64,000 nucleotides of DNA, from positions 1 through 64,000 of the forward strand of contig CAMXQE010000005.1 of the NCBI GenBank assembly GCA_947246015.1. Direction: 5' to 3'. Under the pieces are notes generated by a model. That model was not told the DNA's origin. It saw only the letters and a program-made list of their open reading frames with translations, and ran no database searches. Below, one piece after another: positions 1 through 64,000 of this stretch. Position numbers and translations under genes: made by a program. This DNA comes from an uncultured Lachnospiraceae bacterium. Its GTDB lineage: Bacteria > Bacillota > Clostridia > Lachnospirales > Lachnospiraceae. How positions within the stretch are numbered: position 1 is the stretch's first letter; each line of letters begins with the position of its first letter.

Positions 1-2
1 GG

Positions 3-38
3 GTCAACAACCCCGTTGCTTGCAGCGGGGTTGTTGAC
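3..38. repeat. Perfect 13-bp inverted repeat at window edge
   Basis: The arms 3-15 and 26-38 are exactly complementary and enclose a 10-base loop. No T-run follows on the plus strand, and the minus-strand side runs off the window. It may be a terminator for a gene to the left, but that cannot be decided here. Confidence 0.6.
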
Positions 39-138
39 TACGGAGAAGAATCGGAATAACGGCCGCAGGATAATTATGTGCCCGTGGCAGAGTCTGCGGG
101 CATATTGCTTTCATGGCGGTATGGATGGAGGTCTGCGT

Positions 139-1476
139 ATGAAGCTGTTGTTTGTATCGCTGGGATGCGATAAGAATCTGGTGGATTCGGAAGTGATGCT
201 GGGTCTGCTGGAGCAAAAAGGCTATACCTTTACGGATGATGAGACAGAGGCGGAAATCGTAGTGGTGAATACCTGCTGTTTTATTAACGATGCAAAAGAA
301 GAAAGCATCAATACGATTCTTGAAATGGCGGAATTAAAGAAATCCGGGCAGGTAAAGGCATTGATTGTGGCAGGCTGTCTGGCACAGCGTTACCAAAAAG
401 AAATCAGGGAAGAAATAGAAGAAGTGGATGCTGTCGTCGGGACGGCGGCAGTCGATGAAATCGCGGAGGCCGTGGAAGAGGCACTTGCGGGAAAGGTGCG
501 GAGCCATATCGCACCATTGGGACAGAAACAAACAGGAAACCGGAAGCGGATTGTAACCACAGGCGGTCATTATGCTTACTTAAAAATTGCGGAAGGATGC
601 GATAAGCATTGTACTTACTGTGTGATACCGAAAGTGCGGGGAGAGTACCGCAGTGTGCCGATGGAACAGCTTGTGGCCGAAGCGGAGCGGCTGGCACAGG
701 AGGGTGTGAAAGAACTGATACTGGTCGCACAGGAGACGACACGGTATGGCATGGATTTATACGGAGAAAAAAGACTTCCGGAGCTGCTGCGCAGACTGTG
801 CGGAATACCGCAGTTATACTGGATACGTATTTTATATTGCTATCCGGAGGAAATTACGGAGGAATTAATCCGTACGATAAAGGAAGAGAAGAAAATCTGC
901 CATTATCTGGATATACCCATCCAGCATGGTTCGGATGCGGTGCTAAAGCGAATGGGCAGACGGACGGACAGCGGGGAAATCCGTGCCATGGTGGAACGGC
1001 TGCGCCGGGAGATTCCGGACATCTGTTTAAGGACGACCCTGATTACCGGGTTCCCCGGCGAGACGGAAGAAGACCATGAGATTATGATGGATTTTGTGGA
1101 GGAGATGGAGTTCGACCGTTTGGGGGTCTTTACCTATTCTCAGGAGGAGGATACGCCTGCCGCAGAAATGACCGGACAGATAGAAGAGAGTGTGAAGGAA
1201 GACAGACGGGATGCGGTTATGGAATTGCAGCAGGAAATCGCCTACCGGATGGCAGAGGATATGGTGGGACAGGAACTCAGTGCCATGATAGAAGGTAAAG
1301 TGGCGGACGAGGACGCTTATGTAGCGCGTACTTATAAAGATGCACCGAATGTGGACGGTTATCTGTTTATCAATACAGAGAGGACGCTTATGAGCGGGGA
1401 TTTTGTAAAAGTGAAGATAACAGGTTCTTATGAATATGACTTGATAGGAGAGATATGTGATGAATTTACCGAATAA
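139..1476 (+). CDS. rimO: Ribosomal protein S12 methylthiotransferase RimO
   Basis: This 445-residue radical-SAM enzyme adds a methylthio group to an aspartate of ribosomal protein S12. The N-terminal UPF0004 domain (LGCDKN..VDSE at about 9-19, later NTCC and AGCLAQR cysteines) holds one iron-sulfur cluster. The radical-SAM cluster is bound by C154, C158 and C161 in GCDKHCTYC. A TRAM domain closes the protein and ends in YDLIGEI. The start at 139 is chosen because GGAGG lies just upstream and MKLLFVSLGCDKN is the family's usual N-terminus. The reading frame is open further upstream, but that part has no family resemblance. It overlaps pgsA by 17 bases, so the two are translationally coupled. 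MiaB, the tRNA paralog, is the alternative, but the CDKHCTYCVIPK context and length favour RimO. Confidence 0.95.
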   Translation: MKLLFVSLGCDKNLVDSEVMLGLLEQKGYTFTDDETEAEIVVVNTCCFINDAKEESINTILEMAELKKSGQVKALIVAGCLAQRYQKEIREEIEEVDAVVGTAAVDEIAEAVEEALAGKVRSHIAPLGQKQTGNRKRIVTTGGHYAYLKIAEGCDKHCTYCVIPKVRGEYRSVPMEQLVAEAERLAQEGVKELILVAQETTRYGMDLYGEKRLPELLRRLCGIPQLYWIRILYCYPEEITEELIRTIKEEKKICHYLDIPIQHGSDAVLKRMGRRTDSGEIRAMVERLRREIPDICLRTTLITGFPGETEEDHEIMMDFVEEMEFDRLGVFTYSQEEDTPAAEMTGQIEESVKEDRRDAVMELQQEIAYRMAEDMVGQELSAMIEGKVADEDAYVARTYKDAPNVDGYLFINTERTLMSGDFVKVKITGSYEYDLIGEICDEFTE

Positions 1477-1993
1477 ACTGACGATTCTAAGGGTAATCAT
1501 GATTCCGTTTTTTGTAGTATTCATGTTAATGCCCATAACAGGCGGGACAGATAAATGGATTGCGCTTGCATTATTCATTATCGCCAGCTTAACGGATTTG
1601 CTGGACGGATATATTGCAAGAAAGTATAATCTGGTGACGAATTTTGGAAAATTTATGGACCCTCTGGCGGATAAACTGCTGGTTTGTTCTGCGTTAATCT
1701 GTCTGACAGACCTGGAGCGGATTCCCTCATGGATTGTGATTATCATTATTGCAAGGGAGTTCATTATCAGCGGTTTCAGGCTGATTGCATCGGACAACGG
1801 GGTGGTCATTGCGGCCAGCTATTGGGGAAAATTCAAGACTACGTTCCAGATGCTTATGATATGCCTGATGATAGCGGATTTAGAGCCTCTCGGTCTGTTG
1901 ACGGAGATTGTGATGTGGGCAGCGCTGGTTTTGACCGTAGTTTCTTTGGTGGATTATCTGATGAAGAATAAAGGTGTGATGAAGGAGGGATGA
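1460..1993 (+). CDS. pgsA: CDP-diacylglycerol-glycerol-3-phosphate 3-phosphatidyltransferase
   Basis: This 177-residue integral membrane enzyme makes phosphatidylglycerophosphate, the committed step to phosphatidylglycerol and cardiolipin. The CDP-alcohol phosphotransferase signature D-x2-D-G-x2-A-R-x8-G-x3-D-x3-D starts at D46 (DLLDGYIAR...) and is complete. Four or more hydrophobic segments surround it. The ATG at 1460 is preceded directly by an in-frame GTG at 1457, and either could start translation. The gene overlaps the end of rimO, and cinA starts four bases after its stop. The order rimO-pgsA-cinA is widely conserved in Firmicutes, where recA often follows. recA is not here. Confidence 0.95.
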   Translation: MNLPNKLTILRVIMIPFFVVFMLMPITGGTDKWIALALFIIASLTDLLDGYIARKYNLVTNFGKFMDPLADKLLVCSALICLTDLERIPSWIVIIIIAREFIISGFRLIASDNGVVIAASYWGKFKTTFQMLMICLMIADLEPLGLLTEIVMWAALVLTVVSLVDYLMKNKGVMKEG

Positions 1994-1997
1994 TGCC

Positions 1998-3287
1998 ATG
2001 ACAGTGGAGCTGATTTCTGTGGGTACGGAACTATTGCTGGGAAATATCGTGAATACGAATGCGGCATTTTTGGCGGAAAAGTGTGCGGATTTAGGTCTGT
2101 CCTGCTATTACCAGAGTGTGGTAGGGGATAATGAGGAACGTCTCATTTCTGTCCTTAAGACTGCCATGGAGCGTTCGGACATCGTAATTCTGTCGGGCGG
2201 ACTGGGGCCTACAGGGGATGACCTGACTAAAGAAGTAACGGCTAAAGTGGTGGGAAGGGAACTTTATATGCATGAGCCGTCCCGGAAGCGCATTGAAGAT
2301 TTTTTCAGGAAAAGGAAACAGGAGGCTACGGAAAACAACTGGAAACAGGCTATGATGCCAAAGGGCGCCATAGTAGTGGAGAATGAGAACGGTACGGCTC
2401 CCGGCGTTATTCTGGAGGAAGGCAGCAGGAAGATTATTTTACTGCCCGGTCCCCCGAATGAACTTATACCTATGTTTGAAAAAAGCATTATGCCGTATCT
2501 TTCGGGAGAGGATTCCACGATTTATTCCCAGACCGTAAAAATATGCGGTGTAGGGGAGAGCAAGGCGGAAACAATGGTGAAGGACCTGATTGACGGTCAG
2601 ACCAACCCTACCATTGCTCCATATGCGAAAAACTGTGAAGTGCATTTCCGGGTGACGGCGAAAGCGGCAAATGAAAAAGAAGCCAGAAAGCTTTTAAAGC
2701 CGGTGGTGAAAGAATTGAAGAGCCGGTTTGAAAACCATGTATATACTACGGATGCCGATACTACGTTAGAAAAGGCGGTAGTGGATTTACTGGCGGCGAA
2801 TAAACTGACGGTGAGTACGGTGGAATCCTGTACCGGTGGCATGTTGGCAGCGCGGATTATCAATGTTCCCGGCGTATCGGATGTATACAAATCAGGTTAT
2901 ATTACTTATTCCAATAAAGCGAAGCGGAAAATCCTCGGTGTAAAGAAAGGGGTTTTGGAAAAGAAAGGGGCGGTCAGCGAAGAAGTGGCAAAGGAAATGG
3001 CCAAAGGTGCCGCACTTATTTCCAAGGCGGAGGTTACGGTGGCAGTAACAGGAGTTGCAGGGCCGGGCGGCGGTACGGAAGAAAAGCCGGTAGGTTTGGT
3101 GTATATTGCATGCAGCGTATGCGGGAAAATAACGGTGAAGAAATATAACTTCAGCGGCAACCGGGCCAAAATAAGGGAGACGACGGTGTCTTCCGCATTA
3201 ATCCTGATGCGTCAGTGTATCTTAGAGTATTATAGCGAGGTAACGTTCGGTAAAAAACTGGATGGAAATGCAGGCAGGCAGAAGTAG
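1998..3287 (+). CDS. cinA: CinA, nicotinamide-nucleotide amidase / competence-damage family
   Basis: The 429-residue protein has the two usual CinA parts. The N-terminal MoCF-like domain (about 1-170; ISVGTELLLG and LSGGLGPTGDD) corresponds to the ADP-ribose pyrophosphatase-like half. The C-terminal CinA domain (about 255-415; TVESCTGG, YITYSNKAK and VTGVAGPGGG) corresponds to NMN deamidase, which recycles pyridine nucleotides. The strong ribosome binding site GGAGG lies inside the last codons of pgsA, eight bases before the ATG. It is the third gene of the rimO-pgsA-cinA operon. No terminator is visible before the next gene, 28 bases downstream. Confidence 0.95.
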   Translation: MTVELISVGTELLLGNIVNTNAAFLAEKCADLGLSCYYQSVVGDNEERLISVLKTAMERSDIVILSGGLGPTGDDLTKEVTAKVVGRELYMHEPSRKRIEDFFRKRKQEATENNWKQAMMPKGAIVVENENGTAPGVILEEGSRKIILLPGPPNELIPMFEKSIMPYLSGEDSTIYSQTVKICGVGESKAETMVKDLIDGQTNPTIAPYAKNCEVHFRVTAKAANEKEARKLLKPVVKELKSRFENHVYTTDADTTLEKAVVDLLAANKLTVSTVESCTGGMLAARIINVPGVSDVYKSGYITYSNKAKRKILGVKKGVLEKKGAVSEEVAKEMAKGAALISKAEVTVAVTGVAGPGGGTEEKPVGLVYIACSVCGKITVKKYNFSGNRAKIRETTVSSALILMRQCILEYYSEVTFGKKLDGNAGRQK

Positions 3288-3315
3288 GCGGAAAGAATCC
3301 CATGGAGGATGAAGT

Positions 3316-4644
3316 ATGGAAAAAGCGGGACAGGACACGGGAGGAAGATTTGACGGAGGGATTTTCAGCGGTCAGAGAGAAGTTTCAGGAGAGAATATGC
3401 CATATCGGGATACGGCAGGGAACGGAAACCATGTACAGGGACAGCCGGGCGGATACGGAAGCGGTGTACAGGGACAGCCGGGCGGATACGGAAGCGGTGT
3501 GCAGGGACAGCCGGGCGGATACGGAAGCAGTGTGCAGGGGAAGCCGAATGGATATAGGAGCGGTGTGCAGAGACAGCCGAATGGATGTGGAAGCGGCACG
3601 CAGGGGAAGCCGGACCGTTATGGAGACCGTCCCGGCGGTTATGTGACGGGACATGGAAACCGTTACGGGCAGACGGGAGGAAACGCCGGAATGTATGGCA
3701 GGAATCTTCCGGCGCAGCATCCGGGAAACTGTTATCCCTGCGGATGCAGGGAATGTCCGGGACGCAGGCAGTCTAATCAGTTTCTGCTGCTCATGGCTGT
3801 GATTGTGACAATGGGGGTGCTGCTCCTTGCATTTCTTGCGACGCTGTTCTTTCTGCTGTGTTTTACGTCAGGCCGGCAGACGGATGCCGGAAGCGGCGGA
3901 ATTGCCGCTTCTAATGAGGCCTGGGAGCCTGATGTGCCGTTTAAGCAGGAGGAACCGGAAAGCATGATTCCGGACTGGCAGGAAAAGGCGGAGCGGCCGG
4001 AAAGCGGGAGTCACGGTGAGTATTACGGTGAAATCCGGGATGCGGTCCGGACGGATCTTCCTTATTCCATTAAATGGGAGAATTACGAGTACGAGGGAAA
4101 CAGTGATACGGTCATGATAGCGATAGACTATCCCATAATAGAAGGGGATATCCCAAACGTAGGATTGCTGAATGATGCGATTGCGAATGAGATAGACTAT
4201 TTTGAGGAATATTACGCGGAATATTCTAAATATATGCTTCCGGAAGAAATCTTTGCAGTCTATTCGGAAGGGTATGTTACCTATATGGACGAAGAAGTAA
4301 TGAGTGTTGTTTTCAGTGAAAATATCTATACGGACTACTGGGTGGACTGCGGACTGTACTGCGTGAATATCGATATGGAGAACGGGGTTATACTGGAAAA
4401 CGGCAGTATATTGGATGTGGATGATGAGTTTGCCATAGATTTCCGTACGAGAAGCCGGATGCAGAATGGGGATATCGGCGCTTTGGAATATCTGACGGAT
4501 CAGGAAGTGGCTTATTATCTGACGGATGGAAGCACGGGAATCATGTTCTTTACTCCTATGGGAATGGAAATCGGGCTGAATTACGGAGAGGATTATCTGA
4601 CCGTTACGTATAAGGACTATAAGGATTATCTGCTGAAATATTGA
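3316..4644 (+). CDS. Membrane protein with Gly-rich tandem repeats and RsiV-like extracellular domain
   Basis: A 442-residue protein of unknown function. Residues 42-107 are six tandem 11-residue units of the type GQPGGYGSGVQ, the last three degenerate. A Cys-rich patch (YPCGCRECPG) follows, then one membrane segment at about residues 156-183. The rest looks extracellular: an acidic linker, then about 200 residues rich in Tyr and Asp/Glu (from YSIKWENYEYEG) that resemble the DUF3298/RsiV class of lipoprotein and anti-sigma ectodomains. That resemblance is from memory of the pattern and was not tested. The start follows GGAGG and is 28 bases after cinA, so it probably shares that transcript. 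The Gly/Gln/Tyr-rich tail would face the cytoplasm. Confidence 0.75.
   Translation: MEKAGQDTGGRFDGGIFSGQREVSGENMPYRDTAGNGNHVQGQPGGYGSGVQGQPGGYGSGVQGQPGGYGSSVQGKPNGYRSGVQRQPNGCGSGTQGKPDRYGDRPGGYVTGHGNRYGQTGGNAGMYGRNLPAQHPGNCYPCGCRECPGRRQSNQFLLLMAVIVTMGVLLLAFLATLFFLLCFTSGRQTDAGSGGIAASNEAWEPDVPFKQEEPESMIPDWQEKAERPESGSHGEYYGEIRDAVRTDLPYSIKWENYEYEGNSDTVMIAIDYPIIEGDIPNVGLLNDAIANEIDYFEEYYAEYSKYMLPEEIFAVYSEGYVTYMDEEVMSVVFSENIYTDYWVDCGLYCVNIDMENGVILENGSILDVDDEFAIDFRTRSRMQNGDIGALEYLTDQEVAYYLTDGSTGIMFFTPMGMEIGLNYGEDYLTVTYKDYKDYLLKY
3439..3636 (+). repeat. Six tandem 33-bp units inside a coding region
   Basis: Units start at 3439, 3472, 3505, 3538, 3571 and 3604. The first three are nearly identical (GGACAGCCGGGCGGATAC at the start of each) and the last three diverge progressively. 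The length of 33 preserves the frame and gives 11-residue units. Confidence 0.9.
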
Positions 4645-4735
4645 AAATGTAAGGAACTGACGGGAAGCAGGATAACAACGTGCAGGAATGGGAAGGAAGC
4701 GGAACATAAGAAGAAGGAGAGCGGGAGGTATAGGA

Positions 4736-5092
4736 ATGGAAAAGGGAGTGGAGCTGTACAAGGAGTGGATTGACGGACTGGTGAAGATGTCCGGCAGCTG
4801 CGTGAATGCTGCCAGAGTGAAGAATGGGCTGGTCAAGGGTGTCGCGGAAGATGCGGGTATCAATAAGATACTGGCAAAGCTTTCAGAGGAAGAGCGGAAG
4901 GTGCTGGCACAGTATGTTTCGGAAACCTATCAGTCGGGCATCTATGATATGCTGGTGCAGCTGGAGTGGCTGCGTGAATGCAGGGGAATGAAGATTTCCA
5001 TGGAGGGTGAAGAACTGTCCATCGGCCAGTTTGAAGGGATTCCCTGTGATTATATCGGACGGTGCGGCGACTGGGAATGGCCGGAGGCATAG
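4736..5092 (+). CDS. Small conserved-looking protein of unknown function
   Basis: 118 residues, soluble, mostly helical, with no signal peptide or membrane segment. It begins MEKGVELYKEWIDGL and ends CGDWEWPEA. I do not recognise the family with certainty. The start at 4736 is preferred over the in-frame ATG at 4688 because GGGAGG lies about nine bases upstream. It sits 91 bases after the Gly-rich membrane protein and seven bases before an AAA ATPase, so it is probably co-expressed with the ATPase. Confidence 0.7.
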   Translation: MEKGVELYKEWIDGLVKMSGSCVNAARVKNGLVKGVAEDAGINKILAKLSEEERKVLAQYVSETYQSGIYDMLVQLEWLRECRGMKISMEGEELSIGQFEGIPCDYIGRCGDWEWPEA

Positions 5093-5099
5093 GAGAAAG

Positions 5100-5951
5100 A
5101 TGTTTTTATCACATTTTGGGTTTCCGGACAGGGAGCAGGAATATAGTTTTACAATGGGATTGAAACGGACTTGTTATGATACTGTTTATCCTTTTTTGGT
5201 AATATCAAAGCACGGTTTGCGTATGCTGGATTTTGAGCCGGTTACCATTCTCTATGGAGGGAACGGTTCGGGAAAAACCACAGTGCTGAATGTGATTGCA
5301 GAAAAGCTGGGATTACAGCGCGATACATTATATAACCGTTCCAACTTTTTTGAAGACTACACCGGAATGTGCAGTTATAAAGCAATAGGGAGCATACCGG
5401 CAGACAGCAGGATTATTACCAGTGATGATGTATTTGATTTTATGCTGAACCTGCGGAGCATCAATGATGGAATCGACAGGAAGCGGGAAGAACTGCTGGA
5501 GGACTATCTGGATACAAAGTATTCCCATTTTCAGATGCGCTCACTGGATGATTACGAGCAGCTGAAAAAAGTGAACGCAGCGCGGAGGCATACACAGTCA
5601 AAGTATGTCCGCGAAAATCTGAGGGACAATGTCCGTGAGCATTCCAACGGGGAGAGTGCATTTCTTTATTTTGCCGATAAAATAAAAGAGAACAGTCTGT
5701 ATCTGCTGGATGAACCGGAGAACAGCCTGTCCCCGGAGAAACAGCAGGAACTTCTGCGTTTTTTGGAGGATTCGGTGCGCTTTTTCGGGTGCCAGTTCAT
5801 TATCGCCACGCATTCACCGTTCCTGCTTTCCATGAAGGGCGCGAAGATATATGACATGGATGAAGAGACGGTTGATGTGAAACGCTGGACGGAACTGCCG
5901 AATGTGCGGGCATATTATGAATTTTTTAAAAGATATGAAAAAGAATTTTAG
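5100..5951 (+). CDS. AAA family ATPase (ABC/SMC-like, AAA_21 type)
   Basis: A 283-residue single-domain ATPase. Walker A is G53-GNGSGKT-T61 with K59 as the phosphate-binding lysine. Walker B is SLYLLDEPENSLS and the H-loop is IIATHSPF. These are the hallmarks of the stand-alone SMC/ABC-like ATPases often annotated AAA_21 or predicted ATPase. No nuclease or transmembrane part is fused to it. The start at 5100 has AGGAGAAAG just upstream and follows the unknown gene by seven bases. The role is unknown. Relatives occur both as housekeeping orphans and in anti-phage modules, and nothing here decides between the two. Confidence 0.85.
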   Translation: MFLSHFGFPDREQEYSFTMGLKRTCYDTVYPFLVISKHGLRMLDFEPVTILYGGNGSGKTTVLNVIAEKLGLQRDTLYNRSNFFEDYTGMCSYKAIGSIPADSRIITSDDVFDFMLNLRSINDGIDRKREELLEDYLDTKYSHFQMRSLDDYEQLKKVNAARRHTQSKYVRENLRDNVREHSNGESAFLYFADKIKENSLYLLDEPENSLSPEKQQELLRFLEDSVRFFGCQFIIATHSPFLLSMKGAKIYDMDEETVDVKRWTELPNVRAYYEFFKRYEKEF

Positions 5952-5970
5952 ATTAAAAAAATTTAGATTA

Positions 5971-6018
5971 AAAAAGAATTTTCAGATACGTTTTAAGGCG
6001 TGCCTGAAAATTCTTTTT
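5971..6018. terminator. Bidirectional terminator between AAA ATPase and typA
   Basis: The 15-base arms 5971-5985 and 6004-6018 are perfectly complementary. They are flanked by A-runs on the left and T-runs on the right, so the hairpin can stop both convergent transcripts. Confidence 0.85.
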
Positions 6019-6043
6019 GCCTACACAAGCAACATGCAGGGAG

Positions 6044-7879
6044 TTATCCCTGCTGTTTCATGGAAGCCCGTTTCCTCATGGTAGGGTCCAGGATTTTCTT
6101 GCGTATCCGGAGGGAGGAGGGAGTCACTTCCAACAGTTCGTCCGTATCGATGAATTCCAGTGCCTGCTCTAAGCTGAGAACCTTCGGCGGTGTGAGCCGG
6201 AGCGCTTCGTCCGCACTGGAAGAACGGGTATTGGTCAGCTGTTTTTTCTTGCATACGTTTAATTCAATATCTTCTCCGCGGCCGTTCTGTCCTACGACCA
6301 TGCCGGAGTAAACCTTTTCACCCGGCCCGATGAAAAGAGTACCGCGTTCCTGAGCGTTGTACAGGCCGTAGGTGATGGCTTCCCCCGCTTCGAAAGCGAT
6401 GAGGGAACCCTGTTTCCTGTACTGGATATCTCCCTTATAAGGGCCGTAACCGTTGAAACTGCTGTTCATGATGCCGTTGCCTTTTGTATCTGTCATGAAT
6501 TCGCCGCGGTATCCAATCAGGCCGCGGGAGGGAATGGAAAATTCCAGACGGGTATAGCCTCCGGAAGCCGCTCCCATGTTCAGCAGTTCGCCCTTCCGCT
6601 GGCTCAGTTTCTCAATGACCGTACCGGAGAATTCTTCCGGAACATCGATATAGGTGAGTTCCATCGGTTCCAGCTTCTTGCCGTTTTCATCTGTTTTATA
6701 CAGGACTTCCGCTTTGCTGACCGCAAATTCATAACCTTCACGGCGCATGTTCTCAATCAGGACGGAAAGGTGCAGCTCACCGCGTCCCGATACTTTAAAG
6801 GATTCCGTGGTATCCGTTTCCTCCACGCGCAGGGAAACGTCCGTATTCAGCTCGCGGAACAGGCGGTCGCGCAGATGGCGGCTGGTGACGTATTTTCCCT
6901 CCTGTCCGGCGAGAGGGGAGTCGTTGACGATGAAATGCATGGCAATCGTAGGCTCCGATATTTTCTGGAAGGGAATGGGTACCGGATGGTCCGGCGAACA
7001 GAGCGTGTCTCCGATATGGATATCCGTAATGCCTGAAATCGCTACGATGGAGCCGATGCCCGCTTCTTTGACCTCAACTTTGTTCAGACCGTCAAATTCA
7101 TATAATTTGCTGACTTTGACTTTTTTCATCTTATCCGGTTCGTGGTGGTTCACAATCATGACTTCCTGATTGACTTTCACGGAACCGTTGTCCACTTTGC
7201 CGACGCCAATCCTGCCTACATATTCATTGTAATCGATGGTACTGATGAGAACCTGCGTACCGGCATCCGGATCGCCGACAGGAGCCGGGATGTAGTTAAG
7301 TATCGTTTCGAACAGGGGAACCATATCCGTTCCTTCCTGATTCATCTCGTAGGAAGCGACACCGGTTTTGGCCGATGCGAAGATGAAGGGACAGTCCAGC
7401 TGTTCTTCACTGGCATCGAGGTCAATGAGGAGTTCCAGCACCTCGTCTATGACTTCCTGCGGCCTTGCTTCCGGACGGTCAATTTTATTGATGCATACGA
7501 TGACCGGAAGCTGGAGTTCCAATGCTTTGCGCAGAACAAACTTTGTCTGCGGCATGGATCCTTCGAAAGCGTCCACAACGAGGATGACCCCGTTCACCAT
7601 TTTAAGGACACGTTCTACCTCTCCGCCGAAATCCGCATGGCCGGGGGTGTCAATAATATTGATTTTCGTATTTTTATAGGTAACAGCCGTATTTTTGGAC
7701 AAAATCGTGATACCGCGCTCGCGCTCGATATCATTGGAGTCCATGACACGTTCCGCCACTTCCTGATTTTCCCGGAACACCCCGCTCTGTTTTAACAGCT
7801 CGTCCACCAGCGTCGTCTTACCGTGGTCAACGTGGGCGATTATGGCAACATTTCTTACATCATCTCTGGTCTGTTTCAT
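6044..7879 (-). CDS. typA: Ribosome-associated GTPase TypA/BipA
   Basis: This 611-residue translational GTPase binds the ribosome and acts in ribosome assembly and cold or stress adaptation. The G motifs are in order: AHVDHGKTT near the N-terminus, RERGITI, DTPGHADF, NKIDRPEARP and SAKTG. EF-G-like domains II, III and V and the TypA-specific C-terminal domain follow, with the typical TPPKVLSLEQALEFID near the end. The start at 7879 is chosen over upstream in-frame ATGs because GAGGAAA precedes it at the right distance and MKQTRDDVRNVAIIAHVDHG is the family N-terminus. It is a single-gene unit with its own promoter and a leader of about 185 bases. Confidence 0.97.
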   Translation of the reverse strand: MKQTRDDVRNVAIIAHVDHGKTTLVDELLKQSGVFRENQEVAERVMDSNDIERERGITILSKNTAVTYKNTKINIIDTPGHADFGGEVERVLKMVNGVILVVDAFEGSMPQTKFVLRKALELQLPVIVCINKIDRPEARPQEVIDEVLELLIDLDASEEQLDCPFIFASAKTGVASYEMNQEGTDMVPLFETILNYIPAPVGDPDAGTQVLISTIDYNEYVGRIGVGKVDNGSVKVNQEVMIVNHHEPDKMKKVKVSKLYEFDGLNKVEVKEAGIGSIVAISGITDIHIGDTLCSPDHPVPIPFQKISEPTIAMHFIVNDSPLAGQEGKYVTSRHLRDRLFRELNTDVSLRVEETDTTESFKVSGRGELHLSVLIENMRREGYEFAVSKAEVLYKTDENGKKLEPMELTYIDVPEEFSGTVIEKLSQRKGELLNMGAASGGYTRLEFSIPSRGLIGYRGEFMTDTKGNGIMNSSFNGYGPYKGDIQYRKQGSLIAFEAGEAITYGLYNAQERGTLFIGPGEKVYSGMVVGQNGRGEDIELNVCKKKQLTNTRSSSADEALRLTPPKVLSLEQALEFIDTDELLEVTPSSLRIRKKILDPTMRKRASMKQQG

Positions 7880-7915
7880 AAATTTCCTCATTTCTGCGCT
7901 GCTTTCTGTGCATAC

Positions 7916-7979
7916 CAAGTTTGTGGATGCAGCGCAGACACAAACTTGCGGAGTGAAAGATTTGAAAAATCTTTCACTC
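7916..7979 (-). promoter_or_regulatory. Two tandem hairpins in the typA 5' leader
   Basis: The first stem pairs 7916-7925 with 7939-7948 (10 bp). The second pairs 7951-7963 with 7967-7979 (13 bp, 3-base loop). Both lie between the predicted typA start site and its ribosome binding site. Neither is followed by a U-run in the transcript direction, so they are more likely stability or translation elements than terminators. Confidence 0.6.
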
Positions 7980-8070
7980 TTAACTCCTTATATCATCTAT
8001 ATTGTTATGCGCATCTGTTGTTTGCTGATAGGAAGCCGGTTATGGCTTGGCTAAATTTTCAAACTTATGT

Positions 8071-8099
8071 ATTATAGCACTGTATGCGGCATCTTGCAA
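8071..8099 (-). promoter_or_regulatory. typA promoter
   Basis: Read on the minus strand: -35 TTGCAA (8099-8094), 17-base spacer, -10 TATAAT (8076-8071). Confidence 0.75.
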
Positions 8100-8393
8100 G
8101 ATTCAATGGCTTTATTTGCAGAAAACTGGTAACAGTTTCTATTAGACTAACAGGCACAATAAAACATGGAAAATTTTGTTGTTTTATGGTAAAATGAAGT
8201 ACAGTGGTGAAGGGTGCTTTTACATTTGTAGAATTTTATTATCTCCCGAAAGTCCGGAAATCCAATGGATTCCGGCCGGTTCCTTATTTTGCGCGGTGAC
8301 TTACAGGTTCTTTTTTAGGGAGAAATGAGGTATATTAGTATTACATTACGGGAAAAAATTCTTAAAGTGTAAGATAAGAAGGGAGAACTAAGA

Positions 8394-9023
8394 ATGACAG
8401 ATAAGGTAATTGAAAATAACCAGGTGGTAATCATGGGGGAAATCGTGAGCGATTTTACTTATAGCCATGAGATATTCGGCGAAGGTTTTTATATGGTGGA
8501 TGTGAAAGTGGAACGTCTGAGCGATTCCATTGATATCATACCGCTGATGGTATCAGAGAGGCTTCTTGATGTAAACGGGGATTACAAGGGGATGTACATA
8601 GTGGTGAACGGGCAGTTCCGTTCCTACAACCGGCATGAGGAAAGAAAAAATAAGCTGGTGCTTTCCGTGTTTGCAAGAGAGATAGAATTCGTGGATGAAA
8701 TCGGTGAAAATACGAAATCCAACCAGATATTTCTGGATGGATATATCTGTAAGGAACCGATTTACAGAAAGACGCCTCTGGGAAGGGAAATCGCGGATTT
8801 GCTGCTGGCAGTGAACCGGCCTTATGGAAAATCGGATTACATTCCCTGCATCTGCTGGGGAAGGAATGCCCGGTTTGCAAGCAATTTCGAGGTCGGTGCA
8901 AGATGCGCCGTATGGGGCAGAATCCAAAGCAGGGAATATATGAAGAAAATATCCGAAGAGCAGTTGGAAAAACGGGTTGCATATGAAGTGTCGGTGAGCA
9001 AACTGGAACTGGTAGGAGATTGA
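8394..9023 (+). CDS. Double OB-fold single-stranded-DNA-binding-like protein
   Basis: 209 residues with two OB-fold-like halves, roughly 8-100 and 105-207. Each half has the SSB-type opening of an inter-lineage OB strand (QVVIMGEIVSDF; NQIFLDGYICKEP) and the second includes the SSB-like TPLGREIADLLLAVNR and YIPCICWG. The acidic DDxIPF-type tail of canonical SSB is absent; the end is SKLELVGD. This form is seen in Clostridia and is usually annotated as a single-stranded DNA-binding protein. It is probably an accessory SSB and not the replicative one. Its ribosome binding site is AAGGGAGAA. It stands alone with typA divergent on the left. Confidence 0.8.
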   Translation: MTDKVIENNQVVIMGEIVSDFTYSHEIFGEGFYMVDVKVERLSDSIDIIPLMVSERLLDVNGDYKGMYIVVNGQFRSYNRHEERKNKLVLSVFAREIEFVDEIGENTKSNQIFLDGYICKEPIYRKTPLGREIADLLLAVNRPYGKSDYIPCICWGRNARFASNFEVGARCAVWGRIQSREYMKKISEEQLEKRVAYEVSVSKLELVGD

Positions 9024-9031
9024 TAAAATAG

Positions 9032-9060
9032 TTGCTTCTGGCGGATATCTGTGTTATGAT
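9032..9060 (+). promoter_or_regulatory. Promoter of the cobalamin adenosyltransferase gene
   Basis: TTGCTT at 9032-9037, a 17-base spacer, and TATGAT at 9055-9060. It lies just after the SSB-like gene. Confidence 0.6.
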
Positions 9061-9101
9061 ATGCCATATGTCGTGAAAAAAACATAGGAGCCGGATGAAA
9101 A

Positions 9102-9584
9102 ATGGGAACGATACATATTTATAGTGGTGACGGTCACGGGAAAACACCAGCTGCACTGGGACGGGCGGTATGGATGGCATGCCACGGGAAAAATGTAGTG
9201 ATTATTCAGTTTTTAAAGGGAAAAGGTTTGGAAGAGTCGGAGTTCTTAAGAAGGCTTGAACCGGAAATCAAACTGTTTTGTTTCGAGAAAACAGACGGAG
9301 ATTTTACGGAATTGTCGCAGGAACAGCAGCAGGAAGAAATATGCAATATCAAAAACGGACTCAATTTTGCTAAAAAAGTGCTGACAACGGGAGAGTGCGA
9401 TTTGCTTATTTTGGACGAGGTGCTCGGACTGATTGATAATCATATTATGTCAGCAGAGGAATTGAAGAATCTTCTGGAGGCAGGTGCGGATAATGAAACC
9501 GATATCATCATGACGGGAATGGCATTGAATGATGAAGTATGCGCATTGGCGGATGAGGTGACTAAAATGGTTACTGTCCGCTGA
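9102..9584 (+). CDS. cobO: Cob(I)yrinic acid a,c-diamide adenosyltransferase (CobA/BtuR/CobO family)
   Basis: A 160-residue P-loop enzyme that transfers the 5'-deoxyadenosyl group of ATP to cob(I)alamin or its precursors. The atypical CobA P-loop is GDGHGKT starting at about residue 9, followed by PAALG where many relatives have TAA. The Walker B-like strand is LLILDEVLGLID, followed by the family's substrate-side helix with MTGMALNDEV. It is slightly shorter than the enterobacterial enzymes because it lacks their N-terminal helix. No other cobalamin gene is nearby, so it more likely serves corrinoid salvage than a local biosynthetic operon. The ribosome binding site AGGAG is 11 bases upstream. 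Confidence 0.88.
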   Translation: MGTIHIYSGDGHGKTPAALGRAVWMACHGKNVVIIQFLKGKGLEESEFLRRLEPEIKLFCFEKTDGDFTELSQEQQQEEICNIKNGLNFAKKVLTTGECDLLILDEVLGLIDNHIMSAEELKNLLEAGADNETDIIMTGMALNDEVCALADEVTKMVTVR

Positions 9585-9633
9585 TATTGGAGAGCAGACC
9601 GTAACAGGAAAATTAAGAAATAAAAATGACGGA

Positions 9634-9662
9634 TTGACAGTTATATTGCATAATGATATGAT
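9634..9662 (+). promoter_or_regulatory. Promoter of the lysine-biosynthesis operon
   Basis: TTGACA at 9634-9639, a 17-base spacer and TATGAT at 9657-9662. It places transcription start just before the lysine riboswitch. Confidence 0.75.
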
Positions 9663-9678
9663 AATTTTACAGGTTAGA

Positions 9679-9841
9679 GATAGAGGTTGCGTTTTTTATC
9701 AGTAGTTTTTCGGATGTGGAGGGCACAGGGGAAGAAAAGCGAAAGGAAAAGACGCCGAAAGGACATGGAATCCCTGCAGTCGTGTCCTTGGGCATACAGT
9801 TAAGAACTGTATGACTGTCATCGATACGATGGTGCGCTATC
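9679..9841 (+). promoter_or_regulatory. Lysine riboswitch (L-box)
   Basis: The P1 stem pairs GATAG (from 9679) with CTATC (ending 9841). Conserved L-box pieces appear in order: AGAGGTTGCG, AGTAGT, GACGCCGAAAGG, a GGGCATACAG hairpin and GACTGTCATCG. The first element has one extra T compared with the usual AGAGGTGC. It lies between a strong promoter and an intrinsic terminator in front of dapA, which fits lysine-dependent termination of dapA-dapB. Confidence 0.88.
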
Positions 9842-9862
9842 CGAAAGGTATCAGGTAATTAT

Positions 9863-9890
9863 AAGCCGGCGCGTATCGTGCCGGCTTTGT
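9863..9890 (+). terminator. Riboswitch expression-platform terminator
   Basis: AGCCGGC pairs with GCCGGCT around the loop 9871-9879 and is followed by a T-rich run. It lies 22 bases after the riboswitch P1 stem and about 100 bases before dapA. Confidence 0.85.
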
Positions 9891-9993
9891 TTGCACAGGG
9901 ACGCATAAGGGGGCCGCCCGCTATGCAGCATGGCCCCGTGCGGTGGGCAGGGAGATAGTTTCCCTGTTCAATTAAATTAAGGAGGAAGAGAAA

Positions 9994-10878
9994 ATGGCTG
10001 TTTTTACGGGTGCAGGTGTGGCAATTGTTACACCTTTTAAAGAGAACGGAGATGTGAATTACGAGAAATTTGCGGAACTGGTGGAATTTCAGATTCAGAA
10101 TGGGACGGATGCAATCATCGTATGCGGGACGACCGGCGAGGCATCGACGTTAACCCATGAGGAACATCTTGATGTCATTAAATACTGTGTGGAAAAGGTA
10201 GCGGGGCGTGTTCCGGTGGTGGCAGGCACCGGTTCCAATTGTACGCAGACTGCGGTTTATCTGTCGCAGGAGGCGGAAAAATACGGTGCGGATGCGGTTC
10301 TCTTAGTGACGCCTTATTATAACAAAGCGACTCAGAAAGGGCTTTACAGTCATTTTAAGACAGTTGCCGATGCCATCAGCATACCAGTTATTTTATATAA
10401 TGTACCCGGCAGGACGGGCTGCAATATTCTGCCGGAGACAGTCGTGAAGCTTTGCAGTGAAGTGGAAAACATTGTTGGAGTAAAAGAGGCCAGCGGAAAT
10501 ATTTCACAGGTGGCAAGACTGATGGCTCTGGCTGACGGCAGAGTGGATTTGTATTCGGGGAATGACGACCAGATTGTACCGCTTCTTTCATTGGGCGGAA
10601 AGGGTGTTATTTCCGTGCTTTCCAATGTGGCGCCGAAGGAAACGCATGAAATCTGTACAAAATTCTTTGAAGGAGATGTGGCGGGGAGCCGTGAACTGCA
10701 GTTAAAAGCTCTGGAGCTTTGCGACGCCCTGTTCTGCGAAGTAAATCCGATTCCCGTGAAGAAGGCGCTGAATCTGATGGGAATGGAGGCAGGTTCCCTG
10801 CGGATGCCGCTGACAGACATGGATGAGGCGAATGTACCGAAACTTGAAAAAGCGTTAAAGGGCTTCGGTATCCTGTAA
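9994..10878 (+). CDS. dapA: 4-hydroxy-tetrahydrodipicolinate synthase
   Basis: This 294-residue TIM-barrel aldolase condenses pyruvate with aspartate semialdehyde at the entry to lysine and diaminopimelate synthesis. The Schiff-base lysine is K164 in GVKEASGN. The GTTGEASTL motif, and YYNKATQKG with the active-site tyrosine, are present. Length and termini match the family. A strong AAGGAGG site precedes the ATG. It is the first gene after the lysine riboswitch, followed by dapB and then fbp on the same strand. Confidence 0.97.
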   Translation: MAVFTGAGVAIVTPFKENGDVNYEKFAELVEFQIQNGTDAIIVCGTTGEASTLTHEEHLDVIKYCVEKVAGRVPVVAGTGSNCTQTAVYLSQEAEKYGADAVLLVTPYYNKATQKGLYSHFKTVADAISIPVILYNVPGRTGCNILPETVVKLCSEVENIVGVKEASGNISQVARLMALADGRVDLYSGNDDQIVPLLSLGGKGVISVLSNVAPKETHEICTKFFEGDVAGSRELQLKALELCDALFCEVNPIPVKKALNLMGMEAGSLRMPLTDMDEANVPKLEKALKGFGIL

Positions 10879-10935
10879 GAAAGAGGGGACTGAAGAAATG
10901 GCCGGAAAAAGACCGGAAGAAAGGCTGAGATAAAT

Positions 10936-11691
10936 ATGGTAAAAGTAATTATGCACGGCTGCAACGGAAAAATGGGACAGACGATTACCGGTCTGATTGC
11001 AGCGGATGAGGAAATAGAAATTGCAGCGGGGGTGGATGCTTTTGATGACGGAAGGAATGCATATCCTGTATTTAAGAGCATAGAACTGTGTGACGCGGAG
11101 GCGGATGCGGTCATCGACTTCAGCAATGCGGCGGCTGTGGACGGACTTTTGGATTATTGTGCCGCGAAGGGGCTGCCATGCGTACTCTGTACGACAGGGC
11201 TTTCGGAAGAGCAGCTGAAGAAGGTAAAGGAAGCTTCTGCCAAAACCGCCATTTTGAAATCGGCAAATATGTCTCTTGGCATTAATATGCTTTTAAAACT
11301 GCTAAAGGAGGCAGCCGGGATTCTGGCGCCTGCGGGATTCGATATCGAGATTGTAGAGAAACACCATAACCAGAAAGTCGATGCGCCCAGCGGGACGGCA
11401 TTGGCGCTTGCTGACTCTATTAATGAGGAATTGGATAACGAATATGAGTATGTGTACGACAGGAGCGGCCGCAGACAGAAACGCCCAAGAAAGGAAATCG
11501 GGCTTTCCGCAGTGCGCGGAGGAACAATCGTGGGCGACCATGATGTGATATTTGCGGGTTCAGATGAAGTGGTCACATTTTCCCATACGGCTTATTCCAA
11601 GGCAGTATTCGGAAAAGGGGCGATTCAGGCAGCGAAATTCCTGGCTGGAAAACCTGCGGGCATGTATGATATGAGTGATGTGATTGGTTAG
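10936..11691 (+). CDS. dapB: 4-hydroxy-tetrahydrodipicolinate reductase
   Basis: 251 residues. The enzyme reduces the dapA product with NAD(P)H in lysine and diaminopimelate synthesis. The nucleotide-binding GCNGKMGQ is at residues 8-15, the catalytic HHNQKVDAPSGTA motif is in the middle, and the C-terminal domain ends AAKFLAGKPAGMYDM, which is the family's signature end. It follows dapA by 57 bases and ends nine bases before fbp, so the three genes are probably one operon under the L-box. Confidence 0.97.
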   Translation: MVKVIMHGCNGKMGQTITGLIAADEEIEIAAGVDAFDDGRNAYPVFKSIELCDAEADAVIDFSNAAAVDGLLDYCAAKGLPCVLCTTGLSEEQLKKVKEASAKTAILKSANMSLGINMLLKLLKEAAGILAPAGFDIEIVEKHHNQKVDAPSGTALALADSINEELDNEYEYVYDRSGRRQKRPRKEIGLSAVRGGTIVGDHDVIFAGSDEVVTFSHTAYSKAVFGKGAIQAAKFLAGKPAGMYDMSDVIG

Positions 11692-11700
11692 AAGAAAGGC

Positions 11701-13671
11701 ATGGGGATTAAGATGGATGAGTTGGAGTTAAAATATCTGCGCAGTCTGGCGCACCAGTATCCGACGATAGCAGCGGCTTCTACGGAAATTATTAACTTAC
11801 AGGCGATTCTCAATCTGCCGAAGGGAACCGAACATTTTCTGACGGATATCCATGGGGAATATGAGCAGTTCAATCATGTCCTGAAAAACGGGTCCGGTTC
11901 CGTAAAGCGGAAAATCGATGAGGAATTTGGCAATACGCTGAGCAGTAAGGATAAAAAGAGTCTGGCTACTTTGATTTATTATCCGAAGGAAAAGCTGGAA
12001 CTTGTATTGCAGGAAGAGGATAATATTGAAGACTGGTATAAGATTACCCTGCACCGTCTGGTACAGATAACGAAGCGGGTGGCTTCTAAGTATACCCGCT
12101 CCAAAGTAAGGAAAGCCCTTCCCAAAGACTTTGCCTATATCATTGAGGAACTGATAACGGAAAAGGAGGAGATTCAGGACAAGGAGGCGTATTATAACGA
12201 AATCATCCATACTATCATCCGGATTGACAGGGCGCAGGAGTTCATTATCGCGCTCAGTTATCTGGTACAGAGGATGGTGATTGACCACCTTCATATTGTC
12301 GGGGATATTTTCGACAGAGGGCCGGGGCCCCACATCATACTGGATACTTTGAGCCATTATCACTCGGTGGATATCCAGTGGGGCAATCATGATATTGTGT
12401 GGATGGGAGCGGCAGCGGGGCATCTTGCATGTATCGCCAATGTCATACGGATGTCGGCGCGTTACGGTAATCTGGATACGCTGGAAGAGGGGTATGGAAT
12501 TAACCTGATTCCGCTTGCCACCTTTGCACTGGAAACTTATGCGGATGTGGATTGCGACGCTTTTTCCATTAAATATAATACGGATTATAATACAAAGGAT
12601 CTGAGCCTGGATATGAAGATGCATAAAGCAATTTCCATTATCCAGTTCAAGCTGGAGGGCAGTCTGGTTATGCGCCGGCCGGAATTTCATATGGAAGACC
12701 GTCTGCTTTTGGATAAAATAAATTATGCGGATAAAACCGTTACCATCGGCGGGCAGGTATTTACGATGAAAGATGTGGATTTCCCTACGGTAAATCCAGA
12801 GAATCCTTATGCGCTGACGCCGGAGGAGGAACAGGTTATGGAACGGCTCAGGCAGGCTTTTATCAAGTGTGACAAACTGCAGTCCCATGTACGGTTTTTG
12901 TTTGCCAGAGGCGGACTGTATAAAGTACATAATTCCAATCTGCTTTACCATGGCTGTGTGCCGATGGATGAAAACGGGAATTTCAAGACTTTTACCATAG
13001 ATGGCGAGGCATACCGGGGCAAGGCGCTGTATGATGTGCTGGATCATTATGCCAGAAAAGGGTATTATTCCAAGAATAATCCGGCAGAGATGCAGAAGGG
13101 ACAGGATATGATATGGTATATCTGGGCCGGTCCCAATTCGCCTGTGTTCGGAAAAGACAAGATGGCAACGTTTGAGCGCTATCTGGTAGCGGAGAAGGAA
13201 ACTCACGCGGAACATAAAAACAGTTATTACCATTTATTGGACAATGAAGAAATCATAAATAAAATTTTAGAGGAATTCGGGCTGAGTACGGCCCATTCCC
13301 ATATTGTCAACGGGCATGTTCCCGTAGAGCTGAAAAAAGGAGATTCACCGATTAAGTGCGGCGGAAAACTGTTGATTATAGACGGAGGTTTTTCCAAGGC
13401 ATATCAGGGAAAAACAGGAATCGCGGGATATACGCTGGTTGCTAATTCCCATGGAATGCGTCTGGTGGCGCATGAGCCTTTTGAATCCACGGAGGCTGCC
13501 ATCCTGCGCGAATCGGATATTTTTTCAGATTCTGTCATTTTGGAAACGAGCAATACCCGTATCAGCGTGGCCGATACGGATGCGGGAGCAGAATTAAAGG
13601 AGAGCATCCATCAGCTGGAGGGTCTGCTGCAGGCGTACCGGGACGGTGTGCTGGTGGAAAAATCCGTGTAA
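11701..13671 (+). CDS. fbp: Fructose-1,6-bisphosphatase, class III
   Basis: This 656-residue enzyme hydrolyses fructose 1,6-bisphosphate in gluconeogenesis. It is the Firmicutes class III type with a calcineurin-like metallophosphatase core: GDIFDRGPGPH, WGNHDIVWMGA and, towards the end, VNGHVPVE supply metal ligands. Length is close to the B. subtilis Fbp. Two in-frame starts are possible, 11701 and 11713; 11701 has the better-placed GAAAGG. It starts nine bases after dapB with no terminator between, which suggests co-transcription with lysine genes, an unusual pairing. Confidence 0.95.
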   Translation: MGIKMDELELKYLRSLAHQYPTIAAASTEIINLQAILNLPKGTEHFLTDIHGEYEQFNHVLKNGSGSVKRKIDEEFGNTLSSKDKKSLATLIYYPKEKLELVLQEEDNIEDWYKITLHRLVQITKRVASKYTRSKVRKALPKDFAYIIEELITEKEEIQDKEAYYNEIIHTIIRIDRAQEFIIALSYLVQRMVIDHLHIVGDIFDRGPGPHIILDTLSHYHSVDIQWGNHDIVWMGAAAGHLACIANVIRMSARYGNLDTLEEGYGINLIPLATFALETYADVDCDAFSIKYNTDYNTKDLSLDMKMHKAISIIQFKLEGSLVMRRPEFHMEDRLLLDKINYADKTVTIGGQVFTMKDVDFPTVNPENPYALTPEEEQVMERLRQAFIKCDKLQSHVRFLFARGGLYKVHNSNLLYHGCVPMDENGNFKTFTIDGEAYRGKALYDVLDHYARKGYYSKNNPAEMQKGQDMIWYIWAGPNSPVFGKDKMATFERYLVAEKETHAEHKNSYYHLLDNEEIINKILEEFGLSTAHSHIVNGHVPVELKKGDSPIKCGGKLLIIDGGFSKAYQGKTGIAGYTLVANSHGMRLVAHEPFESTEAAILRESDIFSDSVILETSNTRISVADTDAGAELKESIHQLEGLLQAYRDGVLVEKSV

Positions 13672-13674
13672 AAG

Positions 13675-13700
13675 GCAGGGGGATAACTCCCCCTGCTTTT
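13675..13700. terminator. Terminator between fbp and the convergent lipoprotein gene
   Basis: A perfect 9-bp GC stem (13675-13683 with 13688-13696), a 4-base loop, then TTTT; AAAA lies before the left arm, so it can act in both directions. Confidence 0.88.
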
Positions 13701-13730
13701 GAAAAGAAGAGACATACCGGCGGCTGGCGT

Positions 13731-14276
13731 TTAGCGGTTATTGGTCGTATTGGCGCCGTCACCGATTATGTCATCCGTGATATCGGATACACCGTTGGTA
13801 ATGTCATCCACTACGTCGCTTGCTGCATCACCGGCATTGTCAAGAAGGGAGCTGTCGCTGCCGTTTCCGTTTGTGCCGTTCCCTACCGTACCGTCCGTAG
13901 CGTCATTTACATTGCTGTCGGAAGTATTGCCGCCCATGCCGTCTGTACCGGTACCGGCTGCATCGCCGGCCGTGGAGCCTGCGCCTGTGCCGTTGTTACC
14001 AGCACCTGTGCCTGTGCCGTTATCGCCGCCGGTTCCTGCTCCGCTGCCTGCCGCATCGCTGGTATTGCCATTGGTGGAATTACTATTTGTGGTATTGCTA
14101 TTGGTGGAATTGCCGTTTGCAGCATTTCCGTTTGTGGTGTTTCCGTTTGTGCCGGTGTCATTGGCGGTATTTCCGCCGTTTGTATTATCTGCGGCATTCC
14201 TGTTACCGCAGGCAGCAACGAGACCCAGCATGAGGACCATCAGAGAAACTGATATCAGTTTTTTGCTGTTTTTCAT
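13731..14276 (-). CDS. Asn/Thr/Gly-rich low-complexity lipoprotein
   Basis: 181 residues. MKNSKKLISVSLMVLMLGLV leads to a lipobox (VAAC) with Cys at about residue 22, so it is a lipid-anchored surface protein. The mature part is almost entirely low complexity: repeats of NGN/TNG/NST for about 50 residues, a Gly/Thr-rich stretch, then an Asp-rich end with two related pieces (DVVDDITNG, DITDDIIGD). No enzyme motif is visible. The start at 14276 is set by GGAGGG eight bases upstream and by the signal sequence; the frame stays open well upstream but encodes only Phe/Tyr-rich translated A/T sequence. It may be a spacer or surface coat protein, but the function is unknown. Confidence 0.8.
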   Translation of the reverse strand: MKNSKKLISVSLMVLMLGLVAACGNRNAADNTNGGNTANDTGTNGNTTNGNAANGNSTNSNTTNSNSTNGNTSDAAGSGAGTGGDNGTGTGAGNNGTGAGSTAGDAAGTGTDGMGGNTSDSNVNDATDGTVGNGTNGNGSDSSLLDNAGDAASDVVDDITNGVSDITDDIIGDGANTTNNR

Positions 14277-14343
14277 AATATTCCCTCCATTTTTCATAAA
14301 ATTACATTTTAAGTGCAACATTTTGAAATGTTGTATTAGTAGT

Positions 14344-14470
14344 ATGTTCATGAAAGAAAAAAATATACGAAGGAAAATATAAGAAGGAAAAATATAAAAA
14401 ACAGAAAAAATAAAACAGAAAATATAAAACCATAAAATATAAAAACAGAAAAATAGAAAACGAAAAGAAG
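14344..14470 (+). repeat. A-rich tract upstream of hisA
   Basis: About 125 bases that are almost all A with scattered short words such as ATAAAAACAGAAAA repeated imperfectly. It forms the leader of hisA and the region upstream of the divergent lipoprotein gene. Confidence 0.6.
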
Positions 14471-14485
14471 GAGCGTACCCCAAAG

Positions 14486-15262
14486 ATGGAATTCAGACCC
14501 TGTATCGATATTCATAATGGAAGAGTAAAGCAGATTGTCGGCGGCAGCCTGAGGGATGAAGCGGATACGGTCAGGGAAAACTTCGTGTCGGAGCAGGATG
14601 CTGCATTCTATGCTGCATTTTACAAAAAAAATAAAATAAAGGGCGGGCATATTATTCTTCTGAATCCTGAAAGCAGCGAATATTACGGAGCCACCAAAGC
14701 ACAGGCTCTGTCTGCGCTCCGGGCTTATCCGGGCGGCCTGCAGGCAGGCGGCGGCATCCATGCGGACAATGCTTCCGAATATCTGGACAGCGGAGCCAGC
14801 CATGTCATAGTCACATCCTATGTATTCCATGAAGGAAAGATACGCTATGACCGATTGAAGGAACTGGTAAAAAGGATTGGAAAAGATAAACTGGTACTGG
14901 ACTTAAGCTGCCGGAAGAAAGAGGGGTCGTACTATATCGTAACCGACCGGTGGCAGAATTATACCCGGCTGGAATTAAACGAAGCAGCTTTGGAGAAACT
15001 TTCCTCTTATTGTGATGAATTTCTCATACATGCCGTAGATGTGGAAGGGAAAGCTGGAGGTATTGAACAGTCCGTTGCGGCACTGCTTGGGGAATGGGGG
15101 AAAATTCCGGTTACATATGCCGGAGGAGTCCATAATTTTGAGGATTTGAAACTTTTAAAGCAGCTGGGGAAAGACAAGGTAAATGTCACTATAGGAAGCG
15201 CGCTGGATTTGTTTGGCGGAAGCATGAAATTTGAAGAAGTCATGGACTGGATGCGGCAGTAG
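14486..15262 (+). CDS. hisA: ProFAR isomerase HisA, eukaryotic (HIS6) type
   Basis: 258 residues. The (beta-alpha)8 enzyme isomerises ProFAR to PRFAR in histidine synthesis. The sequence opens MEFRPCIDIHNGRVKQIVGG, carries LQAGGGIH and ends with TYAGGVHNFEDL and NVTIGSALDLFGG, the phosphate-binding parts. The pattern matches the eukaryotic-type HisA subfamily (yeast HIS6-like), not the usual bacterial type. There is no other his gene in the window, so it is detached from any histidine operon. AAGGAG lies 12 bases before the ATG. A terminator follows at once. Confidence 0.88.
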   Translation: MEFRPCIDIHNGRVKQIVGGSLRDEADTVRENFVSEQDAAFYAAFYKKNKIKGGHIILLNPESSEYYGATKAQALSALRAYPGGLQAGGGIHADNASEYLDSGASHVIVTSYVFHEGKIRYDRLKELVKRIGKDKLVLDLSCRKKEGSYYIVTDRWQNYTRLELNEAALEKLSSYCDEFLIHAVDVEGKAGGIEQSVAALLGEWGKIPVTYAGGVHNFEDLKLLKQLGKDKVNVTIGSALDLFGGSMKFEEVMDWMRQ

Positions 15263-15277
15263 GAGAACCGGACAAAA

Positions 15278-15310
15278 AAGAACCTATCCGATGTAAGATA
15301 GGTTCTTTCC
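15278..15310 (+). terminator. Terminator after hisA
   Basis: An 11-bp perfect stem (15278-15288 with 15297-15307), an 8-base loop and a T-rich tail. Confidence 0.88.
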
Positions 15311-15469
15311 TTAATCCGTTACCAAATCTGTTACCATATTACAAATACTGATGAAACCCCATTAATAAAATAATCATAGATATTATTTAATAATAGAAAG
15401 CATTACATTATTATAAAAAGGCACATGTTGATACTGATTAATGAGTTATAATCAATTATTTCAGATGGA

Positions 15470-15670
15470 TTATAACTTTGTTACGTTTACGGCCTGAGGT
15501 CCTTTTTCGCCATTCACTACTTCGAATTCTACGGAAGCGCCTTCTTCAAGGGATTTGAAACCTTCCATGTTAAGTCCTGAGTAGTGTACGAATACATCAT
15601 TACCCTGTTCATCAGAGATGAAACCGTAACCTTTTTGGTTGTTGAACCATTTTACTGTACCTTTGTTCAT
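15470..15670 (-). CDS. csp: Cold-shock protein (CspA family)
   Basis: A 66-residue single cold-shock domain, an RNA chaperone. RNP1 is KGYGFI and RNP2 is VFVHY. The start [10 protein letters not shown] is set by GGAGG eight bases upstream; the longer frame would begin with a TTG inside that ribosome binding site. It has its own promoter at 15725-15753. The leader is short (about 50 bases), unlike the long thermosensing leader of enterobacterial cspA. Confidence 0.95.
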
Positions 15671-15724
15671 TTCAGATACCTCCAAATATATATATATCTT
15701 ATCGTGTTAGTACGCGACACACTA

Positions 15725-15753
15725 AGCATAGCATATGTGCGGAGAAAAGTAAA
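15725..15753 (-). promoter_or_regulatory. csp promoter
   Basis: On the minus strand: TTTACT (15753-15748), a 17-base spacer and TATGCT (15730-15725). Confidence 0.55.
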
Positions 15754-15876
15754 GGAAAATATTTAGTGTCTGGCCAAATTAGGTAACAGTTCAGCCTTCA
15801 GATTCCCTTCCGGCTAAATTTACGCATTCTTACGGACTCTGCACTGGCGGTTTGGTGAGTGCGGCTGTTGTTTGAA

Positions 15877-16160
15877 ATTATCTGCGCATATGAATTTGCA
15901 TGATATATATGCAGATAATGCAAATACAAAAAGATAAGTGCGTGGTATTCTAAAAAAGGATTAAATAATCCATCGCGGTTATTTAATCCATGTAAAATTC
16001 CCCTTTTACATGAAGAAGGTATTTGCTTTCGGGCAGATACCTTTTTTCGTTCTTTCATGGGAAAGTGCGTCCTATGAAAGAAAAGGAATGCGCAGCTACG
16101 CGCGCGGAACAAAAGCTGCGCTTGCGACAGATTCTGAATGTGAGGGTGCGTGGAGCGCAC
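15877..16160 (+). ncRNA. Hairpin-dense region, candidate structured leader or small RNA
   Basis: Perfect or near-perfect arm pairs are: 15877-15885/15911-15919, 15958-15968/15979-15989, 15989-15997/16004-16012, 16016-16026/16033-16043, 16052-16058/16074-16080, 16090-16097/16114-16121 and 16146-16150/16156-16160. The fourth ends in T6 and looks like an intrinsic terminator on the plus strand, although no plus-strand gene precedes it. I do not match it to a known RNA family. Confidence 0.4.
16016..16048 (+). terminator. Terminator-like hairpin upstream of niaR
   Basis: AAGGTATTTGC pairs with GCAGATACCTT and is followed by a run of six T. It sits about 175 bases before niaR with no gene upstream on this strand. 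Confidence 0.65.
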
Positions 16161-16221
16161 GTTTGTTCCAAAAGGGACAGGCTATGTATTGGGAGATGAC
16201 AGAAAGGAGGGCAGGAATGAT

Positions 16222-16740
16222 ATGTTGGAAGGTGACGCAAGACGGGAGGGGATTCTGGAAATCCTGCACAGTGAACAACAGCCCGTTTCGGGTACGGAGC
16301 TGGCGGGGCGGCTGGGGGTAAGCAGGCAGGTGATTGTGCAGGATATTGCTCTTTTACGTGCTACGGACAAAAACATCCTTTCTACTAATAAAGGTTATAT
16401 CCTGTTTATGGAAAAACAGAATGCTGTAAAAAAACGGAGAACCTATAAGGTAAAGCATGAAGATGAGGAAATACAGGACGAACTTAATACAATCGTGGAC
16501 AACGGCGGGCGGGTTCGTGATGTGGTCGTGGAGCATGAGATTTATGGACAGATTGCTGCTGATCTCATTATAAACAGCCGGGCGGACGCGGAAGCTTTTG
16601 TCAGGAAGGTGGAGAAGTACAGGACCAGTCCTTTGTGCAGCCTTACCGGAGGTGTCCATTTTCATACGGTGGAGGCGGACGCGGAGGAGATATTGGACAG
16701 GATAGAAAATGAATTAAATAAACGCGGCTACTTGCTTTAA
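16222..16740 (+). CDS. niaR: Niacin-responsive transcriptional repressor NiaR
   Basis: 172 residues. An N-terminal HTH_11 winged helix (about 5-60; VSGTELAGRLGVSRQVIVQDIALLRA) is followed by a 3H domain (about 75-172) with the histidines VVEHEIYG and GGVHFHTV that bind metal and the nicotinate ligand. The family represses NAD synthesis and niacin uptake genes when niacin is available. The start at 16222 is preferred over 16150 because AAGGAGG lies upstream and the usual N-terminus begins a few residues before REGILEIL. It is followed after 119 bases by a PTS-IIC-like permease with a palindrome in its promoter, which is likely its target. Confidence 0.92.
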   Translation: MLEGDARREGILEILHSEQQPVSGTELAGRLGVSRQVIVQDIALLRATDKNILSTNKGYILFMEKQNAVKKRRTYKVKHEDEEIQDELNTIVDNGGRVRDVVVEHEIYGQIAADLIINSRADAEAFVRKVEKYRTSPLCSLTGGVHFHTVEADAEEILDRIENELNKRGYLL

Positions 16741-16765
16741 TGTAAAAAATGTGTTATTCTTGCTC

Positions 16766-16794
16766 TTGCCTGACAAGACAGCTGTCAATACATA
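16766..16794 (+). promoter_or_regulatory. Promoter of the PTS-IIC-like permease with embedded palindrome (candidate NiaR operator)
   Basis: TTGCCT at 16766-16771, a 17-base spacer and TACATA at 16789-16794. The spacer contains the perfect 10-bp palindrome GACAGCTGTC (16777-16786) inside TGACAAGACAGCTGTCA. A repressor bound there would block RNA polymerase. Assignment to NiaR is inferred from adjacency. Confidence 0.55.
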
Positions 16795-16859
16795 TGTGCC
16801 GGAAGGCGGAAGACAGCCGGAAAATTCTGTCAGATTCTGAAAGGAGCGGGAGAACTGAA

Positions 16860-17927
16860 ATGGAAAAAGTAAAAAAGATACTGAGTGAGATATTTATCGA
16901 CGGGCTGGGAGGAATGGCCTCGGGATTGTTTGCGACCCTGATTATTGGGACGATTATCCAGCAGGTAGGGAATCTGATACCGGGAAGCGCGGGAGAATAT
17001 CTGTTTATGATGGGAAAAGTGGCAGCGGCTGTAACCGGAGCGGGAATCGGCTGCGGGGTGGCAGTGAAATTCAGGGAAAGCCCTCTTGTAATCTTATCAG
17101 CGGCAACTACCGGTATGGTAGGGGCTTTTGCAAGCAAGATTATTGCGGGTACGGTATTAATAGACGGCGCAATGGTCTTTTCCGGGCCGGGAGAACCTTT
17201 AGGGGCGTTTATTGCGGCGCTGGTCGGCATTTATGTAGGACGGCTGGTATCCGGTAAGACGAAAGTGGATATTCTGGTAACGCCTTTTGCTTGTATTGTC
17301 AGCGGCTCTGCAGTCGGACTGATTTTAGGACCTCCGATTTCCGCCTTTATGGTATGGCTTGGTTCCATCATTAACTGGGGAACCGTGCAGGCGCCTTTCC
17401 TGATGGGGATTATCGTGTCCGTGCTGATGGGAATGATACTGACGCTGCCCATCAGTTCCGCGGCGCTTGGCATTATCCTTGGTCTGAACGGAATCGCGGC
17501 AGGGGCGGCCACGGTAGGCTGCTGTGCCAATATGGTCGGATTTGCCGTGGCTTCCTTCAGGGAAAATAAAGTCAACGGACTGCTGGCACAGGGGCTCGGA
17601 ACCAGTATGCTGCAGATAGGAAATATCGTGAAAAAGCCGGTTATCTGGCTCCCGGCGATTGTTGCCAGCGCTGTTTTGGGTCCGGTTTCGACCATGGTTT
17701 TCAAGATGACCAACAATCCTACCGGTTCAGGTATGGGAACAGCGGGACTGGTTGGGCAGATTAATGCCTATCAGACGATGGTGGAGGGCGGCATGTCCCC
17801 TGCGGCGGTATTGTTCCAGATTGGCCTTATGCACTTTGTTCTGCCTGCCGTTATCGCCCTGGCAGTCTCTGAATTCATGCGCAGAAAGAAGTGGATTCAG
17901 GATGGAGATATGGAATTAAAGGTATAA
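16860..17927 (+). CDS. PTS EIIC-like membrane permease, candidate niacin transporter
   Basis: 355 residues, almost entirely hydrophobic, with about nine to ten membrane segments. It resembles the PTS_EIIC_2 family (GLGGMASGLFATLIIGTI, NNPTGSGMGTAGLVGQI), which usually occurs alone, without EIIA or EIIB domains; none is encoded nearby. Position directly behind niaR and its own palindrome-bearing promoter suggest transport of nicotinate or nicotinamide, not a sugar. The start at 16860 has GAAAGGAGCGGGAG upstream; the longer frame from 16749 runs through the promoter and is rejected. The family call is firm, the substrate is inference. Confidence 0.8.
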   Translation: MEKVKKILSEIFIDGLGGMASGLFATLIIGTIIQQVGNLIPGSAGEYLFMMGKVAAAVTGAGIGCGVAVKFRESPLVILSAATTGMVGAFASKIIAGTVLIDGAMVFSGPGEPLGAFIAALVGIYVGRLVSGKTKVDILVTPFACIVSGSAVGLILGPPISAFMVWLGSIINWGTVQAPFLMGIIVSVLMGMILTLPISSAALGIILGLNGIAAGAATVGCCANMVGFAVASFRENKVNGLLAQGLGTSMLQIGNIVKKPVIWLPAIVASAVLGPVSTMVFKMTNNPTGSGMGTAGLVGQINAYQTMVEGGMSPAAVLFQIGLMHFVLPAVIALAVSEFMRRKKWIQDGDMELKV

Positions 17928-17972
17928 AATTTAAAAAAATTTAAACATTTATTACCAAATTATTAAATAAAG

Positions 17973-18002
17973 TTGTGTTTCGTAAGTCACTTGTGGTAAA
18001 AT
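17973..18002 (+). promoter_or_regulatory. Promoter of the M23-like/bactofilin operon
   Basis: TTGTGT at 17973-17978, an 18-base spacer and TAAAAT at 17997-18002. Confidence 0.5.
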
Positions 18003-18031
18003 AGATAGAGTTACTGGAGGTGACTTATGAT

Positions 18032-18811
18032 ATGAAGCTTAATTTGCGGAAAAGTAAAACCAGTTATACAGTCATGATAATGTCCGATTCTGCCAAAAAG
18101 CATCATAGGGAATTCCACATCAGAGCAGGGGCGGTAGGAGCTGTTACGATATTTGCCTTTGCATTGTTCGTAGCCGCCATCTGTTATGTGGTGTACAGTT
18201 CCATCACCTTAACTAATTCCACAGAGCGCAGCAAGAGACAGCTGGACCAGATTGCCCAGATGAAAGAGGCGAATGAACAGCTTCAGCTGGAAAAAGAGGA
18301 ATTGGAAGGGGAGATAGCGCAGCTGGAGGCGACCATTTCCGTCCTGAGCGATACCGTAAACCAGAAAGTGGAAGCGGAGCAGGCTTTGGAAGCGGAGATA
18401 GCGGAAGAACATATTCCGAAAGGCTTTCCTATGAATGGTACGGCACAGATAAAAGAGGACGGAGAGACAGATGATGATGGAGACGATGCATCGGAAATGC
18501 ATGCGGATGCAGAGCGGAAAGAAGTTATTTTTACCGCCGCGGCCGGCACGAATGTGATTACCTCCGGTGCAGGCACCGTACTGTCCGTGAGCGAAGATGC
18601 GGATTACGGAAATCTCATCAGTATCGATCATGGTAACGGATATGTTTCCATGTACCGCAACGGAGGCAGTCCAATGGTCAAGGAAGGCAACGAAGTAATA
18701 CGGGGAGCCATTTTGTATGTAATCGATGACGAGAATACGGATACCGGTTACAGCATCCGCAAGGATGATACATATGTGGATCCGATGGAATTAATTGAAA
18801 TCAACGGATAA
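18032..18811 (+). CDS. Membrane-anchored M23-like protein lacking the zinc ligands
   Basis: 259 residues: a basic N-terminus, one membrane segment (about 33-58), a coiled coil (about 61-127), an acidic linker and an M23/LytM-like beta domain (about 163-259). The fold signature is clear (AAAGTNVITSGAGTVLSV, YGNLISIDHGNGYVSMY, VKEGNEVIRGAIL). The first HxxxD ligand pair is missing and the final HxH motif is replaced by GYSIRKDD, so the domain cannot hold catalytic zinc. Inactive LytM proteins of this design (EnvC, NlpD) activate other cell-wall hydrolases. ATG 18032 is chosen because GGAGG overlaps the upstream GTG. The bactofilin gene follows after 15 bases. Confidence 0.85.
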   Translation: MKLNLRKSKTSYTVMIMSDSAKKHHREFHIRAGAVGAVTIFAFALFVAAICYVVYSSITLTNSTERSKRQLDQIAQMKEANEQLQLEKEELEGEIAQLEATISVLSDTVNQKVEAEQALEAEIAEEHIPKGFPMNGTAQIKEDGETDDDGDDASEMHADAERKEVIFTAAAGTNVITSGAGTVLSVSEDADYGNLISIDHGNGYVSMYRNGGSPMVKEGNEVIRGAILYVIDDENTDTGYSIRKDDTYVDPMELIEING

Positions 18812-18826
18812 GTTAAGGAGGAGAGT

Positions 18827-19249
18827 ATGTTGGGAAGAAAGACGACCGAACAGGTAAATGCGAAGATAGGAAGTATCATAGGTGCGGATATGGTAGTGGA
18901 AGGTAATATCAAAGCAACCGAAGCTATCCGCGTGGAAGGAAACGTAAAGGGTGATGTGAGTTCAGAGGGAACGCTGGTAATCAGTTCCACGGGCAAAGTG
19001 ATAGGGAATATCAAAGGAAATAATATCATGATAGCCGGAACCATCGAGGGAGACCTGTTCTCCGGCGGAAGGACTGAGGTGGCTTCCACGGGCAGGATTA
19101 TCGGCAATATCCGCACGAAGAGCCTGATTGTAGATGAAAATGCAGTATTCCAGGGTCAGTGTACCATGAATCCGGACGGAAGTGCATCGGCGCCGCGGGC
19201 GATACCGATGGCATCGAAGCAGACGGATGATGACGGGGACGAAGAGTAA
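18827..19249 (+). CDS. Bactofilin (polymer-forming cytoskeletal protein)
   Basis: 140 residues with the right-handed beta-helix repeat pattern of bactofilins: alternating short strands from about residue 12 to 115 (GADMVVEGNIKATEAIRVEGNVKGDV, then STGKVIGNIKG and STGRIIGNI). An acidic tail (DDDGDEE) ends it. It forms filaments without nucleotide and localises cell-wall enzymes. AAGGAGGAG precedes the ATG. The tight pairing with an M23-family gene is a known arrangement; here the partner is catalytically inactive. Confidence 0.95.
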   Translation: MLGRKTTEQVNAKIGSIIGADMVVEGNIKATEAIRVEGNVKGDVSSEGTLVISSTGKVIGNIKGNNIMIAGTIEGDLFSGGRTEVASTGRIIGNIRTKSLIVDENAVFQGQCTMNPDGSASAPRAIPMASKQTDDDGDEE

Positions 19250-19304
19250 GGCAGGAATTTTTGGGAAAAGAATATGGGAAGGGCCGGAAACAGAAAGGCC
19301 CGGC

Positions 19305-19345
19305 GGCACCGGCAGGGGAGGAAAAGCCTGACGGCGCCGTTTTTT
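19305..19345 (+). terminator. Terminator after the bactofilin operon
   Basis: Arms 19305-19316 and 19327-19338 pair in 10 of 12 positions and are followed by GTTTTTTC. Confidence 0.8.
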
Positions 19346-19354
19346 CTTGAAAAG

Positions 19355-19396
19355 AACAGGTTTCAAAAAGAGGAAGAAGAACCGGGAAACCTGTTT
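19355..19396 (+). repeat. 10-bp inverted repeat before the sortase-like lipoprotein
   Basis: AACAGGTTTC (19355-19364) pairs perfectly with GAAACCTGTT (19386-19395). A short T stretch follows; it may be a back-up terminator or part of the next gene's leader. Confidence 0.5.
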
Positions 19397-19428
19397 AATT
19401 ACGAAAAGGTGGAAAAGGGAAGCGGAGC

Positions 19429-20232
19429 ATGAATAGAATGGAACGAAAAACAACTTTGGTATTAATAGCCATGGCATGGTTGTCCGTGGTATTTACCGGA
19501 TGCGGAAATCAGGAAACGGAAAACGGCGCATCGGAGACGGAAAGCATTGGAAATGCATCGGAAGAGAGCGGGGAAGTACCGCTGCCACAGACGGGGCTTT
19601 TATATGAAACGGCGGAGGATGGACATATTGATTTTGAGGCGCTGAAAGCAGAGAATCCTGATATTTTTGCCTGGCTGTATGTGCCCGGTACGGATATAGA
19701 CTATCCGGTGCTGCAAAGCCCGGTGTCGGATGACTTTTATAAAACCCATACGGCTGACGGGAAGGAGGGCGCGGACGGAGCGCTTTATACCGAAATGCCG
19801 AATATGATGAATATGTGCGATTTCAATACAGTCATTCATGGCAGGGATGACGAAGAAGGCAGCTTGTTCGGAGACCTGCATTTGTTTGAGAATCCTGATT
19901 TTTTTACGGAGCATGAGAAGTTTTATCTGTATCTGCCTGATAATGTGCTGACATATGAAATATTTGCGGCATATTATGACGAGGGAAGCGATATTCTGCG
20001 CAGGTTCGATTATACGACTTATGAGGGCTGCGACAGTTATTTAAAACAGTTGTATGGATTGCGGGAGATGGGGAAGAACCAGAGAGAGGGATGGGATGAC
20101 CTGACGCCATATCATTTTCTGGTGACGTTGGATGGAAGTACCGCAGAGGATAAGCAATATGTCGTGTGCGGTGCCCTGATAGGGGATGCGGCGGGTAATA
20201 TCAACAGAGTTATTCTTGAATGGGATGAGTAA
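19429..20232 (+). CDS. Sortase B-fold lipoprotein without catalytic residues (pseudo-sortase)
   Basis: 267 residues. A signal peptide ends in a lipobox (FTGC, Cys at about 25), so the protein is lipid-anchored outside the cell. From about residue 65 it follows the class B sortase pattern: AWLYVPGTDIDYPVLQ, THTADG, NTVIHGRDDEEGSLFGDL and a final beta strand. Aligned to the active sortase at 22678, the catalytic His (YGHHM) is R139 in HGRDD, the catalytic Cys (LTLSTC) is S237 in VTLDGS, and the Arg (DGRFVV) is Q243 in DKQYVV. It should therefore not transpeptidate. Possible roles are substrate binding or sortase regulation. It has no adjoining partner gene; the active sortase lies 2.4 kb downstream beyond the Rpn elements. 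Confidence 0.82.
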   Translation: MNRMERKTTLVLIAMAWLSVVFTGCGNQETENGASETESIGNASEESGEVPLPQTGLLYETAEDGHIDFEALKAENPDIFAWLYVPGTDIDYPVLQSPVSDDFYKTHTADGKEGADGALYTEMPNMMNMCDFNTVIHGRDDEEGSLFGDLHLFENPDFFTEHEKFYLYLPDNVLTYEIFAAYYDEGSDILRRFDYTTYEGCDSYLKQLYGLREMGKNQREGWDDLTPYHFLVTLDGSTAEDKQYVVCGALIGDAAGNINRVILEWDE

Positions 20233-20553
20233 ATGTCGTGTGTTTCTGTAATATGTTTGTTGTAGCAGTTCGGCTTCCGGTCGGACTGTTTTTGCTCTTG
20301 CGTATTTAAGTGTAATTATTAGGAATAGTCTTGAGTATATGCATAAAATATGATAATATATTATCGATATTACATCTGCACATTATGAAACCCGACAATT
20401 TTGCAATACGTTCGGTATTCTTTTATTCCCGCGAGCAACGAGGAAAGTGTCTGCTTAAGAGATGCAGAGCATCTCCAGGCATTTGGCGACTGCTGCGAGG
20501 GTCAAGTGTCTGCTTAAGGCGGGATTGCAGCTTAAGAGAGAATATCAGGATTA
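20233..20553. other. 321-base gap with terminator, promoter and short direct repeats
   Basis: It holds a terminator (20266-20293), a promoter-like pair TTGAGT (20331-20336) and TAATAT (20354-20359) with 17-base spacing, and the 15-base word AAGTGTCTGCTTAAG twice (20445-20459 and 20504-20518). Its A+T-rich part resembles the region upstream of the intact Rpn gene. Confidence 0.55.
20266..20293 (+). terminator. Terminator after the pseudo-sortase gene
   Basis: CAGTTCGGC pairs with GTCGGACTG, with two G-U pairs in RNA, followed by TTTTT. Confidence 0.7.
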
Positions 20554-20868
20554 ATGCGCGTGAAAATGAATGTGCTGCAGGAAAAGGCGGAGCAGTGTAC
20601 AGGGAAGGTGAGGGAAAGAAAGATGGGATACCGGAATGAGACGATGAGGGTGCAGGCAGAGTACAGGAATACGGAGGAGATAAGAAGAGAGGCGGAAGCG
20701 GCAAGGGCGAGGGGAATGCGGAATGCAATAAGGGATTTCGTTATTATGTGCCAGTTTATAGGCTTCAATAAAGAGTCGATTATAAAGTTTTTGGTGGAAA
20801 AAGTTGGATTGGTAAGAGAAGATGCAGAAGCGGAGACTGAAAAACACTGGAAACAACAGGATGGTTAA
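20554..20868 (+). pseudogene. C-terminal remnant of an Rpn-type nuclease gene
   Basis: The 104-residue frame aligns with the C-terminal third of the intact gene at 21207-22298: QCTGKVRERKMGY against QCVEKVRKREMGY, YRNTEEIRREAEA against RRNTAEAKREAEE, and the final helix KESIIKFLVEKVGL against KETAINQLMEKAGL. The N-terminal PD-(D/E)XK domain and the Gln/Glu repeat are gone. The ORF has an ATG but only a poor ribosome binding site. It is most simply a decayed duplicate. Confidence 0.75.
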
Positions 20869-21206
20869 GTCTGTTGGCATGTATGGTTCCAGACAGGAAC
20901 TTTTAAGAAATATATTTAAGTAAGAAAATTATTTTTAACTTGTATATGGACATAATTCATGGTATTATTTAATTGTTATCAATATCACATTCAAATGCAT
21001 TATAAAATCTCATAACTTTATAATGTATTCCATATTTCTGAAATGTCATGTGTGGAGGATAAGCCAAAATCCACGCATGATATTAAGAAGAAATATCTGG
21101 ATTCTGGCTTTTCGCCAAAGATTCAAGCAGCTTTTAACAAAACAATAAGATGCGGTCGGGAGAAAAGTCAATCTTCCTGTCCGCGGAACGGTACAGGAGG
21201 AAGAGA
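20869..21206. other. 338-base A+T-rich gap before the Rpn-type gene
   Basis: It contains a promoter-like pair, TTGTAT (20940-20945) and TATTAT (20963-20968) with 17-base spacing, then A+T-rich sequence. Its layout and words (ATATNG-CATAA, TATCAATATCACATT) parallel the region upstream of the remnant, as if the whole unit had been duplicated. No gene is supported. Confidence 0.5.
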
Positions 21207-22298
21207 ATGGAAGAAAGAAAAGGACAGATAAGGGATTTAAACAGCCGGATGGTGTTCAGGGAGCCGCTTTTATGCGCGCAGTTTCTGAGAGATTATGTGG
21301 ATATTGACTTGCTGAATGATATCCAGCCGGAAGACATTGAGGATGTATCGGAAAAATATCAGGCGTATTTGGGAATTTCTTTTGAAACGGACAGTGTGAA
21401 GAAAATCCGCATCCGGAGCATGGAAGCGGAATGCGGAGAGATGATGCCGCTTTATCTGATTTCATTGATTGAACACAAAAGTGAGGTGGATTATAATGTA
21501 AGTATGCAGCTACTGCGGTACATGGCATGTATCTGGCATGAGTATGCAAAGGAGGTGGAAAAGAATGGGGGAGAAAACAGTTCCAATAAGGAATTTAGAT
21601 ATCCGCCGATTCTTCCGATTGTATATTATGAAGGAACCGGAAAGTGGACGGCTGCCATGCACCTGAAAGACCGCATTATGATGAGCGGGATTTTCGGTGA
21701 TTACCTGCCGGATTTCACCTATAAACTGGTGAGGAACCACGATTATACAAATGAAGAACTGCTGGACAGGAAAGATGAAATGTCATTGCTGATGATGCTT
21801 AATAAAGTACAGACGCCGGAGGACATGACAGAATTCCTGGAAGTAAATAAAGAGAAGATGTTTGAAATTTTTTATACAGCGCCGGAACATATACTCGGAA
21901 TCATGGAATCGGCCGTATGGAGTCTGTGCATGAAGATGAATATGCCTCTGGAAGAGGCGGCGCAGTGTGTAGAGAAGGTGAGGAAGCGGGAAATGGGATA
22001 CTGGTTTGCGAGCATGGAAAAAATGGATATACAGGCAGAACGAAGAAATACCGCAGAGGCAAAGCGGGAGGCGGAAGAAATGCGGCAGAAGCTATGCGAA
22101 GCAGAACAAAGGCAGCAGGAAGCAGAGCAAAGACGGCAGGAAGCAGAGCAAAGACAGCAGGAATCTGCACGAGAAACGATAAAAGCAATTATTTCATTGT
22201 GCAAAGAATTGGGCGGTGATAAGGAGACTGCTATAAATCAGCTGATGGAAAAGGCTGGCCTGACAAGAGAAGCAGAAGTCGGAAAATACTGGAATTGA
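21207..22298 (+). CDS. Rpn family recombination-promoting nuclease / YhgA-like protein
   Basis: 363 residues. The N-terminal part matches the Rpn/PF04754 (transposase_31) PD-(D/E)XK family: QFLRDYVDIDLLNDIQPEDIEDVSE, the catalytic-type LISLIEHKS (E-x-K), NVSMQLLRYM and PILPIVYYEGTGKWTA. Members cut DNA and promote RecA-independent recombination; many spread as repeated families in gut Clostridia and Bacteroidetes. A Gln/Glu coiled coil with three 7-residue repeats (AEQRQQE) lies at about 298-320, followed by a short C-terminal domain. The start at 21207 has CAGGAGG upstream; a longer frame from 21150 overlaps that site. Confidence 0.82.
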   Translation: MEERKGQIRDLNSRMVFREPLLCAQFLRDYVDIDLLNDIQPEDIEDVSEKYQAYLGISFETDSVKKIRIRSMEAECGEMMPLYLISLIEHKSEVDYNVSMQLLRYMACIWHEYAKEVEKNGGENSSNKEFRYPPILPIVYYEGTGKWTAAMHLKDRIMMSGIFGDYLPDFTYKLVRNHDYTNEELLDRKDEMSLLMMLNKVQTPEDMTEFLEVNKEKMFEIFYTAPEHILGIMESAVWSLCMKMNMPLEEAAQCVEKVRKREMGYWFASMEKMDIQAERRNTAEAKREAEEMRQKLCEAEQRQQEAEQRRQEAEQRQQESARETIKAIISLCKELGGDKETAINQLMEKAGLTREAEVGKYWN

Positions 22299-22501
22299 CA
22301 AAGAAGGTAAAGCAGAAGTTTCACCTCTCTTAAGAATATTAAATTGATATGCGGAAACGGAGACGGCAAAGTATATTTCTGCTGCAAAAGGAGGAGAGGG
22401 TGTAATCAGGGAGATTATCGATAAAATCCTGCAAATCAGGGAATAATCTGAACAAAATAAGAACGGAATCCGAACAGAGTCAGAATAGAAGAAAAAAAGT
22501 T

Positions 22502-22530
22502 TTGAAAAAAGTTTAAAAATTTGCTACAAT
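22502..22530 (+). promoter_or_regulatory. Promoter of the sortase B-LRR operon
   Basis: TTGAAA at 22502-22507, a 17-base spacer and TACAAT at 22525-22530. It predicts a leader of about 140 bases before srtB. Confidence 0.65.
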
Positions 22531-22576
22531 ATATTGATAAAAGACTTGAATTAATTTCAAGGTATAGTAAAATAGA

Positions 22577-22618
22577 ATATATATGCGATACCAAAAATGG
22601 AGAAAACCGCATATATAT
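22577..22618 (+). promoter_or_regulatory. Inverted repeat in the sortase operon leader
   Basis: ATATATATGCG (22577-22587) pairs perfectly with CGCATATATAT (22608-22618) around a 20-base loop. It lies between the promoter and the AAGGAG site, so it may be an RNA stem or a protein-binding site. Confidence 0.5.
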
Positions 22619-22677
22619 ACTGAAAGGAACGGTTGGGAGTCCATGATTTCCAGCCCGGTAAAAAGGAGAAGTGAAAC

Positions 22678-23895
22678 ATGGCGGAAGGTCATACGGTCGA
22701 AGGACGGCAGTTCCGTACGAAGGCAGATTATGAGGCCGCATTGCGTGATAAGAAAAAGATAGACGCAATCAGGGCAAAAGTGGACCTCAATAATCCGCAG
22801 GATGTATTGGCGTTGTATGAGCAGATGCAGGGGGGAACTTACCGGTTTGAATCCATGGTTGGCAATGATTTTGACGATCGGATATACGAACTGGCGGAAA
22901 AGTATAAGAAAAGCGGAGCGAATCCGCCTGGAAAACAGGCAAAAGCCAAGGGAAAAGCGCTAAAGAGCAAGAAGAACCGTGCGGACGGCGGAAGGATTCC
23001 TGAAAAGAAATCATCGGGGAAAAATTCAGGGAGAATTTCATTAGAAGATTTTGACAAAGATATGCAGAAGGAAATCGCCGCCCAGCTGAAAGCCAGGGAC
23101 AGGCGCAGAAAATGGCTGGTGGCCCTGTGCAGTATCGGCGCGGTACTCGGTTTCGGGTATTTTATTACATATTATTATGTGGCGGAGCGTACGGAGGCAA
23201 GCTATGAGGAGCTGGCAAGCTTAAAGAACAGCGAGATTCTGGCGGAGCCGGTGAATAACAGTGAGGAGAAAAAAGTCATCGTGGTACGGGGGCAGGAAGA
23301 GGAAATCGTACTTCCCGATATACTGGATGAATATAAAACTTTATATAATAAGAATAAAAAGCTAATCGGATGGCTGAAAATTGACGATACAATAATAGAT
23401 TACCCTGTCATGCAGACTTCGAACAACGAGTATTATCTGACCCATAATTTTAATCAGGAGAAGGATAATAACGGAAGTATTTTTATGGATAAGGACTGTG
23501 TGGCATATCCGAGAAGCCAGAACCTGATTCTGTATGGACATCACATGAAATCGGGAAAGATGTTCGGGGATTTGGAAAAATATGCAAAAGAATCCTATTA
23601 TCAGAAGCACAGTATCATCCGGTTTGATACGATATATGAGAAAGGTGTTTACCAGGTCATGTATGTATTCCGGGCGAGGGTACTTAAGGAAAATGAAATC
23701 GCTTTTAAATATTATCAGTTTATAGAGGCCAATTCGGGAGAGGAATTCAATTCCTACATGAACGAAATGGCGGAAATGTCCCTGTACGATACGGGAGTGA
23801 CAGCCGAGTATGGGGATGAGCTTTTGACATTATCCACCTGCGACCATTCGCAGACCGATGGAAGGTTTGTCGTAGTGGCCAAAAGGATTCAGTAA
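22678..23895 (+). CDS. srtB: Class B sortase with long cytoplasmic N-terminal extension
   Basis: 405 residues. The C-terminal sortase domain (about 225-405) carries the full triad: H288 in LYGHHMKSG, C388 in LTLSTCDH and R396 in TDGRFVV. One membrane segment (about 143-167) places the domain outside. Before it lies an unusual cytoplasmic region of about 140 residues, basic and helical, with KGKALKSKKN-type Lys-rich patches. The gene directly downstream encodes a surface protein ending in PKTGD, a membrane segment and positive charges, so it is the likely substrate. Class B enzymes of Clostridia are known to accept PxTG-type motifs. AAGGAG precedes the ATG. Confidence 0.93.
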   Translation: MAEGHTVEGRQFRTKADYEAALRDKKKIDAIRAKVDLNNPQDVLALYEQMQGGTYRFESMVGNDFDDRIYELAEKYKKSGANPPGKQAKAKGKALKSKKNRADGGRIPEKKSSGKNSGRISLEDFDKDMQKEIAAQLKARDRRRKWLVALCSIGAVLGFGYFITYYYVAERTEASYEELASLKNSEILAEPVNNSEEKKVIVVRGQEEEIVLPDILDEYKTLYNKNKKLIGWLKIDDTIIDYPVMQTSNNEYYLTHNFNQEKDNNGSIFMDKDCVAYPRSQNLILYGHHMKSGKMFGDLEKYAKESYYQKHSIIRFDTIYEKGVYQVMYVFRARVLKENEIAFKYYQFIEANSGEEFNSYMNEMAEMSLYDTGVTAEYGDELLTLSTCDHSQTDGRFVVVAKRIQ

Positions 23896-23924
23896 CGACT
23901 TGTTTACAATGGAGGAGAGTAGCA

Positions 23925-26900
23925 ATGGCTAAGGGCAAGAAAAGCAAGAAAAAAAATCTAAAGTTAAGGAGACAGCTGCGCAAGACGTTAGGATGTCTGT
24001 TCATGATATCGGCATTGATTGTAACAGCGATTCCTGTAACGCCGACGGAAGCGGTATCACCAAGTGGGTGGGCTACTGCTACGGATGGTTTCTTTGTACA
24101 TTCGGACGGCAGTGCGATACCTACGATACAGGCTTCCAGCACTTATACGCCTCCGGTTTACCGGGATGAATCGGGAGATTTCTTTTTTGTATTTGTAGAT
24201 GACCAGGGGAATGGAAACCCGGAGACATCAAAACCTGATAAGTTTGCGATGATTGTAGACTTTCAAGGAAATCAGACGCTGCCGAACGGACGTTTGACAA
24301 TTCCGGCTACGGTGGATGCATATGTCAGAATTATAGACAGCAGTATGTCAGGTACCTATGCAGCTGCAAATAAGAAGGGATATCCTTTATATTATATGAC
24401 TTATGAAACCACACCTACTCAAAGATCGGTGGGCGGAGAATGGCAAATGGGTGCGGATGGCCAAATGGAATATGTGGAGGCTTATGTGGATGTACCGGAC
24501 GGGCAGACATTTAAAAGCTTTTCTGCATGTTTACAAACCGAGAAAGACATATGGTGTCCGGACGGGAAGGATGTCCAGTTATATTATTATGATGATGCCA
24601 CAAAAAATGGAATTCCACCTTCTAGTGCTTTGCTGGATCCTGATGATGCAAATTGGACAGCGGTACAAGATAATAAGGATAACCGGATTGCCAAAGCAAC
24701 GGTACAATATATTGCAAAGCAATATGCAGTCTATAATAACGGCAGTTATACGTTTAGTAATTGTAATGAAAACCGCAGTATTTTTGGAGGTACCGGTGAG
24801 GGCGTACCGTCATCACATATTATTTCATTGACATTTGAGCAGTTGAAAGATGCCAACGGAAAAGAGGTTGGTTCTCCGTTGACTGGAATCGGAGCCTATG
24901 CATTTTATAACTGTACAAATATTCAAAGTATCAACTTGGGCAACGGGTTGGCAACGTTGGGAGATTATTCTTTTGCCAATTGCAGAAACTTAACAGAAGT
25001 TAGTCTGCCTTATAATGCGAGGGTGGAGAGACTTGGAGCCTATGCGTTTGCTAATTGTGAGAAACTTCAGCGTTTTCCGGTACCCACCACGTTAAAGGGA
25101 ATCGGTGATTTCTGCTTCTCGAACTGTTTGGAACTGCAAGTCGTGGATTTGTCGGGAGAATTTTTTGAAAAGCCGGAAGGGAGTACCGGACTGGCAAGCA
25201 GTTTGGAACAGATAGGCTATTATGCGTTTAATAACTGCCAGTCCTTAAAGTATTTGGATTTGCCAAGGTCTTACAATGGCGCAGAGAAAGGCACTGCTGA
25301 AAATACTTCAAAACCAAATGCACCTGTGTTCCATCTTTCCACAGTGAAAGGATGTACTTCACTGGAACATATTAAGACATACAGTCCAACGATACGGTTT
25401 GTAACGGATGCGGAAACGCCGAATGATAAACTGGGGCAAACCGTGACAGATGCTTCCGGTGCAGGTACGGTTTATACGAGAGATTTCTATACTGGCGGAT
25501 ATGCCGGAAATGGATTGGTAGATGGTTCCTATACATTCGATAACTTTAAAGCGGATGTGGGTGATAAATTTTATTTTGAAGGTCCTGCATTTGAGAATGG
25601 TACGAATAATACGGTAAAGACTCCGGCACATAATATTGCAAATGTACGTCATATCTGCTTTAAGTATGATGGGCTGGATAAGTATGAAATCGTAGAACCT
25701 GCATTGGGTATAGATGATTCAGGCAATGTAATAGATATCGGACTGGTATTTGCGGTGGATACACCCGGTAATTTGGTTGATTACCATGCAGAGAATCCGG
25801 AATCCGGGCAGGTTTTAGGGGTTCAGGTGCCGGAAGTGACGATGCCGGAAAAGGTGGGACCGCATGAAATCAAGAGTCTTGTAGAGGGCAGCTTTACGGA
25901 TGACTGCTGGATTGAAAAAGTGACGATACCTGGTTCGGTTACCAATATTGGAGCTAATACCTTTAAAGGCTGTCATAATCTTCAGCACATTATTTTTGAT
26001 GCAGCTGAAAATGTAGAAACAATTGGGACAGATGCGTTTGCAACACAGGTAGTAAAAGAATTGCATGATGATAAATCGGCGTATGCTCATAACTGTGATA
26101 CGCCTAAGGCGGATTTCCTGAATACAACCGTGACGCCGTTCATGAGTTTTACAGGTAGTGTAACAAATTCAGAGATGAAGAAGACGGTACCGTTTGATTA
26201 TGCTATGAAAGCAAGTTCCAAGATTAATGCCGGAGAGCAGCAACCTGCTTATATTACTTATTACAGCGGTATGCCTACGAATCTGACGATTAAATACAAT
26301 CCGGATACACAGATGTCGGAATTGCAGTATTTTCCTACCAAAAAGGATGTAAGCGCCGGATTTAAGATAGATACGGATGCAAATGGTGACCCTGAATATG
26401 TAGGGGCTTACCGGCCTTTTACAAAGACGGGAAAGGGTAATACCTATTACAGGTTCCCGTATATTACGGATACGGTTGCTACGGAAGTAAGCGGTGCGTT
26501 TGGCAGTGGTGCGCTGTCCGAGAACCAAACAAACGTGAAGAACGGAGTGGAGAATATTGTCGTTCCGAATGGAGTTGATTCGATTAAGAAAGGTCTGTTT
26601 TCCGGCTTGGATGAGGAAGGAAAATTTGCGGAGGATACAGTAGTTCCGGGAGTTGGTAATGATGCTGATGGTAATCCGATTCCGGATAAAACCTATAAAG
26701 CGGGTGAGAAACCGCCGGAAGGTTGGAAATTAGACGATGCACAGGATATCAAGAGTCTGACCACTCAGTCGATTAAGGAGATTAAGCCTTATACATTTGC
26801 CAGAATGGATGGCATGGAAGGGGCATATATTAACGGAGCAGAGAAAATCGGCAATTATGCGTTTTCCGACTGCGGTAATCTGGCGATTGCTAATGTCGGC

Positions 26901-29198
26901 CCTACGACCAGCACATTGGGACTGCGTCCGTTCAGGGGTTGTGAGAAGCTGGCAGATGTGAAATTTGATAAAGGTACGGACGGCGGTTCCTTCTTCACCT
27001 GTGAAGATGCAGTGATTTACGGAATGTCGCAAGACGGTCAGACGAAAGAGAAAATTGTAGAATGTCTGGAAGGCCGCGGAACGGTTGTAACGAATACATC
27101 CAGAGGCGTTGGACCGGATGAGTTAGAGGGAATCAAGGAAATTGCCGAGGAAGCGTTCATGGACTGCGATAACGTTAATATCGTGGATTTGAGCAAATCT
27201 TCAATTGGGGGAGTACCAGATAAGGCATTTGCGGAGATGGATAAACTGTTCCAGGTAATATTACCGGATACAGCAAGAATTATACGTAATAAGGCGTTTG
27301 TCAATACGCCGTCGCTTGGCTATGTAACAGTTCCTCCCAGTGTGTCCAATATTGCACCGGATACGTTTGCTTATATGGATGATATATATGATGAGAGTGA
27401 GACTCCGTCGAAGACAAGGGATTTCTTTGAATTTGTATGTCTGCCGGATACGGTGGCTTCGGATTATGCGAGTCTGTATGATTATATCGGTCAGACGACC
27501 AGTGCAGATTTGCAGATTAAACATTCGCTGATGCTGTATGATGCCTTAAATCCGGATGACATAAAGTTCATTGAGGAGAGACTGATTACACATGGTACGG
27601 AATTTGAACTAACAGAAAAAGATGCACCTGACCATACGGCAGAAGGTTATGTATTCTCCGAATGGGTTCCGGGTCAGAAGATTTACAGCCCTATGACGGG
27701 TGACATGGAAGTAAGGGCTTTGTATGTGCCGATTGGCGCAACGACGTATACTGTTCGCTTCTTCGATATCAATCGCGAGGAAATGGAAGAATATACACAG
27801 AAAGTGGAGGAAGGAAAGGCAGCGAAAGCACCGTCTAAGGGTGAGATGGAAGTAGATGGCAAGGTATTCACCGGATGGGACAGAGATTTTAGTAAGATTA
27901 CTTCGAATCTGGATATTTATCCGCTTTATACAGACAGAGTGGAAGGTATGTATTATGTAACATTCTGGACGGATATGGATATGACCCAGATGATTGGAAA
28001 AGTACAGGAAGTTGCAGCCGGAGAAAGCGCGATTGAGCCTGCCCACCCGACGAAGGAAGGGTATACGTTCTCGAAATGGTCTACGGACGGATGGCAGAGC
28101 GTAACGAAAGATTTGGATGTCTTCGCGGTATATGTAGAAGGCAGCGGAACGAATGACCCGAACGACCCGAATAATCCGAATGACCCGAATAATCCGAACG
28201 ACCCGAATAACCCGAATAATCCGGGTAACAGCGGTGATAATAACGGTGACGGCGGAGGCGGCGGTGACGACGATGATGATAATAAGGACGATGACTCCGT
28301 ATCCGGCAACGGAACGAAGTATAAGGTAGTTGTCAACGGCGGTTCCGGTTCCGGTGAATATACGGCGGGTACGATTGTCCCGATTAACGCTTATGCGAGA
28401 GCGGACGGAACGGTATTTGATAAATGGACCAGTTCGTCCAACGGCGTGGGATTCGTAGACCAGACGGCTATATCAACGAACTTTACGATGCCGGCTAATA
28501 ATGTAGAGATTACGGCTAACTATAAGGTAGGAAGTTCTTCCAGTGTCAGCGGCAACTCCAGAAGTGCGAGAAGGAATTCGACTACGACGGTGGATGTATC
28601 CAAGGGCGGAATTTCCAATACGGATATCGCTTCGGCGAATGTAAACGGTTCTTCCGATAACTTCGTAGTCAGGGTTACGGATGACGCGTCGGCAACGGCG
28701 GCAGTTATCGCAGCTTTGGAGGCACGGTATGGCGATTTGAGCAATATTGCTTATCTGCCGATGGATATCAGTCTGTATGATGCGACCGGAACGACAAAGA
28801 TTACCGATGTATCGGGAATCAGCGTGGATATTACCCTGCCTCTGCCGGATGATTTGATTCAGTATGCAGGAAATAACAGGGCGGCCAGCGTATCAAACGG
28901 CAGACTGGAAGATTTGAATACGAGATTTACGACGATTGACGGTATACCCTGCGTTCAGTTTACCGCGACGCATTTCTCACCGTATACGATTTACGTAGAT
29001 ACGGCGAACTTGTCGGCGGGAACGATTGACGCAACGCCTAAGACCGGTGACCCGATTCATCCGAAGTGGTTCCTTGCCATGGGGCTTGCATGTATTTCGA
29101 TTGTATTGTTCTGCAAGAAGGATAAGCAGCCCAAGGTAAAACATGCTTCGTGTGAATGGAATGCAACACTGGTATTACGGGGAGGATCCTATGCGTAA
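23925..29198 (+). CDS. Giant BspA-type leucine-rich-repeat surface protein with PKTGD sorting signal
   Basis: 1757 residues. A Lys-rich signal peptide ends about residue 42. LRR_5 (BspA-like) repeats of the type GAYAFYNCTNIQSINL run at about 320-450, with more at about 640-700 and 950-1150. Two divergent InlB B-repeat modules follow (about 1272-1407; FTGWDRDF and FSKWSTDGW). A NDPNNP linker (1409-1440) and a Gly/Asp-rich stretch lead to a bacterial-repeat module (about 1465-1535) and a C-terminal domain. TPKTGD at about 1705 with a hydrophobic segment and CKKDK forms a cell-wall sorting signal. Unusually, some 25 residues follow the charged stop and overlap the next gene by eight bases. It is the likely substrate of the sortase 29 bases upstream. 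Confidence 0.92.
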   Translation: MAKGKKSKKKNLKLRRQLRKTLGCLFMISALIVTAIPVTPTEAVSPSGWATATDGFFVHSDGSAIPTIQASSTYTPPVYRDESGDFFFVFVDDQGNGNPETSKPDKFAMIVDFQGNQTLPNGRLTIPATVDAYVRIIDSSMSGTYAAANKKGYPLYYMTYETTPTQRSVGGEWQMGADGQMEYVEAYVDVPDGQTFKSFSACLQTEKDIWCPDGKDVQLYYYDDATKNGIPPSSALLDPDDANWTAVQDNKDNRIAKATVQYIAKQYAVYNNGSYTFSNCNENRSIFGGTGEGVPSSHIISLTFEQLKDANGKEVGSPLTGIGAYAFYNCTNIQSINLGNGLATLGDYSFANCRNLTEVSLPYNARVERLGAYAFANCEKLQRFPVPTTLKGIGDFCFSNCLELQVVDLSGEFFEKPEGSTGLASSLEQIGYYAFNNCQSLKYLDLPRSYNGAEKGTAENTSKPNAPVFHLSTVKGCTSLEHIKTYSPTIRFVTDAETPNDKLGQTVTDASGAGTVYTRDFYTGGYAGNGLVDGSYTFDNFKADVGDKFYFEGPAFENGTNNTVKTPAHNIANVRHICFKYDGLDKYEIVEPALGIDDSGNVIDIGLVFAVDTPGNLVDYHAENPESGQVLGVQVPEVTMPEKVGPHEIKSLVEGSFTDDCWIEKVTIPGSVTNIGANTFKGCHNLQHIIFDAAENVETIGTDAFATQVVKELHDDKSAYAHNCDTPKADFLNTTVTPFMSFTGSVTNSEMKKTVPFDYAMKASSKINAGEQQPAYITYYSGMPTNLTIKYNPDTQMSELQYFPTKKDVSAGFKIDTDANGDPEYVGAYRPFTKTGKGNTYYRFPYITDTVATEVSGAFGSGALSENQTNVKNGVENIVVPNGVDSIKKGLFSGLDEEGKFAEDTVVPGVGNDADGNPIPDKTYKAGEKPPEGWKLDDAQDIKSLTTQSIKEIKPYTFARMDGMEGAYINGAEKIGNYAFSDCGNLAIANVGPTTSTLGLRPFRGCEKLADVKFDKGTDGGSFFTCEDAVIYGMSQDGQTKEKIVECLEGRGTVVTNTSRGVGPDELEGIKEIAEEAFMDCDNVNIVDLSKSSIGGVPDKAFAEMDKLFQVILPDTARIIRNKAFVNTPSLGYVTVPPSVSNIAPDTFAYMDDIYDESETPSKTRDFFEFVCLPDTVASDYASLYDYIGQTTSADLQIKHSLMLYDALNPDDIKFIEERLITHGTEFELTEKDAPDHTAEGYVFSEWVPGQKIYSPMTGDMEVRALYVPIGATTYTVRFFDINREEMEEYTQKVEEGKAAKAPSKGEMEVDGKVFTGWDRDFSKITSNLDIYPLYTDRVEGMYYVTFWTDMDMTQMIGKVQEVAAGESAIEPAHPTKEGYTFSKWSTDGWQSVTKDLDVFAVYVEGSGTNDPNDPNNPNDPNNPNDPNNPNNPGNSGDNNGDGGGGGDDDDDNKDDDSVSGNGTKYKVVVNGGSGSGEYTAGTIVPINAYARADGTVFDKWTSSSNGVGFVDQTAISTNFTMPANNVEITANYKVGSSSSVSGNSRSARRNSTTTVDVSKGGISNTDIASANVNGSSDNFVVRVTDDASATAAVIAALEARYGDLSNIAYLPMDISLYDATGTTKITDVSGISVDITLPLPDDLIQYAGNNRAASVSNGRLEDLNTRFTTIDGIPCVQFTATHFSPYTIYVDTANLSAGTIDATPKTGDPIHPKWFLAMGLACISIVLFCKKDKQPKVKHASCEWNATLVLRGGSYA
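28152..28225 (+). repeat. Asn-Pro-rich short tandem repeat in the LRR gene
   Basis: Tandem words AATGACCCGAATAATCCG and variants encode alternating NDP and NNP triplets, a flexible wall-spanning linker. Confidence 0.75.
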
Positions 29199-31812
29199 AA
29201 GATTTAAGATATTATTAGGGGCGGCGCTGCTGTGTATCACGGCAGCCGCTGCCAGATTACCTATGTCATATGCGGAAGCAGAGTCAGCATCTGCTTCCGA
29301 TTTTCAAATGAAGGGTGATTTGTTAGTGAAATATACAGGCACAGCCAGCGCTGTGTCTATTCCTGTTTCCGTGAAAAGGATTGGGAAGGAAGCTTTTGCC
29401 GGACATACGGAACTGGTGAAGGTGGACATACCGGCATATGTGGAGAGCATTGATTATAATGCGTTCAGCGGCTGTACTTCATTGGAAACAGTCCGCATAC
29501 CTGATACGGTGACGGAGATTGGAAATGGTGCGTTCAGTGACTGCAGCAGTTTAAAGTCTATAACGCTGGGCAAGAAACTGAAGAAGCTGGGAAGCGGTGT
29601 TTTTGCAGGCTGTGATTCCCTTTCGGCGGCGAATGTAAGCAGGAATAATACGGAATTTGCCTATGAAAACGGTGTTATATACAGCAAGGACAAGAAGATT
29701 CTTTATTGTATGCTTCCCGGTTATGAGAGTGAGACTTATCAGATGCCGACTACGGTAAATGAAATCCGCAGCAATGCTTTTTGGGGCTGTAAGAAATTAA
29801 AGCGGGTAGAAATCAGCAGCAATGTGGCGTCCATACCTGATTATGCCTTTTCCAATTGTACATCCCTGACAAAAGTGATTCTGCCTTATTCTCTGCACAA
29901 GATTGGGTTGAAAGCCTTTGCTAACTGTGTGAATCTCGGAGAGACGCAGGTTCCCATGTCGGTAAGCGAAATTCACAGGACGGCGTTTGACGGCTGTCCG
30001 AAACTGACAATCGTTGCGGAACCCGGTTCTTATGCGGCGGAGTATGAGGAAAGCCGTGATAAATCTAATGTAGCACAGGCGGAATCACAGGATATTGCCA
30101 GTGTACAGAGCACAGAGGATGGAAGCGGAAATGCGGAAACGGCCGACGGAACACAGAATGCTGCAGGAAACGAGGCTCCGGCAGACAGCGGAAAGCTGAT
30201 GGGACAGAGCAGGGTGGTAGGCGGCAGTGCGATGGTATTTATGGATAACAGCCAGTCGAAAGTCCTGTCCGGAAATGTAAAGGCGGATACGGGAGATGGA
30301 AGCGCTAGTGCGGAAATAGTGGCATCAGGCAGCGGAAGCGGGTTCCCGAAATATACAATTGTTGATAACGAAAAAATCGCTTCGCAGGCTTTTTATAATG
30401 ATTTATCTTTAAAAGAATATAAAATGCCGGACGGAATTAAGGAAATCGGTGACTTTTCTTTTGCCAGGTCAGGGCTGACTTCCATACAGATACCGTCGGG
30501 CGTGACATCCATTGGATACGGGGCGTTTTACCATTGCGATGATTTGGCACAGATTGAGATACCTGTCAGCGTAACGAAGGTAGAACCTTCGGCATTTGCG
30601 GAGACGCAATGGATGCAGGAGCGTTTAGCGGACAAGAAAAATCCTTTTACCATTGTGGGGGATGGGATATTGATTGCTTATTCCGGGATGAATGCGAATG
30701 TAACGATACCGGAAGGTGTGAAGCAGATAGGGGCGGAGGTCTTTCAGGGCAATACGCGTATCACTTCGGTGAAACTGCCGGAGAGCCTGACGGTAATCGG
30801 TGAGGATGCCTTTGCCGGATGCAGCGAACTGACCAGCGTGTCTATGGGGAGCGGCATAAGGGAGATTAAGGACAGGGCGTTCGAAGGCTGCCCAATCAGT
30901 ACGGTCAAGATACCGGCTTCCGTGCAGGTAGTTGGTTTAAGGGCATTTGATATGACAGAGGCCGGTAAAGAGGACGGGACACGGGTTGCGGTGTTCTTAG
31001 GACGGAATCTGCCGAAAGTTTCTTATGAGAAGACAGCAACGCGGCTCACCAACGGGGAGTACCGGGATGCGGTGCTGAAAGGAATGGACGTGGCAGTTGT
31101 GGACAGCAATATAACGGCATCTGACATTTCCGGAAGTGTGCTGAGCCATGATTTGGGCGGCTTCCATGGTATGATATGCAGTGTGGAGCAGGCTGCGGAA
31201 GGCGATACGCCGGGGCGGCTGCGGGTGAAGTTTTACAGTATGCCGGAAAAGGAAGTGCCTTCCGGTTTGGTGCCTCAGCAGGTGATTGTATACGGAAAAC
31301 CTTATGAGCTGGATATGGAGGGCGAACCGGAAATTCTGTGGAGCAGCAATGTGTCTGATGGGGCAGGGAACGAAGCGGATGGAACAGAAGGAAGTGTTAC
31401 CGTGGAACTGCGCAGCAGTACCATACCTTCTTCTCCTGCAGTGACGGCGGAGATTGCAGGAAGCAGCGGGGATTATATTCTCCGTATTTCGGACAATACA
31501 ACCAAAGGCAGCGATATGAGCACGGCTTACCGGAAAGTGTCCGGCGGCGGTTCGATGAAGAGCTTACAGGTCTATGATATAACATTATATGAGGCAAAGA
31601 GCCGGATTCCTATCCATAAGCTGGGCCAGCAGTCAATAACCATCACGGTTCCGAAACCTATGGGCATTTTAGAGGAGAATGTGAGGGTAGTCTGCCTGGA
31701 TGATGACGGGCAGCTGGAGCAGGTGGAGTCCAGGGTCGTGACGGTGGACGGGAAAGCCTGTGTACAGTTCAGCGCGAATCATTTTTCCGTGTTTGGGATA
31801 TATAATTATTAA
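29191..31812 (+). CDS. Secreted BspA-type leucine-rich-repeat protein without wall anchor
   Basis: 873 residues. The signal peptide (MRKRFKILLGAALLCITAAA) ends near SYAEA. Two blocks of LRR_5 repeats are visible, about 45-290 (IGKEAFAGHTELVKVDIP, IDYNAFSGCTSLETVRIP and so on) and about 400-600, separated by an Ala/Ser/Gly-rich linker. The C-terminal 250 residues have no name; the last 90 resemble the end of the preceding protein (VDGKACVQFSANHFSVFGIY against IDGIPCVQFTATHFSPYTIY), so both share a terminal module. There is no sorting motif or membrane segment, so it is secreted or held non-covalently. The start follows GGGGAGG inside the end of the preceding gene, which implies coupled translation. 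Confidence 0.9.
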   Translation: MRKRFKILLGAALLCITAAAARLPMSYAEAESASASDFQMKGDLLVKYTGTASAVSIPVSVKRIGKEAFAGHTELVKVDIPAYVESIDYNAFSGCTSLETVRIPDTVTEIGNGAFSDCSSLKSITLGKKLKKLGSGVFAGCDSLSAANVSRNNTEFAYENGVIYSKDKKILYCMLPGYESETYQMPTTVNEIRSNAFWGCKKLKRVEISSNVASIPDYAFSNCTSLTKVILPYSLHKIGLKAFANCVNLGETQVPMSVSEIHRTAFDGCPKLTIVAEPGSYAAEYEESRDKSNVAQAESQDIASVQSTEDGSGNAETADGTQNAAGNEAPADSGKLMGQSRVVGGSAMVFMDNSQSKVLSGNVKADTGDGSASAEIVASGSGSGFPKYTIVDNEKIASQAFYNDLSLKEYKMPDGIKEIGDFSFARSGLTSIQIPSGVTSIGYGAFYHCDDLAQIEIPVSVTKVEPSAFAETQWMQERLADKKNPFTIVGDGILIAYSGMNANVTIPEGVKQIGAEVFQGNTRITSVKLPESLTVIGEDAFAGCSELTSVSMGSGIREIKDRAFEGCPISTVKIPASVQVVGLRAFDMTEAGKEDGTRVAVFLGRNLPKVSYEKTATRLTNGEYRDAVLKGMDVAVVDSNITASDISGSVLSHDLGGFHGMICSVEQAAEGDTPGRLRVKFYSMPEKEVPSGLVPQQVIVYGKPYELDMEGEPEILWSSNVSDGAGNEADGTEGSVTVELRSSTIPSSPAVTAEIAGSSGDYILRISDNTTKGSDMSTAYRKVSGGGSMKSLQVYDITLYEAKSRIPIHKLGQQSITITVPKPMGILEENVRVVCLDDDGQLEQVESRVVTVDGKACVQFSANHFSVFGIYNY

Positions 31813-31836
31813 GGATAAAACAAATCGAAAAAGATA

Positions 31837-31866
31837 TTGACACAAAGATGATACAAATGATAAAAT
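31837..31866 (+). promoter_or_regulatory. Promoter of the A+T-rich unknown-gene cluster
   Basis: TTGACA at 31837-31842, an 18-base spacer and TAAAAT at 31861-31866, about 100 bases before the first gene. Confidence 0.7.
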
Positions 31867-31963
31867 TTAGAGCAATACCTGTATTGTTTGAATATTAAAA
31901 TTTTCATAAAGCAGGAGACGCGAGAGATAATAAGGTACATAAGATACGGTAAAGGGGGAATGA

Positions 31964-32461
31964 ATGGTGAGTACAAATGATAATTGCGGGATGGTGATTT
32001 TCAAGTGGCTTGTGACTATCATGTCGTTGGTGATAGCTTTACCAGCCATGTTTGATCCATCGGCGCAGACAACGTTTATTCTTACTTCATGTGTTTTTAT
32101 TTTTTCCAAATTTGTAGATAATATGGAAGGTATAAGTAAGTACAGGGCGCAGTTCCATACCGGTTTCTGTATCGTCGGGAGCGCGATTGGTGCAATTGCG
32201 ATTGGATTTTGTTTCTATTATTTTGCAGCTATATTTAATGAAACCCAGTTCGTATCATCTGAGAGTACAAGAATTGTGGCGGATATGAAAAAGTACCCTC
32301 TTTTTGGTAATGGTTCATTTTATGTAATCTTATTTTGTGCACTGATGTTTTATCTTTTTGAAGAGACTCTTTTTGGCGGATTTGAATTATACAAATATTT
32401 TAATACGAAAAAGAAACTGAGTTCAAGAAAAGTCAGGAAACTTAAGGTTTTGAATATATAA
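31964..32461 (+). CDS. Four-helix membrane protein of unknown function
   Basis: 165 residues with four membrane segments, at about 13-33, 39-55, 67-92 and 115-135, and a basic cytoplasmic tail (KKKLSSRKVRKLK). I do not recognise the family. AAAGGGGGAATGA precedes the ATG. The gene and its two followers are visibly richer in A+T than the flanking LRR and citrate synthase genes. It is first in a cluster of three unknown genes that ends with a hairpin at 33359. Confidence 0.72.
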   Translation: MVSTNDNCGMVIFKWLVTIMSLVIALPAMFDPSAQTTFILTSCVFIFSKFVDNMEGISKYRAQFHTGFCIVGSAIGAIAIGFCFYYFAAIFNETQFVSSESTRIVADMKKYPLFGNGSFYVILFCALMFYLFEETLFGGFELYKYFNTKKKLSSRKVRKLKVLNI

Positions 32462-32543
32462 GCAAATGGTATGAAAGAATAGGATGTGTAAGTGAAAAAT
32501 AAATATAGGAGGAAAGACAGTTAACAATCTGTCAGGAGAAAGT

Positions 32544-32723
32544 ATGATAACAATATCAATGGCAGTTGGAACGATAATAGGAGTCTTTGTTTTAGCGGTT
32601 GTATTAGTATTCGTCTATGGGCGTTCTTTGAAAAAGTCTTCCAAGCCAATTCAGGATGAATTGTATAATTCGGATGTTTTAATCCGGTCGGGCATAGATG
32701 AAATTAAGATAATATGTAAATAG
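32544..32723 (+). CDS. Small single-pass membrane protein
   Basis: 59 residues: a membrane segment at about 5-25 (MAVGTIIGVFVLAVVLVFVYG), then a basic stop and a short soluble tail ending SGIDEIKIICK. CAGGAGAAAG precedes the ATG, and the next gene starts nine bases after the stop, which supports expression as a real gene. The tail has a faint look of the start of membrane-tethered Mrr-like nucleases, but no nuclease domain follows. Function unknown. Confidence 0.6.
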   Translation: MITISMAVGTIIGVFVLAVVLVFVYGRSLKKSSKPIQDELYNSDVLIRSGIDEIKIICK

Positions 32724-32732
32724 GGGTTTTTT

Positions 32733-33332
32733 ATGTTAGGATTTGATCTTGAGTCGTATCAGGTTTATTATCAGAAAATTATAGTACCAGTCATTAATGA
32801 ATATTGTGCTAAAGATTATGGAATTGAAGTCAAGCCGGATGCAGAGGATTTAATCTGGATAAATTATGTAAAATTTAACAGACATTGCAGGGAAGAATAT
32901 ATGTCGAATCCGGAAAAACTGGCTGACAGGCATAAGATTGCATCCTGTTATATCTATGCGATATTGAAAGCAGATGTCCTTGCGTGTTCTCTGTCAAAGC
33001 AGTTTAAGGATGAAAAGAATCTATTGCTGAATGAGCGTCTGGCTCTGTGTTTCGGTATGACGCTGCTGCGGGCCCTTATACTTGCAAATGCGAAAGAATT
33101 GAAAGATGAAGAAATCCGGCAGGCAGTGAGGAGTGCGTTTTATGGAGAATTTAAATTTCCAAAAGTGAACCACGGGGATTATAAGCAGAATTTATTGCTG
33201 CAGTTATATTATACAAAGAGAGAAGGAAATTATAATATACTTGCTTTAGCGGATTCTCTTTATCTGATAGAAAATTATAACCTGGTAATGAACGGACTGC
33301 AGGAGGATATTTTTAAAAAGACCCAAAGATAA
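32733..33332 (+). CDS. Soluble protein of unknown function
   Basis: 199 residues, mainly helical, no membrane segment or signal. Notable internal stretches are ADRHKIASCYIYAIL and LLNERLALCFGMTLLRAL, which look like conserved helices of an uncharacterised family. I cannot name it. The ribosome binding site is weak (GGGG followed by T6), and it starts nine bases after the 59-residue gene, so coupling is likely. A hairpin follows that overlaps the control region of the subtilase gene. Confidence 0.68.
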   Translation: MLGFDLESYQVYYQKIIVPVINEYCAKDYGIEVKPDAEDLIWINYVKFNRHCREEYMSNPEKLADRHKIASCYIYAILKADVLACSLSKQFKDEKNLLLNERLALCFGMTLLRALILANAKELKDEEIRQAVRSAFYGEFKFPKVNHGDYKQNLLLQLYYTKREGNYNILALADSLYLIENYNLVMNGLQEDIFKKTQR

Positions 33333-33358
33333 AACCAAATAGCAAAGTAACCAATAAC

Positions 33359-33398
33359 CGCTTCCGGCATAAATTAATTAAAAAGCCGGGAGCGTTTT
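33359..33398 (+). promoter_or_regulatory. Hairpin containing the subtilase ribosome binding site; possible terminator
   Basis: CGCTTCCGGC (33359-33368) pairs with GCCGGGAGCG (33385-33394, one G-U), followed by TTTT and directly by the ATG at 33399. The right arm contains GGGAG, the only good ribosome binding site for the subtilase. The element could stop the upstream transcript, hide the ribosome binding site, or both. Confidence 0.65.
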
Positions 33399-34337
33399 AT
33401 GTATCGGGTCAGACAGCAAATCGGGTGTACGGATGACATTATGGATTCCTGCAGAGGGAGAGATTACAGGGAGGAAACGGCCGTCAGGGTGGCAGTATTG
33501 GATACAGGAATCGGCAGGCACCCTGATTTTGAAGGAAGGATTGATGCATTTCGGGATTTTCTGCATAATGGAAGCGGCATTTATGATGACAGCGGGCATG
33601 GAACGCATGTGTCAGGCTGCATTGCAGGAAGCGGAAAAGCTTCGGGCGGCATGTATAAAGGTATCTGTCCTTATGCACATCTGATTGTAGGAAAGGTGTT
33701 GGATAAAAACGGCGATGGTAATATGGAGGATATGCGCCGGGGAATAGAATGGGTATTGGAGAACAGGAAGAGGTATCACATCCGTGTATTGAATATTTCC
33801 ATTGGAATCGGGCATATCGAAAATGAGGAGAAAATGCAGGAGCTGCTCCGGGCCGTGGATGAGGCATGGGAAGAAGGAATCGTGGTGGTCTGTGCGGCGG
33901 GTAACATGGGACCGGAGCCGATGACGATTTCTCCCCTCGGTTCCAGTAAGAAAGTGATTACCGTAGGCTGCCATGAGGGAGGATATTTTACAGGAAAACA
34001 TTCCCTGTGCGAAGATTATTCGGGACGCGGTCCGTCGCCTTTTGCGGTGAAGAAGCCGGATGTAGTGGCTCCGGGAACGGATATCGTTTCCTGCAATGTG
34101 GCATGCAGGACTGTTTTCCGCGGTTATAAAAACGCCTATGTGAAGAAGAGCGGCACATCCATGGCGACTCCGATTGTTTCCGGTGCGGCAGCTTTGCTGC
34201 TGCAGAAATATCCGGAACTTTCCAATGAACAGGTGAAGCGGAAAATTAATTACAGTGCGACGGATATGCGGGAGCCGTGGACAAAGCAGGGGTGGGGAAT
34301 GATAAATATCAACCGGCTGATTCAAATTGTGTATTGA
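33399..34337 (+). CDS. Intracellular subtilisin-like serine protease (S8)
   Basis: 312 residues with the catalytic triad in order: Asp in VAVLDTGIGRHPD, His in DSGHGTHVSG and Ser in KSGTSMATPIVSGAA; the oxyanion Asn is in CAAGNMGP. There is no signal peptide and no inhibitor-type prodomain, so it resembles the intracellular subtilases (IspA or AprX-like). The N-terminus (VRQQIGCTDDIM) fits the usual lead-in to the catalytic domain, which supports the start at 33399. The start codon lies immediately after a hairpin. It follows the unknown cluster by 66 bases, and a separate promoter for the next operon overlaps its stop codon. Confidence 0.92.
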   Translation: MYRVRQQIGCTDDIMDSCRGRDYREETAVRVAVLDTGIGRHPDFEGRIDAFRDFLHNGSGIYDDSGHGTHVSGCIAGSGKASGGMYKGICPYAHLIVGKVLDKNGDGNMEDMRRGIEWVLENRKRYHIRVLNISIGIGHIENEEKMQELLRAVDEAWEEGIVVVCAAGNMGPEPMTISPLGSSKKVITVGCHEGGYFTGKHSLCEDYSGRGPSPFAVKKPDVVAPGTDIVSCNVACRTVFRGYKNAYVKKSGTSMATPIVSGAAALLLQKYPELSNEQVKRKINYSATDMREPWTKQGWGMININRLIQIVY

Positions 34338-34368
34338 CACAAATCGTATGATTGTATACAATAATACG
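34334..34368 (+). promoter_or_regulatory. Citrate synthase operon promoter with palindromic operator
   Basis: TTGACA (34334-34339), a 17-base spacer and TACAAT (34357-34362). The perfect palindrome ATTGTATACAAT (34351-34362) covers the -10 box and is extended by CGTAT (34345) and ATACG (34364-34368) to a 24-base near-palindrome. The core is of the TTGTnnACAA type bound by FadR/FCD-class GntR repressors, one of which is encoded in this operon. Confidence 0.75.
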
Positions 34369-34446
34369 TAGCAATTACTGCTTAGGGAATGTGCAGCAGT
34401 TTATTGTATGTGTATTTGCCGGTGCAGACGGCAGAGGGAGGCAGTC

Positions 34447-35874
34447 ATGAAAGAGAATAATACCTTTGAGAATCGTCCGGTGACGATGAACGAGAAGAAC
34501 AATCTGCTGGAAATTGAGGAACATATGTATATTTTGGATGATGTGGAAAAGCCGAATGTTTTCCGCAACATGTTCCCTTATTCGGAAATACCGAAGATTC
34601 CGTTCAATGACAGAATCGTTCCGCATAATATGCCGAAAGAAATCTGGATTACGGATACGACGTTCCGGGACGGACAGCAGTCAAGGGCGCCGTATACAAC
34701 GGAACAGATTGTAACGATATATGATTATCTGCATAAGCTGGGAGGCCCGAACGGGATGATTCGTGCCAGCGAGTTCTTTTTATACAGCAGAAAGGACCGG
34801 GATGCAGTTTATAAGTGTATGGAGCGGGGATATGAGTTTCCGGAAGTGACCAGCTGGATTCGGGCAAGTAAAGAAGATTTTAAGCTGGTGAAAGAAATCG
34901 GAATGAAGGAGACAGGAATCCTCGTAAGCTGTTCGGACTACCATATTTTCCTGAAACTGAAGATGACAAGAAGGCAGGCAATGGAGCATTATCTGAGTGT
35001 AATCCGTGACTGTCTGGAGGAGGGTATCAGTCCGCGCTGTCATTTGGAGGATATTACAAGGGCGGATATCTATGGTTATGTAGTGCCGTTTTGTCTGGAG
35101 CTGATGAAGCTGATGGAGGAGTACAGGATACCGATTAAAGTACGGGCCTGTGATACGATGGGATACGGTGTAAACTATGCAGGCGCGGTTATCCCCAGAA
35201 GCGTACAGGGAATTATTTATGCGATACATACCCATGCGGGCGTTCCGCATTCCCTGATTGAATGGCATGGACACAATGATTTTTATAAGGCGGTGTCCAA
35301 TTCCACTACAGCATGGCTGTATGGTTGTTCCGGCGTAAATACTTCTCTTTTTGGAATCGGAGAGAGGACAGGCAATACACCGCTGGAGGCAATGATATTT
35401 GAGTACGCACAGCTGAAGGGCAGTCTGAATGGCATGGATACGACAGTGATTACCGAACTGGCGGATTATTACGAAAAAGAAATCGGTTATCAGATTCCGC
35501 CCAGAACGCCTTTCGTGGGGAAAAATTTCAATGTGACAAGAGCGGGAATTCATGCGGACGGACTATTGAAAAATGAAGAGATTTATAATATATTTGATAC
35601 AGAGAAATTCCTGAATCGTCCGGTGCTGTGTGCGGTAAGCAATACTTCCGGTCTGGCCGGCATTGCCCACTGGATGAATACATATTATAAGCTGAAAGGA
35701 GACAGGCAGCTGGATAAAAACTCCGAGTTGGTACAGGAGGTGAAGAAGTGGGTAGATGCGGAGTATGCTTCCGGGAGAGTAACAGTGCTGACGGATGAAG
35801 AACTGGTTGCGGAAATTGACAGGATATGTGAAAAGCTGGGAGTGGAGGACAGTTTGCATCAGATTTTGGAATAG
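34447..35874 (+). CDS. Probable Re-citrate synthase (HMGL/isopropylmalate-synthase superfamily)
   Basis: 475 residues of the DRE-TIM superfamily: WITDTTFRDGQQSRAPY at the start of the barrel, EWHGHNDFYKAVSN with metal-binding histidines, and GIGERTGNTPLEA. The pattern fits proteins annotated as isopropylmalate or homocitrate synthase that act as Re-citrate synthase in clostridia lacking Si-citrate synthase, as shown first in C. kluyveri. Support comes from context: the same strand encodes isocitrate dehydrogenase two genes on. No leucine genes are adjacent. The start at 34447 has GGGAGG upstream; the longer frame from 34408 runs through that site. A homocitrate or citramalate activity remains possible. 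Confidence 0.8.
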   Translation: MKENNTFENRPVTMNEKNNLLEIEEHMYILDDVEKPNVFRNMFPYSEIPKIPFNDRIVPHNMPKEIWITDTTFRDGQQSRAPYTTEQIVTIYDYLHKLGGPNGMIRASEFFLYSRKDRDAVYKCMERGYEFPEVTSWIRASKEDFKLVKEIGMKETGILVSCSDYHIFLKLKMTRRQAMEHYLSVIRDCLEEGISPRCHLEDITRADIYGYVVPFCLELMKLMEEYRIPIKVRACDTMGYGVNYAGAVIPRSVQGIIYAIHTHAGVPHSLIEWHGHNDFYKAVSNSTTAWLYGCSGVNTSLFGIGERTGNTPLEAMIFEYAQLKGSLNGMDTTVITELADYYEKEIGYQIPPRTPFVGKNFNVTRAGIHADGLLKNEEIYNIFDTEKFLNRPVLCAVSNTSGLAGIAHWMNTYYKLKGDRQLDKNSELVQEVKKWVDAEYASGRVTVLTDEELVAEIDRICEKLGVEDSLHQILE

Positions 35875-35889
35875 AGGTTAGGAAAAGAA

Positions 35890-36588
35890 ATGGGAAGTTA
35901 TGATGTAAAACAGGAAGTGAATGACAAATATTCCCTGAGGGGACGTGTCTTTAATAAGATTCGGGAGGATATCTTAAGCGGTAAGTATAAGGAACATGAA
36001 GAGCTGCGGGAGGTAGCCATCGGTGAAGAGCTGGGAGTCAGCCGCACTCCGGTAAGGGAGGCATTCCGGCAGTTAGAGCTGGAAGGACTGATTCAGATTG
36101 TGCCGAATAAAGGGGCATATGTGACAGGCATAACGGCGAAGGATGTAGAAGATATTTATATGATTCGCTCCAAGCTGGAAGGACTGTGTGCCAGATGGGC
36201 GACTGACCATATTACGGAAGAACAGCTGGAAGAACTGGAAGAAAATGTATATCTTGCGGATTTCCACGCGCAGAAAGGACATTTGGACCAGATGGCGGAA
36301 TTAGATAACCGTTTCCACCAGATTCTTTACGAATCCTGCGACAGCAAACAGCTGGCACGCCTGTTGGTTGATTTCCATGAATATGTACTGCGGGTAAGGA
36401 GGAAGACCCTCTCCAACGGCGGCAGGGGAAAGGTATCCAACGACGAGCACCGTCAGATTATGGAGGCAATCAAAGCCAAAGACAAAGACCGGGCGGAAAT
36501 CCTAGCACATGAGCATATTGTCAATGCATACGACAATATGGTGAAAAACGGATTGTACGAGATTTATGACAAAGCGGAACCGGAATAA
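35890..36588 (+). CDS. GntR-family regulator, FadR/FCD type
   Basis: 232 residues. The winged helix (about 17-85; [40 protein letters not shown]) is followed by an all-helical FCD ligand domain (about 95-220) with the usual acidic and His residues ([21 protein letters not shown]) that bind metal and organic acids. It lies 15 bases after the citrate synthase gene, in the same transcript. It probably represses its own operon through the palindrome at 34345-34368, with a TCA-type acid as likely effector; this is inference. Confidence 0.9.
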
Positions 36589-36589
36589 A

Positions 36590-36802
36590 AATCAAAAACA
36601 GCAGAAGCCCGGCCAGCCCCAGAAAACTTACGGATGCAAAGCAGCCGGAAGTTCTTTTGCTAAAAAAGGGGCTGGAAGGGCGGATGCGGAACTGGAATCA
36701 AAAACAGCAGAAGCCCGGCCAGCCCCCCAGAAAACTTACGGATGCAAAGCAGCCGGAAGTTCTTCTGCTAAGAAGGGGCAGGCAGGGCGGATGCGGAACT
36801 GG
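36590..36802 (+). repeat. Two tandem 106/107-base copies between gntR and icd
   Basis: Copy 1 is 36590-36695 and copy 2 is 36696-36802, differing at a handful of positions. Each contains a stem with CCAGCCCC on the left and GGGGCTGG (GGGGCAGG in copy 2) on the right, and an inner AGAAAACTT/AAGTTCTT stem. The unit ends in GCGGAACTGGAAT, a copy of the last codons of gntR (GCGGAACCGGAAT), and a third partial end-copy follows at 36811. Confidence 0.85.
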
Positions 36803-36835
36803 AATAAAAAGCGGAACTGGAATAGGAGAATAAAA

Positions 36836-38041
36836 ATGGATAAGATTAAGATGATAACTCCCCTTGTGGAGATGGACGGAGATGAGATGACAAGGATTCT
36901 CTGGCAGATGATAAAGGATGAACTGTTGACACCTTTTATCGATTTAAAGACGGAATATTACGATTTAGGTCTGGCGCACCGCAATGAGACGAACGACCAG
37001 GTAACGATAGATTCCGCAGAGGCGACGAAGAAATACGGCGTTGCCGTAAAGTGCGCGACCATTACACCCAATGCGGCGCGTATGACAGAATATAATCTGA
37101 AGGAAATGTGGAAGAGTCCCAATGGAACAATCCGGGCGATTCTGGATGGAACAGTATTCCGTGCCCCGATTAAAGTAAAAGGAATCGATCCCTGCGTAAA
37201 GAATTGGGAAAAGCCCATTACCATTGCCCGTCACGCTTACGGGGACATTTACAAGAATGTGGAAATCAAAGTTCCCGGAGCAGGGAAAGCGGAGTTGGTC
37301 TATACCGCAGAGGACGGGACTGTTACGAAAGAAACCATCCATGAGTTCCAAACATCCGGCATTATTCAGGGAGTACATAATACGGATGATTCCATCAGCA
37401 GTTTTGCTAAAGCATGTTTTAACTATGCGCTGGATACGAAGCAGGATTTATGGTTCGGGGCAAAGGATACAATCTCCAAGAAGTACGACCATAATTTTAA
37501 GGATATTTTCCAGGAGATTTATGATGCGGAATATAAAGAACGGTTCGAGGCAGCCGGAATCGAATATTTTTACAGCCTGATTGACGATATTGTAGCCCGC
37601 GTAATGAAAGCGAAGGGCGGATTTATCTGGGCCTGCAAGAATTATGACGGGGATGTGATGAGCGATATGGTATCATCCGCTTTCGGCTCCCTTGCCATGA
37701 TGACATCTGTTTTGGTATCACCTACAGGGGTATATGAGTATGAAGCAGCCCACGGAACGGTACAGAGACATTACTACAAGCATTTAAAAGGCGAGGAAAC
37801 CTCGACTAATTCAGTTGCTACCATTTTTGCATGGACAGGCGCACTGCGTAAGAGGGGAGAACTGGACGGTATCACAGAACTGGCGGAGTTTGCGGATAAG
37901 CTGGAAAAAGCCACGCTGGATACGATTGAATCAGGCAGGATGACAAAGGATTTGGCACTGATTACTTCGCTGGAGAATGTGACGGCATTAAACAGCGCGG
38001 ATTTTATCAGGGAAATCAGGAAGACCCTGGAGGCTATGTAG
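36836..38041 (+). CDS. icd: Isocitrate dehydrogenase (NADP+), eukaryotic-like type
   Basis: 401 residues. It oxidises isocitrate to 2-oxoglutarate with NADP. The N-terminus [21 protein letters not shown], the substrate motif [18 protein letters not shown] and [20 protein letters not shown] match the dimeric type related to mitochondrial enzymes, not the E. coli type. The start at 36836 follows AGGAGAA; the frame is open back to 36566 through the tandem repeat, but that part is not conserved protein. With Re-citrate synthase it forms the oxidative branch that supplies glutamate; aconitase is not in the window. Confidence 0.95.
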
Positions 38042-38091
38042 GATTTGACTCGGATTGTTTTGCAGTTCCATGGACGAGAAGCAATTTCCGG

Positions 38092-38120
38092 TAGACAAAT
38101 TTCCATGCAGCTGATATCAT
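38092..38120 (+). promoter_or_regulatory. Promoter of the hybrid histidine kinase gene
   Basis: TAGACA at 38092-38097, a 17-base spacer and TATCAT at 38115-38120. Confidence 0.5.
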
Positions 38121-38174
38121 AAAAGTGTGTGAAACTTATGAAAAAACGGATAATTTTGTGCATGGTGATAAGGG

Positions 38175-41045
38175 ATGATAAGTGCTGCGTTTTTAGGACT
38201 TGAAATTGCTGGTATTGGTATTATTATTATTGCATTAGTACTTCTGCTTAAAGGGGACGGCTCCAGAGAGCAGAAGTTAATGCAATATTTTTTGATGGGG
38301 TCGTTAATCCAGAATGTGGGATATCTGCTGGAACTGACTGCGCCTGTATTAGAGGCTGCGGTTGTGGCTGTTAAGGTGCAGTATCTGGGTTCATTGATTA
38401 TTCCAATCACGTATTGCCATTTCATGTTCAGTTACTGTTTTGAAAAGGCTCCGGAAAAAATTTTAAAGATTTTGAAAATCATTGACTTTTTTATTTTGGG
38501 GCTTGTTTTCACATGTGATTTACATAAGTTTTATTATCGTGGGATAGAGTGGATGGTAACGGCGGACGGGCACGGTTATCTGAGTCTGGATTACGGACCG
38601 GGGTATTGGATTTTTATGCTCTGCGGGTCGATTGTGCCTTATGCGCTGTCCCTGTATGCATTGATTCGTGTCTGCATCAGGAAACCGGAGTATGCCAGGG
38701 ACAGGAGATATAAACTGATACTGGTGCTTTCCAGCCTTCCGGTAGGAGCGCTTTGCGTTTATTCCATGAAGCTGGCCTATGCGTACGACTTCACTCCGGT
38801 GGTGTTGGGAATGGTACTTTCGGGTGTGGTAATTCTGATATGGAGCCGGAAAGTTTATGATTTTGGCAGTCTGGCTGCGGGAATCCTGCTTGACGGCATG
38901 AGCGACGGGGTGATTGCACTGGACGAGCAGAAACGGATTGTCAGCTACAATCCGGCGGCAGGCGGAATTTTTAAGGAACTGGGCATCCGGATGATAGGAA
39001 AGCATGTAGAAGAGCTGGAAGGATTTCCGAAGGAATTGCCGGGCGGGGATGTGCGGGAGGAATTTAGCCTGAACGGCTTTTTCTATCAGGGGCATGTAAA
39101 GCGGATTTTAGACGGATTCGGGAAGCATAAGGGGTATGTGGTCCTTATTCTGGATGTGACGGAGACGAGGAACTATATCGAAGAGATTAAGCGGGTGCGG
39201 GAACAGGCGGAGCAGGCCAATCGTGCAAAAAGCGAGTTTTTGGCTAATATGTCCCATGAAATCAGGACGCCTATGAATGCCATTGTGGGATTAAGCGATG
39301 TAATCATGGAGGAGAGCAGGGGACGGAAGGTGTACGAATACGCCTGCGATATCAAATCCTCTTCCCGGAATCTTCTGGCCCTGATTAATGACATTCTTGA
39401 TTTGTCCAAGGTGGAAGCGGGGCGGATGGAGCTGGTAATGGCGGAATATCATGTAAAGTCCCTTGTGAACGAGGTACTGAACATGATGGATGTAGTGGCT
39501 TCCCAGCATGGCCTCATGATGGAAAGTGAGTTCGATATGTCTATTCCGTGCCGGTATCTGGGCGATGAAGGCAGGCTGAAGCAGATTCTGATTAATATTT
39601 TGAATAATGCGATTAAGTTTACCAGGGAGGGGCATGTCGGGATTTCCGTTGCAGGTGAGCGGGGGGATACGGAAGATATGGAGTGGCTTTCGTTCCGGAT
39701 TGAGGATACCGGCTGCGGCATCCGGCAGGAAGACCTTGAGGGAATATTTGAGAATTTCAGACAGGTGGATTCCAAGAGGAACCGGAGTGTGGAAGGGACA
39801 GGGCTTGGTCTTTCCATTACCAAACATCTGGTGGAACTGATGCAGGGAACGATTACTGTGGAGAGCGTGTATGGCGAGGGCACTACATTTACCGTGAAAA
39901 TTCCGCAGAAGATAGTGGATTCCCGGCCTCTATCCGAAGTCCCGGAGATGGCTGTCAGGCAAGAGGAGAGGCTGATGCCGTTCATCGCGCAGGGGTATGA
40001 AGTCCTGGTGGTAGACGATAACATGATAAACCGGAAAGTGGCAAGAATCTTTCTGCAGTCCTATGGTTTGGAAGTGGACGAGGCCGACTGCGGCCCGGAG
40101 GCGATAAAGCGTGTCAGGGAAAAGCTCTACGGGATTATTTTTATGGACCATATGATGCCGAAGATGGATGGAATCGAGACCGTACAGATTATCAGGAAGG
40201 AATGCGGCGAGAACGGAACACGTCCGGTGATTATCGGGCTGACCGCCAATGCCATGGAGGGAGTCCGGGAAAGTTTTCTGGCAAACGGATTTCAGGATTT
40301 CATTACCAAGCCGTTAGACAGACGGCCGCTGCATGAGGCTCTGCTGCGATGGATACCGGAGGAAAAGAGGAAGCCGAGTGAAGCATGGGCGGATGTCCGG
40401 CGGGAGGACGGTGCCCGGCATACGGAATTGAAAGATATTTTTATCGAAGGAATTGATACGGATGAAGTGGCTGGGCGTTATTCCGGCGGAGTCGAAGAAT
40501 ATCAGGAACTTTTGAGTCTGTATTGCCTGGACGGAAAACGTAAGCTTAAAATTCTGCGGGAACTGTGGGAGAAACGGGATTACCGGACTTATGGCATCGA
40601 GGTACACGCATTGAAGAGCGCTTCCGCCAACATAGGCGCCATGAAAATTTCGAACAGCGCAAGGGAGCAGGAAGGGGCAGTGAACAGGGGGGATGTGACA
40701 TTTGTGGACAGTCATGTGTCTCTGCTGCTTGCAGATTATGAAGAACAGATAAATCATATCAGCCGTTTTTTGGAAAAAGAGCGGAAAGCGGGCTCAGGGG
40801 AAGAAAAAAGCGCGGATATGGAAAAGGCGGATCTACTGCGCGAAGTCAGGGAAGCGCTGGACAGTCTGGAAAATTTCCGTGCGAAGGAATGTGCCGGCAG
40901 GATAGAGGATATTCTGCGATACCGGCTGGAAGCCGGTACGGAAGAAAAGCTCAGGGAGATACAGGAGCAGCTTAAATTATATGAGGACGATGCCGCGGAG
41001 GGGCTGCTGCGGGATTTGATAGAACAAATTGAGAAAGTAGTGTGA
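38175..41045 (+). CDS. Hybrid sensor histidine kinase with 7TM sensor, PAS, receiver and HPt domains
   Basis: 956 residues. The first 225 hold about seven membrane segments of the histidine-kinase 7TM type. A PAS domain follows (about 235-345), then HisKA with H361 in NMSHEIRTP, an HATPase with NILNNAIKF, DTGCGI and GTGLGLSI boxes, a receiver with phospho-acceptor D658 in FMDHMMP, and an HPt domain with H811 in VHALKSASANIG. It thus carries a full internal phosphorelay. The C-terminal 100 residues form a second helical segment. The ribosome binding site AAGGG is close. A stand-alone receiver follows after 29 bases and is its probable partner. The signal is unknown. Confidence 0.95.
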   Translation: MISAAFLGLEIAGIGIIIIALVLLLKGDGSREQKLMQYFLMGSLIQNVGYLLELTAPVLEAAVVAVKVQYLGSLIIPITYCHFMFSYCFEKAPEKILKILKIIDFFILGLVFTCDLHKFYYRGIEWMVTADGHGYLSLDYGPGYWIFMLCGSIVPYALSLYALIRVCIRKPEYARDRRYKLILVLSSLPVGALCVYSMKLAYAYDFTPVVLGMVLSGVVILIWSRKVYDFGSLAAGILLDGMSDGVIALDEQKRIVSYNPAAGGIFKELGIRMIGKHVEELEGFPKELPGGDVREEFSLNGFFYQGHVKRILDGFGKHKGYVVLILDVTETRNYIEEIKRVREQAEQANRAKSEFLANMSHEIRTPMNAIVGLSDVIMEESRGRKVYEYACDIKSSSRNLLALINDILDLSKVEAGRMELVMAEYHVKSLVNEVLNMMDVVASQHGLMMESEFDMSIPCRYLGDEGRLKQILINILNNAIKFTREGHVGISVAGERGDTEDMEWLSFRIEDTGCGIRQEDLEGIFENFRQVDSKRNRSVEGTGLGLSITKHLVELMQGTITVESVYGEGTTFTVKIPQKIVDSRPLSEVPEMAVRQEERLMPFIAQGYEVLVVDDNMINRKVARIFLQSYGLEVDEADCGPEAIKRVREKLYGIIFMDHMMPKMDGIETVQIIRKECGENGTRPVIIGLTANAMEGVRESFLANGFQDFITKPLDRRPLHEALLRWIPEEKRKPSEAWADVRREDGARHTELKDIFIEGIDTDEVAGRYSGGVEEYQELLSLYCLDGKRKLKILRELWEKRDYRTYGIEVHALKSASANIGAMKISNSAREQEGAVNRGDVTFVDSHVSLLLADYEEQINHISRFLEKERKAGSGEEKSADMEKADLLREVREALDSLENFRAKECAGRIEDILRYRLEAGTEEKLREIQEQLKLYEDDAAEGLLRDLIEQIEKVV

Positions 41046-41074
41046 AATGGATGCAAAGGCAGGAGGAATAACAA

Positions 41075-41449
41075 ATGAGAGATAAATTACAGATACTGGC
41101 TGTGGATGATAACAGTATCAGTCTGGCTACGATTGAGCAGGAGCTGAAGGGGGTATATGAGGTCATTCCCATCAACTCCGGCATACGTGCGCTCCAATAT
41201 CTGCAAAAGGAAAAACCGGATTTGATTCTTTTGGATTATCAGATGGCATTGATGGACGGTATCGAGACTTTGAAGGCAATCCGTAAAATGGAGGACTGCC
41301 GGGAAATCCCGGTCATTATGATTACATCAAATCAGGAAAAGGAGACCGTTTTGGAAGGGTCCAAACTCGGTATTTACGACTATGTACTCAAACCTTTCAA
41401 CACGCAGGACCTGCATGAGAGAATCGACCGTGTTTTTAAAGGGAAATAG
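41075..41449 (+). CDS. Stand-alone response-regulator receiver (CheY-like)
   Basis: 124 residues, a single receiver domain with acidic pair VDDN at about 9-12, the phospho-acceptor Asp in LILLDYQM (about 54), Thr in MITSN and Lys in VLKPF. There is no output domain. A co-operonic hybrid kinase with an HPt domain lies upstream, so it may take phosphate from H811 or serve as a phosphate sink. The ribosome binding site AGGAGGAA is strong. Confidence 0.93.
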   Translation: MRDKLQILAVDDNSISLATIEQELKGVYEVIPINSGIRALQYLQKEKPDLILLDYQMALMDGIETLKAIRKMEDCREIPVIMITSNQEKETVLEGSKLGIYDYVLKPFNTQDLHERIDRVFKGK

Positions 41450-41462
41450 GCGGGGTATCTGA

Positions 41463-43394
41463 CTACTCCGATTCCAATATTTCCCATTGTTCCATGAGCT
41501 GGTCCAGCTCTGCGGCGATGCTGTTTTTTTCTTTGGAAAGTTCCTGCAATCTGGCAACGTTGGTACAGATTTCAGGACGGGTCATTTCCCCGTCGATTTC
41601 AGCATCCCGCCGCTCCAGCTCTTCAATCCGTTCTTCGAGACGTTTCAACGCGTTTTCCCGTTTGCGCTGTTTAGCCTGCAATTCTTTCTGCTCCTTCCAG
41701 TTTAGTTTTGCTTCCGATTCCTTTTCCCCGGCATCATGGGGGGCGGAAAAGGGGCTGCTGCCGTCCGTTTGGACAGCAGGGGAAGAGAGCTGCTGCTTTT
41801 TTTCCAGATAATAATCATAGTTGCCGAGATAGTTAGTCAGGGCATGGCCTGATAGTTCCAAAATACGGCTGGCAGTACGGTTGATAAAATAACGGTCATG
41901 CGATACATACAGGACTGTTCCGGTATAGCCGTTCAGTGCATCTTCCAGAATTTCCTTGGAGGTAATATCCAGGTGGTTGGTCGGTTCGTCGAGTATCAGG
42001 AAGTTGGATTTCGAGAGCATAAGCTTGGCCAGCGAGACACGGCCCCGTTCGCCGCCGCTTAAGTCTTTAATCTGTTTGAACACATCTTCGCCGGTAAAAA
42101 GAAAAGCGGCAAGGGTGTTGCGGATTTCTGTATTGTTTAATGACGGATATTCATCCGAAATCTCTTCAAATAACGTCTTTTCCATATGCAGGACATGATG
42201 CTCCTGGTCGTAATAGCCGATGTGCACGTTTGCGCCAAGGCGGAGTGAACCGCTGTCTGCGGGAAGCAGGCCGTTGATGATTTTTAAAATCGTGGTCTTT
42301 CCGGTTCCGTTGTCCCCGATAATTGCCACATGCTCTCCCTTTTTGATATCGAAACCGATATCCTGGAATAATTGGAGGGAATCAAAGGATTTGGACAGGT
42401 TTTCCACGTGCAGGACATCGTTGCCGCTGCTGCATTTCGGTTCCAGGGAAATGTGCATATCGGTGTCAGCCTGCGTGGGTTTTTCAAGGCGTTCTATCTT
42501 ATCCAGCATTTTTTCACGGCTTTCAGCCCGTTTGATGGATTTCTCACGGTTAAAGGATTTTAATTTGGTGATGACGGCCTCCTGATGTCTGATTTCCCGC
42601 TGCTGGTTTAAGTATGCTTTCCATTCGGCCGCGCGGAGCTGTTCTTTTTTTTCGGCATAACTGCTGTAATTGCCGGTAAAAACGGTGGACCTGGTCTGGT
42701 CGATTTCAATGATTTTGTTCGTAATGCGGTCTAAAAAGTAGCGGTCATGGGATACGATGATGACAGCGCCTTTATAATTCATCAGATAGGTTTCCAGCCA
42801 TGTAATGGAGGACATGTCCAAATGGTTGGTCGGTTCGTCCAGCATGATTAAATCCGGTTTAAGCAGAAGCAGCTTGCCCAGGGCCACACGGGTTTTCTGA
42901 CCGCCTGACAGGGTGGAAACGGGTTTTGAGAATTCTTCTTCGGCAAATCCCAGTCCCTTCAGCACGCCGGTCAGTTCGCTGCGGTAAGAGTATCCTCCGT
43001 CCGATTCAAAGCGGTGGGTGAGCTGGGAATACAGTTCCATGAGGTGCGCCAGCTCTTTCTCTCCGGCGGTTTTCATCCGGAGTTCGGTTTCACGGATGCG
43101 GGCTTCCAGCGTAATCAGTTCCTGCTTTACGCTCAGCAGTTCTTCATAGATGGTATGTTCCGTATCTACGGACTGATGCTGGGCGAGATAACCGAAGGTT
43201 CTGTCTTTGGACAGCGTTACGATGCCTTCGTCCGCCTGTAAATCCCCGACGATGATTTTTAACAGCGTGGTTTTCCCGGCCCCGTTGATGCCTACGATAG
43301 CTGCCTTGTCGTAATCCTCGATATGGAACGAAACGTTTTTCAATATATGTTTTTCATTAAATGCCTTGGAAATGTTCTGGCATGATAAAATCAT
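41463..43394 (-). CDS. ABC-F family ATPase (Uup/YkpA-like)
   Basis: 643 residues with two ABC domains and no membrane segments. First site: Walker A GINGAGKTT, signature LSGGQKTR, Walker B LIMLDEPTNHLD. Second site: GDNGTGKTT, LSGGERGR, FLILDEPTNHLD. The linker between them is the charged P-site tRNA-interaction type, and a C-terminal coiled coil (about 555-640) follows, as in Uup. ABC-F proteins act on the ribosome in translation or in antibiotic protection; the sequence alone does not decide. The start at 43394 is set by AAGGAGG. It converges on the receiver gene with only 13 bases between, and no clear terminator. Confidence 0.93.
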   Translation of the reverse strand: MILSCQNISKAFNEKHILKNVSFHIEDYDKAAIVGINGAGKTTLLKIIVGDLQADEGIVTLSKDRTFGYLAQHQSVDTEHTIYEELLSVKQELITLEARIRETELRMKTAGEKELAHLMELYSQLTHRFESDGGYSYRSELTGVLKGLGFAEEEFSKPVSTLSGGQKTRVALGKLLLLKPDLIMLDEPTNHLDMSSITWLETYLMNYKGAVIIVSHDRYFLDRITNKIIEIDQTRSTVFTGNYSSYAEKKEQLRAAEWKAYLNQQREIRHQEAVITKLKSFNREKSIKRAESREKMLDKIERLEKPTQADTDMHISLEPKCSSGNDVLHVENLSKSFDSLQLFQDIGFDIKKGEHVAIIGDNGTGKTTILKIINGLLPADSGSLRLGANVHIGYYDQEHHVLHMEKTLFEEISDEYPSLNNTEIRNTLAAFLFTGEDVFKQIKDLSGGERGRVSLAKLMLSKSNFLILDEPTNHLDITSKEILEDALNGYTGTVLYVSHDRYFINRTASRILELSGHALTNYLGNYDYYLEKKQQLSSPAVQTDGSSPFSAPHDAGEKESEAKLNWKEQKELQAKQRKRENALKRLEERIEELERRDAEIDGEMTRPEICTNVARLQELSKEKNSIAAELDQLMEQWEILESE

Positions 43395-43479
43395 GGCAAT
43401 GCCCTCCTTCATGAATCAATATCGGCTGTCAATCATAATCACATTTATTTTAACGGGGATAAAACCTGCTGTCAATTCA

Positions 43480-43508
43480 TTGACATTATTTTTACGAGCC
43501 TTTATAAT
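43480..43508 (+). promoter_or_regulatory. rex promoter, full consensus
   Basis: TTGACA at 43480-43485, a 17-base spacer and TATAAT at 43503-43508: every position matches the housekeeping consensus. No Rex-type TTGTTAA/TTAACAA operator is visible nearby. Confidence 0.85.
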
Positions 43509-43586
43509 AAATACATTGGTGCGCAGCCGGGATGGTGCGAAGGGGAGTGTCTGCCGGCTCGTTTTTAAGGAACAGGGGGAAGCGCT

Positions 43587-44249
43587 GTGGAAGAAAAAGA
43601 AATCTCACAGGCGGTCATCAGCCGTTTGCCGCGTTATTTCCGGTATTTGGGAGAACTCAAAGACCAGGGAATCGAGAGGATATCCTCACAGGAACTCAGC
43701 GATATCATGAAAGTGACCGCTTCGCAGATCAGACAGGATTTTAACAATTTCGGAGGCTTCGGGCAACAGGGATACGGCTATAATGTAGAGTACCTGTTTC
43801 AGGAAATCGGCAGGATATTAGGATTAAACCAGAAGCATAATCTTATTATCATAGGAGCGGGAAATTTAGGACAGGCACTTGCCAATTATGGTAATTTTGA
43901 ACGGAGGGGCTTTTTATTCAAGGGGGTTTTTGACAAGAATCCTCAGTTGTACGGGAAAAAAATACGGGATGCCGAAGTGCAGCCCATGGAACATATCGAG
44001 CAGTTTGTGAAGTCAAATAATATTGATATTGCGGTGCTTGCCATTCCGAAGACGGAAGCGGAGAGAGTGGCGGAACAGTTAGTGGACTATGGGATTAAGG
44101 GAATTTGGAATTTTGCCCATGTAGATTTGAATGTACCGGAAGAGGTACAGGTGGAAAATGTCCATTTGTCGGACAGCCTGATGAAGTTATCCTATAATAT
44201 TAACAGATTCCACAATGGCGGAGGCGGTAAGCCGGATGCTCCGCAGTAA
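43587..44249 (+). CDS. rex: Redox-sensing transcriptional repressor Rex
   Basis: 220 residues. The winged-helix DNA-binding part (about 1-80; SRLPRYFRYLGEL, SSQELSDIMKVTASQIRQDF) is followed by a Rossmann NADH-binding part with IIGAGNLGQALANY. It senses NADH/NAD+ and represses fermentation and respiration genes. Translation starts with GTG: the codon at 43587 follows AGGGGGA at the right distance and no ATG fits the family N-terminus. It has a full-consensus promoter and is divergent from the ABC-F gene. Confidence 0.97.
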   Translation: MEEKEISQAVISRLPRYFRYLGELKDQGIERISSQELSDIMKVTASQIRQDFNNFGGFGQQGYGYNVEYLFQEIGRILGLNQKHNLIIIGAGNLGQALANYGNFERRGFLFKGVFDKNPQLYGKKIRDAEVQPMEHIEQFVKSNNIDIAVLAIPKTEAERVAEQLVDYGIKGIWNFAHVDLNVPEEVQVENVHLSDSLMKLSYNINRFHNGGGGKPDAPQ

Positions 44250-44303
44250 GCTGCGGGTTCAGAAAAAGCAGCAGACAGTTTTGCAGCAGGATGGGAGAGG
44301 AAT

Positions 44304-45002
44304 ATGGCAAAGTCAGAAGATTCATTCCGGCAGGCATTAGCGGGTAAGAAAATACCCGTGCTGACGCTGGATAATAAATGGCATCAGCTTTTTACACAGG
44401 CGCAGGCGGAGATACCTGCAGATGTACGGCGCGGAGAAGAAAAGCTTAACGACCTGTTAAAGAGACAGGGAAAACTGAATACGGAGTCGAAAGAAATACG
44501 GAAGCTGAAAAAGAAGCTGATGGCGGAAATCATGGAGCTGGCGGATGAGGCAGGCGGAAACCCGGATGCGAAAACAAAAAAGAAGATGGAAGAGAAGCAG
44601 CGGTTAATTAACGACTGCAACCAGAAACTGGAGGACTATGCGGATGAGCTGAAAGTGCTTCCGGGAGAAATTGACAGTGTAAATTATAAGCTGATGCTCT
44701 CCACCATGGATATCTGCTACCATACGATAGCGGAGAATACGAGAGATATTGATATGATTAATGACTGGGTGAAAAGCGTCCGGATTGAGATGAAAAAGAA
44801 TCTGGTGCGCAAAGAGGACCGGGAAAAATCGAATTTCGATTTGTATTCTTATATGCATGATATTTTTGGGGCGGAAGTGATTGAGATTTTTGATATGAAG
44901 TATAATCCCGAAGAGCGAAGGAAAGCACAGGAATTAAAAAGAAAGGCAGCGGGCTCAGGGAAAGCAGGAACGGCCGGAAGTCCGGGTGTGATAAAAACAT
45001 GA
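44304..45002 (+). CDS. Coiled-coil protein of unknown function
   Basis: 232 residues, soluble, very rich in Lys and Glu, with a long predicted coiled coil at about 40-130 (LKRQGKLNTESKEIRKLKKK) and a Gly/Ala-rich basic tail. I know similar sequences only as hypothetical proteins of Lachnospiraceae. GGGAGAGGA precedes the ATG. It follows rex by 54 bases and is closed by a terminator, so it probably shares the rex transcript. Confidence 0.8.
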   Translation: MAKSEDSFRQALAGKKIPVLTLDNKWHQLFTQAQAEIPADVRRGEEKLNDLLKRQGKLNTESKEIRKLKKKLMAEIMELADEAGGNPDAKTKKKMEEKQRLINDCNQKLEDYADELKVLPGEIDSVNYKLMLSTMDICYHTIAENTRDIDMINDWVKSVRIEMKKNLVRKEDREKSNFDLYSYMHDIFGAEVIEIFDMKYNPEERRKAQELKRKAAGSGKAGTAGSPGVIKT

Positions 45003-45016
45003 TAACATACATAGGC

Positions 45017-45051
45017 AAATGCGTCAGAACATTGGTTTGGACGCATTTTTT
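45017..45051 (+). terminator. Terminator after the rex transcript
   Basis: AAATGCGTC (45017-45025) pairs with GACGCATTT (45040-45048), with T6 from the end of the stem. Confidence 0.82.
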
Positions 45052-45191
45052 GCACACGCCGGCGCAGAGGAAACATGCTGCTAAAGTGGCGCACCGGCGG
45101 TCAATTGTGTATGGAACTGTTTGGAACCGGATAGGGACGGGCTGGAATCAAAAGGCTGGAATCAAAAGGAAGACAGGATGGGGCAAATAAG

Positions 45192-46862
45192 ATGGGAGAA
45201 AAGATGAAAGAGGAGATGACAGGCAGGGATGCAAAACGGAAGCGGTATCTGGTATCCTCCGGTGAGATGAAGCGGTATGACAGGAATACGACAGAGCATT
45301 TCGGTGTGCCGTCCATGGTGCTGATGGAAAGGGCGGCTTTGGCGGCCGCGGAGGAGATAAAGAAGAGGTGCGGAGGAGGAAAGCGCGTGCTGGTGGCGGC
45401 CGGATGCGGAAATAACGGAGGGGACGGTATTGCCGTAGGGCGGCTGCTGATGCAGGATGGCTATGCGGTAGAAGTGTGGCTTGCAGGCGAAAGGGAAAAA
45501 TGCGGAAAAGAGACGGCGGCACAATTGGAAATAATCGAAAAATATGGGTGTCCGGTACAAAGCAAAATCGGAGATGGGGAATATGATATTATTGTGGATG
45601 CCTTATTCGGAATCGGGTTATCCAGAAATCTGGAAGGAATTTATGCACAGGCGGCGGAAGAAATAAACCGCAGGGATGCTTTTGTGTGCGCCGTGGATAT
45701 CCCGTCGGGAATCCATACGGATACGGGAGCGGTTATGGGAACGGCGGTAAAGGCGGATTTGACCGTGACCTTTGCTTTTGAGAAGCTGGGGCATATATTA
45801 TATCCGGGCTGTCAGTATGCGGGAGAAGTGGTGTGCAGGCAGATTGGAATTACGGAAGAGAGTTTTCTCGGGGAGAGGCCGAAGATGTATACCGGGCAGG
45901 GAGCCGCTTGTCTGTGGCTGCCGGACAGGGTGGCCTGGGGCAATAAAGGGACATTCGGAAAAGTACTGGTAATAGCGGGAAGCAGGAATATGAGCGGCGC
46001 CTGCGAACTCTGCGCAAAAAGCGCTTACCGGATAGGAGCAGGCATGGTAAAGGTGGTAACACCGGAGGATAACAGGCTGATTATCCAGCAGAAAGTGCCC
46101 GAAGTGCTGCTTATGACTTACCGGGTACGGGAAGACGGACGGAAAATGGAGGAGCCGGAAGTATCTGTGCAGGAAATGGAAGACAAGATAAGCCGGGCAT
46201 ACGATTGGGCGGACGTGATTGTCATCGGACCGGGAACAGGAACCGGAGAGGAAGCGAAACTGCTGTTTGACTGGTCGCTGACGAAAACTAGAAAGCCGCT
46301 TGTAATTGATGCGGACGGAATCAATCTGCTGGCGCGTGAGGAACCGCTGCAAAGGTATCTGGAATGTCATGCAAAAGACGGAAGAAAGATTGTCATGACA
46401 CCCCATGCGGGGGAATTCGCACGGCTCTGCGGCGAGACTGTGGAAGAAATCAAGAAAGAAATGCCGTACAGGGCAAAGGAACTGGCTGACCGGTACGGCT
46501 GCGTCATGGCGGTGAAAGATGCGCGGACGGTGGTTGCATCCTGCCGTAAGGAGGAACTGTATCTGAATACGACCGGAAATGACGGCATGGCGACGGCAGG
46601 TATGGGCGATGTGCTTGCCGGAATCATCGGCGGGCTGCTGGCGCAGGGGATGACCGCAGAGGAAGCGGCAGAAGCGGGCGTTTACCTGCACGGCATAGCA
46701 GGGGACCGGGCCGCAGGGGAAGTGGGACGGCATGGACTGATGGCAGGAGATGTGGTACGGAAACTGGCGGCAGCTCCGGAAGCATGGGAAGAGGAATCAG
46801 TACGGCGTGGACGGATGGCAGAAAATGCGGTACGGGGACTGGCGGCGGGTCAGGAAGAGTAG
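45192..46862 (+). CDS. nnr: Bifunctional NAD(P)H-hydrate epimerase/dehydratase
   Basis: 556 residues. The N-terminal YjeF_N epimerase domain (about 15-230; AAGCGNNGGDGIAVGRLL, VDALFGIGLSRNL) and the C-terminal ADP/ATP-dependent dehydratase of ribokinase type (about 240-530; TPHAGEF, NDGMATAGMGDVLAGI) repair hydrated NADH and NADPH. Starts at 45192, 45204 and 45216 are all in frame and close to purine-rich sequence, so the first 10 residues are uncertain. The last 40 residues are an imperfect copy of the preceding 25 (GRMAENAVRGLAAGQEE after GLMAGDVVRKLAAAPEA), made by a tandem DNA duplication that continues past the stop. Confidence 0.93.
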   Translation: MGEKMKEEMTGRDAKRKRYLVSSGEMKRYDRNTTEHFGVPSMVLMERAALAAAEEIKKRCGGGKRVLVAAGCGNNGGDGIAVGRLLMQDGYAVEVWLAGEREKCGKETAAQLEIIEKYGCPVQSKIGDGEYDIIVDALFGIGLSRNLEGIYAQAAEEINRRDAFVCAVDIPSGIHTDTGAVMGTAVKADLTVTFAFEKLGHILYPGCQYAGEVVCRQIGITEESFLGERPKMYTGQGAACLWLPDRVAWGNKGTFGKVLVIAGSRNMSGACELCAKSAYRIGAGMVKVVTPEDNRLIIQQKVPEVLLMTYRVREDGRKMEEPEVSVQEMEDKISRAYDWADVIVIGPGTGTGEEAKLLFDWSLTKTRKPLVIDADGINLLAREEPLQRYLECHAKDGRKIVMTPHAGEFARLCGETVEEIKKEMPYRAKELADRYGCVMAVKDARTVVASCRKEELYLNTTGNDGMATAGMGDVLAGIIGGLLAQGMTAEEAAEAGVYLHGIAGDRAAGEVGRHGLMAGDVVRKLAAAPEAWEEESVRRGRMAENAVRGLAAGQEE

Positions 46863-46933
46863 GAAGAGAAAGCAGTATGGCGTGGACGGATGGCAGGAGA
46901 TGTGATGCGGAAACCAGTGGCAGGCCCGGAAGC
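46729..46933 (+). repeat. Three imperfect 57- to 75-base copies of the nnr 3' end
   Basis: Copies start at about 46729, 46802 and 46877. Shared words are GGACGGATGGCAG, GATGTG-TACGGAAAC and GGCAGGCCCGGAAG. The first two are in the coding region and the third lies beyond the stop. Confidence 0.75.
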
Positions 46934-46986
46934 TTAAGAAATCAGGAAATTGGGTTGTTGGGAAATTAGGAAATTAGGGAAATTAA

Positions 46987-47040
46987 GGAATTAGGAAAAG
47001 AAGAAATTAGGAAAAGAAGGAATTAGGAAAAGAAGGAATA
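46987..47040 (+). repeat. 16-base tandem repeat before alr
   Basis: The word GAATTAGGAAAAGAAG recurs about three and a half times with single-base changes. The bases to the left are also short GAAATTAG words. No promoter or hairpin is evident here. Confidence 0.7.
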
Positions 47041-47049
47041 GGGACGGAA

Positions 47050-48342
47050 ATGCAGTCGGAAATAAAAGGAATAAATGGAACAAACGGAGTAAACAGAACA
47101 AACGGAATAAACGGAGCAAATGGAGTAAATGGAATAAATGGAATAGAAGGGGTAAACGGAATACCGGAAAAATACAGCAGAATCTACGCAACGGTGGACC
47201 TGGATGCCGTGCGTTTCAACATGGATGGCATGAAGGGAAATATTGCGCCGGAGACAAAAATCATGGCTGTCATTAAGGCGGACGGATATGGGCATGGAGC
47301 GGTACCGATTGCGAAGGAATTAGAGCCGCTTGATTATCTGGCAGGCTTTGCTGTTGCGACGGCGGAGGAGGCATTGATTTTAAGAAAGTGCGGCATCCGT
47401 AAGCCGGTTTTGGTATTGGGCTATACATTTCCCGATTCTTATGAGGAAATGATTGATTATGAAATAAGGCCGGCGGTATTCCGTCCGGATACGATAGAGC
47501 AGCTGTCGGCTTGCGCCGGACGGCTGAATAAGAAGGCGAAAGTGCATATAAAAGTGGATACGGGGATGTCCCGCATCGGCATCCGGCCGGACGGGGAGGG
47601 CATGGAACTGGTGAGAAAAGTACTGGATGCATCAGGACTGGAGCTGGAAGGGATATTTACCCATTTTGCAAGAGCGGATGAAAGGGATAAGTCAGCGGCG
47701 GAAGGCCAGCTTACCTGTTTCCGGCAGTTTATAAACCGTGTGGAAAAGGAAACGGGATACCGTGTTCCTGTCTGTCATTGTTCCAACAGTGCAGGTATTA
47801 TAGAGATGCGGGAGGCGGATATGGATATGGTACGCGCCGGAATCATTCTTTACGGCCTGTGGCCGTCGGAGGAGGTGGCGAAGGACATTCTTCCGCTCAG
47901 ACCGGTTATGGAAGTGAAAAGCCGGATTGTATATATAAAAGAAATAGAAGAGGGAACGCCGGTAAGTTACGGCGGAACCTTTACAGCAAAGAGGAAAACG
48001 CGGGTAGCGACGATTCCGGCAGGCTATGGGGACGGGTATCCCAGGGGGCTCTCCGGAAAAGGTTCCATACTGGTGCGGGGCAAAAGGGCGCCCATTCTCG
48101 GCAGGATATGTATGGACCAGTTCATGGCGGACGTGACGGATATTCCGGAAGCGGCGGAGGGGGACATGGTAACGCTGATTGGCAGGGACGGAGACGGGCA
48201 GATTGCCATGGAAGAACTGGGGGAACTGTCCGGGCGGTTTAATTATGAACTTGCCTGCTGCATAGGAAAAAGAGTACCGCGGATTTATTTAAAGTCAGGA
48301 AGGATAGTCGGAACAAAAGATTATTTTCAGGATTTTGAATAA
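47050..48342 (+). CDS. alr: Alanine racemase with repetitive N-terminal extension
   Basis: 430 residues. The PLP lysine is K76 in VIKADGYGHGA. The C-terminal domain contributes PVSYGGTF and CMDQFMADVTD. It makes D-alanine for peptidoglycan. Residues 7-38 are a Gly-Ile-Asn-type triplet repeat (GINGTNGVNRTN...) that places the lysine about 37 residues later than in ordinary alanine racemases. The ATG at 47050 is the only ATG before the conserved domain and has a modest GGGACGGA site, so the extension is probably translated. The mazF gene follows after 68 bases. Confidence 0.94.
   Translation: MQSEIKGINGTNGVNRTNGINGANGVNGINGIEGVNGIPEKYSRIYATVDLDAVRFNMDGMKGNIAPETKIMAVIKADGYGHGAVPIAKELEPLDYLAGFAVATAEEALILRKCGIRKPVLVLGYTFPDSYEEMIDYEIRPAVFRPDTIEQLSACAGRLNKKAKVHIKVDTGMSRIGIRPDGEGMELVRKVLDASGLELEGIFTHFARADERDKSAAEGQLTCFRQFINRVEKETGYRVPVCHCSNSAGIIEMREADMDMVRAGIILYGLWPSEEVAKDILPLRPVMEVKSRIVYIKEIEEGTPVSYGGTFTAKRKTRVATIPAGYGDGYPRGLSGKGSILVRGKRAPILGRICMDQFMADVTDIPEAAEGDMVTLIGRDGDGQIAMEELGELSGRFNYELACCIGKRVPRIYLKSGRIVGTKDYFQDFE
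47068..47163 (+). repeat. 9-base tandem repeat encoding Gly-Ile/Val-Asn in alr
   Basis: About ten and a half units of GGA-NTA-AAY in frame with the gene. The same unit occurs in ftsK at 56052-56159. Confidence 0.9.
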
Positions 48343-48410
48343 AAATTGAATACCTTCGGATAAACTGGCAATAATTTAGCCATAAAAGTTTATAGTGAAG
48401 GGTGAGAAAA

Positions 48411-48776
48411 ATGAAGCGTGGAGATATTTATTATGCAGATCTGCGTCCGGTCATCGGTTCGGAACAGGGGGGCGTCAGACCGGTGCTTATCATACAGAAT
48501 GATGTGGGGAACAAGCACAGCCCGACGGTAATCTGTGCGGCAATTACGTCAAAACTGAATAAGGCGAAGCTGCCGACCCATATTGAACTGAATGCGGATA
48601 AATATGATATGGTCAAGGATTCGGTAATCTTACTGGAACAGCTCAGGACCATAGATAAAAAGAGGTTGAAAGACAAAGTATGCCATCTGGACAGCGAGAT
48701 TATGGGGAAAGTAAACGAAGGGCTGCTAATCAGTCTGGAATTAAGCGTGTTCTGCCACAATACCCATGATACATAA
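48411..48776 (+). CDS. mazF: PemK/MazF (EndoA) family mRNA interferase
   Basis: 121 residues with the MazF signature [29 protein letters not shown] and VICAAITSK. The family cleaves mRNA at short sequence motifs. The start at 48411 has GAAGGGTGAG upstream; the GTG at 48402 lies inside that site. In B. subtilis the order is alr-ndoAI-ndoA. Here only 68 bases separate alr and mazF, so the antitoxin gene is absent at this place. A remote antitoxin or a tame enzyme is implied. Confidence 0.93.
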
Positions 48777-48819
48777 GCAGGAATAAGAAGGGATACGGTT
48801 GAAATCAAAATCAGTCTGC

Positions 48820-48848
48820 TTGACGGAACTAAAGTAAAATGGTATAGT
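48820..48848 (+). promoter_or_regulatory. Promoter of the CBS/CorC gene
   Basis: TTGACG at 48820-48825, a 17-base spacer and TATAGT at 48843-48848. Confidence 0.7.
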
Positions 48849-48890
48849 TTACAGTGATATTTTATGTGAAATACAAAAGGAGATGGGATT

Positions 48891-50294
48891 ATGGACGACG
48901 GCGGGCCTACTGCCAGTATCATTCTGTTTATATTACTGATTTTCATTGATATGTTTTTTTATGGATTTGGTGCGGCAATACATGGGCTGAACGAAAAGGA
49001 TATTGAGAAGCGGGCGAAAGAAGAAAAGGACAGGAAGTCACGGAGGCTGGCGGAAATCATCGAAGATCCGGCGGGATATGTCAATACGGTGCAGTTAATT
49101 GTGACACTGATTAATATTATCATGGGCGGATTTTATCTCGGCATATGGCTGAGAAGCATACGCCGGTTCGTGGCAGGATATATGTCGGGAAATGCGGCCG
49201 GCGCCGCGCCGGAGGGCATAGAGATAGCAGGGGCGCTTTCGCTGGTGATTACGGTAGTGATACTTCTATACATATTGTTGACGTTCGGAGTGCTGCTGCC
49301 GAAGAAAGTGGCGGCCAGGTATCCGGACAAATGGGCCTATATGTGCATCGGGCCGGTTTATTATGTCGTAAAGGCGTTGTCGCCCTTTACAGGGCTGGTG
49401 ACGTTAAGTACGAACGGTATCCTGCGTCTGTTCGGGATTCGGGCGGATGAAGAACTGACGGATGTGACGGAGGAAGAAATCATATCCATGGTCAATGAAG
49501 GGCATGAACAGGGAGTCCTGCAGGCTGCGGAAGCAGAAATGATTACGAATATTTTTGAATTCGGCGATAAGGAAGCGAGCGATATCATGACTCACCGGGG
49601 CGATATGGTCTGCGTGGAAGCCGGACTGTCTTTACGGGATGCCATCGAATTTATGCTGGAGGCGAACAACAGCAGATTTCCGGTATATGAGGAGAATCTG
49701 GACCATATCACGGGCATCCTGCATCTGAGGGACGCCATGCGGCTGCATGTGAACGAAACAGAGTCAGACCGGCCTGTAAGGGAGATTGAAGGGCTGCTGC
49801 GGGAGCCTGTCTTTATCCCGGAAACGAAAAATATTGACGGTTTGTTTCAGATGATGCAGTCTTCCAAGACACAGATGGTCATTGTAGTGGATGAATACGG
49901 CCAGACATCGGGACTGCTTGCCATGGAGGATATTCTGGAAGAGATTGTCGGCAATCTGATGGATGAGTATGATGAAGACGAGGAATATATCGAGGAGACG
50001 GACAACGCAGACGAATATATTATCGAAGGAAAGATGCCGTTAAAGGAATTGGAGGAACGTTTTGAGATTCAGTTCAGGGAAGAAGAATTTGAGACACTGA
50101 ACGGCTTCCTGATTGCCCGGATGGACAAGATTCCGGAGGAAAACGAGGAATTTGAAGTAGACGTGGACGGCTATAATTTCCGGATTCTGTCCGTAGAGAA
50201 TAAGATGATACAGAGCGTGCTGGTCACGAAGATAAAGCAGGAAGAGGAAGAAACCGGGGAAGGCGGAGAGCCGGATTCCGGCACAGAAATATAA
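48891..50294 (+). CDS. Hemolysin-family CBS-domain membrane protein (DUF21/CorC_HlyC)
   Basis: 467 residues. The DUF21 (CNNM) membrane domain (about 1-190) has three to four helices, although its first part is shortened and followed by a charged stretch (EKDIEKRAKEEKDRKSRR). A pair of CBS domains (about 215-340; DIMTHRGDM, ITGILHLRD, VVDEYGQTSGLLAMEDILEEIVG) and a C-terminal CorC_HlyC domain (about 360-445) follow. Relatives act in magnesium or cobalt efflux. AAGGAG precedes the ATG. Confidence 0.92.
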   Translation: MDDGGPTASIILFILLIFIDMFFYGFGAAIHGLNEKDIEKRAKEEKDRKSRRLAEIIEDPAGYVNTVQLIVTLINIIMGGFYLGIWLRSIRRFVAGYMSGNAAGAAPEGIEIAGALSLVITVVILLYILLTFGVLLPKKVAARYPDKWAYMCIGPVYYVVKALSPFTGLVTLSTNGILRLFGIRADEELTDVTEEEIISMVNEGHEQGVLQAAEAEMITNIFEFGDKEASDIMTHRGDMVCVEAGLSLRDAIEFMLEANNSRFPVYEENLDHITGILHLRDAMRLHVNETESDRPVREIEGLLREPVFIPETKNIDGLFQMMQSSKTQMVIVVDEYGQTSGLLAMEDILEEIVGNLMDEYDEDEEYIEETDNADEYIIEGKMPLKELEERFEIQFREEEFETLNGFLIARMDKIPEENEEFEVDVDGYNFRILSVENKMIQSVLVTKIKQEEEETGEGGEPDSGTEI

Positions 50295-50324
50295 AAATTC
50301 AGGAAAAAAAGGAGAACAAAAGTA

Positions 50325-51053
50325 ATGTCAGGACATTCAAAATTTGCAAATATTAAACATAAGAAAGAAAAGAACGACGCGGCAAAAGGGAAGATTTTTA
50401 CCATTATCGGAAGGGAAATCGCGGTGGCAGTGAAAGAGGGCGGACCGGACCCGTCGAATAATTTTAAACTGGCACAGGTCATTGCGAAAGCAAAGTCCAA
50501 CAATATGCCAAACGATACCATCGAGCGCGGTATCAAGAAAGCTGCGGGGGATGTTGGAAATGTAAATTATAAGTATGTGACTTATGAAGGATACGGGCCA
50601 AGCGGTATTGCCATTATTGTAGACGCCCTGACGGACAACCAGAACCGTACCGCTGCCAATATCCGGAATGCCTTTACGAAGGGACAGGGAAGTATCGGCA
50701 CACCCGGCTGTGTATCTTTCATGTTTGATAAAAAGGGGCAGATTATCATTGATAAAGAGGAATGTTCCATGGAGTCTGACGATTTGATGATGATGGCGCT
50801 GGATGCGGGAGCGGAAGACTTTTCCGAGGAAGAGGACAGCTATGAGGTTCTGACGGACCCCGACGGTTTCGAGGAAGTAAGGAAAGCGCTGGAGGAAGCG
50901 GGGATAGAGATGATTTCGGCAGAAGTGACGATGATTCCGCAGAATTATGTGGAGGTGACGGATGAAACGGCGCTTAAGAACCTTCAGAGGACGCTGGATC
51001 TTTTGGATGAGGATGACGATGTGCAGGCGGTATACCACAATTGGGATGAATAG
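50325..51053 (+). CDS. yebC: YebC/PmpR family protein
   Basis: 242 residues with the family opening MSGHSKFANIKHKKEKNDAAKGKIF, the central IKKAAGDV and YEGYGPSGIAIIVDALTDN motifs and the DDVQAVYHN ending. Members bind DNA or the ribosome; recent work links them to relief of stalling at proline stretches. AAAGGAGAA precedes the ATG, and the gene follows the CBS protein by 30 bases. Confidence 0.97.
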   Translation: MSGHSKFANIKHKKEKNDAAKGKIFTIIGREIAVAVKEGGPDPSNNFKLAQVIAKAKSNNMPNDTIERGIKKAAGDVGNVNYKYVTYEGYGPSGIAIIVDALTDNQNRTAANIRNAFTKGQGSIGTPGCVSFMFDKKGQIIIDKEECSMESDDLMMMALDAGAEDFSEEEDSYEVLTDPDGFEEVRKALEEAGIEMISAEVTMIPQNYVEVTDETALKNLQRTLDLLDEDDDVQAVYHNWDE

Positions 51054-51149
51054 TAAGATAAAGAACAGCGGATTCCGCATAGGTTTGAATATAGGATGAA
51101 GCAGGGGAAATAAGATGAATGGAAACGGAACGGAAGGGATGGAAAAGGG

Positions 51150-52436
51150 ATGAAACAGGAAGGATACGGAAAAGGAACGATATGCATTCAGTCAGGGTGG
51201 AAGCCAAAAAACGGGGAACCCAGGGTCCTGCCTATTTATCAGAGTACGACATTTAAATATGAAACTTCGGAGCAGATGGGGAGATTGTTTGATTTGGAAG
51301 AAAGCGGATTTTTCTATACCCGTCTGCAGAATCCGACCAACGAATATGTGGCGCAGAAGATATGCGAACTGGAAGGCGGTGTGGCAGCGATGCTCACATC
51401 TTCCGGGCAGGCGGCGAATTATTATGCGGTTTTCAATATTTGTGAGACCGGTTCCCATGTGGTCATGTCTTCGACCGTGTACGGCGGTACGTTCAATCTG
51501 CTGACAGTGACGATGAAAAAAATGGGGATAGAGTGCACCGTAGTGGATCCGGACGCCCCGGAGGAGGAACTGCACAAGGCTTTCAGGGAAAATACGAGAT
51601 GCGTTCTGGCGGAGACCATTGCAAACCCGGCGCTGGTGGTGCTGGATATCGAGAAGTTTGCAAGAGTGGCCCATGCCCATCAGGTTCCGCTGATTGTGGA
51701 TAATACGTTTGCCACGCCGATTAACTGTAATCCTTTTAAATGGGGGGCGGATATCGTTACCCATTCCACCACGAAGTATATGGACGGGCATGGAATGTGC
51801 GTAGGCGGGGCGATTGTAGATTCCGGCAATTTTGACTGGATGGCATGTCCCGATAAGTATCCGGGACTCTGCGAGCCGGATGAGTCCTATCACGGCATTA
51901 CGTATGCGGAAAAGTTCGGAAAACTGGCTTATATTACGAAAGCGACTTCCCAGCTGATGCGGGATTTGGGGTCCATTCAGTCCCCGCAGAATGCGTTTCT
52001 TTTGAATGTAGGGTTGGAAACACTGCATCTGAGGGTTCCGAGACATTGTGAGAACGCCCTGAAGGTAGCGGAATATCTGGAAGGGCATGAAAAAGTGGCC
52101 TGGGTGAATTATCCAGGGTTAAAGAGCAGCCGGTATTATGAACTGGCGAAAAAATACATGCCGGATGGAAGCTGCGGCGTGATTTCCTTTGGATTAAAGG
52201 GAGGAAGGAGTGCGGCTTCTGAGATGATGGATCGTTTGCGGCTGGCGGCAATCGTGACCCATGTAGCGGATGCCCGTACCTGTGTGCTGCATCCGGCCAG
52301 CCATACGCACAGGCAGATGAACGAGGAACAGCTGAAGGAGGCCGGGGTTGCTCCTGATTTAATCCGTTTGTCTGTGGGAATCGAGAATGTGGATGATATC
52401 ATAGGGGATTTGGAACAGGCGCTTCGGGCGGAATAA
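51150..52436 (+). CDS. metY: O-acetylhomoserine sulfhydrylase / aminocarboxypropyltransferase
   Basis: This 428-residue Cys/Met-metabolism PLP enzyme converts O-acetylhomoserine and sulfide to homocysteine. The PLP lysine is K209 in HSTTKYMDGHG. Other motifs are FFYTRLQNPTNEYVAQKI, SSGQAANYYAV and the C-terminal RTCVLHPASHTHRQMNEEQ. The length and the YTRLQNPT region suit MetY better than methionine gamma-lyase, which is about 400 residues, but the two activities overlap. The ribosome binding site is GGAAAAGGG. Confidence 0.88.
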   Translation: MKQEGYGKGTICIQSGWKPKNGEPRVLPIYQSTTFKYETSEQMGRLFDLEESGFFYTRLQNPTNEYVAQKICELEGGVAAMLTSSGQAANYYAVFNICETGSHVVMSSTVYGGTFNLLTVTMKKMGIECTVVDPDAPEEELHKAFRENTRCVLAETIANPALVVLDIEKFARVAHAHQVPLIVDNTFATPINCNPFKWGADIVTHSTTKYMDGHGMCVGGAIVDSGNFDWMACPDKYPGLCEPDESYHGITYAEKFGKLAYITKATSQLMRDLGSIQSPQNAFLLNVGLETLHLRVPRHCENALKVAEYLEGHEKVAWVNYPGLKSSRYYELAKKYMPDGSCGVISFGLKGGRSAASEMMDRLRLAAIVTHVADARTCVLHPASHTHRQMNEEQLKEAGVAPDLIRLSVGIENVDDIIGDLEQALRAE

Positions 52437-52453
52437 CGCAGGGAAAAAAGAAC

Positions 52454-54097
52454 ATGAAGATGAAAAAAACATGGTTAAGTTATCCGTTATGGCTGCTGTA
52501 TGCTGTGCTTGCGGGTGTGTCTATTATTACAAATCTTTTGTGGTTCGGGATTCATGTATGGGGAATCGGCCGGTATCTGACAGCGGCGGCAATCGCCGCT
52601 GCATTTTGTCTGGCCGCCGGAATATGGTTTGCAGGACACCGGCTGGCATTCTGGATGGAAGGAAAGCCGTCCTGCATACGTTTCGGAAAGATGGCGGAAT
52701 ATGTTCTGCTGCCGGGACTTTGCCTGGCTGCGGCGGCCTGCCGTCTTTATTTGCTGGCATTTTCTTTTGCAGGGAATATAGAAGGTGGGTTCTTCTATGA
52801 TATGGCGTCAGTGAAAGCGGGGGGCGGAGTGCCGTGGATGGCCCACGGAGCTTCTTATATTTATACCAGGGCATTGTCTTTCGTGCTGTCTTTTACGGGT
52901 AATAAAGCAGCGGCGGGAGCGGCGCTGCAGCTGATTCTGCAGCTGATTGCCATAATCGTTTTTTATGCGGCGGTAAGGCTTCTGACGGGACGGATAGAGG
53001 CGTTATGTACACTGGCTGTTCTGGCTTTCGCGAGGAATTTGTGCAGCAGTATCTGTTTTCTGACACCGGAGACACTGTATTTTCTATTGTATGCAGTCGG
53101 GCTTCTGCTGTGCGGCCTGTACGGAAAGCGGACGGCCGGTGCGGACGGCGATGAGTCTGGAAATGTAAGAAAATACATTTTTCCGGCGGTGTGCGGGGTA
53201 TATATCGGTTATATGGGATTTCTGGATGTAGCAGGCTGGACGCTCCTGCTTCCGGCAGCAGGTATCTGTGTGCGCAATCTGACGGAGCAGGGAGGAAAAA
53301 GGAAACTGATTCCGTTTGCGGTATGCGCCGGAGCTGCTGCTGCCGCGGCGTTTCTGGCTCTCGGAGCCGACGCATGGTCAGCCGGATATTCTTATGGGGA
53401 GAGACTGTCCATGTGGCTGGACTGTACGGTACAGACGTTTGCATTAAAAAATATTTTCATTTTTATGGAGAGCGGGAAGCTTTTTTCCAGAATGCGCCTG
53501 ATGACCGCCTTGTGCGGGGCTCTTGCCGCCATCGGTTTTTGGTTTTCGGAAAAGCAGAAGCAGGATATCTGGATTATACTGCTTCTGCTGCTGACCATAT
53601 GTCAGGTGTCCGGTTTCGGCGGTATGGATTATGGTTTTCTTTATACGGCGGTATGGGGGATTCTTGCAGGAATAGGAATCAGTTCCATGGGAAAAGGGCA
53701 GGAAGCCATTGTACAGGCAGAAGACGCCGGACAGAAGGAAAGCGCTGTGCAGGCAGAAGGCGTCGGACAAAAGGAATGTGCTGCGCGGGCAGAAGACGCC
53801 GGACAGAAGGAACGTGCTGCGCGGGCAGAAGGCACCGGACAAGAGGAAGGCGCTGCGCGGGCAGATGGCACCGGGCAGAAGGAACGTGCCGCAATGACGG
53901 ATGCAGCAGAAGAAGAACAAAAGGGCGGACAGGTGGAAGCGGGCAGGGAAGAAAAACCGAAAGTGAAGTTTATCGAAAATCCGCTGCCTTTGCCGAAGAA
54001 GCATGTAAAACGGGAAATGACTTATGCAAAAGAGATTACGGAAACTGAAATGGATTTTGACATTCCGGTAAATGAGAATGATGATTTTGATATATAA
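52454..54097 (+). CDS. Polytopic membrane protein with repetitive charged C-terminus
   Basis: 547 residues. About ten hydrophobic segments fill residues 1-405. Their spacing resembles dolichyl-phosphate-mannose-type glycosyltransferases, but no catalytic DE motif could be assigned, so the function stays open. Residues 426-485 are five 12-residue units of the type GQKERAARAEGT, followed by a cytoplasmic acidic end. It starts 17 bases after metY, with a moderate AGGGAAAA site, and may share that transcript. Confidence 0.75.
   Translation: MKMKKTWLSYPLWLLYAVLAGVSIITNLLWFGIHVWGIGRYLTAAAIAAAFCLAAGIWFAGHRLAFWMEGKPSCIRFGKMAEYVLLPGLCLAAAACRLYLLAFSFAGNIEGGFFYDMASVKAGGGVPWMAHGASYIYTRALSFVLSFTGNKAAAGAALQLILQLIAIIVFYAAVRLLTGRIEALCTLAVLAFARNLCSSICFLTPETLYFLLYAVGLLLCGLYGKRTAGADGDESGNVRKYIFPAVCGVYIGYMGFLDVAGWTLLLPAAGICVRNLTEQGGKRKLIPFAVCAGAAAAAAFLALGADAWSAGYSYGERLSMWLDCTVQTFALKNIFIFMESGKLFSRMRLMTALCGALAAIGFWFSEKQKQDIWIILLLLLTICQVSGFGGMDYGFLYTAVWGILAGIGISSMGKGQEAIVQAEDAGQKESAVQAEGVGQKECAARAEDAGQKERAARAEGTGQEEGAARADGTGQKERAAMTDAAEEEQKGGQVEAGREEKPKVKFIENPLPLPKKHVKREMTYAKEITETEMDFDIPVNENDDFDI
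53729..53908 (+). repeat. Five tandem 36-base units in a coding region
   Basis: Units start at 53729, 53765, 53801, 53837 and 53873, each beginning GGACAGAAGGA or a close variant; a partial unit precedes them. There are no spacers between units. Confidence 0.88.
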
Positions 54098-54175
54098 AAT
54101 ATAAAAAGGTATAAAAATATGATTTCCAAGCAAACTAAAAGCAGAAATTGTTGACAGACGGAAAGGGAGACTGCT

Positions 54176-54907
54176 ATGGGAAATCAGAAAGGGAAGAATA
54201 CCAAAAACGAGGAGACGAAGGAGAAGGACACCGGCAAGAAGGTGGATGAGGAAAAACAGCGTGACGAAAGAATCGAGAAAACCGGACAGGTGACGCTGGA
54301 CAAGAATGACAGGAAGCATAAAATCCATTTGATTACAATTATCGGGGAAGTGGAAGGGCATGACAATTTAAACGGAACTTCCAAGACTACGAAGTATGAG
54401 CATATACTGCCGGAACTGGCCGCCATAGAGGATAGCAGCGAGGTAGACGGCGTACTGATTCTTTTAAATACCATGGGCGGCGATGTGGAGGCAGGGCTTG
54501 CCATTGCGGAAATGATTGCTTCCCTGAGCAAGCCTACGGTTTCGTTAGTGCTGGGAGGAAGTCATTCCATTGGCGTACCGATTGCCACGAGTACGGATTA
54601 TTCCTATATCGTGCCTACAGGTACGATGGTCATCCATCCGGTGCGGATGAACGGGATGGTAATCGGGGTTCCTCAGACTTTTGACTATTTTAAGCAGATT
54701 CAGAACCGGATTACCGGATTTGTCTGCGGGCACTGCGAGATAAGCAAATCCAGGCTGGAAGAGCTGATGATGGAAACGGGAGTGCTGACAAAGGATGTGG
54801 GAACCATACTGGTAGGACAGGAAGCGGTAAATGAAGGAATCATCAATGAAGTAGGAGGAATCAGGGAGGCATTGGCACATCTTCATGAAATGATTGGTGA
54901 CAATTAG
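54176..54907 (+). CDS. tepA: ClpP-like serine protease, TepA family
   Basis: 243 residues. A charged N-terminal 45 residues precede a ClpP/crotonase-fold domain: NTMGGDVEAGLAIAEMI, the nucleophile Ser in GGSHSIGVPIA and His in MVIHPVRMNG. The sequence has no signal peptide. In B. subtilis the homologue lies directly before spoIIIE, and here ftsK follows after 70 bases, so the order is conserved. AAAGGGAG precedes the ATG. Confidence 0.88.
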   Translation: MGNQKGKNTKNEETKEKDTGKKVDEEKQRDERIEKTGQVTLDKNDRKHKIHLITIIGEVEGHDNLNGTSKTTKYEHILPELAAIEDSSEVDGVLILLNTMGGDVEAGLAIAEMIASLSKPTVSLVLGGSHSIGVPIATSTDYSYIVPTGTMVIHPVRMNGMVIGVPQTFDYFKQIQNRITGFVCGHCEISKSRLEELMMETGVLTKDVGTILVGQEAVNEGIINEVGGIREALAHLHEMIGDN

Positions 54908-54977
54908 CCTTTTAAATGCTATACTGTATGAGTTGAGTAAACGGTGCAGAAACACGTAAGTATGGGAGGCATATCAT

Positions 54978-57803
54978 ATGGCATCCGGACAGGGTAACAG
55001 GAAAGGTGCAGGAAGAAAAAGTTCATCGGGAAAGAGCAGGGCAGCGTCGGGGAGAGGAAAGAATACATCTGCGGGCAGGAGCGTAAGACAGAGCGAACCG
55101 ATGGACGTTGCAATTAAAAATGAAGTAATATTAATCGGTATATTCGCACTGGCAGTTTTTTTATTTTTATGTAATTTCGGCATTGTAGGCGTAATGGGTG
55201 ATATGGTCAGCGATGTGATGTTCGGTATTTTGGGACTGACTTCCTATGTGGCGCCGGTGCTGTTTTTTCTTGCGGCAGCATTCAGTATTTCGAATAAAGG
55301 CAACAGTATTGCGGTCAGAAAGCTGGTGGCGGCAGTCGTATTGTTCCTTCTGGTCGGGATGACCTGTGACTTATTGACGGGAGCGTGGAACGATAGCTCC
55401 CTTTATCGTGCAAAGGATTTATATGAGCGGTGCAGCAGGAATCACAGCGGCGGCGGATTGCTGGGCGGGACGCTGGCATTTCTGTCCTATCATTTTCTTT
55501 CCATGGTAGGGACTGTGCTGCTGATTGTTGTGCTGGCGGTTATCTGCATGGTGATTATTACGGAGAAATCCGTGATGGGCGGAGTGAAAAGCGGCGGACA
55601 GCGCGTATATGAGAGGACAAAAGAGGACGCATACAACCGCAGGGAACGGGTACAGAGAAGACGGGAAGAACAGGAAGAACTGCGGAGAAGCAGGGAAGAA
55701 GAACGAAGGCTTAAGGAGGAAGCGAAAGAAAACGAGAAAATTCTCCGGATGGATAAGAAAGTATCCGGCGTCATGCTGGATACTACGCTGACGGCCAAAG
55801 AAGAAAAAGATTCCGTTATGCAGATGCGGGATGATATCCATGAGATTGTTTTAAATGATTTGGATGAGCTGCCGGTGAAAGAAGAAGAAGTAGTGGCAGA
55901 GAGGGCCAATGAAACGGAATTTCCGGCAGAATTTGCCCATATACATATTACTTCGGCCTATCAGACAGAAAACAGGCAGGAAGAAAGCAGGGACGAAGGT
56001 ATGCCGGAACCGGCCGGATATAACGAAATCCAGACGGGAGAAGGAACAGAAGGCATAAAAGGAATAAATGGAATAGAAGAAATAGATGGAATAGAAGGAA
56101 TAACTGGAATAACTGGAATAGATGGGATAACTGGAATAGAAGGAATAAACGGAATAGGAGATATCCCTGAGGATTTAAAAGAAACAGAGTCATCGGAGAA
56201 ACCGGAATCGAAGCGGACACGTCCTGCAGCCATACCGGCAGTTAAAACGGACAGGATGGAGACGTCAGATGCAGCTTTAGAGGATATCGGACAGGAAAGG
56301 AAGCATGTGCAGGATTCTGTGCCTAAGAAATATATTTTCCCGCCGCTTAAGTTTTTAAAGAAAAGTCCGAATAAGGGAAACGGGGATTCCGCCATGCAGT
56401 TAAAACAGACCGCCATGCATCTGCAAAAGACGCTGGCTACGTTCGGGGTACGGGTGACGGTTACGGATATCAGTCAGGGACCTACGGTAACGAGGTATGA
56501 GCTGCAGCCGGAGCAGGGTGTGAAGGTGAGTAAAATCGTAGGGCTGGCGGACGATATCAAGCTGAATCTGGCGGCTACGGATATCCGTATCGAGGCGCCG
56601 ATTCCCGGAAAGGCGGCAGTCGGTATTGAAGTGCCGAATAAGGAAAATTCCGCAGTGGCTTTGGGAGATTTGCTGGAATCCAAAGAGTTTAAGGAATTTC
56701 CTTCCAATCTTGCCTTTGCGGTAGGCAAGGACATCGGAGGGAAAACGGTGGTGGCGGACATTGCGAAAATGCCCCATATGCTCATCGCAGGTTCCACCGG
56801 TTCCGGAAAATCGGTATGTATCAATACGCTGATTATGAGTATTTTGTATAAAGCACATCCTGACGATGTGAAACTGATTATGGTAGACCCCAAGGTGGTG
56901 GAGTTAAGTGTATACAACGGGATTCCCCATCTGATGATTCCGGTCGTGACAGACCCGAAGAAAGCGGCGGCAGCGCTGCATTGGGGCGTGGCAGAGATGA
57001 CGGAACGTTATAAGAAATTTGCGGATTTTAACGTGCGCGATTTAAAGGGCTTTAATAAGGCGGTAGAAACGATGAAGGAGCGGGGCGAGGATGCGCCGGC
57101 TAAAATGCCCCAGATTGTCATTATCGTGGATGAGCTGGCCGATTTGATGATGGTGGCGCCGGGAGAAGTGGAGGAATCCATCTGCCGTCTGGCACAGTTG
57201 GCAAGGGCGGCAGGTATCCACCTGATTATTGCGACGCAGAGACCTTCCGTAGATGTCATTACGGGGCTGATTAAGGCGAATATGCCGAGCCGTGTGGCAT
57301 TTGCCGTTTCCAGCGGCGTGGATTCCCGCACGATTCTGGATATGAACGGTGCGGAAAAACTGCTGGGAAAGGGCGATATGCTCTTTTATCCGCAGGGTTA
57401 TCCGAAACCGGCGAGAATTCAGGGCTCCTTTGTTTCCGATTCGGAAGTATCCGATGTAGTGGACTTTTTAAAGAACCAGGCAATCGGCAACGTATACAGT
57501 GAAGATGTGGAAGCGCGGATTCAGACGATGGGAAGCACGGCGTCAGGAGGCGGTACGGGAGGAAGCGGAGAGGGAAGCGCATTCGACCAGTATTTTGCCG
57601 ATGCCGGTAAGTTTATCATCGAAAAGGATAAGGCATCCATCGGTATGCTGCAAAGGGTGTTTAAAATAGGTTTTAACCGTGCTGCGCGTATTATGGACCA
57701 GTTGTGCGAAGCGGGCGTGGTAGGGGAAGAAGAAGGAACGAAGCCGCGGAAGGTGCTGATGAGTATGGAGGAGTTTGAGCAGCTGATAGAGGAAATGGTA
57801 TAG
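54978..57803 (+). CDS. ftsK: DNA translocase FtsK/SpoIIIE
   Basis: 941 residues. A Gly/Ser-rich basic start precedes four membrane segments (about 48-75, 80-105, 115-135 and 155-185). A charged coiled-coil linker (about 205-290) and a low-complexity linker with twelve Gly-Ile-X triplets (residues 359-394) follow. The motor domain (about 460-860) has Walker A GSTGSGKS, Walker B IVIIVDELADLMM and ATQRPSVDVITG. The winged-helix gamma domain (about 875-935; IGMLQRVFKIGFNRAARIMDQL) recognises KOPS or SRS sequences. It pumps chromosomal DNA across the division or sporulation septum. GGGAGG precedes the ATG. Confidence 0.96.
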   Translation: MASGQGNRKGAGRKSSSGKSRAASGRGKNTSAGRSVRQSEPMDVAIKNEVILIGIFALAVFLFLCNFGIVGVMGDMVSDVMFGILGLTSYVAPVLFFLAAAFSISNKGNSIAVRKLVAAVVLFLLVGMTCDLLTGAWNDSSLYRAKDLYERCSRNHSGGGLLGGTLAFLSYHFLSMVGTVLLIVVLAVICMVIITEKSVMGGVKSGGQRVYERTKEDAYNRRERVQRRREEQEELRRSREEERRLKEEAKENEKILRMDKKVSGVMLDTTLTAKEEKDSVMQMRDDIHEIVLNDLDELPVKEEEVVAERANETEFPAEFAHIHITSAYQTENRQEESRDEGMPEPAGYNEIQTGEGTEGIKGINGIEEIDGIEGITGITGIDGITGIEGINGIGDIPEDLKETESSEKPESKRTRPAAIPAVKTDRMETSDAALEDIGQERKHVQDSVPKKYIFPPLKFLKKSPNKGNGDSAMQLKQTAMHLQKTLATFGVRVTVTDISQGPTVTRYELQPEQGVKVSKIVGLADDIKLNLAATDIRIEAPIPGKAAVGIEVPNKENSAVALGDLLESKEFKEFPSNLAFAVGKDIGGKTVVADIAKMPHMLIAGSTGSGKSVCINTLIMSILYKAHPDDVKLIMVDPKVVELSVYNGIPHLMIPVVTDPKKAAAALHWGVAEMTERYKKFADFNVRDLKGFNKAVETMKERGEDAPAKMPQIVIIVDELADLMMVAPGEVEESICRLAQLARAAGIHLIIATQRPSVDVITGLIKANMPSRVAFAVSSGVDSRTILDMNGAEKLLGKGDMLFYPQGYPKPARIQGSFVSDSEVSDVVDFLKNQAIGNVYSEDVEARIQTMGSTASGGGTGGSGEGSAFDQYFADAGKFIIEKDKASIGMLQRVFKIGFNRAARIMDQLCEAGVVGEEEGTKPRKVLMSMEEFEQLIEEMV
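56052..56159 (+). repeat. 9-base tandem repeat encoding Gly-Ile-X in ftsK
   Basis: Twelve units of GGA-ATA-NAN (GIK, GIN, GIE, EID, GIE, GIT, GIT, GID, GIT, GIE, GIN, GIG) in the linker, in the same frame and with the same unit as the repeat in alr. Confidence 0.9.
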
Positions 57804-57840
57804 TATGGTATAGTATAAGAAGCCGGAAAGGATTGATAGG

Positions 57841-59511
57841 ATGAAAACGGATATTCAGATTGCACAGGAAGCAGTAATGGAACCGATTGTGAAAGTGGCC
57901 AAGAAGCTTCATATGGAAGCAGACGATTTGGAATTATACGGGAAATATAAGGCCAAGATTTCCGACGGTTATCTGAAAAAGACAGAAGGGAATCCCGATG
58001 GAAAGCTGATATTGGTAACAGCCATCAATCCGACGCCTGCCGGAGAGGGGAAGACAACCGTCAGCGTAGGGTTGGGACAGGCATTTGGCAGATTGGGAAA
58101 AAAGGCGGTCATTGCCCTGCGGGAACCGTCTTTGGGTCCATGTTTCGGTATCAAAGGAGGAGCTGCCGGAGGCGGTTATGCCCAGGTGGTGCCGATGGAG
58201 GAACTGAATCTGCATTTTACCGGAGATTTCCATGCCATTACATCGGCCAATAATCTTCTGGCAGCGATGCTGGACAATCATATCCAGCAGGGAAACGCGC
58301 TTGGAATCGATACAAGACAGGTAGTGTGGAAGAGATGTCTGGATATGAACGACAGGGTACTGCGCAACATTGTGGTCGGGATGGGCGGCAAAGCGGATGG
58401 TACAGTCAGGGAAGACCATTTCGTGATTACCGTGGCTTCCGAAATCATGGCAGTGCTCTGTCTTTCGGAAGATATGGAAGATATGAAGGAACGGCTGGGC
58501 AGGATGGTAGTGGCGTATAACAGGCAGGGGGAGCCTGTGACGGCGGCGGATTTACAGGCGGTAGGCGCTATGACAGCACTGCTGAAGGATGCGTTGAAGC
58601 CGAATCTGATTCAGACTCTGGAGCATACGCCTGCGTTGATACATGGAGGGCCTTTTGCCAACATAGCCCATGGATGTAATTCGGTGCGGGCTACGAAAGC
58701 AGCGTTAAAAATAGCGGATTACTGTATTACAGAGGCCGGGTTCGGAGCGGATTTGGGCGCGGAGAAATTTTTTGACATCAAGTGCCGGATTGCAGGGTTA
58801 AAACCGGATGCAGTGGTTTTGGTTGCGACCGTAAGGGCGTTAAAGTATAACGGCGGGGCGGCAAAGGCGGACTTAAAGGAAGAAAACATGGAAGCTCTGG
58901 CAAAAGGCATTGTGAATCTGGAAAAGCATATTGAGAATCTGCAGAAATATAAAGTGCCTGTGGTCGTGGCATTGAATTCTTTTGTTACGGATACCGGGGC
59001 GGAAGTAGCTTATGTGAAGAAGTTCTGTGAGGACAGGAACTGTGAATTCGCTTTGGCGGAAGTCTGGGAAAAGGGGGGAGAAGGCGGCATAGCGCTGGCT
59101 GAGAAGGTGCTTCATACGCTGGAGACAAAGGAAAGCCGTTTTGAACCTCTTTATGAGGACGGACTTACTTTAAAGGAAAAAATAGAAACAGTGGCAGGGG
59201 AAATTTACGGAGCGGGTGCGGTCAGCTATACATCCGCGGCAGAAGGACAGCTGAAGAGGTTAGAGGAGCTTGGATTTGGAAAGCTTCCGGTCTGTATGGC
59301 GAAAACCCAGTATTCTCTGTCAGATAATCCGGAGCTTTTAGGCCGTCCGGAGGGGTATACGATGCAGGTAAGGGAAGTTTATGTATCTGCGGGGGCGGGA
59401 TTCGTAGTAGTGCTGACCGGAACGGTCATGACCATGCCGGGGCTGCCCAAGGAGCCGGCTGCCCTGCATATCGATGTGGATAAGGACGGTATGATTACAG
59501 GATTATTTTAG
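57841..59511 (+). CDS. fhs: Formate-tetrahydrofolate ligase
   Basis: 556 residues. It makes 10-formyl-THF from formate, THF and ATP. The P-loop is TPAGEGKTT at residues 65-73, followed by the family's [23 protein letters not shown] and, near the end, [11 protein letters not shown]. Length is normal. The folD gene follows on the same strand, which gives both C1-folate interconversion enzymes. The pair serves purine and formyl-Met synthesis and could feed an acetogenic methyl branch; no other Wood-Ljungdahl gene is in the window. Confidence 0.97.
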
Positions 59512-59606
59512 GCGGTTTGCAGTCGGAATACCGGATAGGGAACATGGACGGGAAAGAAAACAGAATAGGGTAAGAGTGGAATGCGTAAGGGCGGAACGGA
59601 GAAAGG

Positions 59607-60467
59607 ATGGGATGGAAGATGGCACAGATAATCGATGGAAAGGCAATTTCCGCGCAGATAAAGGATGAGCTGAAAGAGAAAGTGGCGGCTATGAAAGCGG
59701 AGGGCACAGAGGTAACGCTTGCGGTGATTCAGGTGGGCAATGACCCGGCCTCCAGTGTGTATGTAGGAAATAAGAAGAAGGCGTGTGAGTACATAGGAAT
59801 CGGCTCTCTTGCCTATGAGCTGCCGGAGGAGACTTCGGAAACGGAACTGTTGGCTCTGATAGGGGAACTGAACGGAAGGAAGGATGTGAACGGAATTCTG
59901 GTACAGCTGCCTCTTCCGAAACAGATTGACGAGGATAAAGTGATTGCGGCGATTCATCCGGACAAGGATGTGGACGGGTTCCATCCCCAGAGTGTGGGTA
60001 AGCTGTGCATCGGACAGCCTGGATTCGTATCCTGTACGCCGGCCGGCATCATCCAGCTGTTAAAGCGTTCCGGTATCGATATAGCGGGGAAGGAATGTGT
60101 CATTATCGGGAGAAGCAATATTGTCGGTAAGCCGATGGCGTTGCTGCTTCTTAGGGAAAACGGAACCGTTACGGTGGCGCATTCTAAAACAAAGAATCTG
60201 AAGGAAGTGACCAGGCGGGCGGATATTCTCGTGGTGGCGGTCGGCAGGCCGAAGATGATTACCAGGGACTACGTAAAAGAGGGGGCAGTTGTCATAGACG
60301 TGGGCATTCACCGGAATGAAAACAACAAACTGTGCGGAGATGTGGATTATGAAGACGTGGCGCCTGTATGCAGTGCGATAACACCTGTTCCGGGCGGTGT
60401 GGGTCCTATGACAATAGCGATGTTGATGAACAATTGTGTGGAGTCGGTGAAGCTTCAGGCGGAATAA
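59607..60467 (+). CDS. folD: Methylenetetrahydrofolate dehydrogenase/cyclohydrolase
   Basis: 286 residues. The enzyme interconverts methylene-, methenyl- and 10-formyl-THF. Catalytic YVGNKKKACEYIG, the substrate loop NGILVQLPLP and the nucleotide motif GRSNIVGKP are present, and the end PGGVGPMTIAMLMNN is typical. The start could also be 59619, which gives the common MAQIIDGKAIS opening; 59607 has the better ribosome binding site, GGAGAAAGG. Confidence 0.97.
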   Translation: MGWKMAQIIDGKAISAQIKDELKEKVAAMKAEGTEVTLAVIQVGNDPASSVYVGNKKKACEYIGIGSLAYELPEETSETELLALIGELNGRKDVNGILVQLPLPKQIDEDKVIAAIHPDKDVDGFHPQSVGKLCIGQPGFVSCTPAGIIQLLKRSGIDIAGKECVIIGRSNIVGKPMALLLLRENGTVTVAHSKTKNLKEVTRRADILVVAVGRPKMITRDYVKEGAVVIDVGIHRNENNKLCGDVDYEDVAPVCSAITPVPGGVGPMTIAMLMNNCVESVKLQAE

Positions 60468-60490
60468 CGGAATAAGAAAGGTAGTTGGTT

Positions 60491-62050
60491 ATGAAGTGCC
60501 CAAAATGCGGATGTGAGCTGACGGAAGGCCATTTATACTGTGATAACTGCGGGGAAGAAATCCGGATTGTACCGGATTTTGAACCGGAAATCGAGAGGGA
60601 AATGAATGAGACTCTGGCAACTTTATTTGTAGAATTGGCGGAGGAGACGATACCGGAGCTTTCAAAAGAAGGAACGCAAGATGCAGGAACAGGGCTTCCG
60701 GAGGAAAAAACAGGGGAAACAGCGCCGGAACGTTCCGAAGAAAAGCCGGAAGAAGCGGGAGACGGGGAAAAGAGTGAGGAAAGGAACGGGAAAAAGAAGA
60801 AAAAGGGAAAGAAAAAAGGGAGACAGGGATGGATTATAGCGGCTATCTTCCTGTTTCTGGCGGCGGTCGGTGCGGCCGGAGCATGGGGAAATTACAGTTA
60901 CCGCCGTATGTATTCCGTAGAATATCAGATAGAGCAGGCGGAGGAGGCTGCGGCTTTAAAGAGATATGCACAGGCAATCAGCTGGCTGGAAAAAGCATAT
61001 GAACTGGAGCCGGAAAACAAGGAAATCCTTTTTCGGATAGCGGATTATTATGATATTCAGGGGCAGTACGATATGGTATTGTCAACTTTAGAGGGAGTGA
61101 TACAGGAGCCGGATTCTTACAGAGGAACGGAAGTGGAACGGGCTTATTTGAAAATCATAGAGATATACAGGGAACAGGAAGATTATCAGGCCATCAATGA
61201 CTTGTTAAGGGCTTGTGACAGGGAGGATATTGTGACGGAATTCCAGCAGTTCCTTGCAAAACCGCCGGAATTCAGTTATGAGGGAGGCCGTTATCAGGAG
61301 GTGCTTCCCTTAAAACTCAGCGCTAACACATCGGGGAAAATATATTATACGCTGGACGGAACCAGACCGAATAAGAGCAGCCAGGTGTATACGGCCCCTA
61401 TTTTTCTGGAAATCGGTTCGTATATCGTAACGGCGTATTTTGTCAATGACTACGGAATGGAAAGCGATGTGGTGTCCAACACATATCATATAGAACTTCA
61501 GGCTCCGCCGGCTCCGGAAGTTTCGGAAGACAGCGGGGATTACAGGGAGCCGCGCATGATTGAAGTAGCGGTGCCGGAGGATTGTACGGTTTATTATACA
61601 TCGGATGAATCCGAGCCGACCATAGACAGCTCCCGCTATACGGCAGCGATTTCCATGCCGTTGGGACGGTCTGTCTATAAATTCATTGCAGTCAGCCCGG
61701 AGGGAGCGGTCAGCGAGATAACCGAGCGCACATACAATCTTGAGTTACATACGGATGTTACCGTGGATATGGCGGTAGCGAATGTAATACAGGCGTTGAT
61801 GAAGGCGGACGTCCTGCTGGATGAGAACGGCAAGCTGCGGGGAATGAGCGGACGTAATGTCTATAAATATAATGCAGTGGTAAGGATTGAAGGAAGCGGC
61901 GACTATTATGTAATTTATGAGTATTATGAAGATGCGGCGGGGGGTCAGTCCAAGACAGAGCGGATGTATGGGGTGAACATACAGGACGGCGCTGCGTGCA
62001 GGATTACCTATGATGCGGAAGGGAAGATTGTGCTGTTGGATATTTCATAA
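60491..62050 (+). CDS. Zinc-ribbon, TPR and chitobiase-like-domain membrane protein
   Basis: 519 residues. Two CxxC pairs (CPKCG, CDNCG) form an N-terminal zinc ribbon, followed by an acidic linker and a run of Lys/Gly, one membrane segment (about 115-134), a TPR region (about 150-255; YAQAISWLEKAYELEPENKE), and two chitobiase/beta-hexosaminidase C-terminal-type modules (about 275-340; YYTLDGTRPNKSSQVYTAP, and about 360-420; YYTSDESEPTIDSSRYTA). The last 90 residues are unassigned. The soluble part probably lies outside the cell. The exact role is unknown; such proteins are common in Lachnospiraceae. Confidence 0.83.
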   Translation: MKCPKCGCELTEGHLYCDNCGEEIRIVPDFEPEIEREMNETLATLFVELAEETIPELSKEGTQDAGTGLPEEKTGETAPERSEEKPEEAGDGEKSEERNGKKKKKGKKKGRQGWIIAAIFLFLAAVGAAGAWGNYSYRRMYSVEYQIEQAEEAAALKRYAQAISWLEKAYELEPENKEILFRIADYYDIQGQYDMVLSTLEGVIQEPDSYRGTEVERAYLKIIEIYREQEDYQAINDLLRACDREDIVTEFQQFLAKPPEFSYEGGRYQEVLPLKLSANTSGKIYYTLDGTRPNKSSQVYTAPIFLEIGSYIVTAYFVNDYGMESDVVSNTYHIELQAPPAPEVSEDSGDYREPRMIEVAVPEDCTVYYTSDESEPTIDSSRYTAAISMPLGRSVYKFIAVSPEGAVSEITERTYNLELHTDVTVDMAVANVIQALMKADVLLDENGKLRGMSGRNVYKYNAVVRIEGSGDYYVIYEYYEDAAGGQSKTERMYGVNIQDGAACRITYDAEGKIVLLDIS

Positions 62051-62055
62051 AAAAG

Positions 62056-62084
62056 TTGCGTTTTTTCTGCTTTTCTATTATCAT
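62056..62084 (+). promoter_or_regulatory. Promoter of the NfnAB-like operon
   Basis: TTGCGT at 62056-62061, a 17-base spacer and TATCAT at 62079-62084. Confidence 0.55.
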
Positions 62085-62149
62085 AGTGAGTAATGGCTTT
62101 TATGAAGTAAAGTACTAAGCGGTTTTGGCGCTTATACAGGAGGGATAAG

Positions 62150-63028
62150 ATGTATAGAATTTTAGAGGCAAGAGAGCTGACAACCAATATTTACCTTATG
62201 GTGGTAGAAGCAAAACGGATTGCGAAAAGATGTCAGCCGGGACAGTTCATCATTGTCAGGATGGATGAAGACGGGGAGCGGATTCCGCTTACCATTTGTG
62301 ATTATAACCGGGAACAGGGAACCATCACCATTGTATTTCAGACCGTAGGGGCTGCGACGATGAAGATGGCGGAACTGAAAGAGGGCGACAGCTTCCATGA
62401 TTTTGTAGGTCCGCTGGGCTGCCCTTCGGAATTCGTAAATGAACCGGTGGAGGAATTAAAGAAGAAAAGTATCCTTTTCGTAGCAGGCGGTGTTGGTACC
62501 GCGCCGGTTTATCCGCAGGTAAAATGGCTGAAGGAAAGAGGAATTGATGCGGATGTTATCGTGGGAGCAAAAACAAAGGATTTGCTGATTTTGGAAAAAG
62601 AGATGGCGGCGGTTGCAGGGAATCTGTATGTGACGACGGACGACGGGTCCTATGGAAGAAGCGGTATGGTAACGCAGACGATAAAAGACCTGGTGGAAGA
62701 AGGAAAACATTATGATGTCTGTGTGGCAATCGGGCCGATGATTATGATGAAATTCGTGTGCAGGATGACGGAAGAACTTCAGATACCTACGGTGGTGAGC
62801 CTGAATCCGATTATGGTGGACGGTACCGGAATGTGCGGTGCGTGCCGTGTGACGGTGGGCGGTGAAGTGAAATTTGCCTGCGTGGACGGACCGGAGTTTG
62901 ACGGACATAAAGTAGATTTCGACCAGGCGATGAAACGCCAGCAGATGTATAAGACAGCAGAAGGCAGGGCTGTTCTGAAAGTACAGGAAGGCGATACCCA
63001 TCACGGCGGATGCGGTCAGTGCGGCTGA
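62150..63028 (+). CDS. nfnA: FAD/NAD-binding subunit, sulfide dehydrogenase / NfnA-like
   Basis: 292 residues. A ferredoxin-reductase-like FAD domain (about 1-100; QPGQFIIVRMDEDGERIPLTI), an NAD domain (about 105-215; FVAGGVGTAPVYPQ) and a C-terminal [2Fe-2S] motif (GMCGACRVTVGG with a later ACVDGPEFDGHKVDF) match the small subunit of electron-bifurcating ferredoxin:NADP oxidoreductase and its sulfide dehydrogenase relatives. PyrK is shorter and has a different cysteine pattern. The gene next to it encodes the large-subunit partner. CAGGAGGG precedes the ATG. Confidence 0.9.
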   Translation: MYRILEARELTTNIYLMVVEAKRIAKRCQPGQFIIVRMDEDGERIPLTICDYNREQGTITIVFQTVGAATMKMAELKEGDSFHDFVGPLGCPSEFVNEPVEELKKKSILFVAGGVGTAPVYPQVKWLKERGIDADVIVGAKTKDLLILEKEMAAVAGNLYVTTDDGSYGRSGMVTQTIKDLVEEGKHYDVCVAIGPMIMMKFVCRMTEELQIPTVVSLNPIMVDGTGMCGACRVTVGGEVKFACVDGPEFDGHKVDFDQAMKRQQMYKTAEGRAVLKVQEGDTHHGGCGQCG

Positions 63029-63116
63029 TAAACAGGTATTTTTCAGCCTGGTCTGTGTTTTTGCAAAGCAGCGGGTCGGCGGGAAATATGCCGGAAACGG
63101 TCTGAAAATGGTCTGA

Positions 63117-64000
<884 letters not shown>

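What the first reader, a model, noticed from the sequence alone, without database searches (positions are those of the whole stretch)
19429..20232. Lipid-anchored sortase B fold with all catalytic residues replaced
Comparison with the active sortase in the same window shows His to Arg (R139), Cys to Ser (S237) and Arg to Gln (Q243), while the core strands and the DIDYPVLQ and SLFGDL motifs are kept. It is also a lipoprotein, unlike true sortases that use an uncleaved membrane anchor. An inactive sortase on the outer membrane face might hold sorting signals or regulate SrtB.
Basis: partly seen in the sequence, partly recalled or inferred. Interest (0 to 1): 0.72.

Follow-up and report, generated by a model that had tools for sequence, protein, structure and literature searches.

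The report
Dead sortase of a capsule operon
A protein with the fold of a wall-anchoring enzyme (a sortase) has lost all its catalytic residues, yet gut and rumen bacteria keep it beside a capsule-attaching enzyme and a small secreted partner that has lost its matching anchoring tag, which suggests a sortase pair that gave up chemistry but kept a job in building the cell's sugar coat.

Summary

In all 56 other pseudosortase loci the gene lies within 300 nt of an LCP glycopolymer-ligase gene, with capsule/EPS genes in 49 and a small secreted protein (SSP) in 53; the other 3 end at contig edges. In the window genome LCP and SSP lie together on another contig.

Of 42 loci with intact LCP-linked class B sortases, 35 encode a secreted neighbour with an SPKTG-type signal, full in 25 and bare in 10; pseudosortase loci have none (0 of 56). 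SSP shares a domain with these neighbours. Enzyme and substrate seem to have lost covalent chemistry together. In M. gnavus the capsule-cluster sortase SrtB4 is required for surface capsule (PMC13121745). Best reading: a lipid-anchored, non-catalytic partner in capsule retention. No function was tested.

The parts
19429..20232 (+). pseudosortase gene (267 aa), lipid-anchored class B sortase fold without His/Cys/Arg
19429..19506 (+). signal peptide and lipobox (VVFTGCG), Cys at residue 25 (19501-19503)
   Evidence: sequence; C25 invariant in 52 of 52 homologues; lipidation not tested
19837..19845 (+). H137-G138-R139: R139 sits in the catalytic His column; H137 two residues earlier is conserved (50 of 52)
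20137..20139 (+). S237: column of the catalytic Cys, unconstrained in the family
20155..20157 (+). Q243: column of the catalytic Arg, Gln in 51 of 51 readable homologues
20185..20211 (+). C-terminal tail (residues 253-261, DAAGNINRV here); D253, A255, G256, I258 and R260 are each 46 to 50 of 52 in the family
18827..19249 (+). bactofilin gene just upstream; not part of the system. Homology to the nearest relative's block stops at about 19233, inside the end of this gene, so the pseudosortase seems inserted after it
22678..23895 (+). catalytically intact SrtB, the only other sortase found in the window genome; a neighbour, not shown to be part of the system

Best explanation
The gene encodes a pseudoenzyme: a class B sortase fold carried on a lipoprotein anchor at the outer face of the membrane. 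It belongs to a three-part module of Lachnospiraceae capsule/EPS loci: an LCP glycopolymer transferase, a sortase-fold protein, and a small secreted protein with a conserved beta domain. In the form still seen in relatives, and probably ancestral, the sortase keeps its catalytic residues and the small protein ends in an SPKTG-type signal. The inferred working of that form is that LCP joins polysaccharide to the wall or to the small protein, and the sortase anchors the small protein, so the capsule stays on the cell. In the window's lineage the sortase lost its catalytic residues and is a lipoprotein, and the small protein lacks the sorting signal, but all three genes were kept. The most likely role now is non-catalytic: the pseudosortase holds the small secreted protein, and possibly LCP, at the membrane surface during capsule attachment. 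Shown by sequence and prediction: fold, loss of residues, lipobox, purifying selection, LCP/SSP linkage, shared domain of SSP and the sorted proteins. Inferred: binding, lipidation, capsule role, order of losses.
For: Fold. Triad absent in 52 of 52 aligned, Arg to Gln in 51 of 51 readable. Purifying selection, dN/dS 0.08-0.20 in 11 of 11 pairs. LCP within 300 nt in 56 of 56 loci, SSP in 53 of 56 (the 3 misses lie at contig ends), at least one capsule-biosynthesis marker in 49 of 56: (annotations of representatives). SSP and a close pseudosortase homologue occur in the same 10 of 98 related genomes. Intact LCP-linked SrtBs have a secreted neighbour with an SPKTG-type end in 35 of 42 loci against 0 of 56 pseudosortase loci. 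Shared domain, both directions: the SSP C-domain profile hits 15 of 1617 ORFs, one an SSP and the other 14 with sorting-type ends; a profile of 12 of the sorted proteins hits 43 of 50 SSPs among 45 hits in 1051 ORFs at E 1e-3, and 32 of 39 sorting-type neighbours (its 12 training sequences included) among 36 hits in 1617 ORFs. Independent case: the other dead LCP-linked sortase (L094/L210) also has a neighbour with this domain (E 1e-12) that ends without a sorting signal. Experiment in a relative: the M. gnavus srtB4 mutant loses surface capsule and is complemented; srtB4 lies in a cluster with an LCP gene and a tyrosine phosphatase (PMC13121745, sections 9, 11 and 15). Precedent for an LCP acting on a sortase substrate: A. 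oris LcpA-GspA-SrtA (PMC7831098, passages).
Against: No binding, localisation or capsule phenotype has been tested for any member. M. gnavus SrtB4 may be a catalytic sortase; its residues were not examined here, so its phenotype does not show a non-catalytic role. The position of the pseudosortase clade among LCP-linked SrtBs is weakly resolved: FastTree support 0.413 for the joint clade; SH-aLRT 82.7, where the nearest tips L165/L166 are not LCP-linked. In the window genome the gene has left the operon, so tight co-expression cannot be essential there. The scan that found most members used one peptide pattern biased to the pseudosortase motif, so it says nothing about frequency; of 30 loci returned from 397 family genomes only 3, the window included, lacked His and Cys. 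Seven of 39 sorting-type neighbours do not hit the shared-domain profile, and 7 of 42 intact loci show no SPKTG-type neighbour. A broader sorting-signal pattern over whole loci flagged 1 of 55 pseudosortase loci (L123, LPLAA in a 469-aa ORF about 6 kb upstream).
Confidence: 0.55

Rival explanations
1. The pseudosortase is mainly a scaffold or specificity factor for LCP, for example presenting peptidoglycan as acceptor. SSP would be a separate capsule protein that merely shares the operon.
For: LCP adjacency is the most constant feature (within 300 nt in 56 of 56), more constant than SSP adjacency (48 of 56 within 300 nt). Intact LCP-linked SrtBs without any detected SPKTG-type neighbour exist (7 of 42). 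Sortases use peptidoglycan precursors as acceptors (recalled).
Against: SSP and pseudosortase share the same 10 of 98 genomes, SSP shares a domain with the sorted proteins beside intact sortases, and the sorting signal is missing where the enzyme is inactive.
Confidence: 0.25
2. The protein still has a chemistry of its own, using residues other than the classical triad, such as conserved H137, Q243 or the near-invariant C201.
For: H137 50 of 52, C201 49 of 52, Q243 51 of 51 readable, R219 and W222 47 of 52 each.
Against: No conserved Cys or Ser remains at the catalytic position (12 residue types at S237). C130 and C201 are both Cys in 44 of 52, which would also suit a disulfide. The expected peptide substrate motif is gone nearby.
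Confidence: 0.08
3. One reading: it captures PKTGD sorting signals or regulates the SrtB encoded 2.4 kb downstream.
For: Both genes lie in the window; the LRR protein next to SrtB has PKTGD and a hydrophobic stretch near its C-terminus (seen by eye, my script did not flag it).
Against: The pseudosortase homologue of the nearest relative lies in a capsule operon, and none of 56 other loci has an SPKTG-type signal within 4.5 kb.
Confidence: 0.05
4. A recent loss or decaying gene without function.
For: The window copy has left its operon.
Against: dN/dS 0.08 between the window and its nearest relative (dS 1.9, so saturated) and 0.08-0.20 in 11 of 11 pairs; the same losses in distant members including Butyrivibrio.
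Confidence: 0.01

Closest known systems
Class B sortases (SrtB; TIGR03064, PF04203), e.g. C. perfringens SrtB 5yfk/5b23
   Different: No His, Cys or Arg; Arg replaced by Gln throughout; lipoprotein anchor; conserved C-terminal tail; no SPKTG-type signal nearby in 56 loci
LCP-linked class B sortases of Lachnospiraceae capsule loci, probably including M. gnavus SrtB4 (PMC13121745)
   Same: Same LCP neighbour, capsule/EPS setting in many, and a small secreted neighbour that usually shares the SSP domain
   Different: In those I read His and Cys are present by motif (except L094), and the partner usually carries an SPKTG-type end. SrtB4 itself was not examined
Actinomyces oris LcpA-GspA-SrtA (LCP glycosylates a protein that a sortase anchors; PMC7831098, passages)
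   Same: LCP genetically linked to a secreted partner of a sortase-fold protein
   Different: There the sortase is the catalytic housekeeping SrtA and GspA has a sorting signal; in pseudosortase loci both are missing
Catalytically dead mutants of solved sortases (e.g. C232S in 5yfk)
   Same: Fold without working catalysis
   Different: Laboratory mutants, not a natural conserved family

Membership tests
class B sortase (enzyme) | class B sortase fold | tested here: met
class B sortase (enzyme) | catalytic Cys | tested here: not met
   0 of 52
class B sortase (enzyme) | catalytic His | tested here: not met
   0 of 52
class B sortase (enzyme) | catalytic Arg | tested here: not met
   0 of 52; Gln in 51 of 51 readable, one cut at a contig end
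class B sortase (enzyme) | curated family score | tested here: not met
   window protein 23.8 of 26.6 bits PF04203, 97.5 of 153.75 TIGR03064
class B sortase (enzyme) | uncleaved N-terminal membrane anchor | tested here: not met
   lipobox Cys column 52 of 52; cleavage and lipidation themselves not testable here
class B sortase (enzyme) | substrate with sorting signal encoded nearby | tested here: not met
   0 of 56 pseudosortase loci within 4.5 kb. Window genome apart: an LRR gene with a PKTGD stretch starts 3.7 kb downstream, next to the other sortase
LCP-linked capsule module | LCP gene adjacent | tested here: met
   56 of 56 loci outside the window genome; not met in the window genome itself, where LCP is on contig C37
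LCP-linked capsule module | capsule/EPS biosynthesis genes around | tested here: met
   49 of 56 loci hold at least one of CpsB, Wzz, CpsD or sugar transferase
LCP-linked capsule module | required for surface capsule | not testable with these tools
   shown for M. gnavus srtB4 only
LCP protein-glycosylation pathway (A. oris type) | secreted partner glycosylated by LCP | not testable with these tools
   no chemistry data
bacterial lipoprotein | lipobox after a hydrophobic signal | tested here: met
   strict pattern in 43 of 52 (the window protein not among them, its -3 residue being Phe), Cys column 52 of 52

The most novel reading that the evidence does not exclude
A sortase and its substrate lost covalent chemistry together and kept recognition. 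The dead sortase became a lipid-anchored receptor that holds a former sortase substrate, which lost its sorting signal, next to the LCP enzyme, so that capsule polysaccharide is kept on the cell without wall sorting. Neighbouring loci show possible intermediate stages: full SPKTG signal, bare C-terminal SPKTG, none; and a second, separate dead sortase shows the same paired loss.
Probability: 0.4. Interest if true: 0.88.

Novelty: new variant of a known kind. Interest (0 to 1): 0.76.

Why it matters
It was reported in 2026 that a sortase is needed for surface capsule in a gut Lachnospiraceae, and the authors noted that a sortase is unlikely to catalyse direct capsule production (PMC13121745). 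The pseudosortase loci are a natural experiment on why. The LCP, sortase-fold and secreted-protein trio is kept when catalysis and the sorting signal are both gone. That points to a binding role and to the small secreted protein as a likely capsule partner, both directly testable. It would also be a conserved natural family of dead sortases, and a warning that counting sortase genes by fold can overstate anchoring capacity in these bacteria.

Tried and rejected

Literature: 'pseudosortase' 0 papers. 'inactive sortase' and similar: 65 papers, 30 listed, none on such a family by title and abstract start. 'sortase' with 'pseudoenzyme': 1, unrelated. 'class B sortase' with 'Lachnospiraceae': 0. 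Capsule/SrtB4, LCP and SPKTG searches. Absence in print means absence from these nine searches of the held open library. Papers: PMC13121745 sections 9, 11, 15 and passages; PMC7831098 passages; the others as listings only.

Limits of counts. In one search the list of matches was cut and lower-identity matches of the other 88 genomes were not all read, so 'same 10 of 98' means close homologues (53% identity or more). The ORF picker hid L116, L134 and L161 behind antisense ORFs; L116 and L134 were read directly, and recounted without that filter. A3 holds 52 sequences; left out were L116 and L134 (picker), L133 and L141 (same coordinates and scores as L132 and L139) and L075/L219 (unnamed source). 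The FastTree holds L167 twice, so its 54 pseudosortase tips are 53 sequences; one search dropped the duplicate and kept every third pseudosortase. The 42 intact loci are those of 53 examined that were LCP-linked with His and Cys by motif; 40 of the 53 were fetched for this from high-ranking matches, so they are no random sample. Its '25 full' includes L224, flagged on a 616-aa ORF that is probably spurious (L224 also has a 234-aa APSTG protein); its 7 without include L222 (SAKTG tail, missed by the pattern), L164 and L042 (short). Loci are not independent: L159/L160, L164/L173, L208/L214, L220/L221 and L040/L044 are close pairs. In one search only 11 of the 35 loci had a neighbour flagged with the SSP C-domain profile; the profile built from the sorted proteins themselves reaches 32 of 39. 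A broader sorting-signal pattern over whole loci flagged 1 of 55 pseudosortase loci, L123, LPLAA in a 469-aa ORF about 6 kb upstream. The hhalign E-value is for one target only and is not used. The N-terminal SP motif was chosen after seeing the sequences.

Full report

A conserved family, not a recent loss. Among 98 related genomes, 10 carry a close homologue: the window genome and 9 others, at 53-75% identity, all among the 16 genomes of its genus. A scan of named genome contigs returned 71 loci, of which 55 are pseudosortases (L104-L157 and L167) from 49 assemblies by accession prefix, titled Lachnospiraceae, Butyrivibrio, Parablautia muri, Clostridium, Ruminococcus or unplaced bacteria. 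One of the two peptide patterns used favours the pseudosortase motif, so this is no frequency estimate. In 397 family genomes 73 matched at E 1e-35; of the 30 loci returned, three lacked His and Cys: the window, L075 and L094; the other matches were not all read. Across 52 aligned sequences no member keeps His, Cys or Arg. The Arg site is Gln in 51 of 51 readable (one is cut at a contig end), the His site is Lys in 31 of 52, the Cys site shows 12 residue types. Conserved instead are H137 (50 of 52), C201 (49), R219 and W222 (47 each) and a C-terminal tail. Eleven of 11 pairs give dN/dS of 0.08-0.20, though dS is near saturation in several. FastTree joins the pseudosortases in one clade (0.964); a second, thinned tree gives SH-aLRT 80.7.

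Where it sits. Outside the window genome, all 56 pseudosortase loci (55 plus L219) have an LCP (LytR-CpsA-Psr) gene within 300 nt. 49 of 56 hold at least one of CpsB, Wzz, CpsD or a sugar transferase. 53 of 56 hold a small secreted protein, SSP, 48 of them within 300 nt; the three without it (L114, L152, L154) end at contig edges just after the gene. Pfam confirms LCP, CpsB_CapC, Wzz and Bac_transf in representatives. The SSP profile finds the same 10 of 98 genomes as the close pseudosortase homologues. In the window genome LCP and SSP lie together on contig C37, 135 bp apart, with no sortase between them. The pseudosortase instead follows a bactofilin gene on C5. Homology to the nearest relative's bactofilin block stops near the end of that gene, while the pseudosortase itself matches that relative's capsule locus at 79% DNA identity over 655 bases. 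I read this as a relocation that left the trio intact in trans; it rests on draft assemblies (window genome 84% complete).

The intact relatives. The closest relatives with an intact triad are class B sortases that mostly abut an LCP gene. In the tree the pseudosortases fall in a 79-tip clade (SH-aLRT 82.7) where 41 of the 60 other tips are LCP-linked, against 0 of 18 outside. The same clade is weak in FastTree (0.413), and the two nearest tips, L165 and L166, are not LCP-linked, so descent from an LCP-linked sortase is likely, not proven. Of 42 loci with intact LCP-linked sortases (of 53 loci examined), 25 have a small secreted neighbour with a full SPKTG-type sorting signal, 10 have one that ends in a bare SPKTG-type motif, and 7 have none found. 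The same pattern on 56 pseudosortase loci finds none in 668 ORFs. The C-terminal domain profile of SSP hits 15 of 1617 ORFs in the intact-locus set: one is the SSP of pseudosortase locus L219, and the other 14 all end in sorting-type tails, full, bare or variant (the two weakest at E 0.03 and 0.05). SSP is therefore a relative of probable sortase substrates, without the sorting signal. An independent case points the same way: L094/L210 is an LCP-linked sortase with His and Cys replaced but Arg kept, and its neighbour with the shared domain (L210 7663-8469, E 1e-12) ends without a sorting motif. That is one locus of one draft genome.

How it most likely works. In M. gnavus, srtB4 lies in a capsule cluster with an LCP gene and a tyrosine phosphatase; its mutants lose surface capsule and a plasmid copy restores it (PMC13121745; that srtB4 is RGna_12035 is inferred from the cluster range). 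In A. oris an LCP glycosylates a protein that a sortase anchors (PMC7831098). Together with the loci above this suggests a capsule-retention module in which a secreted carrier is anchored by a sortase next to LCP. In the pseudosortase branch the chemistry is gone from both enzyme and carrier while the trio persists, the sortase fold demonstrably under selection, so I infer a lipid-anchored holder of SSP, and perhaps of LCP. Shown: fold, residue loss, selection, linkage, shared SSP domain. Inferred: lipidation, binding, capsule role, order of losses. Not excluded: a pure LCP scaffold, or an unrecognised chemistry.

Known or new. Nine searches of the open library found no description of a natural dead sortase family. 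It works like a sortase partner system but fails membership as a sortase enzyme on five tested features (three residues, anchor, neighbouring substrate) and is below the curated scores. I file it as a new variant of a known kind.

Noticed in passing
L040, L044, L208 (two), L209, L214, L215, L218, L220, L221, L231 (two): Twelve secreted proteins beside intact LCP-linked sortases end directly in a bare SPKTG or APKTG motif (e.g. SPKTGE, APKTGQF, SPKTGN), without the membrane segment and charged tail of a normal sorting signal; by eye no such tail follows in the three frames just downstream.
   Followed up: partly
L094 1417-2298 and L210 5610-6491 (same gene); L210 7663-8469: A second, apparently independent dead LCP-linked class B sortase: His to Gln, Cys to His, Arg kept, membrane-anchored; its neighbour has the shared SSP domain but no sorting motif.
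   Followed up: partly
L040 5050-6126, L042 1874-2764, L044 4285-5289: Class B sortases with intact triad but a lipobox-like N-terminus, LCP-linked, in the window's genus: possible lipoprotein-anchored catalytic sortases.
   Followed up: partly
SSPs of L104-L157 and sorted proteins of intact loci: A mature N-terminus of the type A..SP[STND] right after the signal peptide: 35 of 50 SSPs, 17 of 39 sorted proteins, 6 of 1001 other ORFs (motif chosen after looking).
   Followed up: partly
SSP of L130 8956-9573: Confident beta-rich model without clear PDB match; weak resemblance to dextranase and to FIIND/ZU5/GAIN-type domains at noise level.
   Followed up: partly
window 19200-20600 and L071 13402-13560: The pseudosortase appears to have moved from between LCP and SSP to a place after bactofilin; only short repeats (18 and 15 nt) were found around it, none flanking the gene.
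   Followed up: partly
window protein residues C130 and C201: Two near-invariant cysteines (both Cys in 44 of 52), a possible disulfide in a secreted protein.
   Followed up: no
window 13731-14483, - strand: ORF with a lipobox-like start (LGLVAACG) followed by a long Asn/Gly/Thr-rich low-complexity stretch.
   Followed up: no
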